A stretch of DNA of 43,297 nt from Syntrophales bacterium (GTDB lineage: Bacteria; Desulfobacterota; Syntrophia; Syntrophales; UBA4778): positions 1 to 43,297 of the forward strand of contig JAQTPK010000022.1 of the NCBI GenBank assembly GCA_028712885.1, given 5' to 3'. A program made the translations under genes and the position numbers. Positions 1 through 43,297 of the stretch are shown piece by piece. Below the pieces are notes generated by a model. The model ran no database searches and was not told the origin of the DNA. It was given only the letters and a program-made list of their open reading frames with translations. How positions within the stretch are numbered: the first letter of the stretch is position 1; every line of letters starts with the position of its first letter.

Positions 1-291
1 CCTGGTGAGAGCGATGAGGCTGACGCGATTGTCCGCGTGATGCTTTCTTTTTTCGATATAGCCCATTCGGATCAGTTTGTTCACGAGGGCGGTGATCGTC
101 GATTTGTCCTTGTCGATGATCCTCGCGATTTCGGTCATCGGCAGGGGACCCTTCGCCATCAGCGACCCGAGTATCTCGCCGTGCGAGGGCGCCAGGCCCA
201 TAACTTTATGGTCCTTCAATTCCCCGGTAAGGTACTTGTTGGCCTTGTAATGGATGCGGCCGATAAGGAAAATTATGTGATCCTTTTTCAT
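1..291 (-). CDS. MarR-family transcriptional regulator (C-terminus cut off by window edge)
   Basis: The 97 visible codons read as the N-terminal two thirds of a MarR-type winged-helix repressor. After about 30 residues of first helix (MKKDHIIFLIGRIHYKAN) comes the dimer/recognition region, then the HTH (MTEIARIIDKDKSTITALV) and the start of the wing (GYIEKRKHHADNRV). MarR proteins are about 140-150 residues, so roughly 45 are missing beyond position 1. The start is the only ATG that gives a normal N-terminus. No Shine-Dalgarno precedes it; instead a sigma-70-like -10 box ends six bases upstream, so the mRNA may be leaderless. An inverted repeat covers the -10 box, which fits autorepression. 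The target genes and ligand cannot be told from this window. Confidence 0.9.
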   Translation of the reverse strand, partial: MKKDHIIFLIGRIHYKANKYLTGELKDHKVMGLAPSHGEILGSLMAKGPLPMTEIARIIDKDKSTITALVNKLIRMGYIEKRKHHADNRVSLIALTR

Positions 292-314
292 GGATATATA
301 ATAGTATGATATCC
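292..314. promoter_or_regulatory. Candidate MarR operator (inverted repeat over the -10 box)
   Basis: The arms GGATAT (292-297) and ATATCC (309-314) face each other across 11 bp and bracket the -10 box of the adjacent MarR gene. Size and position match MarR autoregulatory operators. Binding is inferred. Confidence 0.4.
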
Positions 315-327
315 AACTAAATGTCAA
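298..327 (-). promoter_or_regulatory. Sigma-70-like promoter of the MarR gene
   Basis: On the minus strand, TTGACA (322-327) is followed after 18 bp by TATTAT (298-303). The expected start point, about 7 bp downstream, falls on the A of the ATG at 291, which predicts a leaderless transcript. Confidence 0.6.
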
Positions 328-335
328 CATAAAAA

Positions 336-420
336 CAGGTCATGGGTCATGGGTAACAGGTTATGGGTTATGGGGAGCGGGAAAAGCGCCTTGAGTGCGC
401 AGTTTGCAGTTCACGATTCA
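336..420. repeat. Degenerate word array 1 (AGGTCAT/GGGTTAT words)
   Basis: Positions 336-378 consist almost wholly of variants of a 7-base word: AGGTCAT, GGGTCAT, GGGTAAC, AGGTTAT, GGGTTAT. A second short array, GCAGTTT/GCAGTTC, follows at about 400-415. The first word family recurs at 22021-22090. No open frame or known element explains it. Confidence 0.6.
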
Positions 421-428
421 AAGCTTAG

Positions 429-554
429 AGCATTAACGATTTTAGAATGTCTCCGCAGTTCTGGCTTGGATTGCAGATGGATTATGACCTCGATATTGAG
501 GAAGATAATCTGGCCGGCAGGCTTGAGCGCGAGGTGCGCATCCTGAATGGATAA
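429..554 (+). pseudogene. Remnant of a HigA-type addiction-module antitoxin (C-terminal tail)
   Basis: The frame ending at the TAA of 552-554 contains SPQFWLGLQMDYDLDI followed by a Glu-rich tail ending LEREVRILNG. This is the characteristic C-terminus of HigA/VapI-type XRE antitoxins, whose last part commonly reads like PEFWLNLQ..YDL. The frame is closed upstream by a TAG at 426-428, and nothing resembling the HTH domain or a HigB toxin is visible in the preceding bases, which are word-array repeat instead. Only about 40 residues of a normal 95-100 remain, so this is a decayed gene. Confidence 0.6.
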
Positions 555-558
555 GATA

Positions 559-879
559 TTATCTCCTGCAGGTTAGAACGGGAGGCTTTGATGCAAACAC
601 ATACGCCCTGCGGCTCTGGTACTCGATTTCCGGATAGGGGCCTCTCTCGGTTATCTCAATTATTTCGAATCCGGCGCCCCGAAGGCAGTCGATAATGAAA
701 TCGGAAGCAAAAAACACGACTTCGATATCGACTTTCCTGCCGATGAACTCTTCCAGGTGAATCGTCTTCTCGCCCGCATGGTAGGTGAACAGGAATATTC
801 CGCCAGGCTTCAGACGCGAAAACTGAGAACCGTGGACCGGGAACTTAAAATTCCCCGATTTCCGCCGCCCAATACCCAA
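559..879 (-). pseudogene. Truncated class I SAM-dependent methyltransferase (C-terminal fragment)
   Basis: From about position 828 down to 559 the minus strand reads FSRLKPGGIFLFTYHAG, then an acidic/hydrophobic stretch, and ends with GAGFEIIEITERGPYPEIEY and RRAYVFASKP. These are the last strands of the Rossmann methyltransferase fold, in the style of small stand-alone methyltransferases. The SAM-binding motif I (GxGxG) and everything N-terminal to the 'LKPGG' strand are missing. The first ~20 codons of the open frame are word-repeat sequence (862-890), not protein-like. The fragment lies just downstream of the activator gene on the same strand. It is probably non-functional. Confidence 0.6.
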
Positions 880-890
880 CGCCCAATGCC
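862..890. repeat. Degenerate word array 2 (GGGCGTT/GGGTATT words, minus sense)
   Basis: On the minus strand this reads as GGCATT, GGGCGTT, GGGTATT, GGGCGG in tandem. It sits exactly where the methyltransferase fragment loses homology, between that fragment and the activator stop codon. Confidence 0.5.
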
Positions 891-892
891 TT

Positions 893-3800
893 TTATTTCC
901 CGTTCGCCTGTTTCGTAACTGAAATCCCGAGCCGCTTCATCCGGTGGATCAGCGTGGTTCTCTTCAGCCCGAGCAGGGAGGCGGCGCCTTCTTTGCCGCC
1001 GATTTTGCCCCGGGAATGATGAAGGGCTTTCAGGATCTGCTCCCTTTCGGTATCGCGCAGCGGAAGCAGGTCTTCTTCCGCTTGCGGCCGGACAGCAAGG
1101 GCGGGAGGAAAATCCGAAAAGACAATCCGCGGCCCGCCCATGACGACCGCCCGCTCGATTACGTTGGCCAGCTCGCGGACGTTACCCGGCCAGGAATAGG
1201 ACAGGAGCCTCTCCATCTCGGACTGCGGGATCCCCTGGAAACTCCGGCCGTACTGATGAGAAAAAAGACGGAGAAAATGCGATGCAAGAAGCGGAATATC
1301 CTCTTTCCGCTCCCGCAGCGAGGGCACACGGATGGGAAAAACGTTAAGGCGGAAAAAAAGGTCCGCGCGGAACCGGCCGTCCTCGACCTCCTGCTCCAGC
1401 CGCTTGTTGCTGGCGGCGATCAGGCGAAAGTCGGACCGAAGCGTCCTCGTGCCCCCCACGCGCTGAAATTCCTTTTCCTGGAGGACCCGCAGGAGCCGGC
1501 TCTGCGTTCCCGGCGGGAGTTCCGATACCTCATCCAGAAAAATAGTCCCGTTGTGAGCAAGCTCGAATCGGCCGGGTTTGGTCCGGATCGCCCCCGTGAA
1601 TGCGCCCTTTTCGTATCCGAAGAGCTCACTGTCAATCAGCGTGTCCGGAAGAGCCGCGCAATTTACGCGGATGAACGGACCGTCGCGGCGGTTGCTTTCG
1701 CGGTGAACGGCCCTTGCCACCAGTTCCTTGCCCGTTCCGGTTTCTCCCAGGACGAGGATCGTCGAGATCGTGGGAGCTACCCTGGATATGATCTGCTGGA
1801 TGCGGATAATGGCCTCGCTTGTGCCGATGATGCCTCCCAGAGGCCTGAATTCTTCCCCGACCTCGCCGGGGTAGTACCTGTCGTCTTCCGCCGCCGATTC
1901 TTTCAGCCGGGAGATCTCGTCGTAAGCCCTGGCGCGGTCGATCGAGACTGCTATCTGGGAGGCAAGGGCGGAAATAAGCCGGACCCGCGCCGGGTTCATT
2001 TCAAAGGAGAAGAACCTGCTGTCCTGGTACAGAACGCCGATAGACCGGCGGCTGATCACAAGGGGGTTGATGATAACGTGGCGGACCTCGCCCGTCTTCT
2101 CATTGTATTTTTCGTGCTGAAAAACCTTGTTATCAGTGGAGCCGGAAGCGGCCATGATGATCCTCATCGTGCTTTCGAAGGAAGGATCGGATACCTGCTC
2201 CGCCGTGAGGTTCCGCGAAGCTGTCATCCGGAGGGTTTTTTCATCTCCGGCCTGAACGAACAGGCCCGCTCTCTCCGCACCTGTAAGCCTGGAAATGGAA
2301 GAAATCAGGTGGGTGAGGTACTCCACCTCGCTTTCCATCGTCAGCGCGTCTCCCATTTCCACGATGATATCGTAAAGCCGGTCTTCGGATGAGAGGTCCT
2401 CGCTTCGAATCAGGTTTTTCAGATCCTCCGGGAATGCCTCCCGCGCATTCAATCTATAGAACTGCCACGCCTTTCTTCCATAAGTTTCGGCCTGCGGCCA
2501 TTTATTCTGCTCCAGATAGTACCTGGCGATGTCGATGCGGACTTTCGAAAGCTCCAGAACGGCGCCGATCCTCTCCAGGGATTTCTCCAGGTCCAGAAGC
2601 TCCGAAATCTTTTCCCAGGGGGCCTTGTCCGATTCAAGATGTGCGAGCTGAAGGCGGCGGATGATGGCGTGCATGAGAGGGTTGAGCTGCTCGGGTTTCA
2701 TTTCCCGCAGGTAGTTGATGACAGGATTAAGTTCGATGGGCGAGGATCCGGTGCGGTGAAGAATGAAACCAGGCTCGAAGACATGAGAACTGTTGAGGGT
2801 ATAATACCAGCTTGATTTTCTGATTCTGTAAAGCGATTTGAAGTGCTCGGCGGCTTGTGCGTAATTCCCCTCCATGCACTCAAGGTTGGCCATCCCGATA
2901 CCCGCCAGCACTTCCGCCATGGGGATCGATTCCTTTCGCGCCAGGTCGAGAGCCATTTCAAAGTAGGCGCGGCAATTCGGCTGGCGGAGCTCAAACAGAA
3001 TCAGCCCCGTATTGGCGAGGGCAAAGGCCATGAGGGGCCGGTTTTCATTCTTCTTCGCCAGAGAATAAATTGTTTCGGAAAGCCCTAGCCCGCGTTGCGG
3101 CATTCCGACCTGGGTGTAGCAGAGGGCGAGGTGAAGGCCGGTGACGAGGGAAAAAGTGTCCGGCCCGATCTGGTCCAGTTCTTCGAGTGAATCCTCGTAC
3201 AGCTGCACGGCGCGGGCCAGCTCACCCGAGATCCAGCAGGACAGGCCTCTCATCTGGAGGGCCCGCTTTTTAAGCTTGGGCTCGTCTATCCCGCGGATCA
3301 CGTCCCAGCCCCGCTGGAAGTGAGCGGCCGCATGGTCGTATTGGAAAAACATCCAGTGGTGCTGGCCCATCAGGAGCTCCAGCGATCCCTGCGCAGTCGC
3401 GTTGTTCTCCCGGACCGCCGCTTCCAGGGCGCGGTCGAGCCTCGGCTTGATTCTCTTCAGATCGGGATACAGCAGCGACAGGGACGCGCGGCTTTCGACC
3501 GCGGCGATAAATATGCCGGCTAATTCCCCCGTCAGCATCTCACCATCCGGCGATTTCTCCTCCAGATAATTGAGAATGGCGTCATAAAAAAGAATCGCGG
3601 AGCCTATCCGGTGGTTTTCCTCGTCCTTTACCGCGGCATGGAGGATGACCTGGAGATCGGATTCGCGAATGCCCGCGCGAAGGCACAAACCGGCTACATC
3701 ATGCGGCTGCAAGTCGCCTTCCGGGACATATCTCCTGAGGATGTCGATGGCGTCGCGCAGGTACAGAGACCTTTTATCCGGAGGCATCCTTTCAATCAGG

Positions 3801-4042
3801 GAATCGCGCGGAAATTCCTCCGTCCAGGAGTAATATCCTTTTCTCTTCTGATCGGGGATTAACCAGCGGTTCCTGATGAGCCCGGACATCAGGGAAAAAA
3901 TCTGCGAGGGGAGAATTCCTCCGATATGGGAGAACCAGTCGACGGAGAACGTATTCCGGAAAGCTGCAAACCTCAGAAGAATTTCACGGTCTTCCCGGGG
4001 CAGAGATTCGATATAGGAATCGAAACGGATATTTTCCGCCAT
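893..4042 (-). CDS. Sigma-54-dependent activator with TPR-rich and GAF sensor region
   Basis: This 1049-residue activator drives RNA polymerase-sigma-54 open complex formation. The N-terminal ~100 residues look like a small helical/winged domain, then TPR-like helical repeats extend to about residue 530. A GAF domain follows (about 550-705), then the AAA+ sigma-54 interaction domain with Walker A GETGTGKE (about 765), the sigma-54 contact loop GAFTGA and Walker [11 protein letters not shown] Fis-type HTH ends the protein ([20 protein letters not shown]). There is no receiver domain, so the input is probably a ligand or a protein partner. The ATG at 4042 is preferred over a TTG seven codons upstream because GGGAG lies 8 bp before it. 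It is divergent from the acyl-CoA operon, which has a sigma-54 promoter, so that operon is the likely target. Confidence 0.9.
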
Positions 4043-4061
4043 GGCAATCGCTCCCGCAGGC

Positions 4062-4089
4062 AATATACATCAACCGCCTCTCATGTCAA
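4062..4089 (-). promoter_or_regulatory. Sigma-70-like promoter of the activator gene
   Basis: Minus-strand TTGACA (4084-4089) and TATATT (4062-4067) are separated by 16 bp. The predicted start near 4055 gives a very short leader holding the GGGAG ribosome site. Confidence 0.5.
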
Positions 4090-4092
4090 GAA

Positions 4093-4132
4093 TGATGTCG
4101 AAATATGGTCATCTGACCGGATATGAACATCA
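4093..4132. promoter_or_regulatory. Candidate upstream activator site (40-bp imperfect palindrome)
   Basis: Two nested inverted repeats share one centre at 4112.5: TGATGT (4093-4098) with ACATCA (4127-4132), and GGTCA (4107-4111) with TGACC (4114-4118). The site ends 60 bp upstream of the -24 element and lies just behind the -35 box of the divergent activator gene. This is the usual place for a sigma-54 activator to bind. Confidence 0.5.
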
Positions 4133-4192
4133 GTATGAGGGGTGACAGCCGTTACTAAATCGAAATGTTTACGAATTGAGGCAAACCAATTA

Positions 4193-4208
4193 TGGCATTC
4201 TCATTGCT
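4193..4208 (+). promoter_or_regulatory. Sigma-54 (-24/-12) promoter of the acyl-CoA operon
   Basis: TGGCATTCTCATTGCT has GG (4194-4195) and GC (4206-4207) exactly 10 bp apart and differs little from the consensus TGGCACGNNNNTTGCW. Transcription would start near 4219, giving a leader of about 140 nt that includes word array 3. Confidence 0.75.
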
Positions 4209-4220
4209 TCATATATCGAC

Positions 4221-4336
4221 AGGGCGAAAGACTGACGGCAAATGGCGGAGGGCGAAGGGCGAAGAAGATATATCGTATCAGATCCGTTTCGGTTCCCGGC
4301 CTTTCGCCTTAAGCCTTTAGCCTTGTGCCTTTAGCC
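4221..4336. repeat. Degenerate word array 3, inverted arms, in the operon leader
   Basis: The left arm (4221-4265) has GGCGGA, GGGCGAA, GGGCGAA. The right arm (4299-4336), read on the minus strand, has GGCTAAA, GGCACAA, GGCTAAA, GGCTTAA, GGCGAAA. The arms face each other across about 33 bp and could pair in the RNA, since the predicted transcript starts at about 4219. Confidence 0.6.
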
Positions 4337-4359
4337 AAATCATAAAAACAGGAGCAGAT

Positions 4360-5520
4360 ATGGATTTCAACCTCACTGAAGAACAGAGGATGTTGAGGGA
4401 TTCGGTGGCGAATTTCGCCGCCAAGGAAATCAAGCCGATAGCCGAGGAAATCGATCGCGAGGACAAGTGGCCGGACGGACTGTGGCAAAAGCTTGCCGAG
4501 CTGGGTATCATGGGGATTACCGTCGACCCGGAATACGGCGGCGCGGGGGCGGATATCCTTTCCGCCTCTCTGGCCTGTGAAGAGCTGGCCCGCGTCTCCG
4601 CGGCCGTCGCACTTTCCTGGGGCGCACACGCCAATCTCTGCTGCAATAATCTCAACAGCCACGCGAACGAGGTGCAGAAGAGAAAATATCTTCCACCTCT
4701 CTGCAGCGGCAGGCACATCGGGGCTCTCGGCCTGACCGAGCCGAATGCCGGATCGGATGCCGTCGGCATCCAGACATCGGCGAAGAGGGAGGGCGACTTT
4801 TATGTGGTAAATGGATCCAAGATGTTCATCACTAACGGTCCTGTCGCAAATACGGTCGTTCTCTACGCCAAAACGGAAAAGAGCGCAGGACCGAAGGGGA
4901 TCACCGCCTTTATTCTCGATACAAAGTTCCCCGGGTTTTCCGTTTCCAGAAAACTGAACAAGGTCGGCAACCGGGGTTCTGCAACGGGCGAGCTTGTCCT
5001 GGACAACTGCCGCATTCCGGCGGAAAACATCATCGGCCAGGAAAACAAGGGAATTGCAGTAATGATGGGCGGCCTCGACGTGGAAAGGGCCTTCTTCGGC
5101 ACCTACGCCCTCGGCATTGCCGAAGCAGCTTTCGAGGAATCCGTCAAGTACGCCAAGGAGAGGGTCCAGTTCGGAAAACCGATCGCCGCGTTCCAGCTCA
5201 TTCAGCAGAAGATCGCGGACATGTACGCGCAGATCGAAGCGGCCCGGCTCATGTGCTACAAGGCCGCGATTCTGGCGGACAACGTGAAGAGGGGCGGGAA
5301 GGGGACGGAAGTGCACCTCATCTCCGCGTCCGCGATACTGCTGTGCGCCGAAATCTCGGTCAAGGTCTGCGAGGAGGCGGTCCAGATCCATGGCGGGTAC
5401 GGGTACTGTCTTGAATATCCCGTGCAGCGCTTCTGGCGGGACGCAAAACTCGGCACGATCGGTGCGGGTACGTCGGAAATGCGGCGCCTGATTATAGCGC
5501 GGGAAATCCTTAAAATGTGA
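4360..5520 (+). CDS. Acyl-CoA dehydrogenase, isovaleryl-CoA dehydrogenase type
   Basis: A 386-residue FAD flavoenzyme that would form the alpha,beta double bond of an acyl-CoA and pass electrons to ETF. It has the family signatures (LTEPNAGSD at about 125-133, NGSKMFITNG at 151-160, IHGGYGY). The usual catalytic Glu of the C-terminal YEGT motif is absent: the segment reads GAGTSEMRRL, as in isovaleryl-CoA dehydrogenase. Instead Glu242 in GLDVER matches the catalytic base of that subfamily, so a 3-methyl-branched substrate is plausible. It is the first gene of the sigma-54 operon, with AGGAG before the ATG. Eight bases separate it from the MaoC gene. The exact substrate is inference. Confidence 0.9.
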   Translation: MDFNLTEEQRMLRDSVANFAAKEIKPIAEEIDREDKWPDGLWQKLAELGIMGITVDPEYGGAGADILSASLACEELARVSAAVALSWGAHANLCCNNLNSHANEVQKRKYLPPLCSGRHIGALGLTEPNAGSDAVGIQTSAKREGDFYVVNGSKMFITNGPVANTVVLYAKTEKSAGPKGITAFILDTKFPGFSVSRKLNKVGNRGSATGELVLDNCRIPAENIIGQENKGIAVMMGGLDVERAFFGTYALGIAEAAFEESVKYAKERVQFGKPIAAFQLIQQKIADMYAQIEAARLMCYKAAILADNVKRGGKGTEVHLISASAILLCAEISVKVCEEAVQIHGGYGYCLEYPVQRFWRDAKLGTIGAGTSEMRRLIIAREILKM

Positions 5521-5527
5521 GGAAGAG

Positions 5528-5983
5528 ATGGAAAAGACTTATTTCGAAGATTATAAGACAGGTGAAACCTTCGTGTCTCCGGGGAGGACTATTACGGAGG
5601 CGGATATTGTCATGTTTTCGGCTTTCACCGGAGATTGGCATCCGCTGCACACGGATAAGGAATACGCGGCCAAAACGCCTTTCAAGGAGAGGATAGCGCA
5701 CGGCATGCTCGGCTTGGTAGTCGGGAGCGCGCTCCTTTTCCGTCTGGGACCTTACGTGGTGCTTCCAAAGAGCTTTATCGCCTTTTACGGGATGGAATCC
5801 GTGCGATTCACGGCGCCCGTAAAGATCGGCGATACGATCCATTGCGAGATGAAAATCATCTCCATGACGGAAAAGGACGCCCAAAGAGGCGTTATCGAAG
5901 CCGAGAACACGATAAAAAAACAGAAAGGTGAGGCGGCCATAGTTTACGTGACGAAGATTCTCGTCGGCAGGAAAAAGGCATAA
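5528..5983 (+). CDS. MaoC-like (R)-specific enoyl-CoA hydratase
   Basis: A single-hotdog protein of 151 residues, the normal length for the family. The hydratase motif is present: FTGDWHPLHTD with the Asp/His pair, then ERIAHGMLG a short way on. It would add water to the enoyl-CoA made by the preceding dehydrogenase. The start follows GAGGAAGAG by a few bases. No 3-hydroxyacyl-CoA dehydrogenase occurs in the window, so either that step is encoded elsewhere or the hydrated product is cleaved directly, as in aldolytic side-chain pathways. Confidence 0.88.
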   Translation: MEKTYFEDYKTGETFVSPGRTITEADIVMFSAFTGDWHPLHTDKEYAAKTPFKERIAHGMLGLVVGSALLFRLGPYVVLPKSFIAFYGMESVRFTAPVKIGDTIHCEMKIISMTEKDAQRGVIEAENTIKKQKGEAAIVYVTKILVGRKKA

Positions 5984-6003
5984 GTCAACAGAAAGGAATG
6001 ATT

Positions 6004-7146
6004 ATGGCAAACAAGGTAGCGATCGTCGGCGTTGCGCAGAACGCCGGATGCGAGTCCAAGGACAACTACTACGATCAGGCCTACCAGGTGACCAGGGAGC
6101 TCCTGGACAAGACCGGATTGAAAAAAGATGACATAGGTACGTTCATCAGCGCATCTTCGGATATCTTCCACGGAGGCATATCGTGCGCCAACGCGTATTA
6201 CTGGGAGACGACCGGCGCGTTCCTGAAGAACGGCTCGCGCCAGGACGGTGAATCACTTTTCGCCCTCTTTTATGGAGCGATGAGGATAATGAGCGGCCAT
6301 TACGACACTGCGCTCGTGATCGCCCTGTGCAAGGGTTCGGAAAATCCTTCAAATGAATCGTGTACGCTGATGTATGCGGATCCTTTTTATCAGAGGGGAG
6401 TCGGGCTGAACGAGACTCTGGCCGCGGCGCTGCAGATGAAACTCTATATGAAAAAATCCAGGATTACAGCGGAGCAGTGCGCGAAGGTCGCGGTCAAGAA
6501 TCTCGGCAATGCGCTCGGGAATCCTTATGCCCACAGGAGGGGCAGATATTCCGTCGAGGACGTGCTGAAATCTGAACTGGTAGCCGATCCGCTGACCGAA
6601 CTCCAGGTGGCCCCCAAGTCCGAAGGGATAGTGGCGATGCTGCTCGCGTCGGAGGAAAAGGCAAAGAAGATCACGAAGAAACCAGTGTGGATAAAAGGTT
6701 TCGGCAGTTCTCTAGATTCCTACATCTTGGGCGACAGGGACCTGTTGAACGGACAGCTCCGGAATGCAGCGAACCGGGCGTATAAAATGGCCCGGATCAC
6801 CGATCCCGGGAAACAGATCGACCTGGCCGAGATCTCGGAGCCGTATGCGTTTCAGGAACTGCTCTGGATGGAGGACCTGGGTCTCTGCTCTCCCGGAGGG
6901 GGAGGAAAAATGATCGACAGCGGAAAAACAGAGAAAAACGGGGCTCTGCCCATAAATCCGTCGGGCGGGGTTCTGGCTAATAATCCTTATGTGTCCAGGG
7001 GCCTGCAGCGGGCTGTGGAAGCCGTTCTTCAAATGAGAGGCGAGGCCGGTGAGCGCCAGGTGGAGAAGCGGGTGAAGACCGCCCTGGCTCACGGTACGCA
7101 TGGATTTGCGGGACAGTGCCACGCCGTGGCCGTCCTGGGCCGTTAG
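6004..7146 (+). CDS. Thiolase-fold protein lacking the active-site cysteine
   Basis: A 380-residue SCP2/archaeal-type thiolase homologue. The second half keeps NPSGG and AHGTHGFAGQ, but the segment where thiolases carry the nucleophilic Cys reads NGSRQDGESLFALFYG, and no Cys occurs between residues 61 and 109. The next gene, a paralogue, has it (ETCGSTG). The protein may be a non-catalytic partner in a hetero-oligomeric thiolase. Alternatively it may be a thiolase-fold aldolase like Ltp2, which needs no Cys and works with a DUF35 protein such as the one encoded two genes on. The start at 6004 is chosen because AAAGGA lies 6 bp upstream; the ATG at 5998 abuts that ribosome site. Confidence 0.85.
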   Translation: MANKVAIVGVAQNAGCESKDNYYDQAYQVTRELLDKTGLKKDDIGTFISASSDIFHGGISCANAYYWETTGAFLKNGSRQDGESLFALFYGAMRIMSGHYDTALVIALCKGSENPSNESCTLMYADPFYQRGVGLNETLAAALQMKLYMKKSRITAEQCAKVAVKNLGNALGNPYAHRRGRYSVEDVLKSELVADPLTELQVAPKSEGIVAMLLASEEKAKKITKKPVWIKGFGSSLDSYILGDRDLLNGQLRNAANRAYKMARITDPGKQIDLAEISEPYAFQELLWMEDLGLCSPGGGGKMIDSGKTEKNGALPINPSGGVLANNPYVSRGLQRAVEAVLQMRGEAGERQVEKRVKTALAHGTHGFAGQCHAVAVLGR

Positions 7147-7158
7147 GAGGTGACTGTA

Positions 7159-8325
7159 ATGGCAAGACCAGTGGGAATAATAGGTACGGGTCAGACAAAA
7201 CACGGCAAAAGAATGGACGTGTGCTACCCGGAGCTCGTCCGCGAAGCGGTCATGACCGTTTTTGCCGAAACGGGCATAGACCCCGGGGATATCGACGGCG
7301 TGGTTTCAGGAACGATGCCTTCCATGATGGAAGGAATAGCGCTCACGCACTTCTATTTCGCGGACGCCATGCAGGCCTCGGGGAAACAGATCCTGAAGAC
7401 GGAAACATGCGGTTCGACGGGGGTATCCATTGCACATACTGCCTATTACTGGGTGGCCTCGGGAATGGCGGACCTGGTGCTCGCCGTCGGACATGAAAAG
7501 ATGAACGAGGGCGACAGCCAGGCGACGATGACCACGGTGGCGGAGCCCTTTTACCAGCGGTTCTTTATCGCCGGCGCGCCGGGCGTGTTCTCGATGCAGT
7601 CCCAGATGTGGACAGACCGCTACGGTATCCCCGAAGACAAGCTCAGGGACGCCGCGGCGTACATATCCGTCACCCATCACAACAGCGCGTTCGACAATCC
7701 TTATGCCCATATAAAAATCCGGGTCACCATGGACGACGTGAAAAACGCCCGGATAATCACTTATCCCGTGCGGCTCCTCGACGTCTGTCCGAATTCGGAC
7801 GGGGCATGCGCCGTGATTTTCGCATCCGACAAGATGATACGTAAGCTGGGCAAAAAGGCTGCCTGGGTCAAAGGCGTCGGGTACAGCGGGGAAGAATACT
7901 ATTTCGGCGACAGCGATAAGGCAGTCTGGCAGGCCGCAATACAGGCCGCAAAGCAGGCCTATAAACAGGCAGGGATACGCAATCCCCGCAAGGAACTTGA
8001 TGTGGCCGAGGTATACAATCCCTTCACTTACCAAGAGATGCTCTTTTACGAGTGCTTCGGCTTCTGCGACTTCGGCCAGGCGCCGGACCTTGTCCTGAAA
8101 GGGACCTTCGGACGCAAGGGCGAGCTTCCCTGCGATCCTTCCGGTGGGACTCTCTGCACGAACCCCATCGGTGCGACAGGGCTCATCCGTACGGCGGAAG
8201 CGGCCCTGCAGGTTATGGGAAAAGCCGGGGATCACCAGGTTCCCGGGGCGAAGCTGGCCCTGGCCCATGCGATGGGCGGCGTAGACCAGTTCAACGGGAT
8301 CATCATCCTCGGATCCGAGAAATAA
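7159..8325 (+). CDS. Thiolase (SCP2/acetoacetyl-CoA thiolase type) with intact Cys
   Basis: A 388-residue thiolase homologue. Cys84 lies in ETCGSTGVSIAHTAYYW, at the nucleophile position. The C-terminal half has DPSGG and AHAMGGVDQFNG. It would cleave a 3-ketoacyl-CoA with CoA, or condense two acyl-CoAs. It is paralogous to the preceding Cys-less protein and is followed by a DUF35 zinc-ribbon/OB protein, the arrangement seen for archaeal thiolase/HMG-CoA synthase complexes and for BbsA-BbsB of toluene degradation. A GTG at 7150 is in frame but overlaps the ribosome site; the ATG at 7159 is 8 bp after AGGAGG. Confidence 0.9.
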   Translation: MARPVGIIGTGQTKHGKRMDVCYPELVREAVMTVFAETGIDPGDIDGVVSGTMPSMMEGIALTHFYFADAMQASGKQILKTETCGSTGVSIAHTAYYWVASGMADLVLAVGHEKMNEGDSQATMTTVAEPFYQRFFIAGAPGVFSMQSQMWTDRYGIPEDKLRDAAAYISVTHHNSAFDNPYAHIKIRVTMDDVKNARIITYPVRLLDVCPNSDGACAVIFASDKMIRKLGKKAAWVKGVGYSGEEYYFGDSDKAVWQAAIQAAKQAYKQAGIRNPRKELDVAEVYNPFTYQEMLFYECFGFCDFGQAPDLVLKGTFGRKGELPCDPSGGTLCTNPIGATGLIRTAEAALQVMGKAGDHQVPGAKLALAHAMGGVDQFNGIIILGSEK

Positions 8326-8339
8326 GGAGGCATCAGAAA

Positions 8340-8801
8340 ATGACAAAGGAATACAAAACGATTAAAACGGAACTCCGGCTCCCATACGAGCTTGCCTACG
8401 GGGCAACCTGGACCAGGTTCTTCGAGGGAATGCAGGAAAAGAAGATATACGGAACAAAATGCCCGAAATGCGGAAAGGTGCTGGTGCCCGCCCGCAGCTT
8501 CTGCCCGAAGTGCTTCGTGGATACGGATAAGTGGGTGGAGGTTTCGCAGGAAGGAAAACTCACGGCCTGGAGCTATACGAATTACCGGTATTTCGGCCAG
8601 CCCGTGGACCCCCCCTTCATCGGGGCGCTGATCAGGCTGGACGGCACCGACGTGGATTTACTGCACCTTGTCGGCGGGATAGACCTGAAGAATTTCGACG
8701 AGGTGAAGCGGACCATAAAGAACGGCATGAAAGTAAAGGCGGTGTGGAGCGACGAGCGGAAAGGACATATTCTGGATATCCGCTACTTCGAACCGGTGTA
8801 A
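8340..8801 (+). CDS. DUF35 / zinc-ribbon OB-fold thiolase partner
   Basis: A 153-residue protein with a zinc ribbon (CPKCGK ... CPKC at about residues 41-59) followed by an OB-fold. Members bind acyl-CoA or its pantetheine arm and shuttle it to thiolase-fold partners (the archaeal DUF35 protein, BbsA, and the DUF35 domain of ChsH2). The gene lies 14 bp after the second thiolase with AAGGAGG before its ATG, so translation is tightly linked. Here it may bridge the Cys-containing and Cys-less thiolase subunits; this is inference from order. Confidence 0.88.
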   Translation: MTKEYKTIKTELRLPYELAYGATWTRFFEGMQEKKIYGTKCPKCGKVLVPARSFCPKCFVDTDKWVEVSQEGKLTAWSYTNYRYFGQPVDPPFIGALIRLDGTDVDLLHLVGGIDLKNFDEVKRTIKNGMKVKAVWSDERKGHILDIRYFEPV

Positions 8802-8824
8802 CTGAAGAACGGGGTTTCGGGATT

Positions 8825-8847
8825 CCGGCTTGTTGCTGACAAGCCGG
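8825..8847. terminator. Perfect 9-bp hairpin between the DUF35 and CoA-transferase genes
   Basis: CCGGCTTGT and ACAAGCCGG flank a TGCTG loop. No T-run follows directly; the nearest is 20 bp on. It is more likely a processing or stability element than a strong terminator. Confidence 0.4.
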
Positions 8848-8953
8848 GGTCCTGATTCCTTCAGATATTTTTCGTAATGGGAAGGGGGGTGGTGTACCCG
8901 GCTTTTCAGGATCGTTTGATCAACTTTTCCAAACCAACCAAAAGGGGGAGATT

Positions 8954-10285
8954 ATGAGCTGGAAGGACATTTATAAAAGCAGGCTGATGTCTGCACAGGA
9001 TGCTGCCAAGTTGGTAAAGTCGGGTGACTGTTTCTGGACGCCTCTCATGCTGGGGCAGCCCTCCATGCTGATCATAGACGCGATCGCGGACAGAAAAAGC
9101 GAGCTGAAGGACGTGGAGTACATCAACTGTCTCACGCTGAGACCGTACAAGATCCTGAAACCCGAGTACCGGGACACGTTTACCTTTATATCCGGTTTTT
9201 ACAGCACGCCCCACATGCAGGAGATAGCAAAATCCGAGTATTCCAATTTCGTGCCTTACCAGAGCTCGGACGCAGGCCGGAAATACTCTCACCGGAAGCG
9301 CGTTTACAATAGAAGAACGGGAATCGTAACGCAGGTGACTCCGCCCGATGATCACGGTTACGTCAATCTCGGCCTTGATACTTTTTATACGGAAGCGATT
9401 ATGGACCAGAGCGAGTACATTATCGCCGAGGTAAACCCGAACATGCCGAGGACATACGGACAGACGAATTTTCATGTTTCCAGATTTTCGGCCTTTGTGG
9501 AGAATCCCAACCCGATACCGGCTGTACCGACGCCCCCTGCATCGGAAGTGGAAATAAAAATGGCGGAGAAGGTTGTAAGCCTGCTTCGGGACAGGGACTG
9601 CATCCAGGTCGGAATCGGTGCTGTTCCGGCGATGATCAGCAAACTGCTGGAGAATTCCGGGCTGAAGGACCTGGGGATTCACACGGAGATGGCGCCGGCG
9701 GGTACGCACCGGCTGGTCGAAAAGGGCGTTGTCACGTGCAAATACAAAAAGGTCAACCCCGGGAAGATCCTGCTCGCCTTCACGATGGGCGACAAGGAGC
9801 TTTACGATTTTCTGGCCAACAACCCCATGGTGGAATACCGGCCGACATCCTACGCCAACAATATCAGCGTCATCGCGCAGGAGGATAATGTGGTGGCGAT
9901 TAACGGCTCCATCGAGATTGACCTCACAGGACAGGTCTGTTCCGAGTCGATCGGGAACCTTATGAGAACGGGAACGGGCGGACAGCTCGATTTCGTTATC
10001 GGAGCATTCTGGTCAAACGGGGGGCGCGCAATAAATCTTCTGCCTTCCACCACAATGAATGACACGGTTTCCAGGATAGTGCCTTACATTTCCAAAGGTG
10101 CGAGAGTTACCGTGCCGCGCCATTACACCGGATATGTAGTTACGGAATACGGAATAGCCGATCTGTATGGCCGTACGGAGCCGGAACGGGCGCTGGAGAT
10201 GATAAAAATTGCCCATCCGAAATTCCGCGAAGAACTGGAGAAAGGCGCGCGTGAGAGGGGATTTATAAAAAAGAAAACGTTCTGA
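8954..10285 (+). CDS. Acetyl-CoA hydrolase/transferase family CoA-transferase (AbfT/Cat1-like)
   Basis: A 443-residue one-chain class I CoA-transferase that would move CoA between acetyl-CoA and a carboxylate such as butyrate, 4-hydroxybutyrate or the pathway substrate. Characteristic segments are IQVGIGAVPAMI, then GIHTEM with Glu245 as presumed catalytic Glu, and the late block YGIADLYGRT. AAGGGGGAG precedes the ATG. The gene is separated from the thiolase/DUF35 genes by 152 bp with a hairpin, and from the next dehydrogenase by word array 4. It may activate the substrate of this operon. Confidence 0.9.
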   Translation: MSWKDIYKSRLMSAQDAAKLVKSGDCFWTPLMLGQPSMLIIDAIADRKSELKDVEYINCLTLRPYKILKPEYRDTFTFISGFYSTPHMQEIAKSEYSNFVPYQSSDAGRKYSHRKRVYNRRTGIVTQVTPPDDHGYVNLGLDTFYTEAIMDQSEYIIAEVNPNMPRTYGQTNFHVSRFSAFVENPNPIPAVPTPPASEVEIKMAEKVVSLLRDRDCIQVGIGAVPAMISKLLENSGLKDLGIHTEMAPAGTHRLVEKGVVTCKYKKVNPGKILLAFTMGDKELYDFLANNPMVEYRPTSYANNISVIAQEDNVVAINGSIEIDLTGQVCSESIGNLMRTGTGGQLDFVIGAFWSNGGRAINLLPSTTMNDTVSRIVPYISKGARVTVPRHYTGYVVTEYGIADLYGRTEPERALEMIKIAHPKFREELEKGARERGFIKKKTF

Positions 10286-10430
10286 GCCGGTTCGTCGAGT
10301 CTGTTTGTGTTTATTGAGTTCATGGCGTCTGCCGCGTCTGTGCGAATTCTCAACAGGCCGGCAGACGCACTGTATCCTGGACGCAACGGACCTGTGGACC
10401 CGATGGACTCAATAGACAAATACTCTAAGG
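10286..10430. repeat. Degenerate word array 4, inverted arms (GACGC/ACTCAATA words)
   Basis: The left arm (10286-10342) and right arm (10364-10430) face each other. TGTTTATTGAGT (10308-10319) matches 11 of 12 with ACTCAATAGACA (10407-10418) on the other strand. The right arm also has GGACGCAACGGACC and ACCCGATGGAC, both of which recur in array 5 beyond the next gene. Confidence 0.6.
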
Positions 10431-10443
10431 AGAACGGAAAATA

Positions 10444-11592
10444 ATGTTTCCAGAATTCACAGAGGAGCAGAAACTGCTCCAGGATACAATCAGGAATTTC
10501 GCTGAAAAGGAGGTGGCGCCGCTCGCCGCGGAAATCGACCGCGAAGAGCGCTTTCCGAGCGAGACCTTCCGGAAACTTGCGGCCATGGGGCTCCTCGGCA
10601 TCACGGTCCCCGCCGAACTTGGGGGCGCCGGTGCGGGGTACACTGAAATGTGTATCGTGACCGAGGAGCTCGCGGCCGTTTGTCTGTCGACCTCCGCCGT
10701 ATGGGGAACGCATGCCCTGCTGTGCATAGACAACATCCGCCGCAACGGGTCGGAGGATCAGCTGCGGGCCTACCTGCCGCCCCTGTGCAGCGGCGAAAAA
10801 ATCGGAGGACTTGCGATGACGGAGCCCTTCGCCGGTTCGGATGTGATGTCCATGCGCCTCAGGGCGGAGCGCCGGGACGGCGAATACGTCCTTAACGGCT
10901 CAAAAATTTTCATCTCCAACGGTCCGGTCGGGGACGTGTTCGTCATATACGCCAAGACGGATCCCGACAAGGGGCCGCACGGGGTCTCGGCCTTCATTGT
11001 CGAAAAGGATTTTCCCGGATTCCAGCGGGGAAAGAAATTCGAGAAGATGGGGTGGCGCGGCTCTCCCACCGGAGAGCTTGTCTTCGAAGACTGCCGGGTG
11101 CCGGCGGCGAACCTCCTGGGAAAGGAGAACAGGGGCGCCCTTGTGCTTATGAGCGGGCTCAACACGGAGCGGGTATGCCTCGGGGCGATGTCGCTGGGGT
11201 TGTCTCGCGGCGCGTATGAGTGTGCGCTGAAATACGCAAGGGAAAGGGTACAGTTCGGAAAGCCGATCGCCTCTTTTCAGCTGATCCAGGCCAAACTTGC
11301 GGACATGGCGATGGAGATCGAGCTCTCGAGGCTCATTACATACAAGGGGGCCCTGATGGCGGACAGGGGCATGCACCGGAAAATGAACCTGGTTGCGGCC
11401 TATGCAAAGCTTTACACATCCGAAGTCGCCATGAGGACGACGACGGAAGCAGTCCAGATAATGGGCGGCTACGGCTATATGAAGGAGTTTCCCGTGGAAA
11501 GAATGATGCGCGATGCGAAGCTGCAGGCCATCGGCGGCGGAACTTCGGAGATACAGCGGCTCATAATAGCACGGGAGATACTGGGCGGTTAG
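10444..11592 (+). CDS. Second isovaleryl-CoA-dehydrogenase-type acyl-CoA dehydrogenase
   Basis: A 382-residue flavoenzyme, clearly paralogous to the one at 4360. It has MTEPFAGSD, NGSKIFISNGP and QIMGGYGY. The C-terminal motif reads GGGTSEIQRL rather than YEGT, and Glu242 in LNTER is the likely base, as in the isovaleryl-CoA dehydrogenase subfamily. AAGGAGA lies about 10 bp before the ATG. The gene is flanked on both sides by word arrays that share sequence, including an 11-bp direct repeat, which suggests it arrived or duplicated as a unit. It may act on a later intermediate than its paralogue. Confidence 0.9.
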   Translation: MFPEFTEEQKLLQDTIRNFAEKEVAPLAAEIDREERFPSETFRKLAAMGLLGITVPAELGGAGAGYTEMCIVTEELAAVCLSTSAVWGTHALLCIDNIRRNGSEDQLRAYLPPLCSGEKIGGLAMTEPFAGSDVMSMRLRAERRDGEYVLNGSKIFISNGPVGDVFVIYAKTDPDKGPHGVSAFIVEKDFPGFQRGKKFEKMGWRGSPTGELVFEDCRVPAANLLGKENRGALVLMSGLNTERVCLGAMSLGLSRGAYECALKYARERVQFGKPIASFQLIQAKLADMAMEIELSRLITYKGALMADRGMHRKMNLVAAYAKLYTSEVAMRTTTEAVQIMGGYGYMKEFPVERMMRDAKLQAIGGGTSEIQRLIIAREILGG

Positions 11593-11766
11593 CGTCCATT
11601 GCGTCCTTCGCGTCCCGTTGCGTCTATTGCGTTCTCCTGAATCTTTCGGGTGTCGAAGAAATTATCGAGTATTTCGGTGCCTCTTGAAATTGAATAAGTA
11701 CTGAACTCTATTACCCGATGGACCAGACAGACGCTTGACGCAACGGACGCAACGGACGCTAGAGAC
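11592..11766. repeat. Degenerate word array 5, inverted arms (GACGCAACGG words)
   Basis: The left arm (11592-11636), read on the minus strand, has GAACGC, GACGCAACGG, GACGCGAAGG, GACGCAATGG. The right arm (11721-11766) has CAGACGC, GACGCAACG and GACGCTAG. ACCCGATGGAC at 11713-11723 repeats 10398-10408. The ~85 bp between the arms shows no gene. Confidence 0.6.
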
Positions 11767-11844
11767 CGATGGCCTGATGGGCTTGACATTGCCGCCGCCT
11801 GTGGTATCCGTATTTGGTAAATCCAATCGCGGAAGCAAAGGCGG

Positions 11845-13041
11845 GTGACCCTTTTGACTCAGAAAAAAATCTACCTCGATCACAGCGCCACGACGCCCCT
11901 CCACCCGGACGTGATCGAATCCATGCTGCCGTTCCTGTCCTCCAGGTTCGGCAACCCATCGAGCATCCACGGCTTCGGCAGAGAGGCCCGGGAAGGGATT
12001 GAATCAGCGCGGATCAAGGTGGCGTCGGCGCTGGGGGCGCGTCCGAACGAAATAATTTTTACCAGCGGCGGAACGGAGGCCGACAACATCGCACTGCTGG
12101 GCGTTGCCGAAGCGATGCGCGGCCGGGGCAAGCATATCGTGACTTCCGGGATCGAGCACGCGGCCGTGCTGTACACCTGCCGGCACCTTGAGGAAAAAGG
12201 CTTCAGCGTCACTTATCTGCCCGTGGACCGCTTCGGCCGGGTCGACCCCGATGCTGCGGCGAAGGCGTTCCGCAAAGACACCATCCTTGTCAGCATAATG
12301 CTCGCCAACAACGAGATCGGCACGATCCAGCCTGTAGCCGAGATCGCCCGGGCCGCTGCAGAGAGGGGAATTGTTGTTCATTCGGACGCTGTCCAGGCCC
12401 TCGGCAGGATCCCCTGCGGCGTTGACGACCTCGGGGTCAATCTGTTGTCCGTATCCGCCCATAAGCTGAACGGGCCCAAGGGCGTCGGGGCACTCTATGT
12501 CCGGGAGGGGACTCCCATCAAGCCGCTCTTTCACGGCGGGCATCAGGAAAGGGATGTGCGCAACGGCACGGAAAACGTCGCGGGGATCGTCGGATTCGGC
12601 AAGGCCTGCGAAATTTCCTCGCGCGTCCTGGAAGAAAGGCGGAAAAATCTGCGGGCAATCCGCGATGCGTTCCAGTCGGAAGTCCTCGGCGCCGTCGGCG
12701 GCGTCCATTTCAACGGTCATCCCGAGCACCGGCTTCCCCATCTCCTCAGTATTTCCATCGAGAATACGGCGGGCGATGCGGTCGTACGCGAGCTCGACAA
12801 ACAGGGTATAGCCGTCTCGGCGGGCGCAGCCTGCCACTCGCAGTCGGTGAGCATCTCGCACGTCATCTCGGCGACGGGCCTTGAGCAAAGGATTGCCCTC
12901 GGCACAGTGCGGATCAGCTTCGGCCTCAACAACACGCGTAAGGACGCGCAAGCGGCGTTATCCGCGCTGGTACTGACGGTCGAAAAACTGAGGGCGATGA
13001 AAGACCTGGAAGAATCTCTTGGCGGCAGGAGATGCACATGA
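11845..13041 (+). CDS. Cysteine desulfurase (NifS/IscS class)
   Basis: A 398-residue PLP enzyme that takes sulfur from cysteine to give a persulfide and alanine. It has the N-terminal YLDHSATTPLHP, the phosphate/PLP region TSGGTEADN and HAAV, the PLP lysine in SVSAHKLNGPKG, and a catalytic Cys in SAGAACHSQS at about residue 330. The loop after that Cys is short, as in class II NifS-like proteins. The start is a GTG; no better ATG exists before the conserved region. No IscU, tRNA thiolation or SUF genes are adjacent. Its position inside an acyl-CoA operon is unusual; it may serve Fe-S or thiocofactor needs, or be an independent gene between two word-repeat spacers. Confidence 0.9.
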   Translation: MTLLTQKKIYLDHSATTPLHPDVIESMLPFLSSRFGNPSSIHGFGREAREGIESARIKVASALGARPNEIIFTSGGTEADNIALLGVAEAMRGRGKHIVTSGIEHAAVLYTCRHLEEKGFSVTYLPVDRFGRVDPDAAAKAFRKDTILVSIMLANNEIGTIQPVAEIARAAAERGIVVHSDAVQALGRIPCGVDDLGVNLLSVSAHKLNGPKGVGALYVREGTPIKPLFHGGHQERDVRNGTENVAGIVGFGKACEISSRVLEERRKNLRAIRDAFQSEVLGAVGGVHFNGHPEHRLPHLLSISIENTAGDAVVRELDKQGIAVSAGAACHSQSVSISHVISATGLEQRIALGTVRISFGLNNTRKDAQAALSALVLTVEKLRAMKDLEESLGGRRCT

Positions 13042-13042
13042 A

Positions 13043-13064
13043 AGGCATCAGGCATCAGGCGCCG
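13043..13064. repeat. Short word array 6 (AGGCATC words)
   Basis: AGGCATC, AGGCATC, AGGCGCC in tandem just after the cysteine desulfurase stop codon. The same word starts the terminator hairpin at 15372. Confidence 0.35.
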
Positions 13065-13107
13065 GACACGGAAGGAGATTACAATCGAGTCGGCAGGCTG
13101 GTGTAGC

Positions 13108-13125
13108 CGCAGGCTTCAGCCTGCG
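13108..13125. repeat. REP-like palindrome
   Basis: CGCAGGC, loop TTCA, GCCTGCG, preceded by GTAGC. This 'tagc-cgcaggc-ttca-gcctgcg' pattern is typical of REP elements found in many bacterial genomes and often mobilised by RAYT transposases. No RAYT gene is in the window. Confidence 0.5.
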
Positions 13126-13227
13126 CTTGAAGGCAGAATAGTTTGTTTCTCGCCCGAGAAGATGAATTGAACTTATCGGGGGGATTTGTTATGCAGAGAA
13201 GAGCGACACCTAATCCGGGGGGCAGCT

Positions 13228-14019
13228 ATGGAATTCAAGGATATTATTTTTACGGTCAGGGATGGAGTGGCAAAAATCACGTTCAATAAACCGAAGACGT
13301 TCAATTCCGTCGATCTTGATTTTTCCGGGGAGATAGAAGCGGCGGTTGAGGAATGCGAAAAGAACGATGCAATCAGGGCCGTGGTCATCACCGGCAAGGG
13401 CAAGGCATTCTGCGGGGGCGGCGATATTTCATACTTCACAAAATATTTTGACGGCGACCGGGCCGAGCCTTTCCGGCAGATAATCAAAAAAGTAAATCTG
13501 CTGATCATATCTATCCGCCGCATGGCGAAGCCCGTTATCGCGCAGATCAACGGCGCGGCGGGCGGCGCGGGGATCAGCCTCGCCGCGGCATGCGACCTGC
13601 GGGTCTGCGCCGCTTCGGCGAAATTCCGCACCGGCTACACCTCGATCGGCCTGGTCGGGGACGGCGGCTGGACTGTCTTCATCCCCCAGCTTGTAGGATT
13701 CGGCAAGGCGATGGAAATAATGCTGCTCGATCCCTTCTTTGACGCGAAACAGGCTCTGGAGTGGGGTTTTGTGAACAAAGTCGTTGAGGATTCCGATCTC
13801 GAGCGCACGGTGGACGAACTGGCGCTCAAACTCGCCAAGGGGCCTACCCGGGCCTTTGCCATCGCGAAGGAGAATATGAACCGGGGCTTCATGGGAATGC
13901 TCGAACGCCAGCTCGAGCTCGAGCGGATGGGAATGGCGGAGGCTTCGCTGACGGCTGATTACGTCGAAGGCGTCAAGGCCTTCCTGGAAAAGAGGCCCGC
14001 CAAGTTTACGGGTAAATAA
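13228..14019 (+). CDS. Crotonase-fold enoyl-CoA isomerase/hydratase, PaaG-like
   Basis: A 263-residue crotonase. The oxyanion-hole segments are present (GKAFCGGGDIS; NGAAGGAGISLAAACD). The two Glu residues used by true enoyl-CoA hydratases are missing: the first is replaced by Ser/Ile in GAGISLA, and the second lies in SIGLVGDGGW with no Glu. The Asp in GLVGDGG matches the active Asp of PaaG-type isomerases (GLVPDxGG). It is therefore more likely an isomerase, or another member of the family, than a hydratase. GGGGGG precedes the chosen ATG by 5 bp; an ATG 42 bp upstream would add an atypical leader. Confidence 0.87.
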   Translation: MEFKDIIFTVRDGVAKITFNKPKTFNSVDLDFSGEIEAAVEECEKNDAIRAVVITGKGKAFCGGGDISYFTKYFDGDRAEPFRQIIKKVNLLIISIRRMAKPVIAQINGAAGGAGISLAAACDLRVCAASAKFRTGYTSIGLVGDGGWTVFIPQLVGFGKAMEIMLLDPFFDAKQALEWGFVNKVVEDSDLERTVDELALKLAKGPTRAFAIAKENMNRGFMGMLERQLELERMGMAEASLTADYVEGVKAFLEKRPAKFTGK

Positions 14020-14125
14020 GTTCCAAGTCTCAGGTCTCAAGTCTCAAGGCCGTTTTCTTGAGCGGAACAGATTTTAAAATCGTCGGTTCTTCTATTAACT
14101 CGAAACTCGAAACTTGAAACTTCCG
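14020..14125. repeat. Degenerate word array 7, facing arms (AAGTCTC / GAAACTC words)
   Basis: The left arm (14020-14050) is AAGTCTC, AGGTCTC, AAGTCTC, AAGG. The right arm (14095-14123) is AACTCGA, AACTCGA, AACTTGA, AACTTCC. On the minus strand the left arm reads ACTTGAGA-type words, so the arms are inverted relatives. The next gene's ribosome site begins directly after it. Confidence 0.55.
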
Positions 14126-14137
14126 AAGGGAGGTTAT

Positions 14138-15325
14138 ATGCCGGGAGCACTCGAAGGCGTTAAGGTGCTGGATTTTACAACGCTGCTTCCTGGACCGTAC
14201 GCGACCATGTATCTCGCAGACATGGGCGCGGATGTGCTCAGAATAGCGTCCAGATCGCGGCCGGACCTGGTGGATTTTTTCCCCCCATACCTGCCCGGCA
14301 CCAGATTTTCCGCAGCTTCCGCGCAGCTCGGGAGGAATAAGCGACTCCTCACGCTTAACCTGAAGGATCCGAGGGTTCTGAAGATAATTCACCGGCTGAT
14401 CTCCGAATACGACGTTGTCGTCGAGCAGTTCCGCCCGGGAGTAATGGCAAAACTGAAACTTGACTACGACAGCCTGAAGGCGGTCAACCCGGCGGTGATA
14501 TACTGCTCGATAACCGGCTACGGCCAGACTGGGCCCATGCGGGACAGGGCGGGACACGACATGAATTACATGTCCCGGTCCGGAGTTATGTCCTATTCGG
14601 GGAAGAAAGAGACGGGTCCGAGCCTGATGGGAATCCAGATCGCCGACGTCGCCTCGGGATCCAACAACGCCGTGATAGGCATCCTGGCCGCGATCGTTTA
14701 CAGGAACCGGACCGGGAAGGGGCAGGCGATAGATATATCGATGACGGACGGCGTCGTCGCGCTGAACGCAATGTACGGCGCGGGCTTTCTCGTGGACGGG
14801 TGCAATCCCGAACGGGAGAAAACTCTGCTCAACGGCGGCTCCCTTTACGACTTCTACGAAACAAGCGACGGCGGCCACATCAGCTTCGGCGGGCTGGAGC
14901 CGCAGTTTTTCACAAATTTCTTCAACACTATCGGAAAACCCGAATTCATTTCGGGCGGCGTTTCCCCGAAAAACATCGCCGAAGTGAAAAAAGAAGTCCG
15001 GGAGATAATCCGGTCCAGGACAAAGAATGAATGGCTTGACATCTTTTCCCGGACGGACGCATGCGTCGAGCCGGTTATGACCCTCTCGGAGGTTTTCAGC
15101 GATCCGCTCATTCTGGAGAGGGGTATGGTTGTCGACGTGCCCTCCGGGACGGGAAAGCAGGTCCGCCAGATTGCCAATCCGGTCAAATTTTCGGAGACGC
15201 CACCGGAGTACAGGAGCATCGGCGTTTCGGCGGCCGGCGGCGCCCACACGAAAGAAGTCATGGCCGGACTGGGATTTTCCGAAAAGGAAATAGAGGAATT
15301 CGAGAAAACCGGCCTGTTTGATTAA
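14138..15325 (+). CDS. Class III CoA-transferase family protein, alpha-methylacyl-CoA racemase-like
   Basis: A 395-residue CaiB/BaiF-family protein. The segment RAGHDMNYMSRSG aligns with the active-site His/Asp block of alpha-methylacyl-CoA racemase (GHDINYLALSG), and IADVASG follows where the racemase has its second acid. The family also includes formyl-CoA-type transferases, which use the same Asp. Racemase activity would fit a pathway handling 2-methyl-branched acyl-CoAs. AAGGGAGG lies 5 bp before the ATG at 14138; an earlier in-frame start would overlap word array 7. It is the last gene of the plus-strand operon, closed by a terminator. Confidence 0.87.
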   Translation: MPGALEGVKVLDFTTLLPGPYATMYLADMGADVLRIASRSRPDLVDFFPPYLPGTRFSAASAQLGRNKRLLTLNLKDPRVLKIIHRLISEYDVVVEQFRPGVMAKLKLDYDSLKAVNPAVIYCSITGYGQTGPMRDRAGHDMNYMSRSGVMSYSGKKETGPSLMGIQIADVASGSNNAVIGILAAIVYRNRTGKGQAIDISMTDGVVALNAMYGAGFLVDGCNPEREKTLLNGGSLYDFYETSDGGHISFGGLEPQFFTNFFNTIGKPEFISGGVSPKNIAEVKKEVREIIRSRTKNEWLDIFSRTDACVEPVMTLSEVFSDPLILERGMVVDVPSGTGKQVRQIANPVKFSETPPEYRSIGVSAAGGAHTKEVMAGLGFSEKEIEEFEKTGLFD

Positions 15326-15361
15326 TCCCGGAATTATGTTTACTGCGAAGCCGGCGAGGGA

Positions 15362-15401
15362 AGAAAAAAAAGGCATCAGGAACTTATTCCCGATGCCTTT
15401 T
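15362..15401. terminator. Bidirectional rho-independent terminator between convergent operons
   Basis: Stem GGCATCAGGA (15372-15381) pairs with TCCCGATGCC (15388-15397) with one mismatch and a 6-nt loop. It has an A-run before and TTTT after, so it can stop transcripts from both directions. Confidence 0.8.
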
Positions 15402-15417
15402 GAATTCTACTTTTTCC

Positions 15418-16575
15418 TTAAGCCAAGCTGCTCAGGATGTCCCGCGCGATGATCAGTCTCTGGATCTGATTTGTCCCTTCATAAATTGACGTGATCCGTA
15501 CATCGCGGTAATACCGGTCCACCGGGAACTCCGCGGTATAACCGTACCCGCCCAGGATCTGTACGGCGCAATGGCAGGCGCGTTCGGCGGCTTCGGTTGC
15601 ATAATACTTGGCCATCGATGCCTCGCGCGCAAAATACTTGCCCTGCTCTTTTTTGTACGCCGCGTTCATGAGGAGCAGCCTCGCCGCTTCCAGTTCGGTG
15701 TAGGACTCGGCGATCATCCACTGAATTGCCTGGAAATTCGTGATCGGCTGATCGAACTGGATGCGGTCCTTGGCGTACTTCGTCGCAAACTCGATCGCGG
15801 CGAGTCCGACGCCGAGGGCGAGGGAGCCGATGCCTATCCGGCCGCCGGCGAGTTCTCCGGCCGCGACGCGGAAACCGTCGTTCAATTTGCCCATGACGGC
15901 GCTTTTCGGCACCCGGCAATCCTCAAAAAGCAGCTCATTCGTGGCCGAGGCGTGCTGGCCCATCTTGTGTTCGGCCCTTCCCACCTTGAGGCCCTTAGTG
16001 CCGTTCTCGACCAAAAACGTGCTGATCCCTTTTCCCTTCTTGGCGGCTTTGTCGGTAACGGCCCAAACGACGAATACGCCGGCGTATTCGGCGCTCGTGA
16101 TGAACATCTTGGCGCCGTTGAGAACGTAATCATTCCCGTCCAGGACGGCGGAAGTCCTCATCCCGGCGGGGTCCGATCCGGCCGAGGTCTCGGTCAGGGC
16201 GAATCCCCCGGCGTAATATTCGCCTGAGCAGATCTTCGGACAGTACTTTCTCCTCTGTTCCTCCGAACCGACCGCCTGGACGACCTCTGCAACCATGTTG
16301 TTGACGGACATGGTGACTGCGGTCGAGGCGCAGGCCCGGGCTATTTCGGTAATGGCGAGACTGAAAGCCACGACGCCGGCTTCAGAGCCGCCGTACTCCG
16401 ATTTTACGTTGATCCCCATGAGCCCGAGTTCGCCGAGCTTCTTCAGGTTCTTAAGAAAAGTCTCGCGGTCCCCCTCCTGGTCAAGCTTGCCGGCTATCGG
16501 CTCCAGCTCTGATTTGGCGAAATTCCTGGCCGTATCCTGTATAATTTTTTGTTCTTCGGTAAGATCCAAGTTCAT
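15418..16575 (-). CDS. Acyl-CoA dehydrogenase, butyryl/short-chain type
   Basis: A 385-residue flavoenzyme of the classic short-chain type. The catalytic Glu is in the C-terminal YEGTNQIQRL (Glu366), unlike the two plus-strand dehydrogenases, whose base is predicted at Glu242. It also has LTETSAGSDPAG, NGAKMFITS and ILGGYGYT. It probably oxidises butyryl-CoA or a similar straight-chain acyl-CoA with ETF as acceptor. It stands alone between a terminator downstream and a strong hairpin upstream (16657-16686), so it is probably its own transcription unit. ETF genes are not in the window. Confidence 0.9.
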   Translation of the reverse strand: MNLDLTEEQKIIQDTARNFAKSELEPIAGKLDQEGDRETFLKNLKKLGELGLMGINVKSEYGGSEAGVVAFSLAITEIARACASTAVTMSVNNMVAEVVQAVGSEEQRRKYCPKICSGEYYAGGFALTETSAGSDPAGMRTSAVLDGNDYVLNGAKMFITSAEYAGVFVVWAVTDKAAKKGKGISTFLVENGTKGLKVGRAEHKMGQHASATNELLFEDCRVPKSAVMGKLNDGFRVAAGELAGGRIGIGSLALGVGLAAIEFATKYAKDRIQFDQPITNFQAIQWMIAESYTELEAARLLLMNAAYKKEQGKYFAREASMAKYYATEAAERACHCAVQILGGYGYTAEFPVDRYYRDVRITSIYEGTNQIQRLIIARDILSSLA

Positions 16576-16656
16576 ATTCTTTGCTCCTTGATTTAGATGC
16601 TTCTATCAAAACCGCGCATCGGGAGAAGCGCGGATTGTTTTCTAATCAATGGAATC

Positions 16657-16686
16657 GGCTGGAGGGCGCCGAAACGCCCTCCAGCC
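16657..16686. terminator. Perfect 12-bp hairpin between minus-strand genes
   Basis: GGCTGGAGGGCG and CGCCCTCCAGCC pair around CCGAAA, just downstream of the CoA-transferase beta gene. There is no clear T-run, but the stem is strong enough to act as a terminator or mRNA 3' end. Confidence 0.6.
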
Positions 16687-16700
16687 ATATCAGATTCTGA

Positions 16701-17597
16701 CTACCCGATCAAAGATTTCAGTTTTGCAGGGTATTCCACTTTCTGGGGCAGGAATATCAGCTCCGGATCGACGAATTCCCTGAGCACGAACAGCTCTTTG
16801 TAAGTGGGACAGGGGGTTTCCCCCTTGACCCTCGATACGTTCAGGTCAAAACCGCAGTTATCCTTTACTTGCTGGACGGTTACGCCGGGATGGAAGGTAT
16901 GGAGATAAATCTCGCCCTTGTCATCGAAATTGTAAACGCCCATATTCGTCACGACCGCGACCGGTCCGGAATCAGCGTAAGGAGTTCCCTTCCAGACCTC
17001 TTTCTTGGGCTTCCACTCGTTCTTCTTGAAATCCCAACACCACCAGCCGGGTGTGGTCGTGTATTCATTTCTCTCCAGGAAACGGCGTTTCTCCTGAAGA
17101 ATGATGTAGGCGACTCTTCTTGCCATGGTGCCGATATCGGAGTTTCCGCCCGACCCGGTGAACCGGTGGGACGGCTTGAAATAATCTCCGATTGAAGTGA
17201 CGTTGACTCCGCCGTACTTGTCGATCGCCGCGCCCCCGAGAAATCCGAGGCTGACGAAGCCCTGCTGGAGGTAATAGCCGAAAGTATCGACCAGACCGCC
17301 CAGCGAGGAGCTCATGTTTGCGGCCCTCTGGTCGCAGACGGACATGGGGACGTGCATGGTCTTGCCGTCGCAGATCCCGGACTCGTAAATCAGGAGGGCA
17401 TGCGGTGCATTGAGGAAATTGGCCGTCATAATACCGACCATCGGAAGCCCGGTTCCAGCAAACACGATATCATCGTCCCGGACCTGGTGGGCGACCGCGA
17501 TCGCCATGAGTTCGGGAAGTATGAATTCGCCGGGTTTGGCAGGCTCCTCGGGCATCTTGTCGATAAGTTCCATCAAATCTTCCATCGTCTTTGCCAT
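16701..17597 (-). CDS. CoA-transferase beta subunit (GctB-like)
   Basis: 298 residues of the class I CoA-transferase beta fold. After a ~25-residue N-terminal stretch comes ELMAIAVAHQVRDDDIVFAG, then LIYESG with Glu72 at the position of the catalytic Glu of glutaconate CoA-transferase B. The Gly-rich GFLGGAAIDKYGGVN follows. IpdB, the related steroid-ring hydrolase subunit, lacks this Glu, so a true transferase is favoured. The start at 17597 follows a GGGGGG ribosome site; 20 bp separate it from the alpha gene upstream, and the two would form a heterodimer. Confidence 0.88.
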   Translation of the reverse strand: MAKTMEDLMELIDKMPEEPAKPGEFILPELMAIAVAHQVRDDDIVFAGTGLPMVGIMTANFLNAPHALLIYESGICDGKTMHVPMSVCDQRAANMSSSLGGLVDTFGYYLQQGFVSLGFLGGAAIDKYGGVNVTSIGDYFKPSHRFTGSGGNSDIGTMARRVAYIILQEKRRFLERNEYTTTPGWWCWDFKKNEWKPKKEVWKGTPYADSGPVAVVTNMGVYNFDDKGEIYLHTFHPGVTVQQVKDNCGFDLNVSRVKGETPCPTYKELFVLREFVDPELIFLPQKVEYPAKLKSLIG

Positions 17598-17617
17598 AAT
17601 TACTATCCCCCCTTTCT

Positions 17618-18670
17618 TTAGTAGCCGCTTCTGGCAACGGACAGAGGCATTTTCATCCTGGGCGCCGGTTTCTTCCCGCGCATCATGCGCGTGCTGTAGC
17701 CGGTCACGCTGTCCGCTCTCAGATCCAGAAGTTTCTTCGAACCGAGTTTCACCAGCAGGTCTTCCCAGTTCTTCGGTCCGAATACCCACTCATCCAGCCA
17801 CTTCTTAAGGTCGGCCTCGTTGCGGGAGGCGGCATCCATTCCCCTCATGAAGGGAGCGTCATAGTCATAGTAGAATGGAACGGAGCTGGGATACGCACCC
17901 CAGGGGCATTCCACTACGGCATCCACGACGAAGTAAGGTATCTGGTTGGATTCCGGATTCTTCCGGAGATCCGCCTCAGGCACTATCTCTTCGGCAAGTA
18001 TTACGACCTTGTCGGAGGCAAACGAGATCTCTTTATCGATAGTTCCCACCCCTCTCCACCGGGCGGTTCCCTTATCGCCTGCCTGGGCGACATGGATGAC
18101 GGCAACTTCCGGTCTCGCGGCCGGCAGAAGGACTGTATCGCCCTCACCGAAGAACGGCTCTTCCATCTGGATGAATTTCTTCTTAGGATACCGGAAATTC
18201 TTACCCCTCAATCCGGCTTTGCCCAGAGCATCGTACTTGGGGTTATAGAGGTCCGATCCCAGCGGTGCGTTATAGGGGATAAAGGGCGCGCCGATCGCGC
18301 CGGCGAGGAAACGCATGGCCATGGCGCCGTGTGAGTAATCCTCCAGGATCACTTTGCCGGCCTTGTATCCTCTTTCGAGGTTGACATCGAGCTTGCCGGC
18401 CATTTCGCCCCAGCCCATCCAGTCCGTTTCGTAGATCTTGATGGCGCCTACGGCGTTCAGGAGCCAGGTGCAGACGCTTCCGTGTCTGTCGACTACGTGA
18501 ATGTTCTTGATTTTTTGTCTTACCGTTTCCCAGGCGAATGCTACCGGGTTGCGGTTGAAACCCGTAAAACCGCTGTAAGCAACCACGACGTCGTCATGCA
18601 TGAACTTCTTGACGGCATCCTCCAAAGACATGATTTCTGCTTTTTTGGTTTTGTCCCGATATCTCGGCAT
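17618..18670 (-). CDS. CoA-transferase alpha subunit (GctA-like)
   Basis: 350 residues resembling glutaconate CoA-transferase subunit A and its relatives. It starts with a short basic leader then MSLEDAVKKFMHDDVVVAYSGF; later it has PLGSDLYNP and the HVAQAGDKGTARWRG block. Together with the beta subunit it would transfer CoA to or from a (di)carboxylic acid. GGAGGG lies 5 bp before the ATG. The gene follows butyrate kinase by 120 bp on the same strand with no clear terminator between, so the three genes may share a transcript. Confidence 0.87.
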   Translation of the reverse strand: MPRYRDKTKKAEIMSLEDAVKKFMHDDVVVAYSGFTGFNRNPVAFAWETVRQKIKNIHVVDRHGSVCTWLLNAVGAIKIYETDWMGWGEMAGKLDVNLERGYKAGKVILEDYSHGAMAMRFLAGAIGAPFIPYNAPLGSDLYNPKYDALGKAGLRGKNFRYPKKKFIQMEEPFFGEGDTVLLPAARPEVAVIHVAQAGDKGTARWRGVGTIDKEISFASDKVVILAEEIVPEADLRKNPESNQIPYFVVDAVVECPWGAYPSSVPFYYDYDAPFMRGMDAASRNEADLKKWLDEWVFGPKNWEDLLVKLGSKKLLDLRADSVTGYSTRMMRGKKPAPRMKMPLSVARSGY

Positions 18671-18790
18671 ATTACCCTCCTTTCAAATGAGTCCCGAGAA
18701 TCAATCTATAGAATCATATGAATCGCTTGCCGAAACCGATGAAACCACCACCTCCTTTCCGTCTGATTTCTTGGGAGAAGGACCTGAAAG

Positions 18791-19861
18791 TCATCCTCCG
18801 TATTTTTTCAGGGGCTCCCCCCCGTTCAAGAACCTGGAAGCGCCTTCCGCCATGGCCGCCATCTCGTCTTCGCCTGGAAAAATGAGGACTTGTGCCAGGA
18901 ATCCGATCCACTCCCTGATCCTGTCCGTCAGCATCAACGAATGCGCAAGCCCTCCGGTCAGGACAACGGCATCGATTTTTCCCTTGAGAACGGATGCCAT
19001 CGACCCAATTTCCTTGCCGATCTGATAGGACATGGCATTCAGCAGAAAATCGGCCTCCGCATGTCCATCCCGGATCATGGCTTCTATTTTTCTCACGTCC
19101 GTCGTGCCCAGGTAAGCGAAAAGACCTCCCTGGCCTACAAGCCTTTTCTCCAGCAATTTCTTGTCTTTTCCGGACGAGGCCAGATCGAGCATATCGAGAG
19201 TCGGAAGAATACCCGCCCTTTCCGGCGTCATCGGACCCTCGCTCAATCCGTGACTGCAATCCACAACGCGCCCTTTTTCATGAGCGCCGACGGTGATCCC
19301 GCCGCCCAGATGAGCGACGATCAGGTTTATATCTTCAAATTTCTTTCCTAATTTTGCCGCTGCCCTTCGTCCCGCCGCTTTCTGATTCAGGGCGTGGAAG
19401 GCACTCTTCCTTTTTATTTCCGGAAGACCCGTGACCCGGGCAAGGTCGCGGAATTCGTCCGTGCTGGGGGGATCGATGATAATCGATCTGATGCCCGCCG
19501 ATCTGGCCAGTGTAAGGGCCATTGCCGGACCCAGTGCGGAAGGGTGCTTTCCGTACTTGCCGGCCATCAGGTCCCGGCACATTTCATCATCAATCTCGTA
19601 AGCTCCCGCAGGACCGGGTTTCCCGAGTCCCCCCCGGCTGATGATCAGATCAAGGGCGCCGGTATTCAAGTTCTCACTCTTCAGCAGCTTTTCAAGGTCT
19701 GCCTGCCGGCGGGACAGCTGGGACTTGAGATCCGGATACGAGGAAAGTTCGCTCCCGCTGTATTCTATAACCTTCTGGAAAGCAGGCCTTTCACTCACAA
19801 AGAGGCCGACCTTGGTTGAAGTCGAACCTACATTGATTACGAGCACCTTGTATTCTTTCAT
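18791..19861 (-). CDS. buk: Butyrate kinase
   Basis: 356 residues, the usual size for butyrate kinases of the acetate-kinase/ASKHA superfamily. Visible motifs are the N-terminal phosphate loop VINVGSTSTKVGLF, the middle VAHLGGGITVGAH, the GPMTPERAG segment, and adenosine-binding VVLTGGLAHS near the C-terminus. It converts butyryl (or branched acyl) phosphate plus ADP to the acid plus ATP, or the reverse. No phosphotransbutyrylase gene is next to it, which is unusual. The start at 19861 is the ATG right before the conserved phosphate loop; an upstream alternative would add 14 residues. Confidence 0.93.
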   Translation of the reverse strand: MKEYKVLVINVGSTSTKVGLFVSERPAFQKVIEYSGSELSSYPDLKSQLSRRQADLEKLLKSENLNTGALDLIISRGGLGKPGPAGAYEIDDEMCRDLMAGKYGKHPSALGPAMALTLARSAGIRSIIIDPPSTDEFRDLARVTGLPEIKRKSAFHALNQKAAGRRAAAKLGKKFEDINLIVAHLGGGITVGAHEKGRVVDCSHGLSEGPMTPERAGILPTLDMLDLASSGKDKKLLEKRLVGQGGLFAYLGTTDVRKIEAMIRDGHAEADFLLNAMSYQIGKEIGSMASVLKGKIDAVVLTGGLAHSLMLTDRIREWIGFLAQVLIFPGEDEMAAMAEGASRFLNGGEPLKKYGG

Positions 19862-20250
19862 CGTCCCCGTAGCCGAAAGGCGGATTGTCCGAAGCCATCG
19901 CACACAGACCGCACTATGGCGCGCATCTCCCCTGTAACTTTATCCCGAATTTCTTACCGGATTAAGGCTACGGGATGCCGTCATGAAGGCCCCCGGATGG
20001 AGGCGATGGCAAAAAAAAGATTTGTATTTGTTCAGAAAAGAGGAGGTGAGTCGGAACTGCCCTCATTTCCTTTCCCGGTCTGGTCAGAGGAAACAGAATG
20101 AAACCGCCGTGTCTACACGGCGGCTATTCTGAATTAAATAAATGCCTGAAGCAGGCTGACTGCTCTCCGCGAATGACCAATGTTCAATGTAGATGGGTAT
20201 TTAAGTCTATAAGTGATCCGCCCTCAAGAGTCAAGGGGAAATCTTGTTTT
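19862..20250. other. Spacer between butyrate kinase and PolX genes
   Basis: 389 bp on which both neighbours lie in minus orientation. It should hold the butyrate kinase promoter, but no convincing sigma-70 or sigma-54 site was found. Apart from the hairpin at 20104-20123 nothing else is recognised, and no open frame has protein-like sequence. Confidence 0.5.
20104..20123 (-). terminator. Probable terminator hairpin downstream of PolX gene
   Basis: CCGCCGTG and CACGGCGG form a perfect 8-bp stem with a 4-base loop. In the minus direction it is followed by TTTCATTCTGTTTCC, a weak T-rich tail. Confidence 0.5.
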
Positions 20251-21972
20251 TTAGGGCCGGGAGTAAAGAAAATGGGCCATTTCCCGGGCGGAGAGGCTGT
20301 TTATGCAATCAAAGGATTCTATCCATCCCTTCCGGGCGATATTGATCCCGAAGACGACCGTTTTCAGGTCCTCCAGGTGATGAGCATCCGGGCTGATGGC
20401 GATCCTGACCCCTTTCTTTTTGGCCCGGATGCAGTATCTCCAATCCAGGTCGAGGCGCTGGGGGTTTGCGTTGAGCTCGAGGATTTTCCCGTATTCCGCG
20501 GCACAATCGATGATCCGGTCGATATCGGCCGAATAAGGCTCCCTGTCCAGCAGAAGCCTGCCGGTTGGATGGGCGAGGATAGTGGTCCGGGGGTGGGCGA
20601 GAGCCCTGAGGATTCTCCCCGTCATTTCGGGTTCCGGCATGGAGAAATAGGAGTGGACTGCGGCAATTACGTAATCGAAAAGGGCGAGGGTCTCGTCATC
20701 GTAATCCAGGCTTCCGTCGGGAAGGATATCCGCCTCGATTCCCTTGAAAATCCGGAAATCCGGATGCGACCTGTTATATTCATCGATCTCGGAGCACTGG
20801 CGCCTTACCTCCTCGACGGACAGCCCCCCCGCGTATTGAGCCGAGCGGCTGTGATCTGCTATTCCGATGTATTCAAACCCGAGCTCTCCGGCTGCGCGCG
20901 CCAGCGCTTCCAGTCCGGCGGAACCGTCGCTGGAGGAAGTATGCAGGTGGAGGACACCGCGTATATCCTTCAATTCTATCAGCCTGGGGATTTCACCCCG
21001 TTCGGCGGCTTCTATTTCGCCCATGTTTTCCCTCAACTCGGGCGGGATAAGCGACAGACCGAGCGCGGAAAAGAGCTCGCCTTCGGAGGAGCAGGGAATG
21101 GGGCCGGCTTCGGAAAAAAGCCCGTACTCGTTCATGGTCATTCCCATCCGCTTCGCCCGTCCCCGCATGGCCGTATTGTGCTCCCGGCTGCCCGTGAAAT
21201 GGTGGAGGGCGTATGGGAACTGTTCCTGCGAGACTATCCGGAGGTCGGAACGGATGCCTGAATCCAGAAGAATTCCGGTCTTGGTCTCTCCCTGCTCCCG
21301 GAATTCGTCCACGCCGAGAGAGGAAAAGAAAGAAGAGAGTGCGGCGGGATTAACGGAAGAGGCGAGGAGATCTATATCTTTGACGACTTCGCTTCGCCGG
21401 CGCAGCGACCCGGCAAGGCTCAGCGATATAACCTCTTTCCTTCCTTCGAGAAGGGATAGCAGCCAATCGGCCTGCCGAATGACGTCCGCATAAAGGCGGC
21501 GGTCGGCATGTTTCCTCCAGTGGCCGATTCCGCTCAGAATTTTTTCCTGAGATCTTTTGCCGAATCCGGGAACTGACAGAAGGAGATTGCTTCTGCAGGC
21601 GCGCTCGAGATCGTCGACGGATTCGATCCCGAGGCGTTTATGAAGCTCGACGATCTTTTTAGGGCCCAAACCGCGGATTCTCATCATTTCGAGGTGACCC
21701 GCCGGAACGGAGGTGCGGAGATCCTCATAGTATTTCAGTCTTCCGGTGGAGACAAGTTCCAGAATCTTCCCGCCGATGGCATTTCCGATCCCCTTGATGG
21801 AAGAGAGCTCCCCTCTGCCGATGATTTCGTGCAGTTCACCGTCCAGGGCTTCAATGACCCGGGCAGCCCTGTTGTATGCCACAGACTTGAACGGATTTTC
21901 TCCCTTCACCGCCAGCAGGATCCCGATCTGCTCGAGAATCCTGGCAACTTCTCTTTTGTTCATCCGGTTCAT
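20251..21972 (-). CDS. polX: DNA polymerase X family protein with PHP domain
   Basis: A 573-residue bacterial/archaeal PolX involved in short-gap DNA repair. The order is: N-terminal helical 8-kDa-like domain with helix-hairpin-helix motifs (IKGIGNAIGGKI; IRGLGPKKI; VPGFGKRS), a pol-beta palm with LAGSLRRRSEV and the KDIDLL acid pair, the third acid in RSDLRIV, then a PHP domain (VLHLHTSSSDG; IADHSRS; AAVHSYF; ISPDAHH) that gives 3'-5' exonuclease and AP-endonuclease activity in characterised members. All pol and PHP metal ligands inspected are present. The start has no clear ribosome site; a second ATG lies three codons in. Confidence 0.95.
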   Translation of the reverse strand: MNRMNKREVARILEQIGILLAVKGENPFKSVAYNRAARVIEALDGELHEIIGRGELSSIKGIGNAIGGKILELVSTGRLKYYEDLRTSVPAGHLEMMRIRGLGPKKIVELHKRLGIESVDDLERACRSNLLLSVPGFGKRSQEKILSGIGHWRKHADRRLYADVIRQADWLLSLLEGRKEVISLSLAGSLRRRSEVVKDIDLLASSVNPAALSSFFSSLGVDEFREQGETKTGILLDSGIRSDLRIVSQEQFPYALHHFTGSREHNTAMRGRAKRMGMTMNEYGLFSEAGPIPCSSEGELFSALGLSLIPPELRENMGEIEAAERGEIPRLIELKDIRGVLHLHTSSSDGSAGLEALARAAGELGFEYIGIADHSRSAQYAGGLSVEEVRRQCSEIDEYNRSHPDFRIFKGIEADILPDGSLDYDDETLALFDYVIAAVHSYFSMPEPEMTGRILRALAHPRTTILAHPTGRLLLDREPYSADIDRIIDCAAEYGKILELNANPQRLDLDWRYCIRAKKKGVRIAISPDAHHLEDLKTVVFGINIARKGWIESFDCINSLSAREMAHFLYSRP

Positions 21973-22020
21973 GTATGAATTTTAGCCTGATTCCAGTTTC
22001 ATGTAAACGGCGCCGCAAAG

Positions 22021-22092
22021 AACGGGTAATGGGTTATAGGTCTGAAAAAAAGAGAAGATCTATCGCCTATGACCCATAACCTATAACCCGAG
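22021..22092. repeat. Degenerate word array 8, inverted arms (GGGTTAT words)
   Basis: The left arm (22023-22042) is GGGTAAT, GGGTTAT, AGGTC. The right arm (22066-22090), on the minus strand, is GGGTTAT, AGGTTAT, GGGTCAT, AGG. The words are the same family as array 1 about 21.6 kb away. The hairpin sits between the PolX start and the end of the small unknown gene. Confidence 0.6.
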
Positions 22093-22099
22093 ACCAATT

Positions 22100-22456
22100 T
22101 CAGAGGAATTCAATTACTTTCGAATTAACCTCGCCGGCCAGCTTTTTGAGGCATTCCGTCCCGATCTCCCGGCGGATGGTGTCGAGATCTGATTCCAGGA
22201 CTTCCCCGTAGGCGCACGCAAGACCTTCATAGAAGGCGACCAGTCCGGTGAGCCCGCCGTCGGGTCTCCCGAGATGCACGGCCTCGTCTATTGTCTGGAG
22301 AATAAAATCATCCTCCCCCAGTCCCAGAGAGGACTTTTTGAGTGCTTCCTTGTAGCCGGCGGCTGTTATCTCCTCGTTGCCTGAAAGCCAGCTGAGCTGA
22401 AGGAATACGCAGCAGCAATACCGCGCTCTTTCCCGAATCTCGTCCTGTGACAGCAT
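22100..22456 (-). CDS. Small protein of unknown function
   Basis: 118 residues, not recognised. It is predicted mostly helical, acidic overall, with a run of three cysteines near the N-terminus (RARYCCCVFLQ, residues 14-16) and two later Cys (ACAYG; TECLKK). The reading is supported by a good ribosome site (GGAGG about 6 bp before the ATG) and by ordinary protein composition. No signal peptide or membrane helix is evident. It lies upstream of PolX on the same strand but is separated by word array 8, so joint transcription is uncertain. Confidence 0.7.
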   Translation of the reverse strand: MLSQDEIRERARYCCCVFLQLSWLSGNEEITAAGYKEALKKSSLGLGEDDFILQTIDEAVHLGRPDGGLTGLVAFYEGLACAYGEVLESDLDTIRREIGTECLKKLAGEVNSKVIEFL

Positions 22457-22593
22457 TTTTCCCTCCGATCAGAGCAGGTAAGGCGGGATTCCGGTATGCC
22501 TGCAACAAATTATCGTAAGAATCTAAGGCTTCCCCGTCCGACGCTTTAATCAATTCCGATCCACGACGGATCTGTAGCAAATTGGAGGAAAAT

Positions 22594-22665
22594 ATGAAAG
22601 CGGAATGGAGATGCAGACAGCAAGCAGGGTTCCGGGGAAGCATCAAAACATGGCGTCCGGGGTGA
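22594..22665 (+). CDS. Possible 23-residue basic small protein
   Basis: GGAGG lies 6 bp before an ATG that opens a 23-codon frame rich in Arg, Lys and Trp (starts MKAEWRCRQQ, ends TWRPG). The ribosome site is strong, but there is no homology evidence. It could be a leader peptide or chance. Confidence 0.25.
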   Translation: MKAEWRCRQQAGFRGSIKTWRPG

Positions 22666-22753
22666 TCATCAAATTGTGATGAACGGCAAACACTAAATGT
22701 GAATACTGATCCGGCGGCGATTGTGTTCGATTTGAATATATACGTAATAACAG

Positions 22754-22788
22754 CAGCTTAAGGTGTGGCATAACATATGCTTAAGCTG
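22754..22788 (+). promoter_or_regulatory. Sigma-54-like promoter inside nested palindromes
   Basis: TGGCAT (22766-22771) and TATGC (22776-22780) place GG and GC 10 bp apart, as in -24/-12 promoters. Outer arms CAGCTTAAG (22754-22762) and CTTAAGCTG (22780-22788) are perfect inverted repeats, and GCATA/TATGC form an inner pair. Transcription would begin near 22792, 32 bp before the regulator gene. Confidence 0.5.
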
Positions 22789-22823
22789 AAAACGCGAATA
22801 ACATCAATTCATGCGAGGCGACT

Positions 22824-23468
22824 ATGGCAGACGCACCCTCAGGGAAGCACCAGATAGTCATTTTCGGATCGAAGAGAGTACAGAATGAGATCCTGTCCGC
22901 GCTTCTGGAGCGGGAAGTTTCGGCGCAGTGCTCCTTCATTTCGGATACGAACATTCCCATGAGAGCGGAAGGAAACGGAAAAATGCTGGTCCTGCTCGAT
23001 TGTTCACATCGCGAAGTTGAAAAGGTTCTGGCCGGCATCGCCCAGAAAGACCTTTATATCGCCCTATTCAATGTCTATCCGGGCTCCGGGGTGGAAGAGC
23101 GCGCGGTGAGCATGGGGGTCAGGGGAATCTTCTACGAACGCGACTCATGCGAGCAGTTCCTCAAAGGCATCCGCGCAATACAGAGAGGCGAGCTCTGGCT
23201 GTCGCGGGACATTCTGGCGCGGTGCATCGGAACCCGGAGGTTCCGGGAAACCGGCTCCAGGAACCATGCCCATCCTCTGCTGACCCAGAGGGAGCTGGAG
23301 ATCCTGTCCATTGTCGTATGCGGTGCGACAAATGAGGAAATCGCGGACAAGCTGTTTATCAGCCCCCACACTGTTAAGACCCATATTTACAATATCTTCA
23401 AGAAAATAAACGTGCCTAACCGTCTTCAGGCGGCGCTCTGGGTATCAAGAAACCTCGGCGCAAGCTGA
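22824..23468 (+). CDS. LuxR-type regulator, VpsT/CsgD-like, probable c-di-GMP responder
   Basis: 214 residues: a degenerate receiver-like domain (1-135) and a C-terminal LuxR HTH (LTQRELEILSIVVCGATNEE, then IADKLFISPHTVKTHIYNIF). The receiver domain lacks the N-terminal acid pair (it reads IVIFGSKRV) and the conserved late Lys, so phosphorylation is unlikely, though Asp59 remains. In the last receiver helix it has WLSR (125-128), matching the W[FLM][TS]R motif by which VpsT binds c-di-GMP, in an equivalent position. It heads the polysaccharide locus and so probably controls it. A GAGGCG site precedes the ATG. Confidence 0.85.
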   Translation: MADAPSGKHQIVIFGSKRVQNEILSALLEREVSAQCSFISDTNIPMRAEGNGKMLVLLDCSHREVEKVLAGIAQKDLYIALFNVYPGSGVEERAVSMGVRGIFYERDSCEQFLKGIRAIQRGELWLSRDILARCIGTRRFRETGSRNHAHPLLTQRELEILSIVVCGATNEEIADKLFISPHTVKTHIYNIFKKINVPNRLQAALWVSRNLGAS

Positions 23469-23508
23469 ACCCGAATCCGCACATCATTCCGATTACCCGG
23501 AGGTCGAA

Positions 23509-24099
23509 ATGAACTGGAAAGTTCTGTCCATTGTTCTGCTTGCCGCATGCGCCGCCGCGCCGGGGTACGGGGGAACGCCGGCGGCCGAGAGCGATTCCGA
23601 TGTCTACGATCCGTCCGTTTCCTATGTAATCGGTCCGGAAGACGTCCTTTTCGTCCATGTCTGGAAAGAAGAGGACGTGTCGAGGACGGTCACGGTGCGT
23701 TCCGACGGCAAGATATCCCTGCCGATCATAGATGAAGTTCAGGCGGCGGGAAAAACGCCGGTGCAGCTGAAAGAGGACCTGATCAGGAAGTTTCGCGGAT
23801 ACATAGGAAATCCCTCCGTGGCGGTAATCGTCAATGAGGCGAACAGCTTCAGGGTATTCGTCTCCGGGCAGGTCAGGAACCCCGGCATGTACCGCCTTCG
23901 GAGCGACACGACGCTACTCCAGATGATCCCTGCCGCCGGCGGCTTCACGGACTGGGCGGACCAGAAGAATATAGTGCTGATCCGCAAGGAAAAGGATCGT
24001 GACAGGAGAATAGAGATAAATTTCAAAAAGATCGTAGAAGGCGAACGGAAACAATCTGAAATCCGCCTGAGGCCGGGGGACACCATAATAGTTCCATGA
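23509..24099 (+). CDS. Polysaccharide export protein, Wza/SLBB family
   Basis: 196 residues. An N-terminal export signal (MNWKVLSIVLLAAC) has a lipobox-like LAAC at residue 14, so it may be an outer-membrane lipoprotein. A Poly_export domain follows (YVIGPEDVLFVHVW; VRSDGKISLPIIDEV), then an SLBB domain (FRVFVSGQVRNPGMY). It is shorter than E. coli Wza (about 380), as is usual for the exosortase-associated export proteins. It would form the periplasmic/outer-membrane exit channel. CGGAGG precedes the ATG. The gene stops 12 bp before the likely start of the beta-barrel gene. Confidence 0.9.
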   Translation: MNWKVLSIVLLAACAAAPGYGGTPAAESDSDVYDPSVSYVIGPEDVLFVHVWKEEDVSRTVTVRSDGKISLPIIDEVQAAGKTPVQLKEDLIRKFRGYIGNPSVAVIVNEANSFRVFVSGQVRNPGMYRLRSDTTLLQMIPAAGGFTDWADQKNIVLIRKEKDRDRRIEINFKKIVEGERKQSEIRLRPGDTIIVP

Positions 24100-24111
24100 C
24101 GGAGGTGGAAT

Positions 24112-25362
24112 ATCAAAAAGACGAAGTTCGTCCTGGTAGCCGTCATGCTGGTTCTGGCCGGAAATGACGCCGAGGCCTATGAGTTTCGGCCGTACCTGAG
24201 CATTGAAGAGCAGTTTACCGATAACGTCGAACTGGCCCCGGACAATGAGAAATCCGATTTCATTACCACCGTTTCTCCGGGGCTGAGGGTGTCGGGAACC
24301 GGACCTGGATATGCGGCGGACCTGGATTACAAGATCGGGGTTGTCAAATACGCCCGCGAAACGGACCGCGACTACCTATCGCATACCGGCGTCTTCAACG
24401 GCAGGCTGGACCTCTCCCGAAAGCTCAATCTGCAGTTGCGGGAGCAGTTTGTGCGCTCGCGGGATCCGGCGGAGCCATTATCTTCGCAGCAGGCGACGAC
24501 GTCCGTAGGAGTAATCCCGTCCGACAGGAACAGGCCGATTTCATACCGGAACATTCTGGAGCCGCAGATTGAATACAGGTTCGGGAGCGAGGACAGCGTC
24601 GGCGCCAGGTTCAGGGACAATAAATATGAAACGGACAGCGCGATTTTCCAGGACAGCCGTGAAGACAGCATCAGCCCCTTCCTGCGTTACTGGATTACTC
24701 CGAGACACGGCTTCGCGGTCGATTACGAATACGTAAAAGGAGACTTCGAGCGCACGCCGGACATGGACGGACACCTGGCCCGGACGAGATATATCTTCAG
24801 GCCGAAACCATCCGTGTCCGTCTGGGCCGAATACATGCACACCGTCCGCGATTTTGATTCGCCGGGGAACAGTTACAGGGTCGTGCAGCCGTCCCTGGGG
24901 ACTGATTATACTTTCAGCCCGTCGCTGAGCGGCCGTCTTCAGGCAGGATGGTTCGCCTATAAACCGGACAGGGGCGACAATATCTCGGAATGGGCTCTTG
25001 AAGCGGCCCTGCTGAAAAGGACTCCGCGGGTGGAGGCGAACGTTACGGCCAGGAAGGGGTATGCGGAAGATTATTTCGCCGCCGAAAACCTCGGCTTCGC
25101 AAAATCTACCAGGCTGTCGGCCCTGTTGAATTACCGGCTTGACCGGGAATGGTCGGTGGGTGCTTCGGGCCGGGTGGAAAGGGCTGAGTTCATCGGAAGA
25201 ACGGACAAGATATGGGGAATGGAAGGCACGATCGGGTACGAGCCGCTGAGATGGCTCACTTTAACGCTCAGGTTCGGCAGAACGCGCTTCGACGCCGGGG
25301 CGGATTTTGCCTCCTACACGGAAAACAGGATAACGCTGCAGGCAACGGCAGTGTACTGGTGA
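24112..25362 (+). CDS. Outer-membrane beta-barrel protein of exosortase-type EPS loci (non-AUG start)
   Basis: From the first ATG (24145) the frame would lack a signal n-region. Reading from ATC at 24112 gives (M)KKTKFVLVAVMLVLAGNDAEA and then YEF, a textbook signal peptide with an AEA cleavage site. GGAGG at 24101-24105 is 6 bp before that ATC. A stop codon at 24097 limits the frame, and no ATG, GTG or TTG occurs between. The mature part is a series of amphipathic, aromatic-rich strands and ends in ATAVYW, the C-terminal aromatic signal for outer-membrane assembly. It resembles the PEP-CTERM-associated barrel family of similar length; it may be the outer-membrane pore for the polymer. Confidence 0.85.
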   Translation: MKKTKFVLVAVMLVLAGNDAEAYEFRPYLSIEEQFTDNVELAPDNEKSDFITTVSPGLRVSGTGPGYAADLDYKIGVVKYARETDRDYLSHTGVFNGRLDLSRKLNLQLREQFVRSRDPAEPLSSQQATTSVGVIPSDRNRPISYRNILEPQIEYRFGSEDSVGARFRDNKYETDSAIFQDSREDSISPFLRYWITPRHGFAVDYEYVKGDFERTPDMDGHLARTRYIFRPKPSVSVWAEYMHTVRDFDSPGNSYRVVQPSLGTDYTFSPSLSGRLQAGWFAYKPDRGDNISEWALEAALLKRTPRVEANVTARKGYAEDYFAAENLGFAKSTRLSALLNYRLDREWSVGASGRVERAEFIGRTDKIWGMEGTIGYEPLRWLTLTLRFGRTRFDAGADFASYTENRITLQATAVYW

Positions 25363-25366
25363 AGAC

Positions 25367-26737
25367 ATGATCAACCCGCGCAAGAATTTCTGCATTTACG
25401 ATTTCCTGGAGGTCCTTCTGAGGAGGAGATGGTATTTTGCCGTGCCTTTCCTGACGATCCTGCTGGCAACGACGGCATACATTGTTTTTGCTCCCCGTAC
25501 TTACATCGCATCTACCCTTATCCTCGTGACCCCGCAGAAGATCCCGGAAGATTTCGTGAGATCCACGGTTACGTCCCGGATAGAAGACAGGCTGCAGACC
25601 ATTGCGCAGGAGAGTCTCAGCCGGACCCGTCTCGAGCAGATCATTTCCGAGCTCGGTCTCTATCGGAGCGAGGCGAGATGGCTGAAGCTCGAGGAAATTG
25701 TGGAGCTGATGAGGAAAAACACGAGGCTGGAGATAAAAGGGAGGGAGGGATATTTCACCATATCCTACAAGGGGGAGGATCCGAGGACCGTGACGACCGT
25801 CACTAACCGCCTTGCGGCGATGTTCATTGAGGAGAACCTGAAGTTCCGCGAACAGCAGGCGCAGGGTACGTCGGATTTCCTTTCCATAGAGCTTGAGGCC
25901 GCCCGGGTGAAGCTCGATGAGCAGGAGCAGGCCATCGCCGCCTTCAAGCGCAGGCACATGGGCGAGCTTCCCGAACAGCGGGAGGCGAACCTTGCCGTTC
26001 TGCAGCAGACCCAGCTCCTCTATCAGAGGATCGGCGAAAGTCTCCGCGCCGCCCAGGACAGAAAGCTGTTGATCAGGAAGCAACTCTCGGAGCTTGAAAT
26101 GCCGTCCGATTCCGGGTCTCCCGGCGTGCAGGCGGAGGACTTGCGCCGGCAGGTTGTCCAACTCGCCTCGCGCTATACGGAGCAGCACCCGGACGTGATC
26201 GCGGCGAAAAAAAAGCTCGAAGACATGGAGAAGGGCGGCGCCGCCAGCAGGGAAGGGAATCCGCTCTTCCGGGATCTGCAGAACCAGGCGGCGGCGGTAG
26301 AACTTGAAATCAGGAGATTGAACGATGAGGAGAACAAAGTCAAATCCCAACTGAATATGTACCGGCAGAGAATAGAAAACACTCCGATCAGAGAGCAGGC
26401 GATGGCCTCAATGGCGCGGGAGCATGTGAACACGAAGGAGAGCTACGAAAAGCTGTTGAAAAAGGATCAGGAAGCCCGGCAGGCGAGGAATCTCGAACAC
26501 CATCAGAAAGGCGAGCAGTTCAAAATAGTCGATCCGGCGCGCATACCGGAAAAACCGCATGAGCCGGATATTCCGAAGGTGTTCTCCCTGGGGATTCTGC
26601 TGGCCTTCCTCACGGGGGGAGCGGCGGTATATGTCCGGGACAGCTTCGACAGGACCTTTCACGACGCAGAAGACGCCGAGGTGACGCTCGGACTGAAGAT
26701 CCTCGCTAACGTGCCGAGGCTGGAGCAGGGGGCCTGA
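25367..26737 (+). CDS. Wzz/Wzc-like chain-length determinant protein
   Basis: 456 residues of the inner-membrane polysaccharide co-polymerase type. A first membrane helix lies at about 24-42 (FAVPFLTILLATTAYIVF), then a Wzz domain and a long periplasmic coiled coil rich in Glu/Arg/Gln (about 170-385). The Pro-rich block PARIPEKPHEPDIP leads into the second helix (VFSLGILLAFLTGGAAVYV). There is no kinase domain at the C-terminus; the kinase is a separate protein two genes on. The gene starts 4 bp after the barrel gene and ends 1 bp before the ATPase gene. Confidence 0.93.
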   Translation: MINPRKNFCIYDFLEVLLRRRWYFAVPFLTILLATTAYIVFAPRTYIASTLILVTPQKIPEDFVRSTVTSRIEDRLQTIAQESLSRTRLEQIISELGLYRSEARWLKLEEIVELMRKNTRLEIKGREGYFTISYKGEDPRTVTTVTNRLAAMFIEENLKFREQQAQGTSDFLSIELEAARVKLDEQEQAIAAFKRRHMGELPEQREANLAVLQQTQLLYQRIGESLRAAQDRKLLIRKQLSELEMPSDSGSPGVQAEDLRRQVVQLASRYTEQHPDVIAAKKKLEDMEKGGAASREGNPLFRDLQNQAAAVELEIRRLNDEENKVKSQLNMYRQRIENTPIREQAMASMAREHVNTKESYEKLLKKDQEARQARNLEHHQKGEQFKIVDPARIPEKPHEPDIPKVFSLGILLAFLTGGAAVYVRDSFDRTFHDAEDAEVTLGLKILANVPRLEQGA

Positions 26738-26738
26738 G

Positions 26739-27638
26739 ATGTACACGGGATTTTACGGATTGCGGGAAAAGCCTTTCGAGATTACGCCGGATGTCCGGTT
26801 CATGTATCTCGGGGAGGACCATAAGGAGGCGCTGGCGCACCTGATCTATGCCGTCCGGGAAAACCGGAGCTTCACCGTCATCACCGGGGAAGTCGGGACC
26901 GGGAAGACCCTGCTGGCAAAAACCCTGCTCAGCAGGTTCGAAGGGGAAATCCGCACGGCGCACGTCTTCAACCCGAAACTCGAACCGATGGATTTTCTCC
27001 AGTACGTGTGCGGGGATCTGGGGATTGCCGCGGACGACGCGCGGACGAAGGGCCAGGTGATAGCGCGCCTGCACCGGTTCCTGCTCGAATGCTACGAAAA
27101 GAACGAGAAGGTCGTCCTGATTATCGACGAGGCGCAGGCGCTTGACCCGGAACTGCTGGAGGAGGTCAGGCTGCTGACGAACCTGGAAACCGCCAAGAGC
27201 AAACTCCTGCAGGTGATTCTACTCGGCCAGCCGGAACTCGACAGGATACTTGCGGATCAGAAATACAGGCAGCTGAAACAGAGGATCGGAATCAGGTACA
27301 AGCTTCGGCCGCTGCAGTTCGAAGAGATGATCAGATACATCGAAAAACGGCTCAGGACGGCGGGAGCGGTGCGCACGGACCTTTTCGAGGAACCGGCGCT
27401 GAAAGAGATCCACCGGATTTCCGGAGGTATTCCGCGGATGATAAATCTGATCTGCGACGGCGCCCTGCTGGCCGGCTTTGTCGGCGGAGCGAAAAGAGTC
27501 AATCGGAAAATCGTCCTGGATGCCGCAGGGGATCTCGATCACCTTGAACATAAAGTCGGCAGCCTTGACCTGATCAGATGGGCTGCGGTCTTTTCTTTGC
27601 CGCTGATAGGTTTGGGGACGATGCTGCTGCGAGCTTGA
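26739..27638 (+). CDS. ExeA/GspA-like AAA ATPase of polysaccharide export locus
   Basis: 299 residues. It begins with MYTGFYGLREKPFEITPD, the opening of the ExeA/GspA-type ATPases. It has Walker A GEVGTGKT (about 50-57), Walker B VVLIIDEAQAL and sensor-like GQPEL. A single hydrophobic helix closes the protein (WAAVFSLPLIGLGTMLL). This form without a peptidoglycan-binding domain is common in exosortase-associated EPS loci, next to the chain-length and kinase genes as here. It may energise assembly of the export machinery. Confidence 0.9.
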   Translation: MYTGFYGLREKPFEITPDVRFMYLGEDHKEALAHLIYAVRENRSFTVITGEVGTGKTLLAKTLLSRFEGEIRTAHVFNPKLEPMDFLQYVCGDLGIAADDARTKGQVIARLHRFLLECYEKNEKVVLIIDEAQALDPELLEEVRLLTNLETAKSKLLQVILLGQPELDRILADQKYRQLKQRIGIRYKLRPLQFEEMIRYIEKRLRTAGAVRTDLFEEPALKEIHRISGGIPRMINLICDGALLAGFVGGAKRVNRKIVLDAAGDLDHLEHKVGSLDLIRWAAVFSLPLIGLGTMLLRA

Positions 27639-27646
27639 AAAAATAT

Positions 27647-27683
27647 GCGGGAAAAGCGGGAAAGGCGGAAAAGGCGGGAAAAA
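27647..27683. repeat. Degenerate word array 9 (GCGGGAAAA words)
   Basis: Tandem GCGGGAAAA, GCGGGAAAG, GCGGAAAAG, GCGGGAAAAA directly after the ATPase stop codon, in a 113-bp gap within the polysaccharide locus. No inverted partner is clear. Confidence 0.55.
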
Positions 27684-27751
27684 TTCTATCGGGTCTATTA
27701 AGTCATTCAGGCCATTTGGAGTCTACCGAAAATTGATTCAGGGATCTACTC

Positions 27752-28672
27752 ATGGGGAAATTATTTGAAGCGCTCGAAAGAGCGGAGAAGATACGGGAAG
27801 CATCGAAAATACCTGAAACGGCTGCCGACAGGAACCTGGGGCCGCCCCGGCCGGAAGCGGAACCTGCAATCGAGGAGCAGGCGCAGACGGAGACGGTGCA
27901 GGCGCTTCCCTCAATTGCGCAGAGGCGGCATCTGATTGCGTTTTCGCAGCCCGCTTCGCTTGCGGCGGAACAGTTCCGCAAATTGAGAACAATAATCCTG
28001 CATCGCCCGGAACCGTGCAGAGTGATCCTGGTGACCAGCGCCCTCGAATCGGAGGGGAAATCCATGATCGCCGCAAATCTTGCGTCTGTTCTCGCCAAAG
28101 ACCTGAACCGCCATGCCCTGCTGGTGGAGGCGGACCTGAGGAACCCGAGCCTTTCAGCGTGGTTCGGCTTGAGCAACGGACGGGGATTGTCCGATTACCT
28201 TTCAGGCGAAGAGGATCTGCCCGGCCTGATGGCCAAGACGTCAATCCCGAAGCTGAGTATCATCGCCGGAGGAAGGGTGCCGGAAAACCCGGTGGAACTG
28301 ATCGGATCGCTTAAAATGGAGAAGCTTCTCAAAGAGCTGAAATCGCGCTATTCCGACCGCTTTATCATTATTGATTCTCCGCCCCTCCTCGTCACTTCCG
28401 AGACCAACGTGATCTCCAGGCACGTAGACGGCATAATTTTTGTCGTGCGCGCCGGCAAAGTTCCGCGGGAGATGATCCAGGGGGCGATCGCCACGCTGCC
28501 GGGAGAGAAGATGCTCGGCATCGTTATGAACGATGTGTTCTTCATGTCCGCCGCCCTGCATTCAAGATATTTCGGATCATCCTCCTATTACCACCAGTCA
28601 GATCGAAAAAAGTATGCCGGACCCGTGTGGAAAAGGTTGCTCGACCGGATCCCGAGCCGGGCGGGAAGGTGA
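27752..28672 (+). CDS. Tyrosine autokinase (BY-kinase, CpsD/CapB type)
   Basis: 306 residues. After an N-terminal ~60-residue low-complexity, acidic/Gln region, the P-loop kinase domain shows Walker A ALESEGKSMIAANLA, Walker A' LLVEADLRNPSL and Walker B FIIIDSPP. The C-terminus has clustered tyrosines (YFGSSSYYHQSDRKKY), the autophosphorylation sites that regulate chain length in this family. It works with the separate Wzz-like protein. The N-terminal MGKLFEALERAEK is typical of the exosortase-associated kinases. The start lacks a strong ribosome site, and a word array lies in the upstream gap. Confidence 0.92.
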   Translation: MGKLFEALERAEKIREASKIPETAADRNLGPPRPEAEPAIEEQAQTETVQALPSIAQRRHLIAFSQPASLAAEQFRKLRTIILHRPEPCRVILVTSALESEGKSMIAANLASVLAKDLNRHALLVEADLRNPSLSAWFGLSNGRGLSDYLSGEEDLPGLMAKTSIPKLSIIAGGRVPENPVELIGSLKMEKLLKELKSRYSDRFIIIDSPPLLVTSETNVISRHVDGIIFVVRAGKVPREMIQGAIATLPGEKMLGIVMNDVFFMSAALHSRYFGSSSYYHQSDRKKYAGPVWKRLLDRIPSRAGR

Positions 28673-28680
28673 GCAGTTAA

Positions 28681-30063
28681 ATGGTATTAAGGATCTTCAA
28701 TCAATATATCCCGCTGCGCAAAATCGTCCTCGTAGCCTGCGAGAGCTTCCTGATATTCGGAGTCCTCCGGATAAGCGTTGAGGCCTTTTCCGGACCCGCG
28801 GCGGGACCCGGGAGAGTAGCGGCCAGGGCGGTGCTGATCGCGTGTCTCATTCAGGTAACCCTTTACTACTACGAGCTCTATGACCTGAAGATTTTCCGCA
28901 CGCGCTGGGAACTCCTGACCAGGCTACCCCAGGCACTGGGGGCGTCCACTATCGTCCTTGCTCTGGTTTATTTTCTGTGCCCGGAATTAATGATAGGGAG
29001 AGGCATTTTCATTTTCAGCCTGCCGCTGATTGCCGTTGCCGCACTTGCCTGGCGCACGGCATACATGGGCTTTCTGAGGGCGAGTGATTTCGATCTGAAT
29101 GTGCTGATCATAGGGACCGGTCCGCTGGCGAGGAGTATCGCATCCGAAATTCTGAACCGGGCCGACAGCGGGTTCAAAGTTGCCGGGTTCGTATCCGGGG
29201 ATGGAAATATGATCGGACGGAGCATAGTAAACCCCAGGGTCCTCGGCGGCTTCGATCGTATCGAGGAACTCTCCTCCCTGCACCGGATAAACAGGATAGT
29301 GGTGGCCGCCGAGGAGCGCCGGAACGTTTACCCCGTTCAGCAGCTTCTTGAGTGCAAAATGAAGGGGATTCCCGTAGAGGACGGGATCGAGTTTTATGAA
29401 CACCTCACGGGGAAGATAAAAATAGAAGATCTGCACCCGAGCGCGCTGATATTCTCGGAGGGATTCAGGCGGAACCGCTTGGCGGCGGCAGCCAAGCGGG
29501 CGATCGAGCTGGTGCTCTCGCTCGGCTTGCTGCTCCTGCTCTTCCCGCTGCTCCTGGCGGTTGCGCTGATCATCAGGGCGGATTCCCCGGGACCGGTCCT
29601 CTACCGCCAGCTTCGCGTCGGAAAAGGCGGCAAGTCTTTCGAGCTGCTGAAATTCCGAACCATGGTCCGCGATGCGGAAAAGGACGGGCCGGTTTGGGCG
29701 GCGGTCGGGGACGCAAGAATTACCCGCGCGGGAAAGCGGCTCCGCGAATCGAGGATAGATGAAATACCGCAGCTCATAAATGTGATTCGCGGCGATATGT
29801 CATTTGTCGGGCCCCGTCCCGAGCGGCCTGATTTCACGGGCATGCTGGCCGCGAAGATACCTTATTACGAACAGCGTTTCCGCGTCCGACCCGGGGTGAC
29901 CGGCTGGGCCCAGGTGCGGTACCGCTACGGGGCATCCGTCGAGGATGCCGCGGAAAAACTGAGATACGATCTGTACTACATAAAAAATCTGTCTTTCTCG
30001 TTCGACCTGTACATAATTTTTGAAACACTCAAAATCGTATTATTCGGGAAAGGCGCCCGCTGA
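28681..30063 (+). CDS. Polyprenyl-phosphate sugar-1-phosphate transferase (priming enzyme)
   Basis: 460 residues. The N-terminal part has about four membrane helices, followed by a Rossmann-like domain (LNVLIIGTGPLARSIASEI). A further helix precedes the catalytic sugar transferase domain with LLKFRTMV, DEIPQLINVIRGDMSFVG and PRPERP. It attaches the first sugar phosphate of the repeat unit to undecaprenyl phosphate. The layout is that of WbaP/WcaJ-type enzymes and of the exosortase-associated sugar transferases. AAGGTGAG precedes the ATG. It ends 4 bp before the NusG-like gene. Confidence 0.93.
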   Translation: MVLRIFNQYIPLRKIVLVACESFLIFGVLRISVEAFSGPAAGPGRVAARAVLIACLIQVTLYYYELYDLKIFRTRWELLTRLPQALGASTIVLALVYFLCPELMIGRGIFIFSLPLIAVAALAWRTAYMGFLRASDFDLNVLIIGTGPLARSIASEILNRADSGFKVAGFVSGDGNMIGRSIVNPRVLGGFDRIEELSSLHRINRIVVAAEERRNVYPVQQLLECKMKGIPVEDGIEFYEHLTGKIKIEDLHPSALIFSEGFRRNRLAAAAKRAIELVLSLGLLLLLFPLLLAVALIIRADSPGPVLYRQLRVGKGGKSFELLKFRTMVRDAEKDGPVWAAVGDARITRAGKRLRESRIDEIPQLINVIRGDMSFVGPRPERPDFTGMLAAKIPYYEQRFRVRPGVTGWAQVRYRYGASVEDAAEKLRYDLYYIKNLSFSFDLYIIFETLKIVLFGKGAR

Positions 30064-30067
30064 ATAC

Positions 30068-30565
30068 ATGGCCTCTTGGTACGTGATTCAAACCAAGCCG
30101 AGGAAGGAAGGCTCGGCATCGATATACCTTGCCGGAAAGGGGATAGAAACGTTCAATCCTCTGATGGAAGCCGTCGTGGTCAGAAGCGGAAAACAGATCA
30201 GAAAAAGAAAGCCTGTTTTCCCTGGATACATCTTCGGGCGCTTCGACGTCGACCAGTCATATGCCCTTGTCCACTGGGGAAAGGGAGTGAAGAAAGTTCT
30301 CGGGCAGGGCGGCAGGCCTACGCCTGTATCAGACAGCGTCGTGGAGACAATACGCAGCCGTATGGACGGCAATTCCGTCGTGCGGCGGGCGTACCGCCTT
30401 CGCCCGAAGGACAATGTCCGGATAAAAACGGGTCCCATGAAAGACCTGATCGGAATCCTTGAACGCTGGGTTTCGGATTCGGAAAGGGTCAGGGTTCTCC
30501 TTAAACTGATCGGGTACCATCCCGCGGTCGAGCTCCATTACTCGATGGTGGAAAAGGTTTCCTGA
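30068..30565 (+). CDS. NusG-like operon-specific antiterminator (RfaH/UpxY/LoaP type)
   Basis: 165 residues. The NGN domain opens with ASWYVIQTKPRKE and includes RKRKPVFPGYIFGRF; the C-terminal KOW-like segment has LRPKDNVRIKTGPMKDLIG. Specialised NusG paralogues of this kind keep RNA polymerase going through long polysaccharide operons. Here the gene lies in the middle of the locus, and 41 bp after its stop codon there is an ops-like element (30607-30618). It could therefore act on the second half of the operon. The ATG at 30068 is preferred because the NGN domain starts right after it. Confidence 0.9.
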   Translation: MASWYVIQTKPRKEGSASIYLAGKGIETFNPLMEAVVVRSGKQIRKRKPVFPGYIFGRFDVDQSYALVHWGKGVKKVLGQGGRPTPVSDSVVETIRSRMDGNSVVRRAYRLRPKDNVRIKTGPMKDLIGILERWVSDSERVRVLLKLIGYHPAVELHYSMVEKVS

Positions 30566-30596
30566 AAGGGCCCGGTCCGGAAAAATCGGCGCCATA

Positions 30597-30618
30597 CCGC
30601 CGCAACGGCGGGAGCCTG
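30597..30618 (+). promoter_or_regulatory. ops-like element with hairpin after the NusG-paralogue gene
   Basis: GGCGGGAGCCTG (30607-30618) matches 10 of 12 bases of the RfaH ops element GGCGGTAGCGTG. It overlaps a 6-bp hairpin CCGCCG-CAA-CGGCGG (30597-30611). It sits in the 103-bp gap before the glycosyltransferase gene. Confidence 0.4.
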
Positions 30619-30668
30619 CCCAAAATCCGTTTCCGAAAGACGGCGGCCCGTTGACGTTCCCGAATCCG

Positions 30669-31799
30669 ATGACTGCGGAGATAATATTCTGGTTATCCCT
30701 TGCTTTCCTTTTTTATACATATGCGGGCTATGCCGGCGCCGTGTTCGTCTTCTCAAAAATAGCAGGCAGGGATGTGCGCCGCGGATATATTTATCCCAGC
30801 GTCTCCGTCGTGATCGCCGTGCACAACGAGGAGCAGTACATAGAAAGGAAGATAGAAAGCATTCTCGAAATGAACTATCCGCGCGACAGGCTCGACCTGA
30901 TCATCGTCTCGGACGGCTCCACCGACAATACCCTGAGCCTGCTGGAATCCACGGCTCGGAAGCTGGAGAATATTCACGTGCTGCATTTTCCGGAGAGGCG
31001 CGGCAAGGCCGCCGCTTTGAATTACGGGATCGCCCGCTCCCGGTCCGAAATAATATTCCTGACGGACGCAAGACAGACACTGGCCCCGGATTGCGCCCGG
31101 GAGCTTGTCTCGAATTTCAATGATCCTTCCGTCGGCGCGGCCAGCGGGGCTCTCGTCCTTACAGGCAGAAAAGAAAAAGGCGGTTATTCTTATGCGTCAT
31201 ACTGGAGCGTGGAGAAGTGGATCCGCAAGAGCGAAAGCAGGATCCATTCCGTCATCGGCCTCACCGGCGCGGTGAGCGCGATCAGGAGGGAACTCTACGA
31301 AGATCTCCCCGAGGGAACGCTTCTCGACGACGTCATGACCCCGATGAGGATTGCGCTGAAGGGCCGCCGAATCGTGTTCGACGAACGCGCCGTCGCCTAT
31401 GACGATGCGGATATAAAATCACCGAAGGAGCTGAAGAGGAAAATACGGACCCTCACGGGCAACTTCCAGTTGCTGCGGGCCATGCCTGAGCTGATGTCTC
31501 CGCTGAAAAATCCCCTCTTCATCCAGTTTTTTTCGCATAAGGTTACGCGCCTTCTGGCTCCTCTGTTCATCCTGGCGCTGTTTCTTTCAAATCTTCTGGC
31601 CTGGGGCGGGATATACTCCTGGCTGATGATCGGCCAGGCAGGGTTTTACCTGGCCGCACTGTACGGGCTGAATCCCGACAGGCGCAGGTTTTCGACTCTG
31701 CTGTCATTTCCCGCCGCCTTTCTGATCATGAATTATGTCGTGGTGAAGGCTTTCCTCAATTCCGTTTCCGGAAGAGAAACCGTCTGGGCCAGGGAGTAG
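30669..31799 (+). CDS. Membrane glycosyltransferase family 2
   Basis: 376 residues. An N-terminal helix is followed by a GT-A domain: VVIAVHNEEQYIE, LDLIIVSDGSTDNT, a TDAR at the DxD position, LLDDVMTPMRI, and KRKIRTLTGNFQ in place of the QxxRW block. About three helices end the protein, as in membrane-bound polysaccharide synthases. It probably adds a sugar to the lipid-linked unit, or elongates the chain. The ATG at 30669 has no clear ribosome site; a TTG 18 bp upstream is the alternative start. Confidence 0.88.
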   Translation: MTAEIIFWLSLAFLFYTYAGYAGAVFVFSKIAGRDVRRGYIYPSVSVVIAVHNEEQYIERKIESILEMNYPRDRLDLIIVSDGSTDNTLSLLESTARKLENIHVLHFPERRGKAAALNYGIARSRSEIIFLTDARQTLAPDCARELVSNFNDPSVGAASGALVLTGRKEKGGYSYASYWSVEKWIRKSESRIHSVIGLTGAVSAIRRELYEDLPEGTLLDDVMTPMRIALKGRRIVFDERAVAYDDADIKSPKELKRKIRTLTGNFQLLRAMPELMSPLKNPLFIQFFSHKVTRLLAPLFILALFLSNLLAWGGIYSWLMIGQAGFYLAALYGLNPDRRRFSTLLSFPAAFLIMNYVVVKAFLNSVSGRETVWARE

Positions 31800-31829
31800 C
31801 GGCATCCGCAGTTCGGAAAAGGAAAGGCA

Positions 31830-32618
31830 GTGAATAAAAAGCTGCGCGTTCTGCTCATATGCCATGAAAAAGCCATGCTGGACCGCTATGGACTGCCCCG
31901 GTGGCTGGCTTCTTTTTCCCATCTCGCGGGGTTGATAGTCCTGAAGGAACCCGGGCGCCTGCTGCTGCGCAGGATCAAGCGCGAAATAGAAAGAACAGGA
32001 ATCGTCAGGTTTTCAGACGTGGTCGCCTTCCGGATGTATTACATGCTTTTTCGCGCACGGCGGGACAGGATATGGGAGGAACGGAAGCTGGCGGAAATAT
32101 CCGCGCACTATCCGCGGCCTCCCGGGGACACGCCCGAAATAGTAACTTCCGATCCGAACGGAGGCGCGGCCGAGGAGTTCATCAGAAGCGTTCAGCCGGA
32201 CCTGATGATAGCCCGCTGCAAGGTGATACTGAAAAGATCGGTTTATGCCCTCCCGCCCCTGGGGACGTTTGTATTTCATCCGGGAATATGTCCGGAATAC
32301 AGGAACGCGCACGGCTGTTTCTGGGCGATTGTGAACGGCGAAACGGAAAAGGTGGGGATGACGCTGCTCCGGATAGATCAGGGCGTCGATACCGGTCCCG
32401 TGTATGCTTATTATTCATCCCCACGGCGGGGAACGGGAGAGTCCCACATCATAATTCAGCATAAAGCAGTTCTGGCCAACCTGGACAGGCTGCGCGACAA
32501 ACTGCTGGAGATCCATGCCGGCACGGCGGTTCCGCTGGATACCTCGGGGCGGCGCTCGGCGTCTTGGGGCCAGCCCTGGCTTACCCGCTACTTGAAATGG
32601 AAATACACTTCCCGATGA
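31830..32618 (+). CDS. Formyltransferase-fold protein with altered active site
   Basis: 262 residues. The segment TFVFHPGICPEYRNAHGCFW and the later DQGVDTGPVY match the formyl-transferase (Fmt/PurN) core. The catalytic triad of that family is Asn-His-Asp. Here His150 and Asp187 remain, but the Asn position reads Val148. Either the enzyme uses a changed mechanism, or it transfers another group, or the alignment is off by a residue. It may N-formylate an amino sugar of the polymer, as sugar formyltransferases do. The GTG start follows AAAGG. It overlaps the deacetylase gene by four bases (ATGA). Confidence 0.8.
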   Translation: MNKKLRVLLICHEKAMLDRYGLPRWLASFSHLAGLIVLKEPGRLLLRRIKREIERTGIVRFSDVVAFRMYYMLFRARRDRIWEERKLAEISAHYPRPPGDTPEIVTSDPNGGAAEEFIRSVQPDLMIARCKVILKRSVYALPPLGTFVFHPGICPEYRNAHGCFWAIVNGETEKVGMTLLRIDQGVDTGPVYAYYSSPRRGTGESHIIIQHKAVLANLDRLRDKLLEIHAGTAVPLDTSGRRSASWGQPWLTRYLKWKYTSR

Positions 32619-33439
32619 AATCGGCGGTATCTCTTCTTTATCACGATGTGCTGGCCGAAAGCGAAGGTCCCGATGCAAGCGGGTTTTCCGGGGCGGGCGC
32701 GGCCGTGTACAAGATGAAAGTGAATCATTTCCAGACGCACCTGGAAGCGGTTGCAGCCGCCTCCGGCGGCCGGCCGCCTTCCGTTGCCGATGACCTGTCC
32801 CGGCGCCGTAACGGGGGGGCCCCTTATTTCCTGACGTTCGACGACGGGGGCGTGAGCGCGTACACGCTTATCGCCGGCATGCTCGAGAGCTTCGGCTGGC
32901 GCGGCAATTTCTTCATAACGACCGACAGGATCGGCAGTGTCGGCTTCGTCACGGCGGACCAGATAGTCGCCATCAGAAGCAGGGGGCATGCGATCGGCAC
33001 GCACTCTTCCTCTCACCCGGAACGAATGTCCCGCTGCACTTACGGAGAGATCGCCTCCGAGTGGGAAAAGAGCACGCGGAGACTCGGGGAAATACTGGGC
33101 GAGCAGATTGTATCCGGTTCCGTTCCCGGCGGCTATTACGGGAAAAAAGTAGCAGCGGCGGCGGCCGGCGCCGGAATTGAAATCCTCTTCACTTCCGAAC
33201 CGTTTGTCGCCTGCAGGAGAGTGGAGAGCTGCTGCGTTGCGGGACGGTATACAATTAAATCCGGGTTTCCGCCTGAAACAGCGGGCGCCATTGTGGCGGG
33301 GAAGATAGCGCCGCGGTGCCGGCAATGGCTTGTCTGGAATATAAAGAAAATAGCGAAAAGATCCGGCGGCAGCATTTATCCTTATTTCAGAAAAGTCCTG
33401 CTTGAGCAGAAAATGAAAACAAGCCTTATTCTATCATGA
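32615..33439 (+). CDS. NodB-type polysaccharide deacetylase
   Basis: 274 residues with the NodB homology domain: LTFDDGG (Asp76/Asp77, catalytic base and metal ligand) and GTHSSSHPERM (His130 and His134, metal ligands). It would remove N- or O-acetyl groups from the polymer or from a precursor. There is no clear signal peptide, so it may act in the cytoplasm on lipid-linked intermediates. The start codon overlaps the stop of the formyltransferase-like gene. Deacetylation of an amino sugar would produce the free amine that a formyl- or acyltransferase needs, which fits its neighbours. Confidence 0.88.
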   Translation: MKSAVSLLYHDVLAESEGPDASGFSGAGAAVYKMKVNHFQTHLEAVAAASGGRPPSVADDLSRRRNGGAPYFLTFDDGGVSAYTLIAGMLESFGWRGNFFITTDRIGSVGFVTADQIVAIRSRGHAIGTHSSSHPERMSRCTYGEIASEWEKSTRRLGEILGEQIVSGSVPGGYYGKKVAAAAAGAGIEILFTSEPFVACRRVESCCVAGRYTIKSGFPPETAGAIVAGKIAPRCRQWLVWNIKKIAKRSGGSIYPYFRKVLLEQKMKTSLILS

Positions 33440-33459
33440 TGGAGGAAGGGAGTCATTCC

Positions 33460-33741
33460 ATGCGCCAGGCGATGATCTGCGGGAAGAGGCCGGGTTGTGA
33501 AGAAATCGGTCAGGAGGTGCGCCGGTTTATCAGCGATAATTTTCTTCTTGAGGAGGGATATGATCCGGAGGAAACGGTTTCTCTCCTGGAGAGCGGAGTT
33601 ATGGATTCAACCGGCATTCTGGAGCTTGTGGCCTTCATAGAAAGGACCTACCGGTTCAAGATTGCGGATGAAGAATTGATACCGGAGAATCTGGACACGA
33701 TCAAAGGGATAGTCGGTTTCATAGCCGGCAGGATGATGTGA
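33460..33741 (+). CDS. Acyl carrier protein
   Basis: 93 residues with the phosphopantetheine site in GVMDSTGILELV (Ser50). Helices II and III follow the ACP pattern (IERTYRFKIADEEL, then a late hydrophobic helix). The chosen ATG has GGGAG 7 bp upstream; an earlier ATG at 33436 overlaps the deacetylase stop and would add eight residues. It precedes an AMP-forming ligase, so the pair should load a carboxylic or amino acid as a thioester for transfer to the polymer. Confidence 0.88.
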   Translation: MRQAMICGKRPGCEEIGQEVRRFISDNFLLEEGYDPEETVSLLESGVMDSTGILELVAFIERTYRFKIADEELIPENLDTIKGIVGFIAGRMM

Positions 33742-33755
33742 TCGGAGGATCAGGC

Positions 33756-35351
33756 ATGTTGGTTCATAATTTCCTTGAGGACAGCGCCGGGCGCTTTCCC
33801 GGCAAGACCGCCGTCGTCGCAAAAGGCAGAAGATACTCATATGGGGAAATAGAAGGGCAGTCCGGCCGGCTGGCGCTGGCGCTTCGCGCGCGCGGCATCG
33901 GGCGGGGCGACCGGGTAGCCGTGCTCATGGACAACTCCGTGGAGTGCGTCATTTCGATTTTCGGAATTCTCAAGGCCGATGCTGTTTTTCTGATCCTGAG
34001 CCCGTCGCTCAAATTCGCCAAGCTTGCTTACATCCTGAACCACTGCGGCGCGAAGGCATTGATCTGCGACGAGGAAAAGGCGCCGCGAATCCGCGGGTTG
34101 CAGCGCGGAGTCCCCGGTCTGGATTTTCTGATCGCCGCGGGGGGGGCGGAAATATTCGCGGAGACAGTGCATCCGAACAGCTTCTCCTGGGAGCAGGCCG
34201 CGGCGGCGGGACGGGGGGGCGGCGCGCTCCGCGCGAACAGTATCGATCTAGACCTGGCCAGCATCATTTATACGTCCGGTTCCACCGCCGATCCCAAAGG
34301 GGTCATGCTGACGCATCGCAACATGATATCGGCGGCGGACTCGATCATCAAATATCTGGAAAACTCGCCTGATGACATCGTCCTGAACGTTCTTCCGCTC
34401 TCTTTCGATTACGGCCTGTACCAGGTCCTCATGTGCTTCCGCTTCGGCGGAACCGTTGTTCTGGAGAAGTCATTTACTTATCCGTACGAGGTCATGAAAC
34501 TTGTAGAGCGCGAAAAAGTGACCGGATTTCCCGGAGTGCCGACCATGTTTGCGATACTCCTCCGAATGGATCTGAGCCGCTTCAGGCTGGAGTCGCTCAG
34601 ATACATAACGAATACGGCCGCTCATCTGCCGGTTGAGCATATTGCCAGGCTGAGGGCATCCTTCCCCGGGGCAAGGATCTTTTCCATGTACGGATTGACG
34701 GAATGCAAGAGAGCTCTTTACCTGCCGCCGGAGGAACTGGACAGGAAGCCGGGGTCGGTCGGACGGGCCATTCCGAACGAAGAGGTCTGGATCGTGAACG
34801 CGCAGGGCGAAAAAGCAGGGCCGGGGGTTGTCGGAGAACTCGTCGTGCGCGGGTCGAATGTAATGAAGGGATACTGGCGGGACGAAGCAGCAACCGACGC
34901 GGCGCTGAGACCCGGCAAACTTCCCGGTGAAAAGGTCTTATACACGGGGGATCTGTTCAGAATGGATGAAGAGGGATTCCTGTATTTCGTGGGCCGGAAG
35001 GACGATCAGATTAAAACGCGCGGGGAGAGAGTAAGCCCGAAAGAGGTGGAAAGCGTATTGTACAAAATGGAAGGGATTTCAGAGGCGGCGGTAGTCCCCG
35101 TGCCCGATGCAATTCTCGGCAACGCCATCAAGGCTTTCGTAACCGTTGAAAAAGGATCGATACTTAACGAAAGAGCCGTAATCCTACACTGCCGGAGACA
35201 TCTTGAAGATTTTGCCGTGCCCCGCTGCATTGAATTCCGGGAAAATCTTCCCAAGAACCCTTCGGGAAAGATCGACCGGCTTCTGCTGAAAAGCGCGGAT
35301 TTGAGAAGTGAGCCTGCCGCGGCAAAGGGAATCGGAAATGAGAACATGTAA
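33756..35351 (+). CDS. AMP-forming acyl-CoA/acyl-ACP ligase
   Basis: 531 residues of the ANL superfamily. It has the P-loop IIYTSGSTADPKGVML, the A5 motif MYGLTECKR, the A7 YTGDLFRMDE, the hinge/A8 GRKDDQIKTRGERVSP, and the A10 lysine in NPSGKIDR. It would activate an acid as acyl-AMP and load the neighbouring ACP. Exosortase-associated loci often encode a ligase of this type beside an ACP. GGAGG lies 7 bp before the ATG at 33756. The last codons overlap the next gene (ATGAGAACATGTAA). The substrate cannot be read from sequence. Confidence 0.92.
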   Translation: MLVHNFLEDSAGRFPGKTAVVAKGRRYSYGEIEGQSGRLALALRARGIGRGDRVAVLMDNSVECVISIFGILKADAVFLILSPSLKFAKLAYILNHCGAKALICDEEKAPRIRGLQRGVPGLDFLIAAGGAEIFAETVHPNSFSWEQAAAAGRGGGALRANSIDLDLASIIYTSGSTADPKGVMLTHRNMISAADSIIKYLENSPDDIVLNVLPLSFDYGLYQVLMCFRFGGTVVLEKSFTYPYEVMKLVEREKVTGFPGVPTMFAILLRMDLSRFRLESLRYITNTAAHLPVEHIARLRASFPGARIFSMYGLTECKRALYLPPEELDRKPGSVGRAIPNEEVWIVNAQGEKAGPGVVGELVVRGSNVMKGYWRDEAATDAALRPGKLPGEKVLYTGDLFRMDEEGFLYFVGRKDDQIKTRGERVSPKEVESVLYKMEGISEAAVVPVPDAILGNAIKAFVTVEKGSILNERAVILHCRRHLEDFAVPRCIEFRENLPKNPSGKIDRLLLKSADLRSEPAAAKGIGNENM

Positions 35352-36330
35352 AACCTGCACGCTGACGGAAAAATTTCCCTCCGCCAGGTTCAATGCGGAG
35401 GGCAGATGCAATTACTGCCTGGCGCACGAGGCGGAGGACCGCCGTGATGACAACGCCTCGGAATACCGGATTAAATTCGAAAAGCTTATTTCCATTCATG
35501 CCGGAAAGGGGCAGTACGACGTGCTCGCGGCTTTCAGCGGCGGCAAAGACAGCACCTACACCCTCGATCTGTTCCGGAATCATTTCCGGCTTAAGGTACT
35601 GGCCCTGACATTCGATCACGGGTTCGTTTCGCCGTACGCGGTCGGGAATATCCGGACCGTCACAGAGGCGCTCGGAGTGGATCATATAATGTTCCGGCCC
35701 GACTTCCACCTTGTCCGGGACATCTTCCGCGCGTCTGCGGCGAGGCATTTCTACGCGAAGAAGGCGATCGAGCGCTCCAGCACCATCTGCCTGTCCTGCA
35801 TGAATCTGGCAAGGCTGATCATGATCAAAACGGCCCAGGAAAAAAAGATCCCCTTTATCGGATTCGGCTGGTCTCCCGGGCAGGCGCCGGTCCAGTCCTC
35901 AGTCATGAAGAACAGCCCCTATATTATAAATGCGATGCAGCGGTCGCTGGCGAGACTCATCGACGGCTCTTCCGCCCGGGAAATTCCTGCATGCATGAAC
36001 GGGCCGGGGCAAAACAGCGGCTCTATGCCGATCAATGTTCATCCGCTCGCTTTCATGGAATACGACGAAAGAAAGATATATGACCGGATTGCCGGGCTCG
36101 GCTGGCAGAAACCTGCGGACACGGACGCAAATTCCACCAACTGCCTGATGAATGCCTTTGCCAACAGAGTGCACATCGAGCAGTACGGATTTCACCCCTA
36201 CGATTTTGAAATCTCCGGGCTGATCCGGGCAGGCGTAATGACCAGGGCGGAGGGTCTGGAAAGGCTGACACGGCCGGAAAACGAGGAAATAATCCGGCAT
36301 GTGAAAAAAAGGCTTGGTTTAACGTCCTGA
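35338..36330 (+). CDS. PP-loop N-acetyl sugar amidotransferase-like protein (WbpG/PseA type)
   Basis: 330 residues. The N-terminus has a zinc-ribbon-like Cys pair set (RTCKTCTL and GRCNYCLAH), followed by the PP-loop FSGGKDSTYTLDL. A third Cys pair occurs in STICLSCMN. The arrangement matches N-acetyl sugar amidotransferases such as WbpG, which use ATP and ammonia to convert an acid or ketone to an amide/amidine. These usually work with HisH/HisF-like partners, which are absent here. The ATG overlaps the ligase's final codons, so the two are translationally coupled. A tRNA-thiolase relation is possible but less fitting. Confidence 0.82.
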   Translation: MRTCKTCTLTEKFPSARFNAEGRCNYCLAHEAEDRRDDNASEYRIKFEKLISIHAGKGQYDVLAAFSGGKDSTYTLDLFRNHFRLKVLALTFDHGFVSPYAVGNIRTVTEALGVDHIMFRPDFHLVRDIFRASAARHFYAKKAIERSSTICLSCMNLARLIMIKTAQEKKIPFIGFGWSPGQAPVQSSVMKNSPYIINAMQRSLARLIDGSSAREIPACMNGPGQNSGSMPINVHPLAFMEYDERKIYDRIAGLGWQKPADTDANSTNCLMNAFANRVHIEQYGFHPYDFEISGLIRAGVMTRAEGLERLTRPENEEIIRHVKKRLGLTS

Positions 36331-36341
36331 AACGTCATCAA

Positions 36342-37841
36342 ATGACCGCTTCCAGACTCCGGCTGATGCTCTTTCTGCCGGTTCTGATTCTGCCCGCCGC
36401 CTTCGGAATCGCATTCCTGGAAACCAATTCGATCGAAATCAGGTATTGCCTGATCGAGGACGCCCGGCTGGGGGGCGTACTCGATGGAATTCGCCTGGCG
36501 CTGATTTCCGATCTTCACTCCGGGGAAACGGGATCAAGGGAGAGGCTTCTGGCCGGCATTCTCAGGGATGAAAGCCCCGACATGCTCATGCTGGCGGGAG
36601 ATTATGCATCGAAAAAAGGGAACTACGGGCCGGTTAATGAATTGATGGAAAAGGTCCGCTGCCCGCTCGGAGTATATGCTGTGCTCGGAAATGCCGAATA
36701 CGCTCATCCCGGCCGATACTGCGCCTTGTGCCACGAACGGGGGTCGAAGAAGCTGAAGCAATCTCCCGGCAGGCATGTACTGAGAAACTCGGTCACGATC
36801 CTGGAACGGAAGGGAAACAGACTGTATATAATCGGGCTTGATGATCCGGTAACCGGAAGAAAAGACGGCAGGAGCGCCCGCGAGCTTCGGGAAATTGCAG
36901 AGAATCTGGATCCCCGCATACCGAAAATCCTGCTGGCCCACTCGCCGGAAATATTCGATGAAGCGGTCCGCCTCGGAATAGACCTGGTCCTCTGCGGGCA
37001 CACGCACGGCGGCCAGCTGTTCTTTGTCCCGATGCTGCCCTGGATGAAAAAATCAGAACCGTCGCTGACATATCCGGCGGGATTCTATCAGCGGGGCCGG
37101 ACAACCATGTACGTCAGCCGCGGGATAGGCGTCAACGTCCTGCCGTTTCGCCTCGGGGTACGGCCGGAAGTGGCTGTAATCCGTTTTTCCGGGGGAGCGG
37201 AGGGCGCCGGCGCCGGGGTAAAGGAGGAGAAGAGGAAGACGCGGTTCGCGGGATTCGATCAGGAACGGCAAATGAGCGCTCCCCTCCCCAAAATTCGGAA
37301 GCCGGCGCCGGAACCGCATCCCGCCGGAAGCGGCGCAATCGACTTGATCAACTTCGAGTCGGAAGCCGCCGAACGGGACCTGGACTGGGAATGCGGGAAG
37401 TGGTTCGAGCGGAATCCGTTTGACACAGCATCGCAGCGGAAAGGGCTCCGTGCCGTGCTTCCTCCCGGTCCGCGGGCGACGATACGCGTAATCCCCGCTC
37501 TACAGGACTGGTCGGGACACGAATACCTGAATCTGGAAATACTTTCCCTCTGCCGTTCCCGGCTAAATTTCTGCCTGAGGATAGATGATCGTCCTGAACC
37601 GGTGTATGCCGACCGCTATGAGAACTGCCGCCCGCTTGATCCGGGGATGAACCGGATTGCCGTTCCCGTCGGGTCGATCCGTTCGAACGACGGCTCAAGA
37701 AAACTCGATCTCGAAAAAATCAGCCGGATCATACTCTCATTTCCGGACGAGATATCCAAAGAGGTCCATCTCTGCCGCATCCGCCTCGAAAAGTCCCCGG
37801 CAGGGCTCTCAGCTCCGGCGAAAACGCCCGGCCCGGAATAA
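36342..37841 (+). CDS. Metallophosphoesterase fused to a carbohydrate-binding-like domain
   Basis: 499 residues. An N-terminal membrane helix (about 8-26) anchors a calcineurin-like phosphoesterase related to YkuE/LpxH: SDLHSG (Asp57, His59), LAGDY (Asp87), GNAEYAH (Asn117), LLAHSP (His200) and CGHTHGGQ (His220/His222). The usual His of GNHD is Ala118. A ~45-residue charged/Pro linker (about 290-335) leads to a beta-rich domain (about 340-490) with WSGHEYLNLEI, LRIDDRPEP and LDPGMNRIAVPVG. This resembles galactose-binding-like domains seen in other EPS-locus proteins. It may dephosphorylate a lipid- or polymer-linked phosphate. No ribosome site is visible. Confidence 0.85.
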   Translation: MTASRLRLMLFLPVLILPAAFGIAFLETNSIEIRYCLIEDARLGGVLDGIRLALISDLHSGETGSRERLLAGILRDESPDMLMLAGDYASKKGNYGPVNELMEKVRCPLGVYAVLGNAEYAHPGRYCALCHERGSKKLKQSPGRHVLRNSVTILERKGNRLYIIGLDDPVTGRKDGRSARELREIAENLDPRIPKILLAHSPEIFDEAVRLGIDLVLCGHTHGGQLFFVPMLPWMKKSEPSLTYPAGFYQRGRTTMYVSRGIGVNVLPFRLGVRPEVAVIRFSGGAEGAGAGVKEEKRKTRFAGFDQERQMSAPLPKIRKPAPEPHPAGSGAIDLINFESEAAERDLDWECGKWFERNPFDTASQRKGLRAVLPPGPRATIRVIPALQDWSGHEYLNLEILSLCRSRLNFCLRIDDRPEPVYADRYENCRPLDPGMNRIAVPVGSIRSNDGSRKLDLEKISRIILSFPDEISKEVHLCRIRLEKSPAGLSAPAKTPGPE

Positions 37842-37868
37842 AACATCATCTCATAATCGGAATAACAC

Positions 37869-39860
37869 ATGTGCGGAATTGCGGGAATCGTTGATTACAG
37901 AAACGGAAGCCCTTCGCCGGCGCTCCTGGAAAGAATGCTTGCTTTGATCATGCACCGGGGGCCGGATTCGTTCGGTATATACGTCGATGATACAGCGGGA
38001 ATCGCATCGGCCCGATTGAGCATTATCGATATACGGGGAGGCGATCAGCCGATCTGCAACGAGACCGGGTCTGTATGGGTAGTGTACAACGGCGAGATAT
38101 ATAATTACCCCGACCTGCGGAAGGAGCTGGAGAAAAGAGGGCATCGATTCGGCACAAACACGGATACCGAAGTCCTGGTGCATCTTTATGAAGAAAAAGG
38201 GCATCAATTAATCGAGCGGCTGAACGGGCAGTTTGCTTTCGCCCTGTGGGACAGTGAAAAGAAAGAGTTGCTGCTCGGGCGCGACCGCCTTGGAGTGAGG
38301 CCGCTTTTCTATCATCAGTCGGAAAACAGGATTGTGTTCGGATCGGAGATAAAAACCATATTCGCCGATGCATCGGTCCCCAGACGGTTGAATCCTCTGA
38401 TTCTCGAAGATATCTTCACCTGCTGGGCTCCCGTGAATTCCTGCACCATTTTCCAGGACGTCCGCCAGATACCGCCGGGCCATATCGCCGTGTTTCGCAG
38501 TGATCGAGCCGTCGTCAGGCCTTACTGGAATATAAGGTTCCCGGAAGGCTGCGACGATTCAATCCCGGACCGGGTGCATGAGGAACAAATCAGAGAACTG
38601 CTGATGGATGCCGTCAGGATCAGGTTGAGAGCCGACGTGCCCGTGGGGGCTTATCTGAGCGGAGGGCTGGACAGCACTTACATCACGTCTCTGGTCAGGA
38701 AGTATTTCGACAACAGGCTCCGCACGTTTTCCGTCGGGTTCTCCGACAAATCTTTCGACGAAACCGAATACCAGAACATGGCCGTCGGAGTCCTGCAGAC
38801 CGATAACGAGCGGATTGAGTGTTCGGACGAGGATATCGGCCGCATTTTTCCGAAGGTGATATGGCACGCCGAAATTCCCGTCTTGCGCACGGCTCCTGCT
38901 CCTCTCCTCTATTTATCGGGAATTGTGAGATCAAGCGGATTAAAAGTCGTTCTGACCGGAGAAGGCGCAGACGAGATTTTCGGCGGCTACGACATTTTCA
39001 AGGAGGACAAAATCCGGCGGTTCTGGTCCAGGCAGCCGTCGTCCCTGTGGAGGTCGTCCCTCTTTCAGAGAATTTATCCCGATATTTTTTCAGGGGACCG
39101 GAAGAGGGCGGCTCCTTTTCTCAATGCGTTCTTCGGGAAAGGGCTCCTGGAGACGGAATCGGAAATTTATTCCCACAGGATCCGGTGGGAGAATGCAGTA
39201 TTCCTGAAGCAGTTCCTTTCCGAGGAGATCAGGAGCCGGAACTCCGGGGCCGAAACGGTTGAGAGCCGGATAATATCGGGTCTGCCCGCGGGATTCATGA
39301 ACTGGCACCCGCTTTCCCGTGCGCAGTATCTAGAGATCTCAATTTTCCTTTCGAATTATCTCCTCTCCTCGCAAGGGGACCGCATGTCCATGGCCAACTC
39401 CGTGGAAGGGAGGTATCCCTATCTGGATCATCGTCTTGTTGAGTACGCTTTCCGCCTCCCGCCGCGCCTCCGCATCTCAGGACTGAAGGAAAAGTACCTG
39501 CTGAGAAAGGTGGCTGCGCGCGATCTGCCCGTCATGTTTGCCGGGCGCGCCAAGAGGCCTTATCGGGCTCCCGTCGTAAAGTGCTTTCTGGGCGGCCGCG
39601 AACCAGAGTACGTCAGGGAACTCACCTCCGAAGCAAAACTGGGCGCATTCGGATATTTCGATCCGGTGATGTCCGGCAGAATCATGAAGAAATGCAGAAA
39701 CGCCGGCGGGAGCATCGCCAGCGAGAGGGAGGGAATGGCGGTGACCGGGATCATCTCCACCCAACTGCTGCATCATATGTTTATCAGCGGATTTCCTGTC
39801 CCAGCCGCCGGATTAAATGCCCCGGTCCGCCTGCTGGACAGAAGAACCTCCGGGAAATGA
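37869..39860 (+). CDS. asnB: Asparagine synthase (glutamine-hydrolysing) family amidotransferase
   Basis: 663 residues. Cys2 (MCGIAGIVD) is the glutaminase nucleophile after removal of Met. RGPDSFGIY, VYNGEIYN and the NTDTEVL segment complete the N-terminal domain. The synthetase domain has the PP-loop YLSGGLDSTYI (about residue 264) and LTGEGADEIFGGYD. In polysaccharide loci such proteins probably amidate a carboxylate of the polymer or its modifier rather than make free asparagine. The start is fixed by the need for Cys at position 2. Its stop overlaps the start of the acyltransferase gene. Confidence 0.93.
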   Translation: MCGIAGIVDYRNGSPSPALLERMLALIMHRGPDSFGIYVDDTAGIASARLSIIDIRGGDQPICNETGSVWVVYNGEIYNYPDLRKELEKRGHRFGTNTDTEVLVHLYEEKGHQLIERLNGQFAFALWDSEKKELLLGRDRLGVRPLFYHQSENRIVFGSEIKTIFADASVPRRLNPLILEDIFTCWAPVNSCTIFQDVRQIPPGHIAVFRSDRAVVRPYWNIRFPEGCDDSIPDRVHEEQIRELLMDAVRIRLRADVPVGAYLSGGLDSTYITSLVRKYFDNRLRTFSVGFSDKSFDETEYQNMAVGVLQTDNERIECSDEDIGRIFPKVIWHAEIPVLRTAPAPLLYLSGIVRSSGLKVVLTGEGADEIFGGYDIFKEDKIRRFWSRQPSSLWRSSLFQRIYPDIFSGDRKRAAPFLNAFFGKGLLETESEIYSHRIRWENAVFLKQFLSEEIRSRNSGAETVESRIISGLPAGFMNWHPLSRAQYLEISIFLSNYLLSSQGDRMSMANSVEGRYPYLDHRLVEYAFRLPPRLRISGLKEKYLLRKVAARDLPVMFAGRAKRPYRAPVVKCFLGGREPEYVRELTSEAKLGAFGYFDPVMSGRIMKKCRNAGGSIASEREGMAVTGIISTQLLHHMFISGFPVPAAGLNAPVRLLDRRTSGK

Positions 39861-40603
39861 TCGAAAACCTCCTGTTCAGAATAAGGAAAAGCGAAAATCC
39901 GGGATACGCCCGTCTGAAAAAGATCCTTACGGCGGCGATGTTCTTCGATCGGATTGAGTGCCGGCCCCTCTTCAGGGCCGTTTACGAAAGCCTTGTCGTC
40001 CTGAGATTTCTGCTGCCTTTCCTCAGGGAAAAACTTTTCTCCATTCCGGTTTTCAAGTCCAGATGCGGCAAATGCGGCAGGGGTGTTTCGCTTCCGAACG
40101 GCATTCCCTGGATCGAGGGAAACCTGCGGATCGAAATAGGCGAAAAAGTGATGCTCGACGGCAGCATCATTCTGAGCGGCAGGGTTTACGACAATCCCCT
40201 GCTGAGGATAGGAGACAGGACGGTTCTCGGCTTCAAGACAAGCGTGAACGTAGCCTGCTCGGTTGTCATCGGAAGCGACTGTCTCATCGCCGGAGGATGC
40301 CTCATCTCGGATAACGACGGGCATCCGCTGAATCCGGAACGCAGATTGAGAAGGGAAGTCCTGACCAGGGATGAGGTGAAGCCGATCGTCATTGAAGACA
40401 ACGTGTGGATAGGCACGCACTCGGTAATCCTGAAAGGGGTCAGGATCGGCGCGGGATCGGTGATTTCGGCCAATTCAGTCGTGACAAGGAACATTCCGCC
40501 GTACAGCATTGCCATGGGGGCGCCCGCCAGGATTTTATTGACAGGCACGGACCGGATATTCAGGAAGCCGCCTGATGAAAAAACCGGAAATACGGCTGGT
40601 TGA
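39857..40603 (+). CDS. Left-handed beta-helix acyltransferase
   Basis: 248 residues. After an N-terminal helical ~65 residues comes KSRCGKCGRGVSLPNG, then hexapeptide repeats (LRIEIGEKVMLDGSIILSG; VVIGSDCLIAGGCLIS). The C-terminal block has DNVWIGTHSVILKGVRIGAG, typical of xenobiotic/maltose acetyltransferase-like proteins. It would O- or N-acylate a sugar of the unit. The start overlaps the asparagine synthase stop (ATGA), and its end overlaps the next gene by 29 bp. Confidence 0.9.
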   Translation: MIENLLFRIRKSENPGYARLKKILTAAMFFDRIECRPLFRAVYESLVVLRFLLPFLREKLFSIPVFKSRCGKCGRGVSLPNGIPWIEGNLRIEIGEKVMLDGSIILSGRVYDNPLLRIGDRTVLGFKTSVNVACSVVIGSDCLIAGGCLISDNDGHPLNPERRLRREVLTRDEVKPIVIEDNVWIGTHSVILKGVRIGAGSVISANSVVTRNIPPYSIAMGAPARILLTGTDRIFRKPPDEKTGNTAG

Positions 40604-41738
40604 TCCGAAAGAAGACCCCCGGCTTGCAGAGGAGATATGGAAGAGTCTGGACGGCAACGGCAGCGCTTCGTATTTCCTCTCCTGGGGGTGGATGGAAAAC
40701 TGGCTGGAGTTTGCGAAAGAGCGGGCGATTACCCTCGTGAGCATCGAGGAAGGAGACCTCCCGACGGCGGCATTCTTCCTGGGGAGGAGCAGTGTCACCC
40801 GGCACAGATTCTTCAGAAGCGAATCGTGCTTTCTGAATACAATGGGTGTCTCAGCCTGTGACGCCCTGTGCATGGAGTACAACGCCGTTTTCGGAAAATC
40901 TTTTTCCTGCAGCGAGTTTCTGGGCATACTGGAGAACCTTCCTTTCTCCTGGGACGAGATTCATCTGCCCGGGCTTGATGCAGGATGCTTCCCCGGAAAT
41001 ATCGTAAACGAATCTATATCTCCCTACAGGTGGGTCATCGAACGGGAACAGCCGGCCCCTTACGTGGACCTGAAGGCCGTAAGAGAGGGGGGGTATATGC
41101 CCCTTCTGAGCTCCAACACGCGCGCACAGATCCGCAGGGCGCAGAATGCGCTCGGATCAGGATGCCCCGTCAGGGTCCGCGCGGCCGAGAGCGTATCGTC
41201 GGCGGTCGACATCTACTGCCGGATGATCCGCTATCACCAGCGCTCCTGGAACAGCCGGGGGCTTCCGGGGGCCTTCTCATCGGAATTTTTCCGCCTGTTT
41301 CATCACAGCCTCATAACCAGGAGGTTCGGAAAAGGCGAAATCCAGCTCCTGGAATTTTCCGCGGGCGACAGGGTCCTCGGCTGCCTGTACAGCTTCGTAT
41401 ACGGCGGGCGAGTCCATTTTTACCAGAGCGGCTTCAACGATGAGATAGACCGCAAACTGAAGCCCGGCTATCTCTGCCATACGGAAGCGGTCAAGTACAA
41501 CGCCGAACTCGGCCATTCCGTATACGATTTCCTTGCCGGTGAGGAACATTATAAAAAGAGTCTGTCGACCGGGCAAAATTACCTGGTCTGGGCCAAAATA
41601 CAAAAGCCCAGAATAAAATTCAGAGTCGAGAAGAACCTTCTGGGTCTGGCCCGGTCAATTGCTGAGTTGCGAAGAGGCAATCTGCAGGAAAAACAAAAAA
41701 GCTCATTCTCGCTTTCTTTTTACTGGATATCGGATTGA
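40575..41738 (+). CDS. FemAB/CelD-like GNAT-fold transferase
   Basis: 387 residues with two GNAT-like halves, the second the more conserved: SSNTRAQIRRAQNAL, HQRSWNSRG, FHHSLITRRF and the late YDFLAGEEHYKKSL. Proteins of this type are regular members of cellulose and exosortase-associated EPS loci (BcsL/CelD, FemAB-related). They are expected to transfer an acyl or aminoacyl group. It may take the group from the ACP encoded in the same operon. AGGA lies 8 bp before the ATG, which falls inside the preceding gene. Confidence 0.88.
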   Translation: MKKPEIRLVDPKEDPRLAEEIWKSLDGNGSASYFLSWGWMENWLEFAKERAITLVSIEEGDLPTAAFFLGRSSVTRHRFFRSESCFLNTMGVSACDALCMEYNAVFGKSFSCSEFLGILENLPFSWDEIHLPGLDAGCFPGNIVNESISPYRWVIEREQPAPYVDLKAVREGGYMPLLSSNTRAQIRRAQNALGSGCPVRVRAAESVSSAVDIYCRMIRYHQRSWNSRGLPGAFSSEFFRLFHHSLITRRFGKGEIQLLEFSAGDRVLGCLYSFVYGGRVHFYQSGFNDEIDRKLKPGYLCHTEAVKYNAELGHSVYDFLAGEEHYKKSLSTGQNYLVWAKIQKPRIKFRVEKNLLGLARSIAELRRGNLQEKQKSSFSLSFYWISD

Positions 41739-42931
41739 ATTCAGACATCCTGCAAAAACCGGAAACAACTGAAATAAAACTTAAGATCCTGAGCGTCGTC
41801 GGGGCGAGGCCGAATTTCATGAAGATATCGGCCGTCGCCGACGCCATCCGGGAACATAATGAGGCGAAAGGGGCGCCGGAAATCGCGTCCGTCATCGTCC
41901 ATACCGGTCAGCACTATGACCGCAGGATGTCGAAGCTGTTTTTCGAAGACCTGCGCATTCCGAAGCCTGACTATAATCTTGAAGTCGGCTCCCTTTCCCA
42001 TGCCCGTCAGACGGCGGAAATAATGAAGCGCATCGAGCCCGTTCTCATCCGGGAAAGTCCGGATTTTGTCCTGGTTGTGGGCGACGTCAATTCAACAGTA
42101 GCATCGGCCCTGGTTGCGAAAAAAATGGGCATCCGCGTCGTTCACGTTGAAGCGGGCCTGAGGAGCTTCGATATGTCCATGCCCGAGGAGATCAACCGCA
42201 TTCTGACGGACGCCATTTCCGACATGCTCTTCATTACCGAAAAAAGCGCCGAAAAAAACCTGATGCGGGAGGGCGCAGATGCCGGAAAGATTTTCTTTGT
42301 AGGCAATGTGATGATCGATACCCTCCTGAAGCACAGGGCAAAGGCGGAACGGTCCCCAATCCTCTCCGATTTGAAGCTGACAGGTCCGGATGGAGCGGGG
42401 AAAATCACTCCATACTCCGTTCTGACGCTGCACCGGCCCTCCAATGTCGACGATCCCATCCGTCTCGGGGAGATCATGAACGCGATAGCGGATATCTCGA
42501 GCCGTCTGGAGGTGGTCTTCCCGGTCCACCCGAGGACGGCTGGAAAGCTGCAGGAGACGAATTTCCATCCCGTGCGGGGAATCAGGATGATCGATCCCCT
42601 CGGTTATCTTGATTTCCTTAAACTCATGATCGAGGCGAAATTCGTTCTGACGGACTCGGGGGGGATACAGGAGGAAACTACGGCGCTGGGGGTGCCGTGC
42701 CTCACTTTGCGGGAGAACACGGAGAGGCCGGTTACGATCAGCGAGGGGACGAACAGGCTGGTCGGTCTCGATAACAAAAAGATAATCGCCGCGGCGGAAG
42801 ACATTCTCGATCGGGGCGCGGGACGGCGTGGAATCCCCGAATTATGGGACGGAAAGGCGGCGTTGAGGATCGTAGAATCCATAAGCAGCTTCTTCCTGAA
42901 CGCTTCGGCGGGGAAGCACAAAGAGAGCTGA
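41735..42931 (+). CDS. wecB: UDP-N-acetylglucosamine 2-epimerase (non-hydrolysing)
   Basis: 398 residues. It has the N-terminal LKILSVVGARPNFMK, HTGQHYDRRMS, VHVEAGLRSFD and MPEEINRILTD, then VLTLHRPSNVD, LTDSGGIQEE and LRENTERPVTISEGTNRLVG. All are hallmark segments of WecB, which makes UDP-ManNAc from UDP-GlcNAc. So the polymer may contain ManNAc or a derivative. The start is a TTG overlapping the previous stop (TTGA), which leaves about 17 residues before the conserved core; an ATG start would lose the UDP-binding loop. Confidence 0.93.
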   Translation: MNSDILQKPETTEIKLKILSVVGARPNFMKISAVADAIREHNEAKGAPEIASVIVHTGQHYDRRMSKLFFEDLRIPKPDYNLEVGSLSHARQTAEIMKRIEPVLIRESPDFVLVVGDVNSTVASALVAKKMGIRVVHVEAGLRSFDMSMPEEINRILTDAISDMLFITEKSAEKNLMREGADAGKIFFVGNVMIDTLLKHRAKAERSPILSDLKLTGPDGAGKITPYSVLTLHRPSNVDDPIRLGEIMNAIADISSRLEVVFPVHPRTAGKLQETNFHPVRGIRMIDPLGYLDFLKLMIEAKFVLTDSGGIQEETTALGVPCLTLRENTERPVTISEGTNRLVGLDNKKIIAAAEDILDRGAGRRGIPELWDGKAALRIVESISSFFLNASAGKHKES

Positions 42932-43297
42932 TGCAACTCCAAAGGGCGGCAAATCTGCGCAAACAGGTGGTCTCATCCGTCACCTGGATCGCCGGCGTGC
43001 AGTACGCCGGCCAGATCGCAAGCTGGACCATTACGATCCTGGTCCTCCGCTATCTCGATCCGGACGATTACGGTCTCATGGCAAAGGTGTATGTCTGTCT
43101 CGGGTTCATGATGATGCTCAATGAACTCGGAATGACGGCCGCCATCGTGCAGAAGAAAGAGATCGAAGCGTTCGAGGTGGAGGGAGTATTCGGGCTGGTA
43201 ATTATTTCCAATCTGCTGATGACGGGGATTCTGTACGCGGGCGCACCCCTGCTGGCGGCGTTTTTTCATGACGGACGTCTCGTGGAAATATTCCGGA
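42931..43297 (+). CDS. Wzx-type polysaccharide flippase (C-terminus cut off by window edge)
   Basis: 122 codons are visible. The pattern is that of the oligosaccharide flippase/MATE-like family: LRKQVVSSVTWIAGVQYAGQ, a membrane helix ending ILVLRYLDPDDYGLMAK, and ELGMTAAIVQKKE, with about three helices so far. It would flip the undecaprenyl-linked unit across the inner membrane. The ATG overlaps the epimerase stop by one base (TGATG). Confidence 0.85.
   Translation, partial: MQLQRAANLRKQVVSSVTWIAGVQYAGQIASWTITILVLRYLDPDDYGLMAKVYVCLGFMMMLNELGMTAAIVQKKEIEAFEVEGVFGLVIISNLLMTGILYAGAPLLAAFFHDGRLVEIFR

Follow-up and report, generated by a model that had tools for sequence, protein, structure and literature searches.

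The intergenic spacers of the window, the whole 43,297-bp stretch of Syntrophales DNA analysed here (contig C27 of a 2.93-Mb host genome in 97 contigs), carry degenerate tandem arrays of short words, many of which are the two facing arms of one inverted pair, with the G-rich strand leading from each gene boundary into the spacer. The best reading, a tentative one that falls slightly short of an even chance, is that these are hairpins of insertion type, with arms made of word arrays prone to slippage.

Word arrays in the window

A sequence-only reading of the window had listed nine spans as tandem variants of a 6-10 base word. For each span, self-matches without gaps were scored afresh at lags of 5-12 and compared with 500 dinucleotide shuffles of that span. 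Seven of the nine exceeded all 500 shuffles, while 862-890 was marginal and 10286-10430 was not clearly tandem (Table 1). The arrays are indeed tandem, but with periods of 7, 8 or 9 and almost never of 6 or 10. Tandem Repeats Finder (TRF), run on the window, gave unit kinds that agree with the self-match scan. Five of the spans (4221-4336, 10286-10430, 11592-11766, 14020-14125 and 22021-22092) each comprise the two arms of one inverted pair, a pairing absent from the sequence-only reading, and the spacers do not "consist of" arrays, which occupy part of a spacer and not most of it. The same reading was correct in regarding the arrays as non-coding, with the same architecture at many loci, and as neither CRISPR, since there is no repeat-spacer layout, nor ordinary microsatellites, since the units deviate by 3-30% depending on position. 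Its first and eighth arrays do share words, both being GGGTNAT, but this is not special, as dozens of other loci share them too. Rfam at the gathering score gave no match anywhere in the window, and no tRNAs were found within it.

Table 1. Arrays and paired arms in the window, with their position relative to genes. Shuffle counts refer to 500 dinucleotide shuffles per span.
Feature	Position	Strand	Evidence	Context
GGGTNAT heptamer array, single arm	338-374	+	period 7, score 15, 0/500 shuffles	spacer 331-558
Short CCCAAYR array (pyrimidine strand on +)	868-890	-	period 7, 3/500 shuffles; marginal	array, and span 862-890, overlaps end of ORF 559-879
5' arm, words GGCGAAA/GGCGAAG	4223-4264	+	fold -45.6	partner 4299-4336
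3' arm, words GCCTTTA/GCCTTTC	4299-4336	-	period 7, 0/500 shuffles	stops just upstream of RBS of 4360-5520
5' arm of long hairpin, GAGTCTG..GCGTCTG words	10298-10342	+	fold -61.9, z -4.0; tandem signal weak (20/500 shuffles)	hairpin occupies whole spacer 10286-10443
3' arm of hairpin, GGACNNNNN words	10362-10420	-	fold	spacer 10286-10443
5' arm, GCGTCYATT 9-mers	11590-11632	+	TRF period 9; fold z -5.6	first unit contains TAG stop of 10444-11592
3' arm, GACGCAACG 9-mers	11737-11759	-	period 9, 0/500 shuffles; 126 pattern matches in host genome	
AGGCATC array	13043-13060	+	0/500 shuffles	directly after stop of 11845-13041
5' arm, AAGTCTC words	14024-14048	+	period 7, 0/500 shuffles	directly after stop of 13186-14019
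3' arm, AACTCGA words	14097-14121	-	TRF period 7; pairs in fold	just ahead of likely RBS and ATG at 14139
5' arm, GGGTAATGGGTTATAGGTC	22028-22046	+	pairs in fold with 3' arm 22060-22089	
3' arm, CCTATGACCCATAACCTATAACCC	22060-22089	-	period 7, 0/500 shuffles	
GCGGGAAAA 9-mer array, single arm	27647-27681	+	period 9, score 18.5, 0/500 shuffles	

Array density in the host genome

We scanned 1.19 of the 2.93 Mb of the host genome, largely contigs already known for GGGTNAT matches, with genes called by a simple codon-usage caller that gave a sensible map of the window. Spacers of at least 15 bp, 126 kb in total, contained 187 tandem arrays, or 14.8 per 10 kb, a density that is possibly somewhat high owing to this GGGTNAT-biased choice of contigs. 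Coding DNA held 49 arrays in 1.04 Mb (0.47 per 10 kb) and shuffled spacers a single array in 631 kb (0.02 per 10 kb); these contrasts are independent of the bias, and the excess over shuffled spacers is in line with the sequence-only reading. The period was 7 in 122 of the 187 arrays, 8 in 31 and 9 in 32, with only 2 of any other period. An array was present in 130 of the 466 spacers of at least 80 bp (28%), and in the array-rich samples that were analysed, arrays accounted for roughly 5-13% of the spacer DNA. The reversed-pattern control for GGGTNAT is no true null, because GGGTATT words also form real arrays.

The array frequency was equal in tandem (0.28), divergent (0.27) and convergent (0.28) spacers, and therefore neither terminators nor promoters fit. 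Intrinsic terminators were rejected because arrays are not restricted to the 3' sides of genes, divergent spacers being compared with convergent ones, and promoters because of the equality across all spacer classes.

Vocabulary and grammar of the words

Loci do not each have their own word, as had been proposed: about a dozen word families recur genome-wide. The recurrent heptamers are GGGTAAT/GGGTTAT, GGCGTAA, GGCTAAA, GTGAAAA, GGGATTT, GAGACTT/GGGACTC and GGGTATT/GGGCATT. In the sampled host genome, the recurrent 8-mers are GGGTTCGA, GAAGATGC, GCTGAGAA and GGTGAGAT, and the recurrent 9-mers are GGACGCAAT and GGGAAAGGC. The pattern RGYNWHR, in any rotation, fits 125 of the 174 heptamer arrays with at least three units, versus 35 when letters are shuffled. 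The deviation rates at its positions 1-7 are 0.09, 0.035, 0.11, 0.30, 0.09, 0.08 and 0.16, the fourth base being hypervariable and the G at the second position nearly fixed. This rule was derived post hoc from host-genome words and then tried on two further genomes, G231 and G159. In G231, which belongs to another family of the same phylum and whose loci were not chosen by pattern, it was found in 35 of 49 arrays versus 8.8 shuffled, and in G159 there was no clear fit (9 of 33 arrays versus 6.5 shuffled).

Words are also shared between genomes. Exact heptamer classes are common to the host genome and G231 in 44 arrays, versus 8.1 for shuffled words, and correction for the grammar gave 42 versus 18.8. 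The 9-mer words, at up to one mismatch, are common with G196 in 14 of 42 arrays and with G159 in 10 of 42, versus 0.1-0.2. Exact word sharing with cyanobacteria exceeds letter shuffles; sharing with them beyond the grammar was not significant (10 versus 6.8 expected). Local spreading among neighbouring spacers was rejected, as word sharing between spacers within 3 kb (0.083) is only slightly above that between contigs (0.061).

Paired arms and polarity

Arrays find their best complement within their own spacer, with a mean score of 21.1 versus 14.1 for other array spacers and 13.0 for shuffles; the score of same-strand partners was 15.7. In the 57 clear inverted pairs, arms of about 25 bp flank an intervening segment of 55 bp. 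Of 54 pairs, 49 have a G-rich 5' arm and 5 a C-rich one, and array-less spacers exhibit no such skew. The arrangement with purines on the left and pyrimidines on the right is strongly favoured (72:29 versus 17:69, p 1.6e-12). Within 50 bp of a gene boundary, the G-rich strand runs into the spacer in 110 cases versus 31 in reverse, and this inward polarity is seen at both the 3' and the 5' ends of genes, whatever the gene strand. It is kept in arrays with fewer than two GGG runs (p 1.3e-6). G-quadruplexes were rejected as a unifying cause, since the motif is present in only 27 of the 187 arrays and the polarity holds without GGG runs. This polarity also reached significance in G231 (p 0.007) and in cyanobacterial loci (p 0.005), and its direction is identical in the genomes G104 and G058.

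Arrays tend to adjoin genes: 37% lie within 10 bp of a spacer end, versus 14% expected, and 34 of the 120 arrays in same-direction spacers lie within 5 bp of a stop codon. The arms mismatch at 0.32 in register and at 0.48 one unit off, the alignment being chosen for fit; hairpin covariation at the variable position was set aside as weak, because this in-register advantage comes from the fit-selected alignment. Similarity extends at least 30 bp past the array for 48 of 185 arrays in the host genome and for 52 of 109 in G231, and 129 of the 185 host arrays resemble other arrays solely within the array. The segments between paired arms are mostly unique, with a relative in another spacer for 4 of 38, versus 12 of 150 controls, in the sampled host genome.

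Turnover in a second lineage

Turnover was read in a second genus of the same phylum, g64, in which only about ten orthologous spacers were compared between G231 and G196 (91-94% identity in the longest blocks) and G159 (about 82%). One spacer (L258, 16147-16249) exhibits ATTGACG words in G231, a GGCGTTA / ACCCCTC pair in G196, and TTCGAGT plus GGTTATT words in G159. In another (L258, 11098-11334), G231 carries a 123-bp hairpin, GACACGGATTTACACAGATTT ... ATCCGTGTAATCCGTGTC, between a stop codon and an RBS; the site is empty in both G196 and G159, and the insertion has no target duplication. Its closest relative within G231 is only 73% identical. Several relatives in G231 carry the ends GACACGG..CCGTGTC, and two also share loop parts. 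A 128-bp element of G196 has a terminal inverted repeat (TIR), GTAACTGTTCAG, its inverted end measuring 12 bp, and a duplication of 8 bp, ATTAATTA.

An array common to G231 and G196 and absent from G159 shows an indel of two units (14 bp) and numerous substitutions between its two copies, though the flanking genes are alike. Copy number thus varies between close relatives, as the sequence-only reading had envisaged, and this difference in unit number makes slippage part of the story. Slippage alone, which that reading had offered as an origin, fails for the precise 123-bp hairpin between stop codon and RBS and leaves the different words within the same spacer of congeners unexplained. The arrays turn over fast and do not look like fixed control signals.

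Origin of the arrays

We propose that the elements would be intergenic dyads, or 'paired word arrays', each arm being a degenerate tandem array of 7-, 8- or 9-base words and the two arms imperfect inverted copies, with the purine/G-rich strand pointing inward from each gene boundary. They would arrive in spacers by insertion, as MITE-like, non-autonomous elements whose presence between genes is tolerated, often immediately behind a stop codon or ahead of an RBS. Their arms would go on to diverge, with slippage adding or removing units, such that one word is lost and another gained between congeners. The words themselves could serve as the ends recognised by a mobilising activity that is provided in trans. 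No function for the host is put forward.

The empty site, the one duplication with inverted ends and the families that are alike beyond the array favour insertion, and the fixed polarity counts for it because an element with defined ends would have it. The direct evidence of insertion comes from the g64 lineage, not from the host genome, to which that lineage is probably a fair guide. Like MITEs, the elements are short, non-coding and intergenic, with ends that are inverted though imperfect; unlike them, they exhibit no consistent target duplication, their loops are mostly unique in the host genome, and their arms are word arrays. The arms are inverted but imperfect, with a good TIR in one G196 element; a target-site duplication of 8 bp flanks that element and none flanks the 123-bp G231 insertion; and interiors are not alike in the host genome (4 of 38) and are partly alike in one G231 family. 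The unique inter-arm segments of the host genome and the missing duplication at the 123-bp insertion count against insertion, as do the 73% identity of the closest G231 relative of that hairpin and the 129 of 185 host arrays whose resemblance to others stops at the array. No transposase tied to the arrays was found. REP/BIME elements mobilised by RAYT were ruled out, as TnpA-REP (Y1_Tnp, PF01797) has no match in the host genome.

The main rival is growth in place, in which each array would be built locally in its spacer, through slippage of the polymerase, synthesis by snap-back or template switching, or extension of 3' ends at breaks. With 3'-directed synthesis from both sides, it would also yield the polarity and the unique middles, purine words running inward on either side of a locus-specific segment. 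It is possible, if on the whole doubtful. The unique loops, the arms that have words in common yet no exact copies, the terminator bracketed by arrays in G196 and the changes in unit number between G231 and G196 are all consistent with it, as is the inward G-strand at both gene boundaries (110 versus 31), which growth directed by 3' ends would give. Nevertheless, it does not readily account for the precise 123-bp hairpin and the family members with common ends and loop parts, nor for the recurrence of 7- and 9-mer words in distant genomes more often than shuffling predicts, and a degeneracy that is specific to position is unexpected of plain slippage. There is a slim chance that bacteria have an activity which extends the 3' ends of chromosomal breaks with purine-rich words and so makes facing arrays, a telomerase-like outcome without known reverse transcriptases. 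If so, an enzyme that adds repeats, patchy across phyla, would have left its signature in RGYNWHR and the corresponding 8- and 9-mer patterns. An unknown repeat generator, as evoked by the sequence-only reading, may be involved. Another candidate is a telomerase-like reverse transcriptase of the DRT10 type, of which tandem 9-nt repeats are the product (PMC12632851), and the host genome has one RVT_1 gene. This source is extremely unlikely and in any case not general, because RVT_1 was not found in the five array-rich drafts G231, G196, G159, G104 and G065, where a divergent enzyme could be missed.

Functional explanations fare less well than insertion or growth in place. A role as tandem sites bound by one or several DNA- or RNA-binding regulators, by analogy with the paired 7-8-mer arrays of Geobacter metallireducens, would suit the position-specific degeneracy of RGYNWHR (deviation of 3.5% at position 2 and 30% at position 4), and paired inverted arrays were so named by Aklujkar 2009 (PMC2700814). 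We regard such sites as unlikely, in view of the equal frequency in all spacer classes, the other words or none in the orthologous spacers of g64 congeners, and the array-free orthologous spacers of family members. RNA-level hairpins acting as bidirectional terminators or mRNA stabilisers could explain the long stems and the many arrays that adjoin stop codons (a distance of at most 5 bp for 34 of the 120 in same-direction spacers). Divergent spacers, however, are as rich in arrays as convergent ones, a separate ordinary terminator lies inside the arms in G196, and some arrays are single-armed, such as 27647-27681, which makes this role very unlikely.

Comparison with known repeats

The nearest described kind is that of the paired G-rich heptamer repeats of Xanthomonas, which have the same architecture. 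Rehm et al. 2015 (PMC4692102) described GGGAATC repeats in Xanthomonas and GGGGAYT repeats in Nostoc, varying in length and sequence between species. Those of Xanthomonas are intergenic, with period 7 and heterogeneous units (GGGANTN), and form 70-75 opposite-strand pairs in convergent orientation; on the sense strand they lie near stop codons or overlap them, and on the antisense strand they lie shortly ahead of ORFs. Tandem 7-mers in spacers and opposite-strand pairs with facing G-strands are likewise present here. In contrast to the one G-quadruplex-type word per genome described there, about a dozen families with periods 7, 8 and 9 are observed here, and GGG tracts suited to G-quadruplexes give way to a motif in only 27 of 187 arrays. 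The repeats of Rehm et al. are rare between divergent ORFs, whereas ours are as frequent there (0.27) as elsewhere (0.28), and their loci are more conserved than controls, whereas the word at a given locus is poorly conserved in the g64 lineage.

In Aklujkar et al. 2009 (PMC2700814), three classes of predicted 'global regulator binding sites' of G. metallireducens resemble our arrays in having tandem 7- or 8-mers, opposite-strand pairs, variable distance and many copies. They differ in comprising three defined families with a fixed unit number, one of them tied to ISGme8/9, and a vocabulary common with distant genomes is not reported in the text available. The TAACTGA repeats of Beggiatoaceae (MacGregor 2015, PMC4679880) are also intergenic heptamer arrays, numerous and patchy across phyla, but have one invariant word, with direct repeats of related heptamers rare and one indirect repeat only.

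Heptanucleotide repeats are known from the cyanobacterium Calothrix. Among the matches listed from outside the phylum, most exact GGGTWAT arrays belong to filamentous cyanobacteria, with scattered ones in Bacteroidota, Betaproteobacteria, Chloroflexota and relatives of Beggiatoa. The Calothrix repeats are among the short tandemly repeated repetitive sequences (STRR) known in heterocystous cyanobacteria. STRR resemble our arrays as heptanucleotide tandem arrays, and cyanobacteria dominate the exact GGGTWATGGGTWATGGGTWATGG matches among those listed. To our knowledge, STRR have been described as direct repeats, and inverted pairing with polarity is not in that description.

Heptamer arrays in bacterial spacers have been described one group at a time: STRR in cyanobacteria, G4 repeats in Xanthomonas, 'regulator sites' in Geobacter and TAACTGA in Beggiatoa. 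The facing arms, inward G-strand, hypervariable fourth base, common vocabulary and fast turnover suggest that several known arrays are one phenomenon, and these rules give concrete predictions for tracing the activity behind them. In the open-access literature, we did not find the vocabulary, the polarity across words, the grammar of degenerate positions or the replacement of words within the same spacer described.

Distribution and other observations

The nearest relatives of the host, in the same family, have few arrays (3 in 7.3 kb of spacers), and in family members the spacers orthologous to those around the acyl-CoA dehydrogenase gene are without arrays. GGGTWAT arrays are present in only 14 of 149 genomes of the order and GACGCAAYR arrays in only 6 of 395 genomes of the phylum. 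Exact GGGTWAT arrays also occur on 26 viral contigs (L183-L208), and arrays may travel on phages or prophages.

The reverse transcriptase gene of the host genome (RVT_1, L331, G000:C60:480-1103) has an open frame of 507 aa. In G231, 46-bp blocks of four GTCCGACTG 9-mers and a T-rich linker are found at L305 914-1050 and 3873-4900; the counterpart of the latter expansion in G196 is an array-free spacer of 283 bp. In G196, the orthologue of L258 882-968 (L298, G196:C156) has facing arms of GGGTCCGA 8-mers around an ordinary terminator between convergent genes, and the G159 counterpart keeps the terminator and similar outer arms. Other short elements are dispersed over many sites in three congeners with roughly 90-100% identity, among them G231 L257 5918-6001 (CCCTCCGGGCTGG..) and 15255-15320 (GCCCTACGGGCTGGAAGCGGGG). 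The palindromic repeat TGTCATTTCGAATCCGCCG..GGATGAGAAATCTTT..AAGATTTCTCGTCGCTTCGCTCCTCGAAATGACA occurs at L028 19581-19685, L209 17413-17517 and L245 1170-1268 in copies that are 95-98% identical, and is an ordinary MITE/REP-like element separate from the word arrays.
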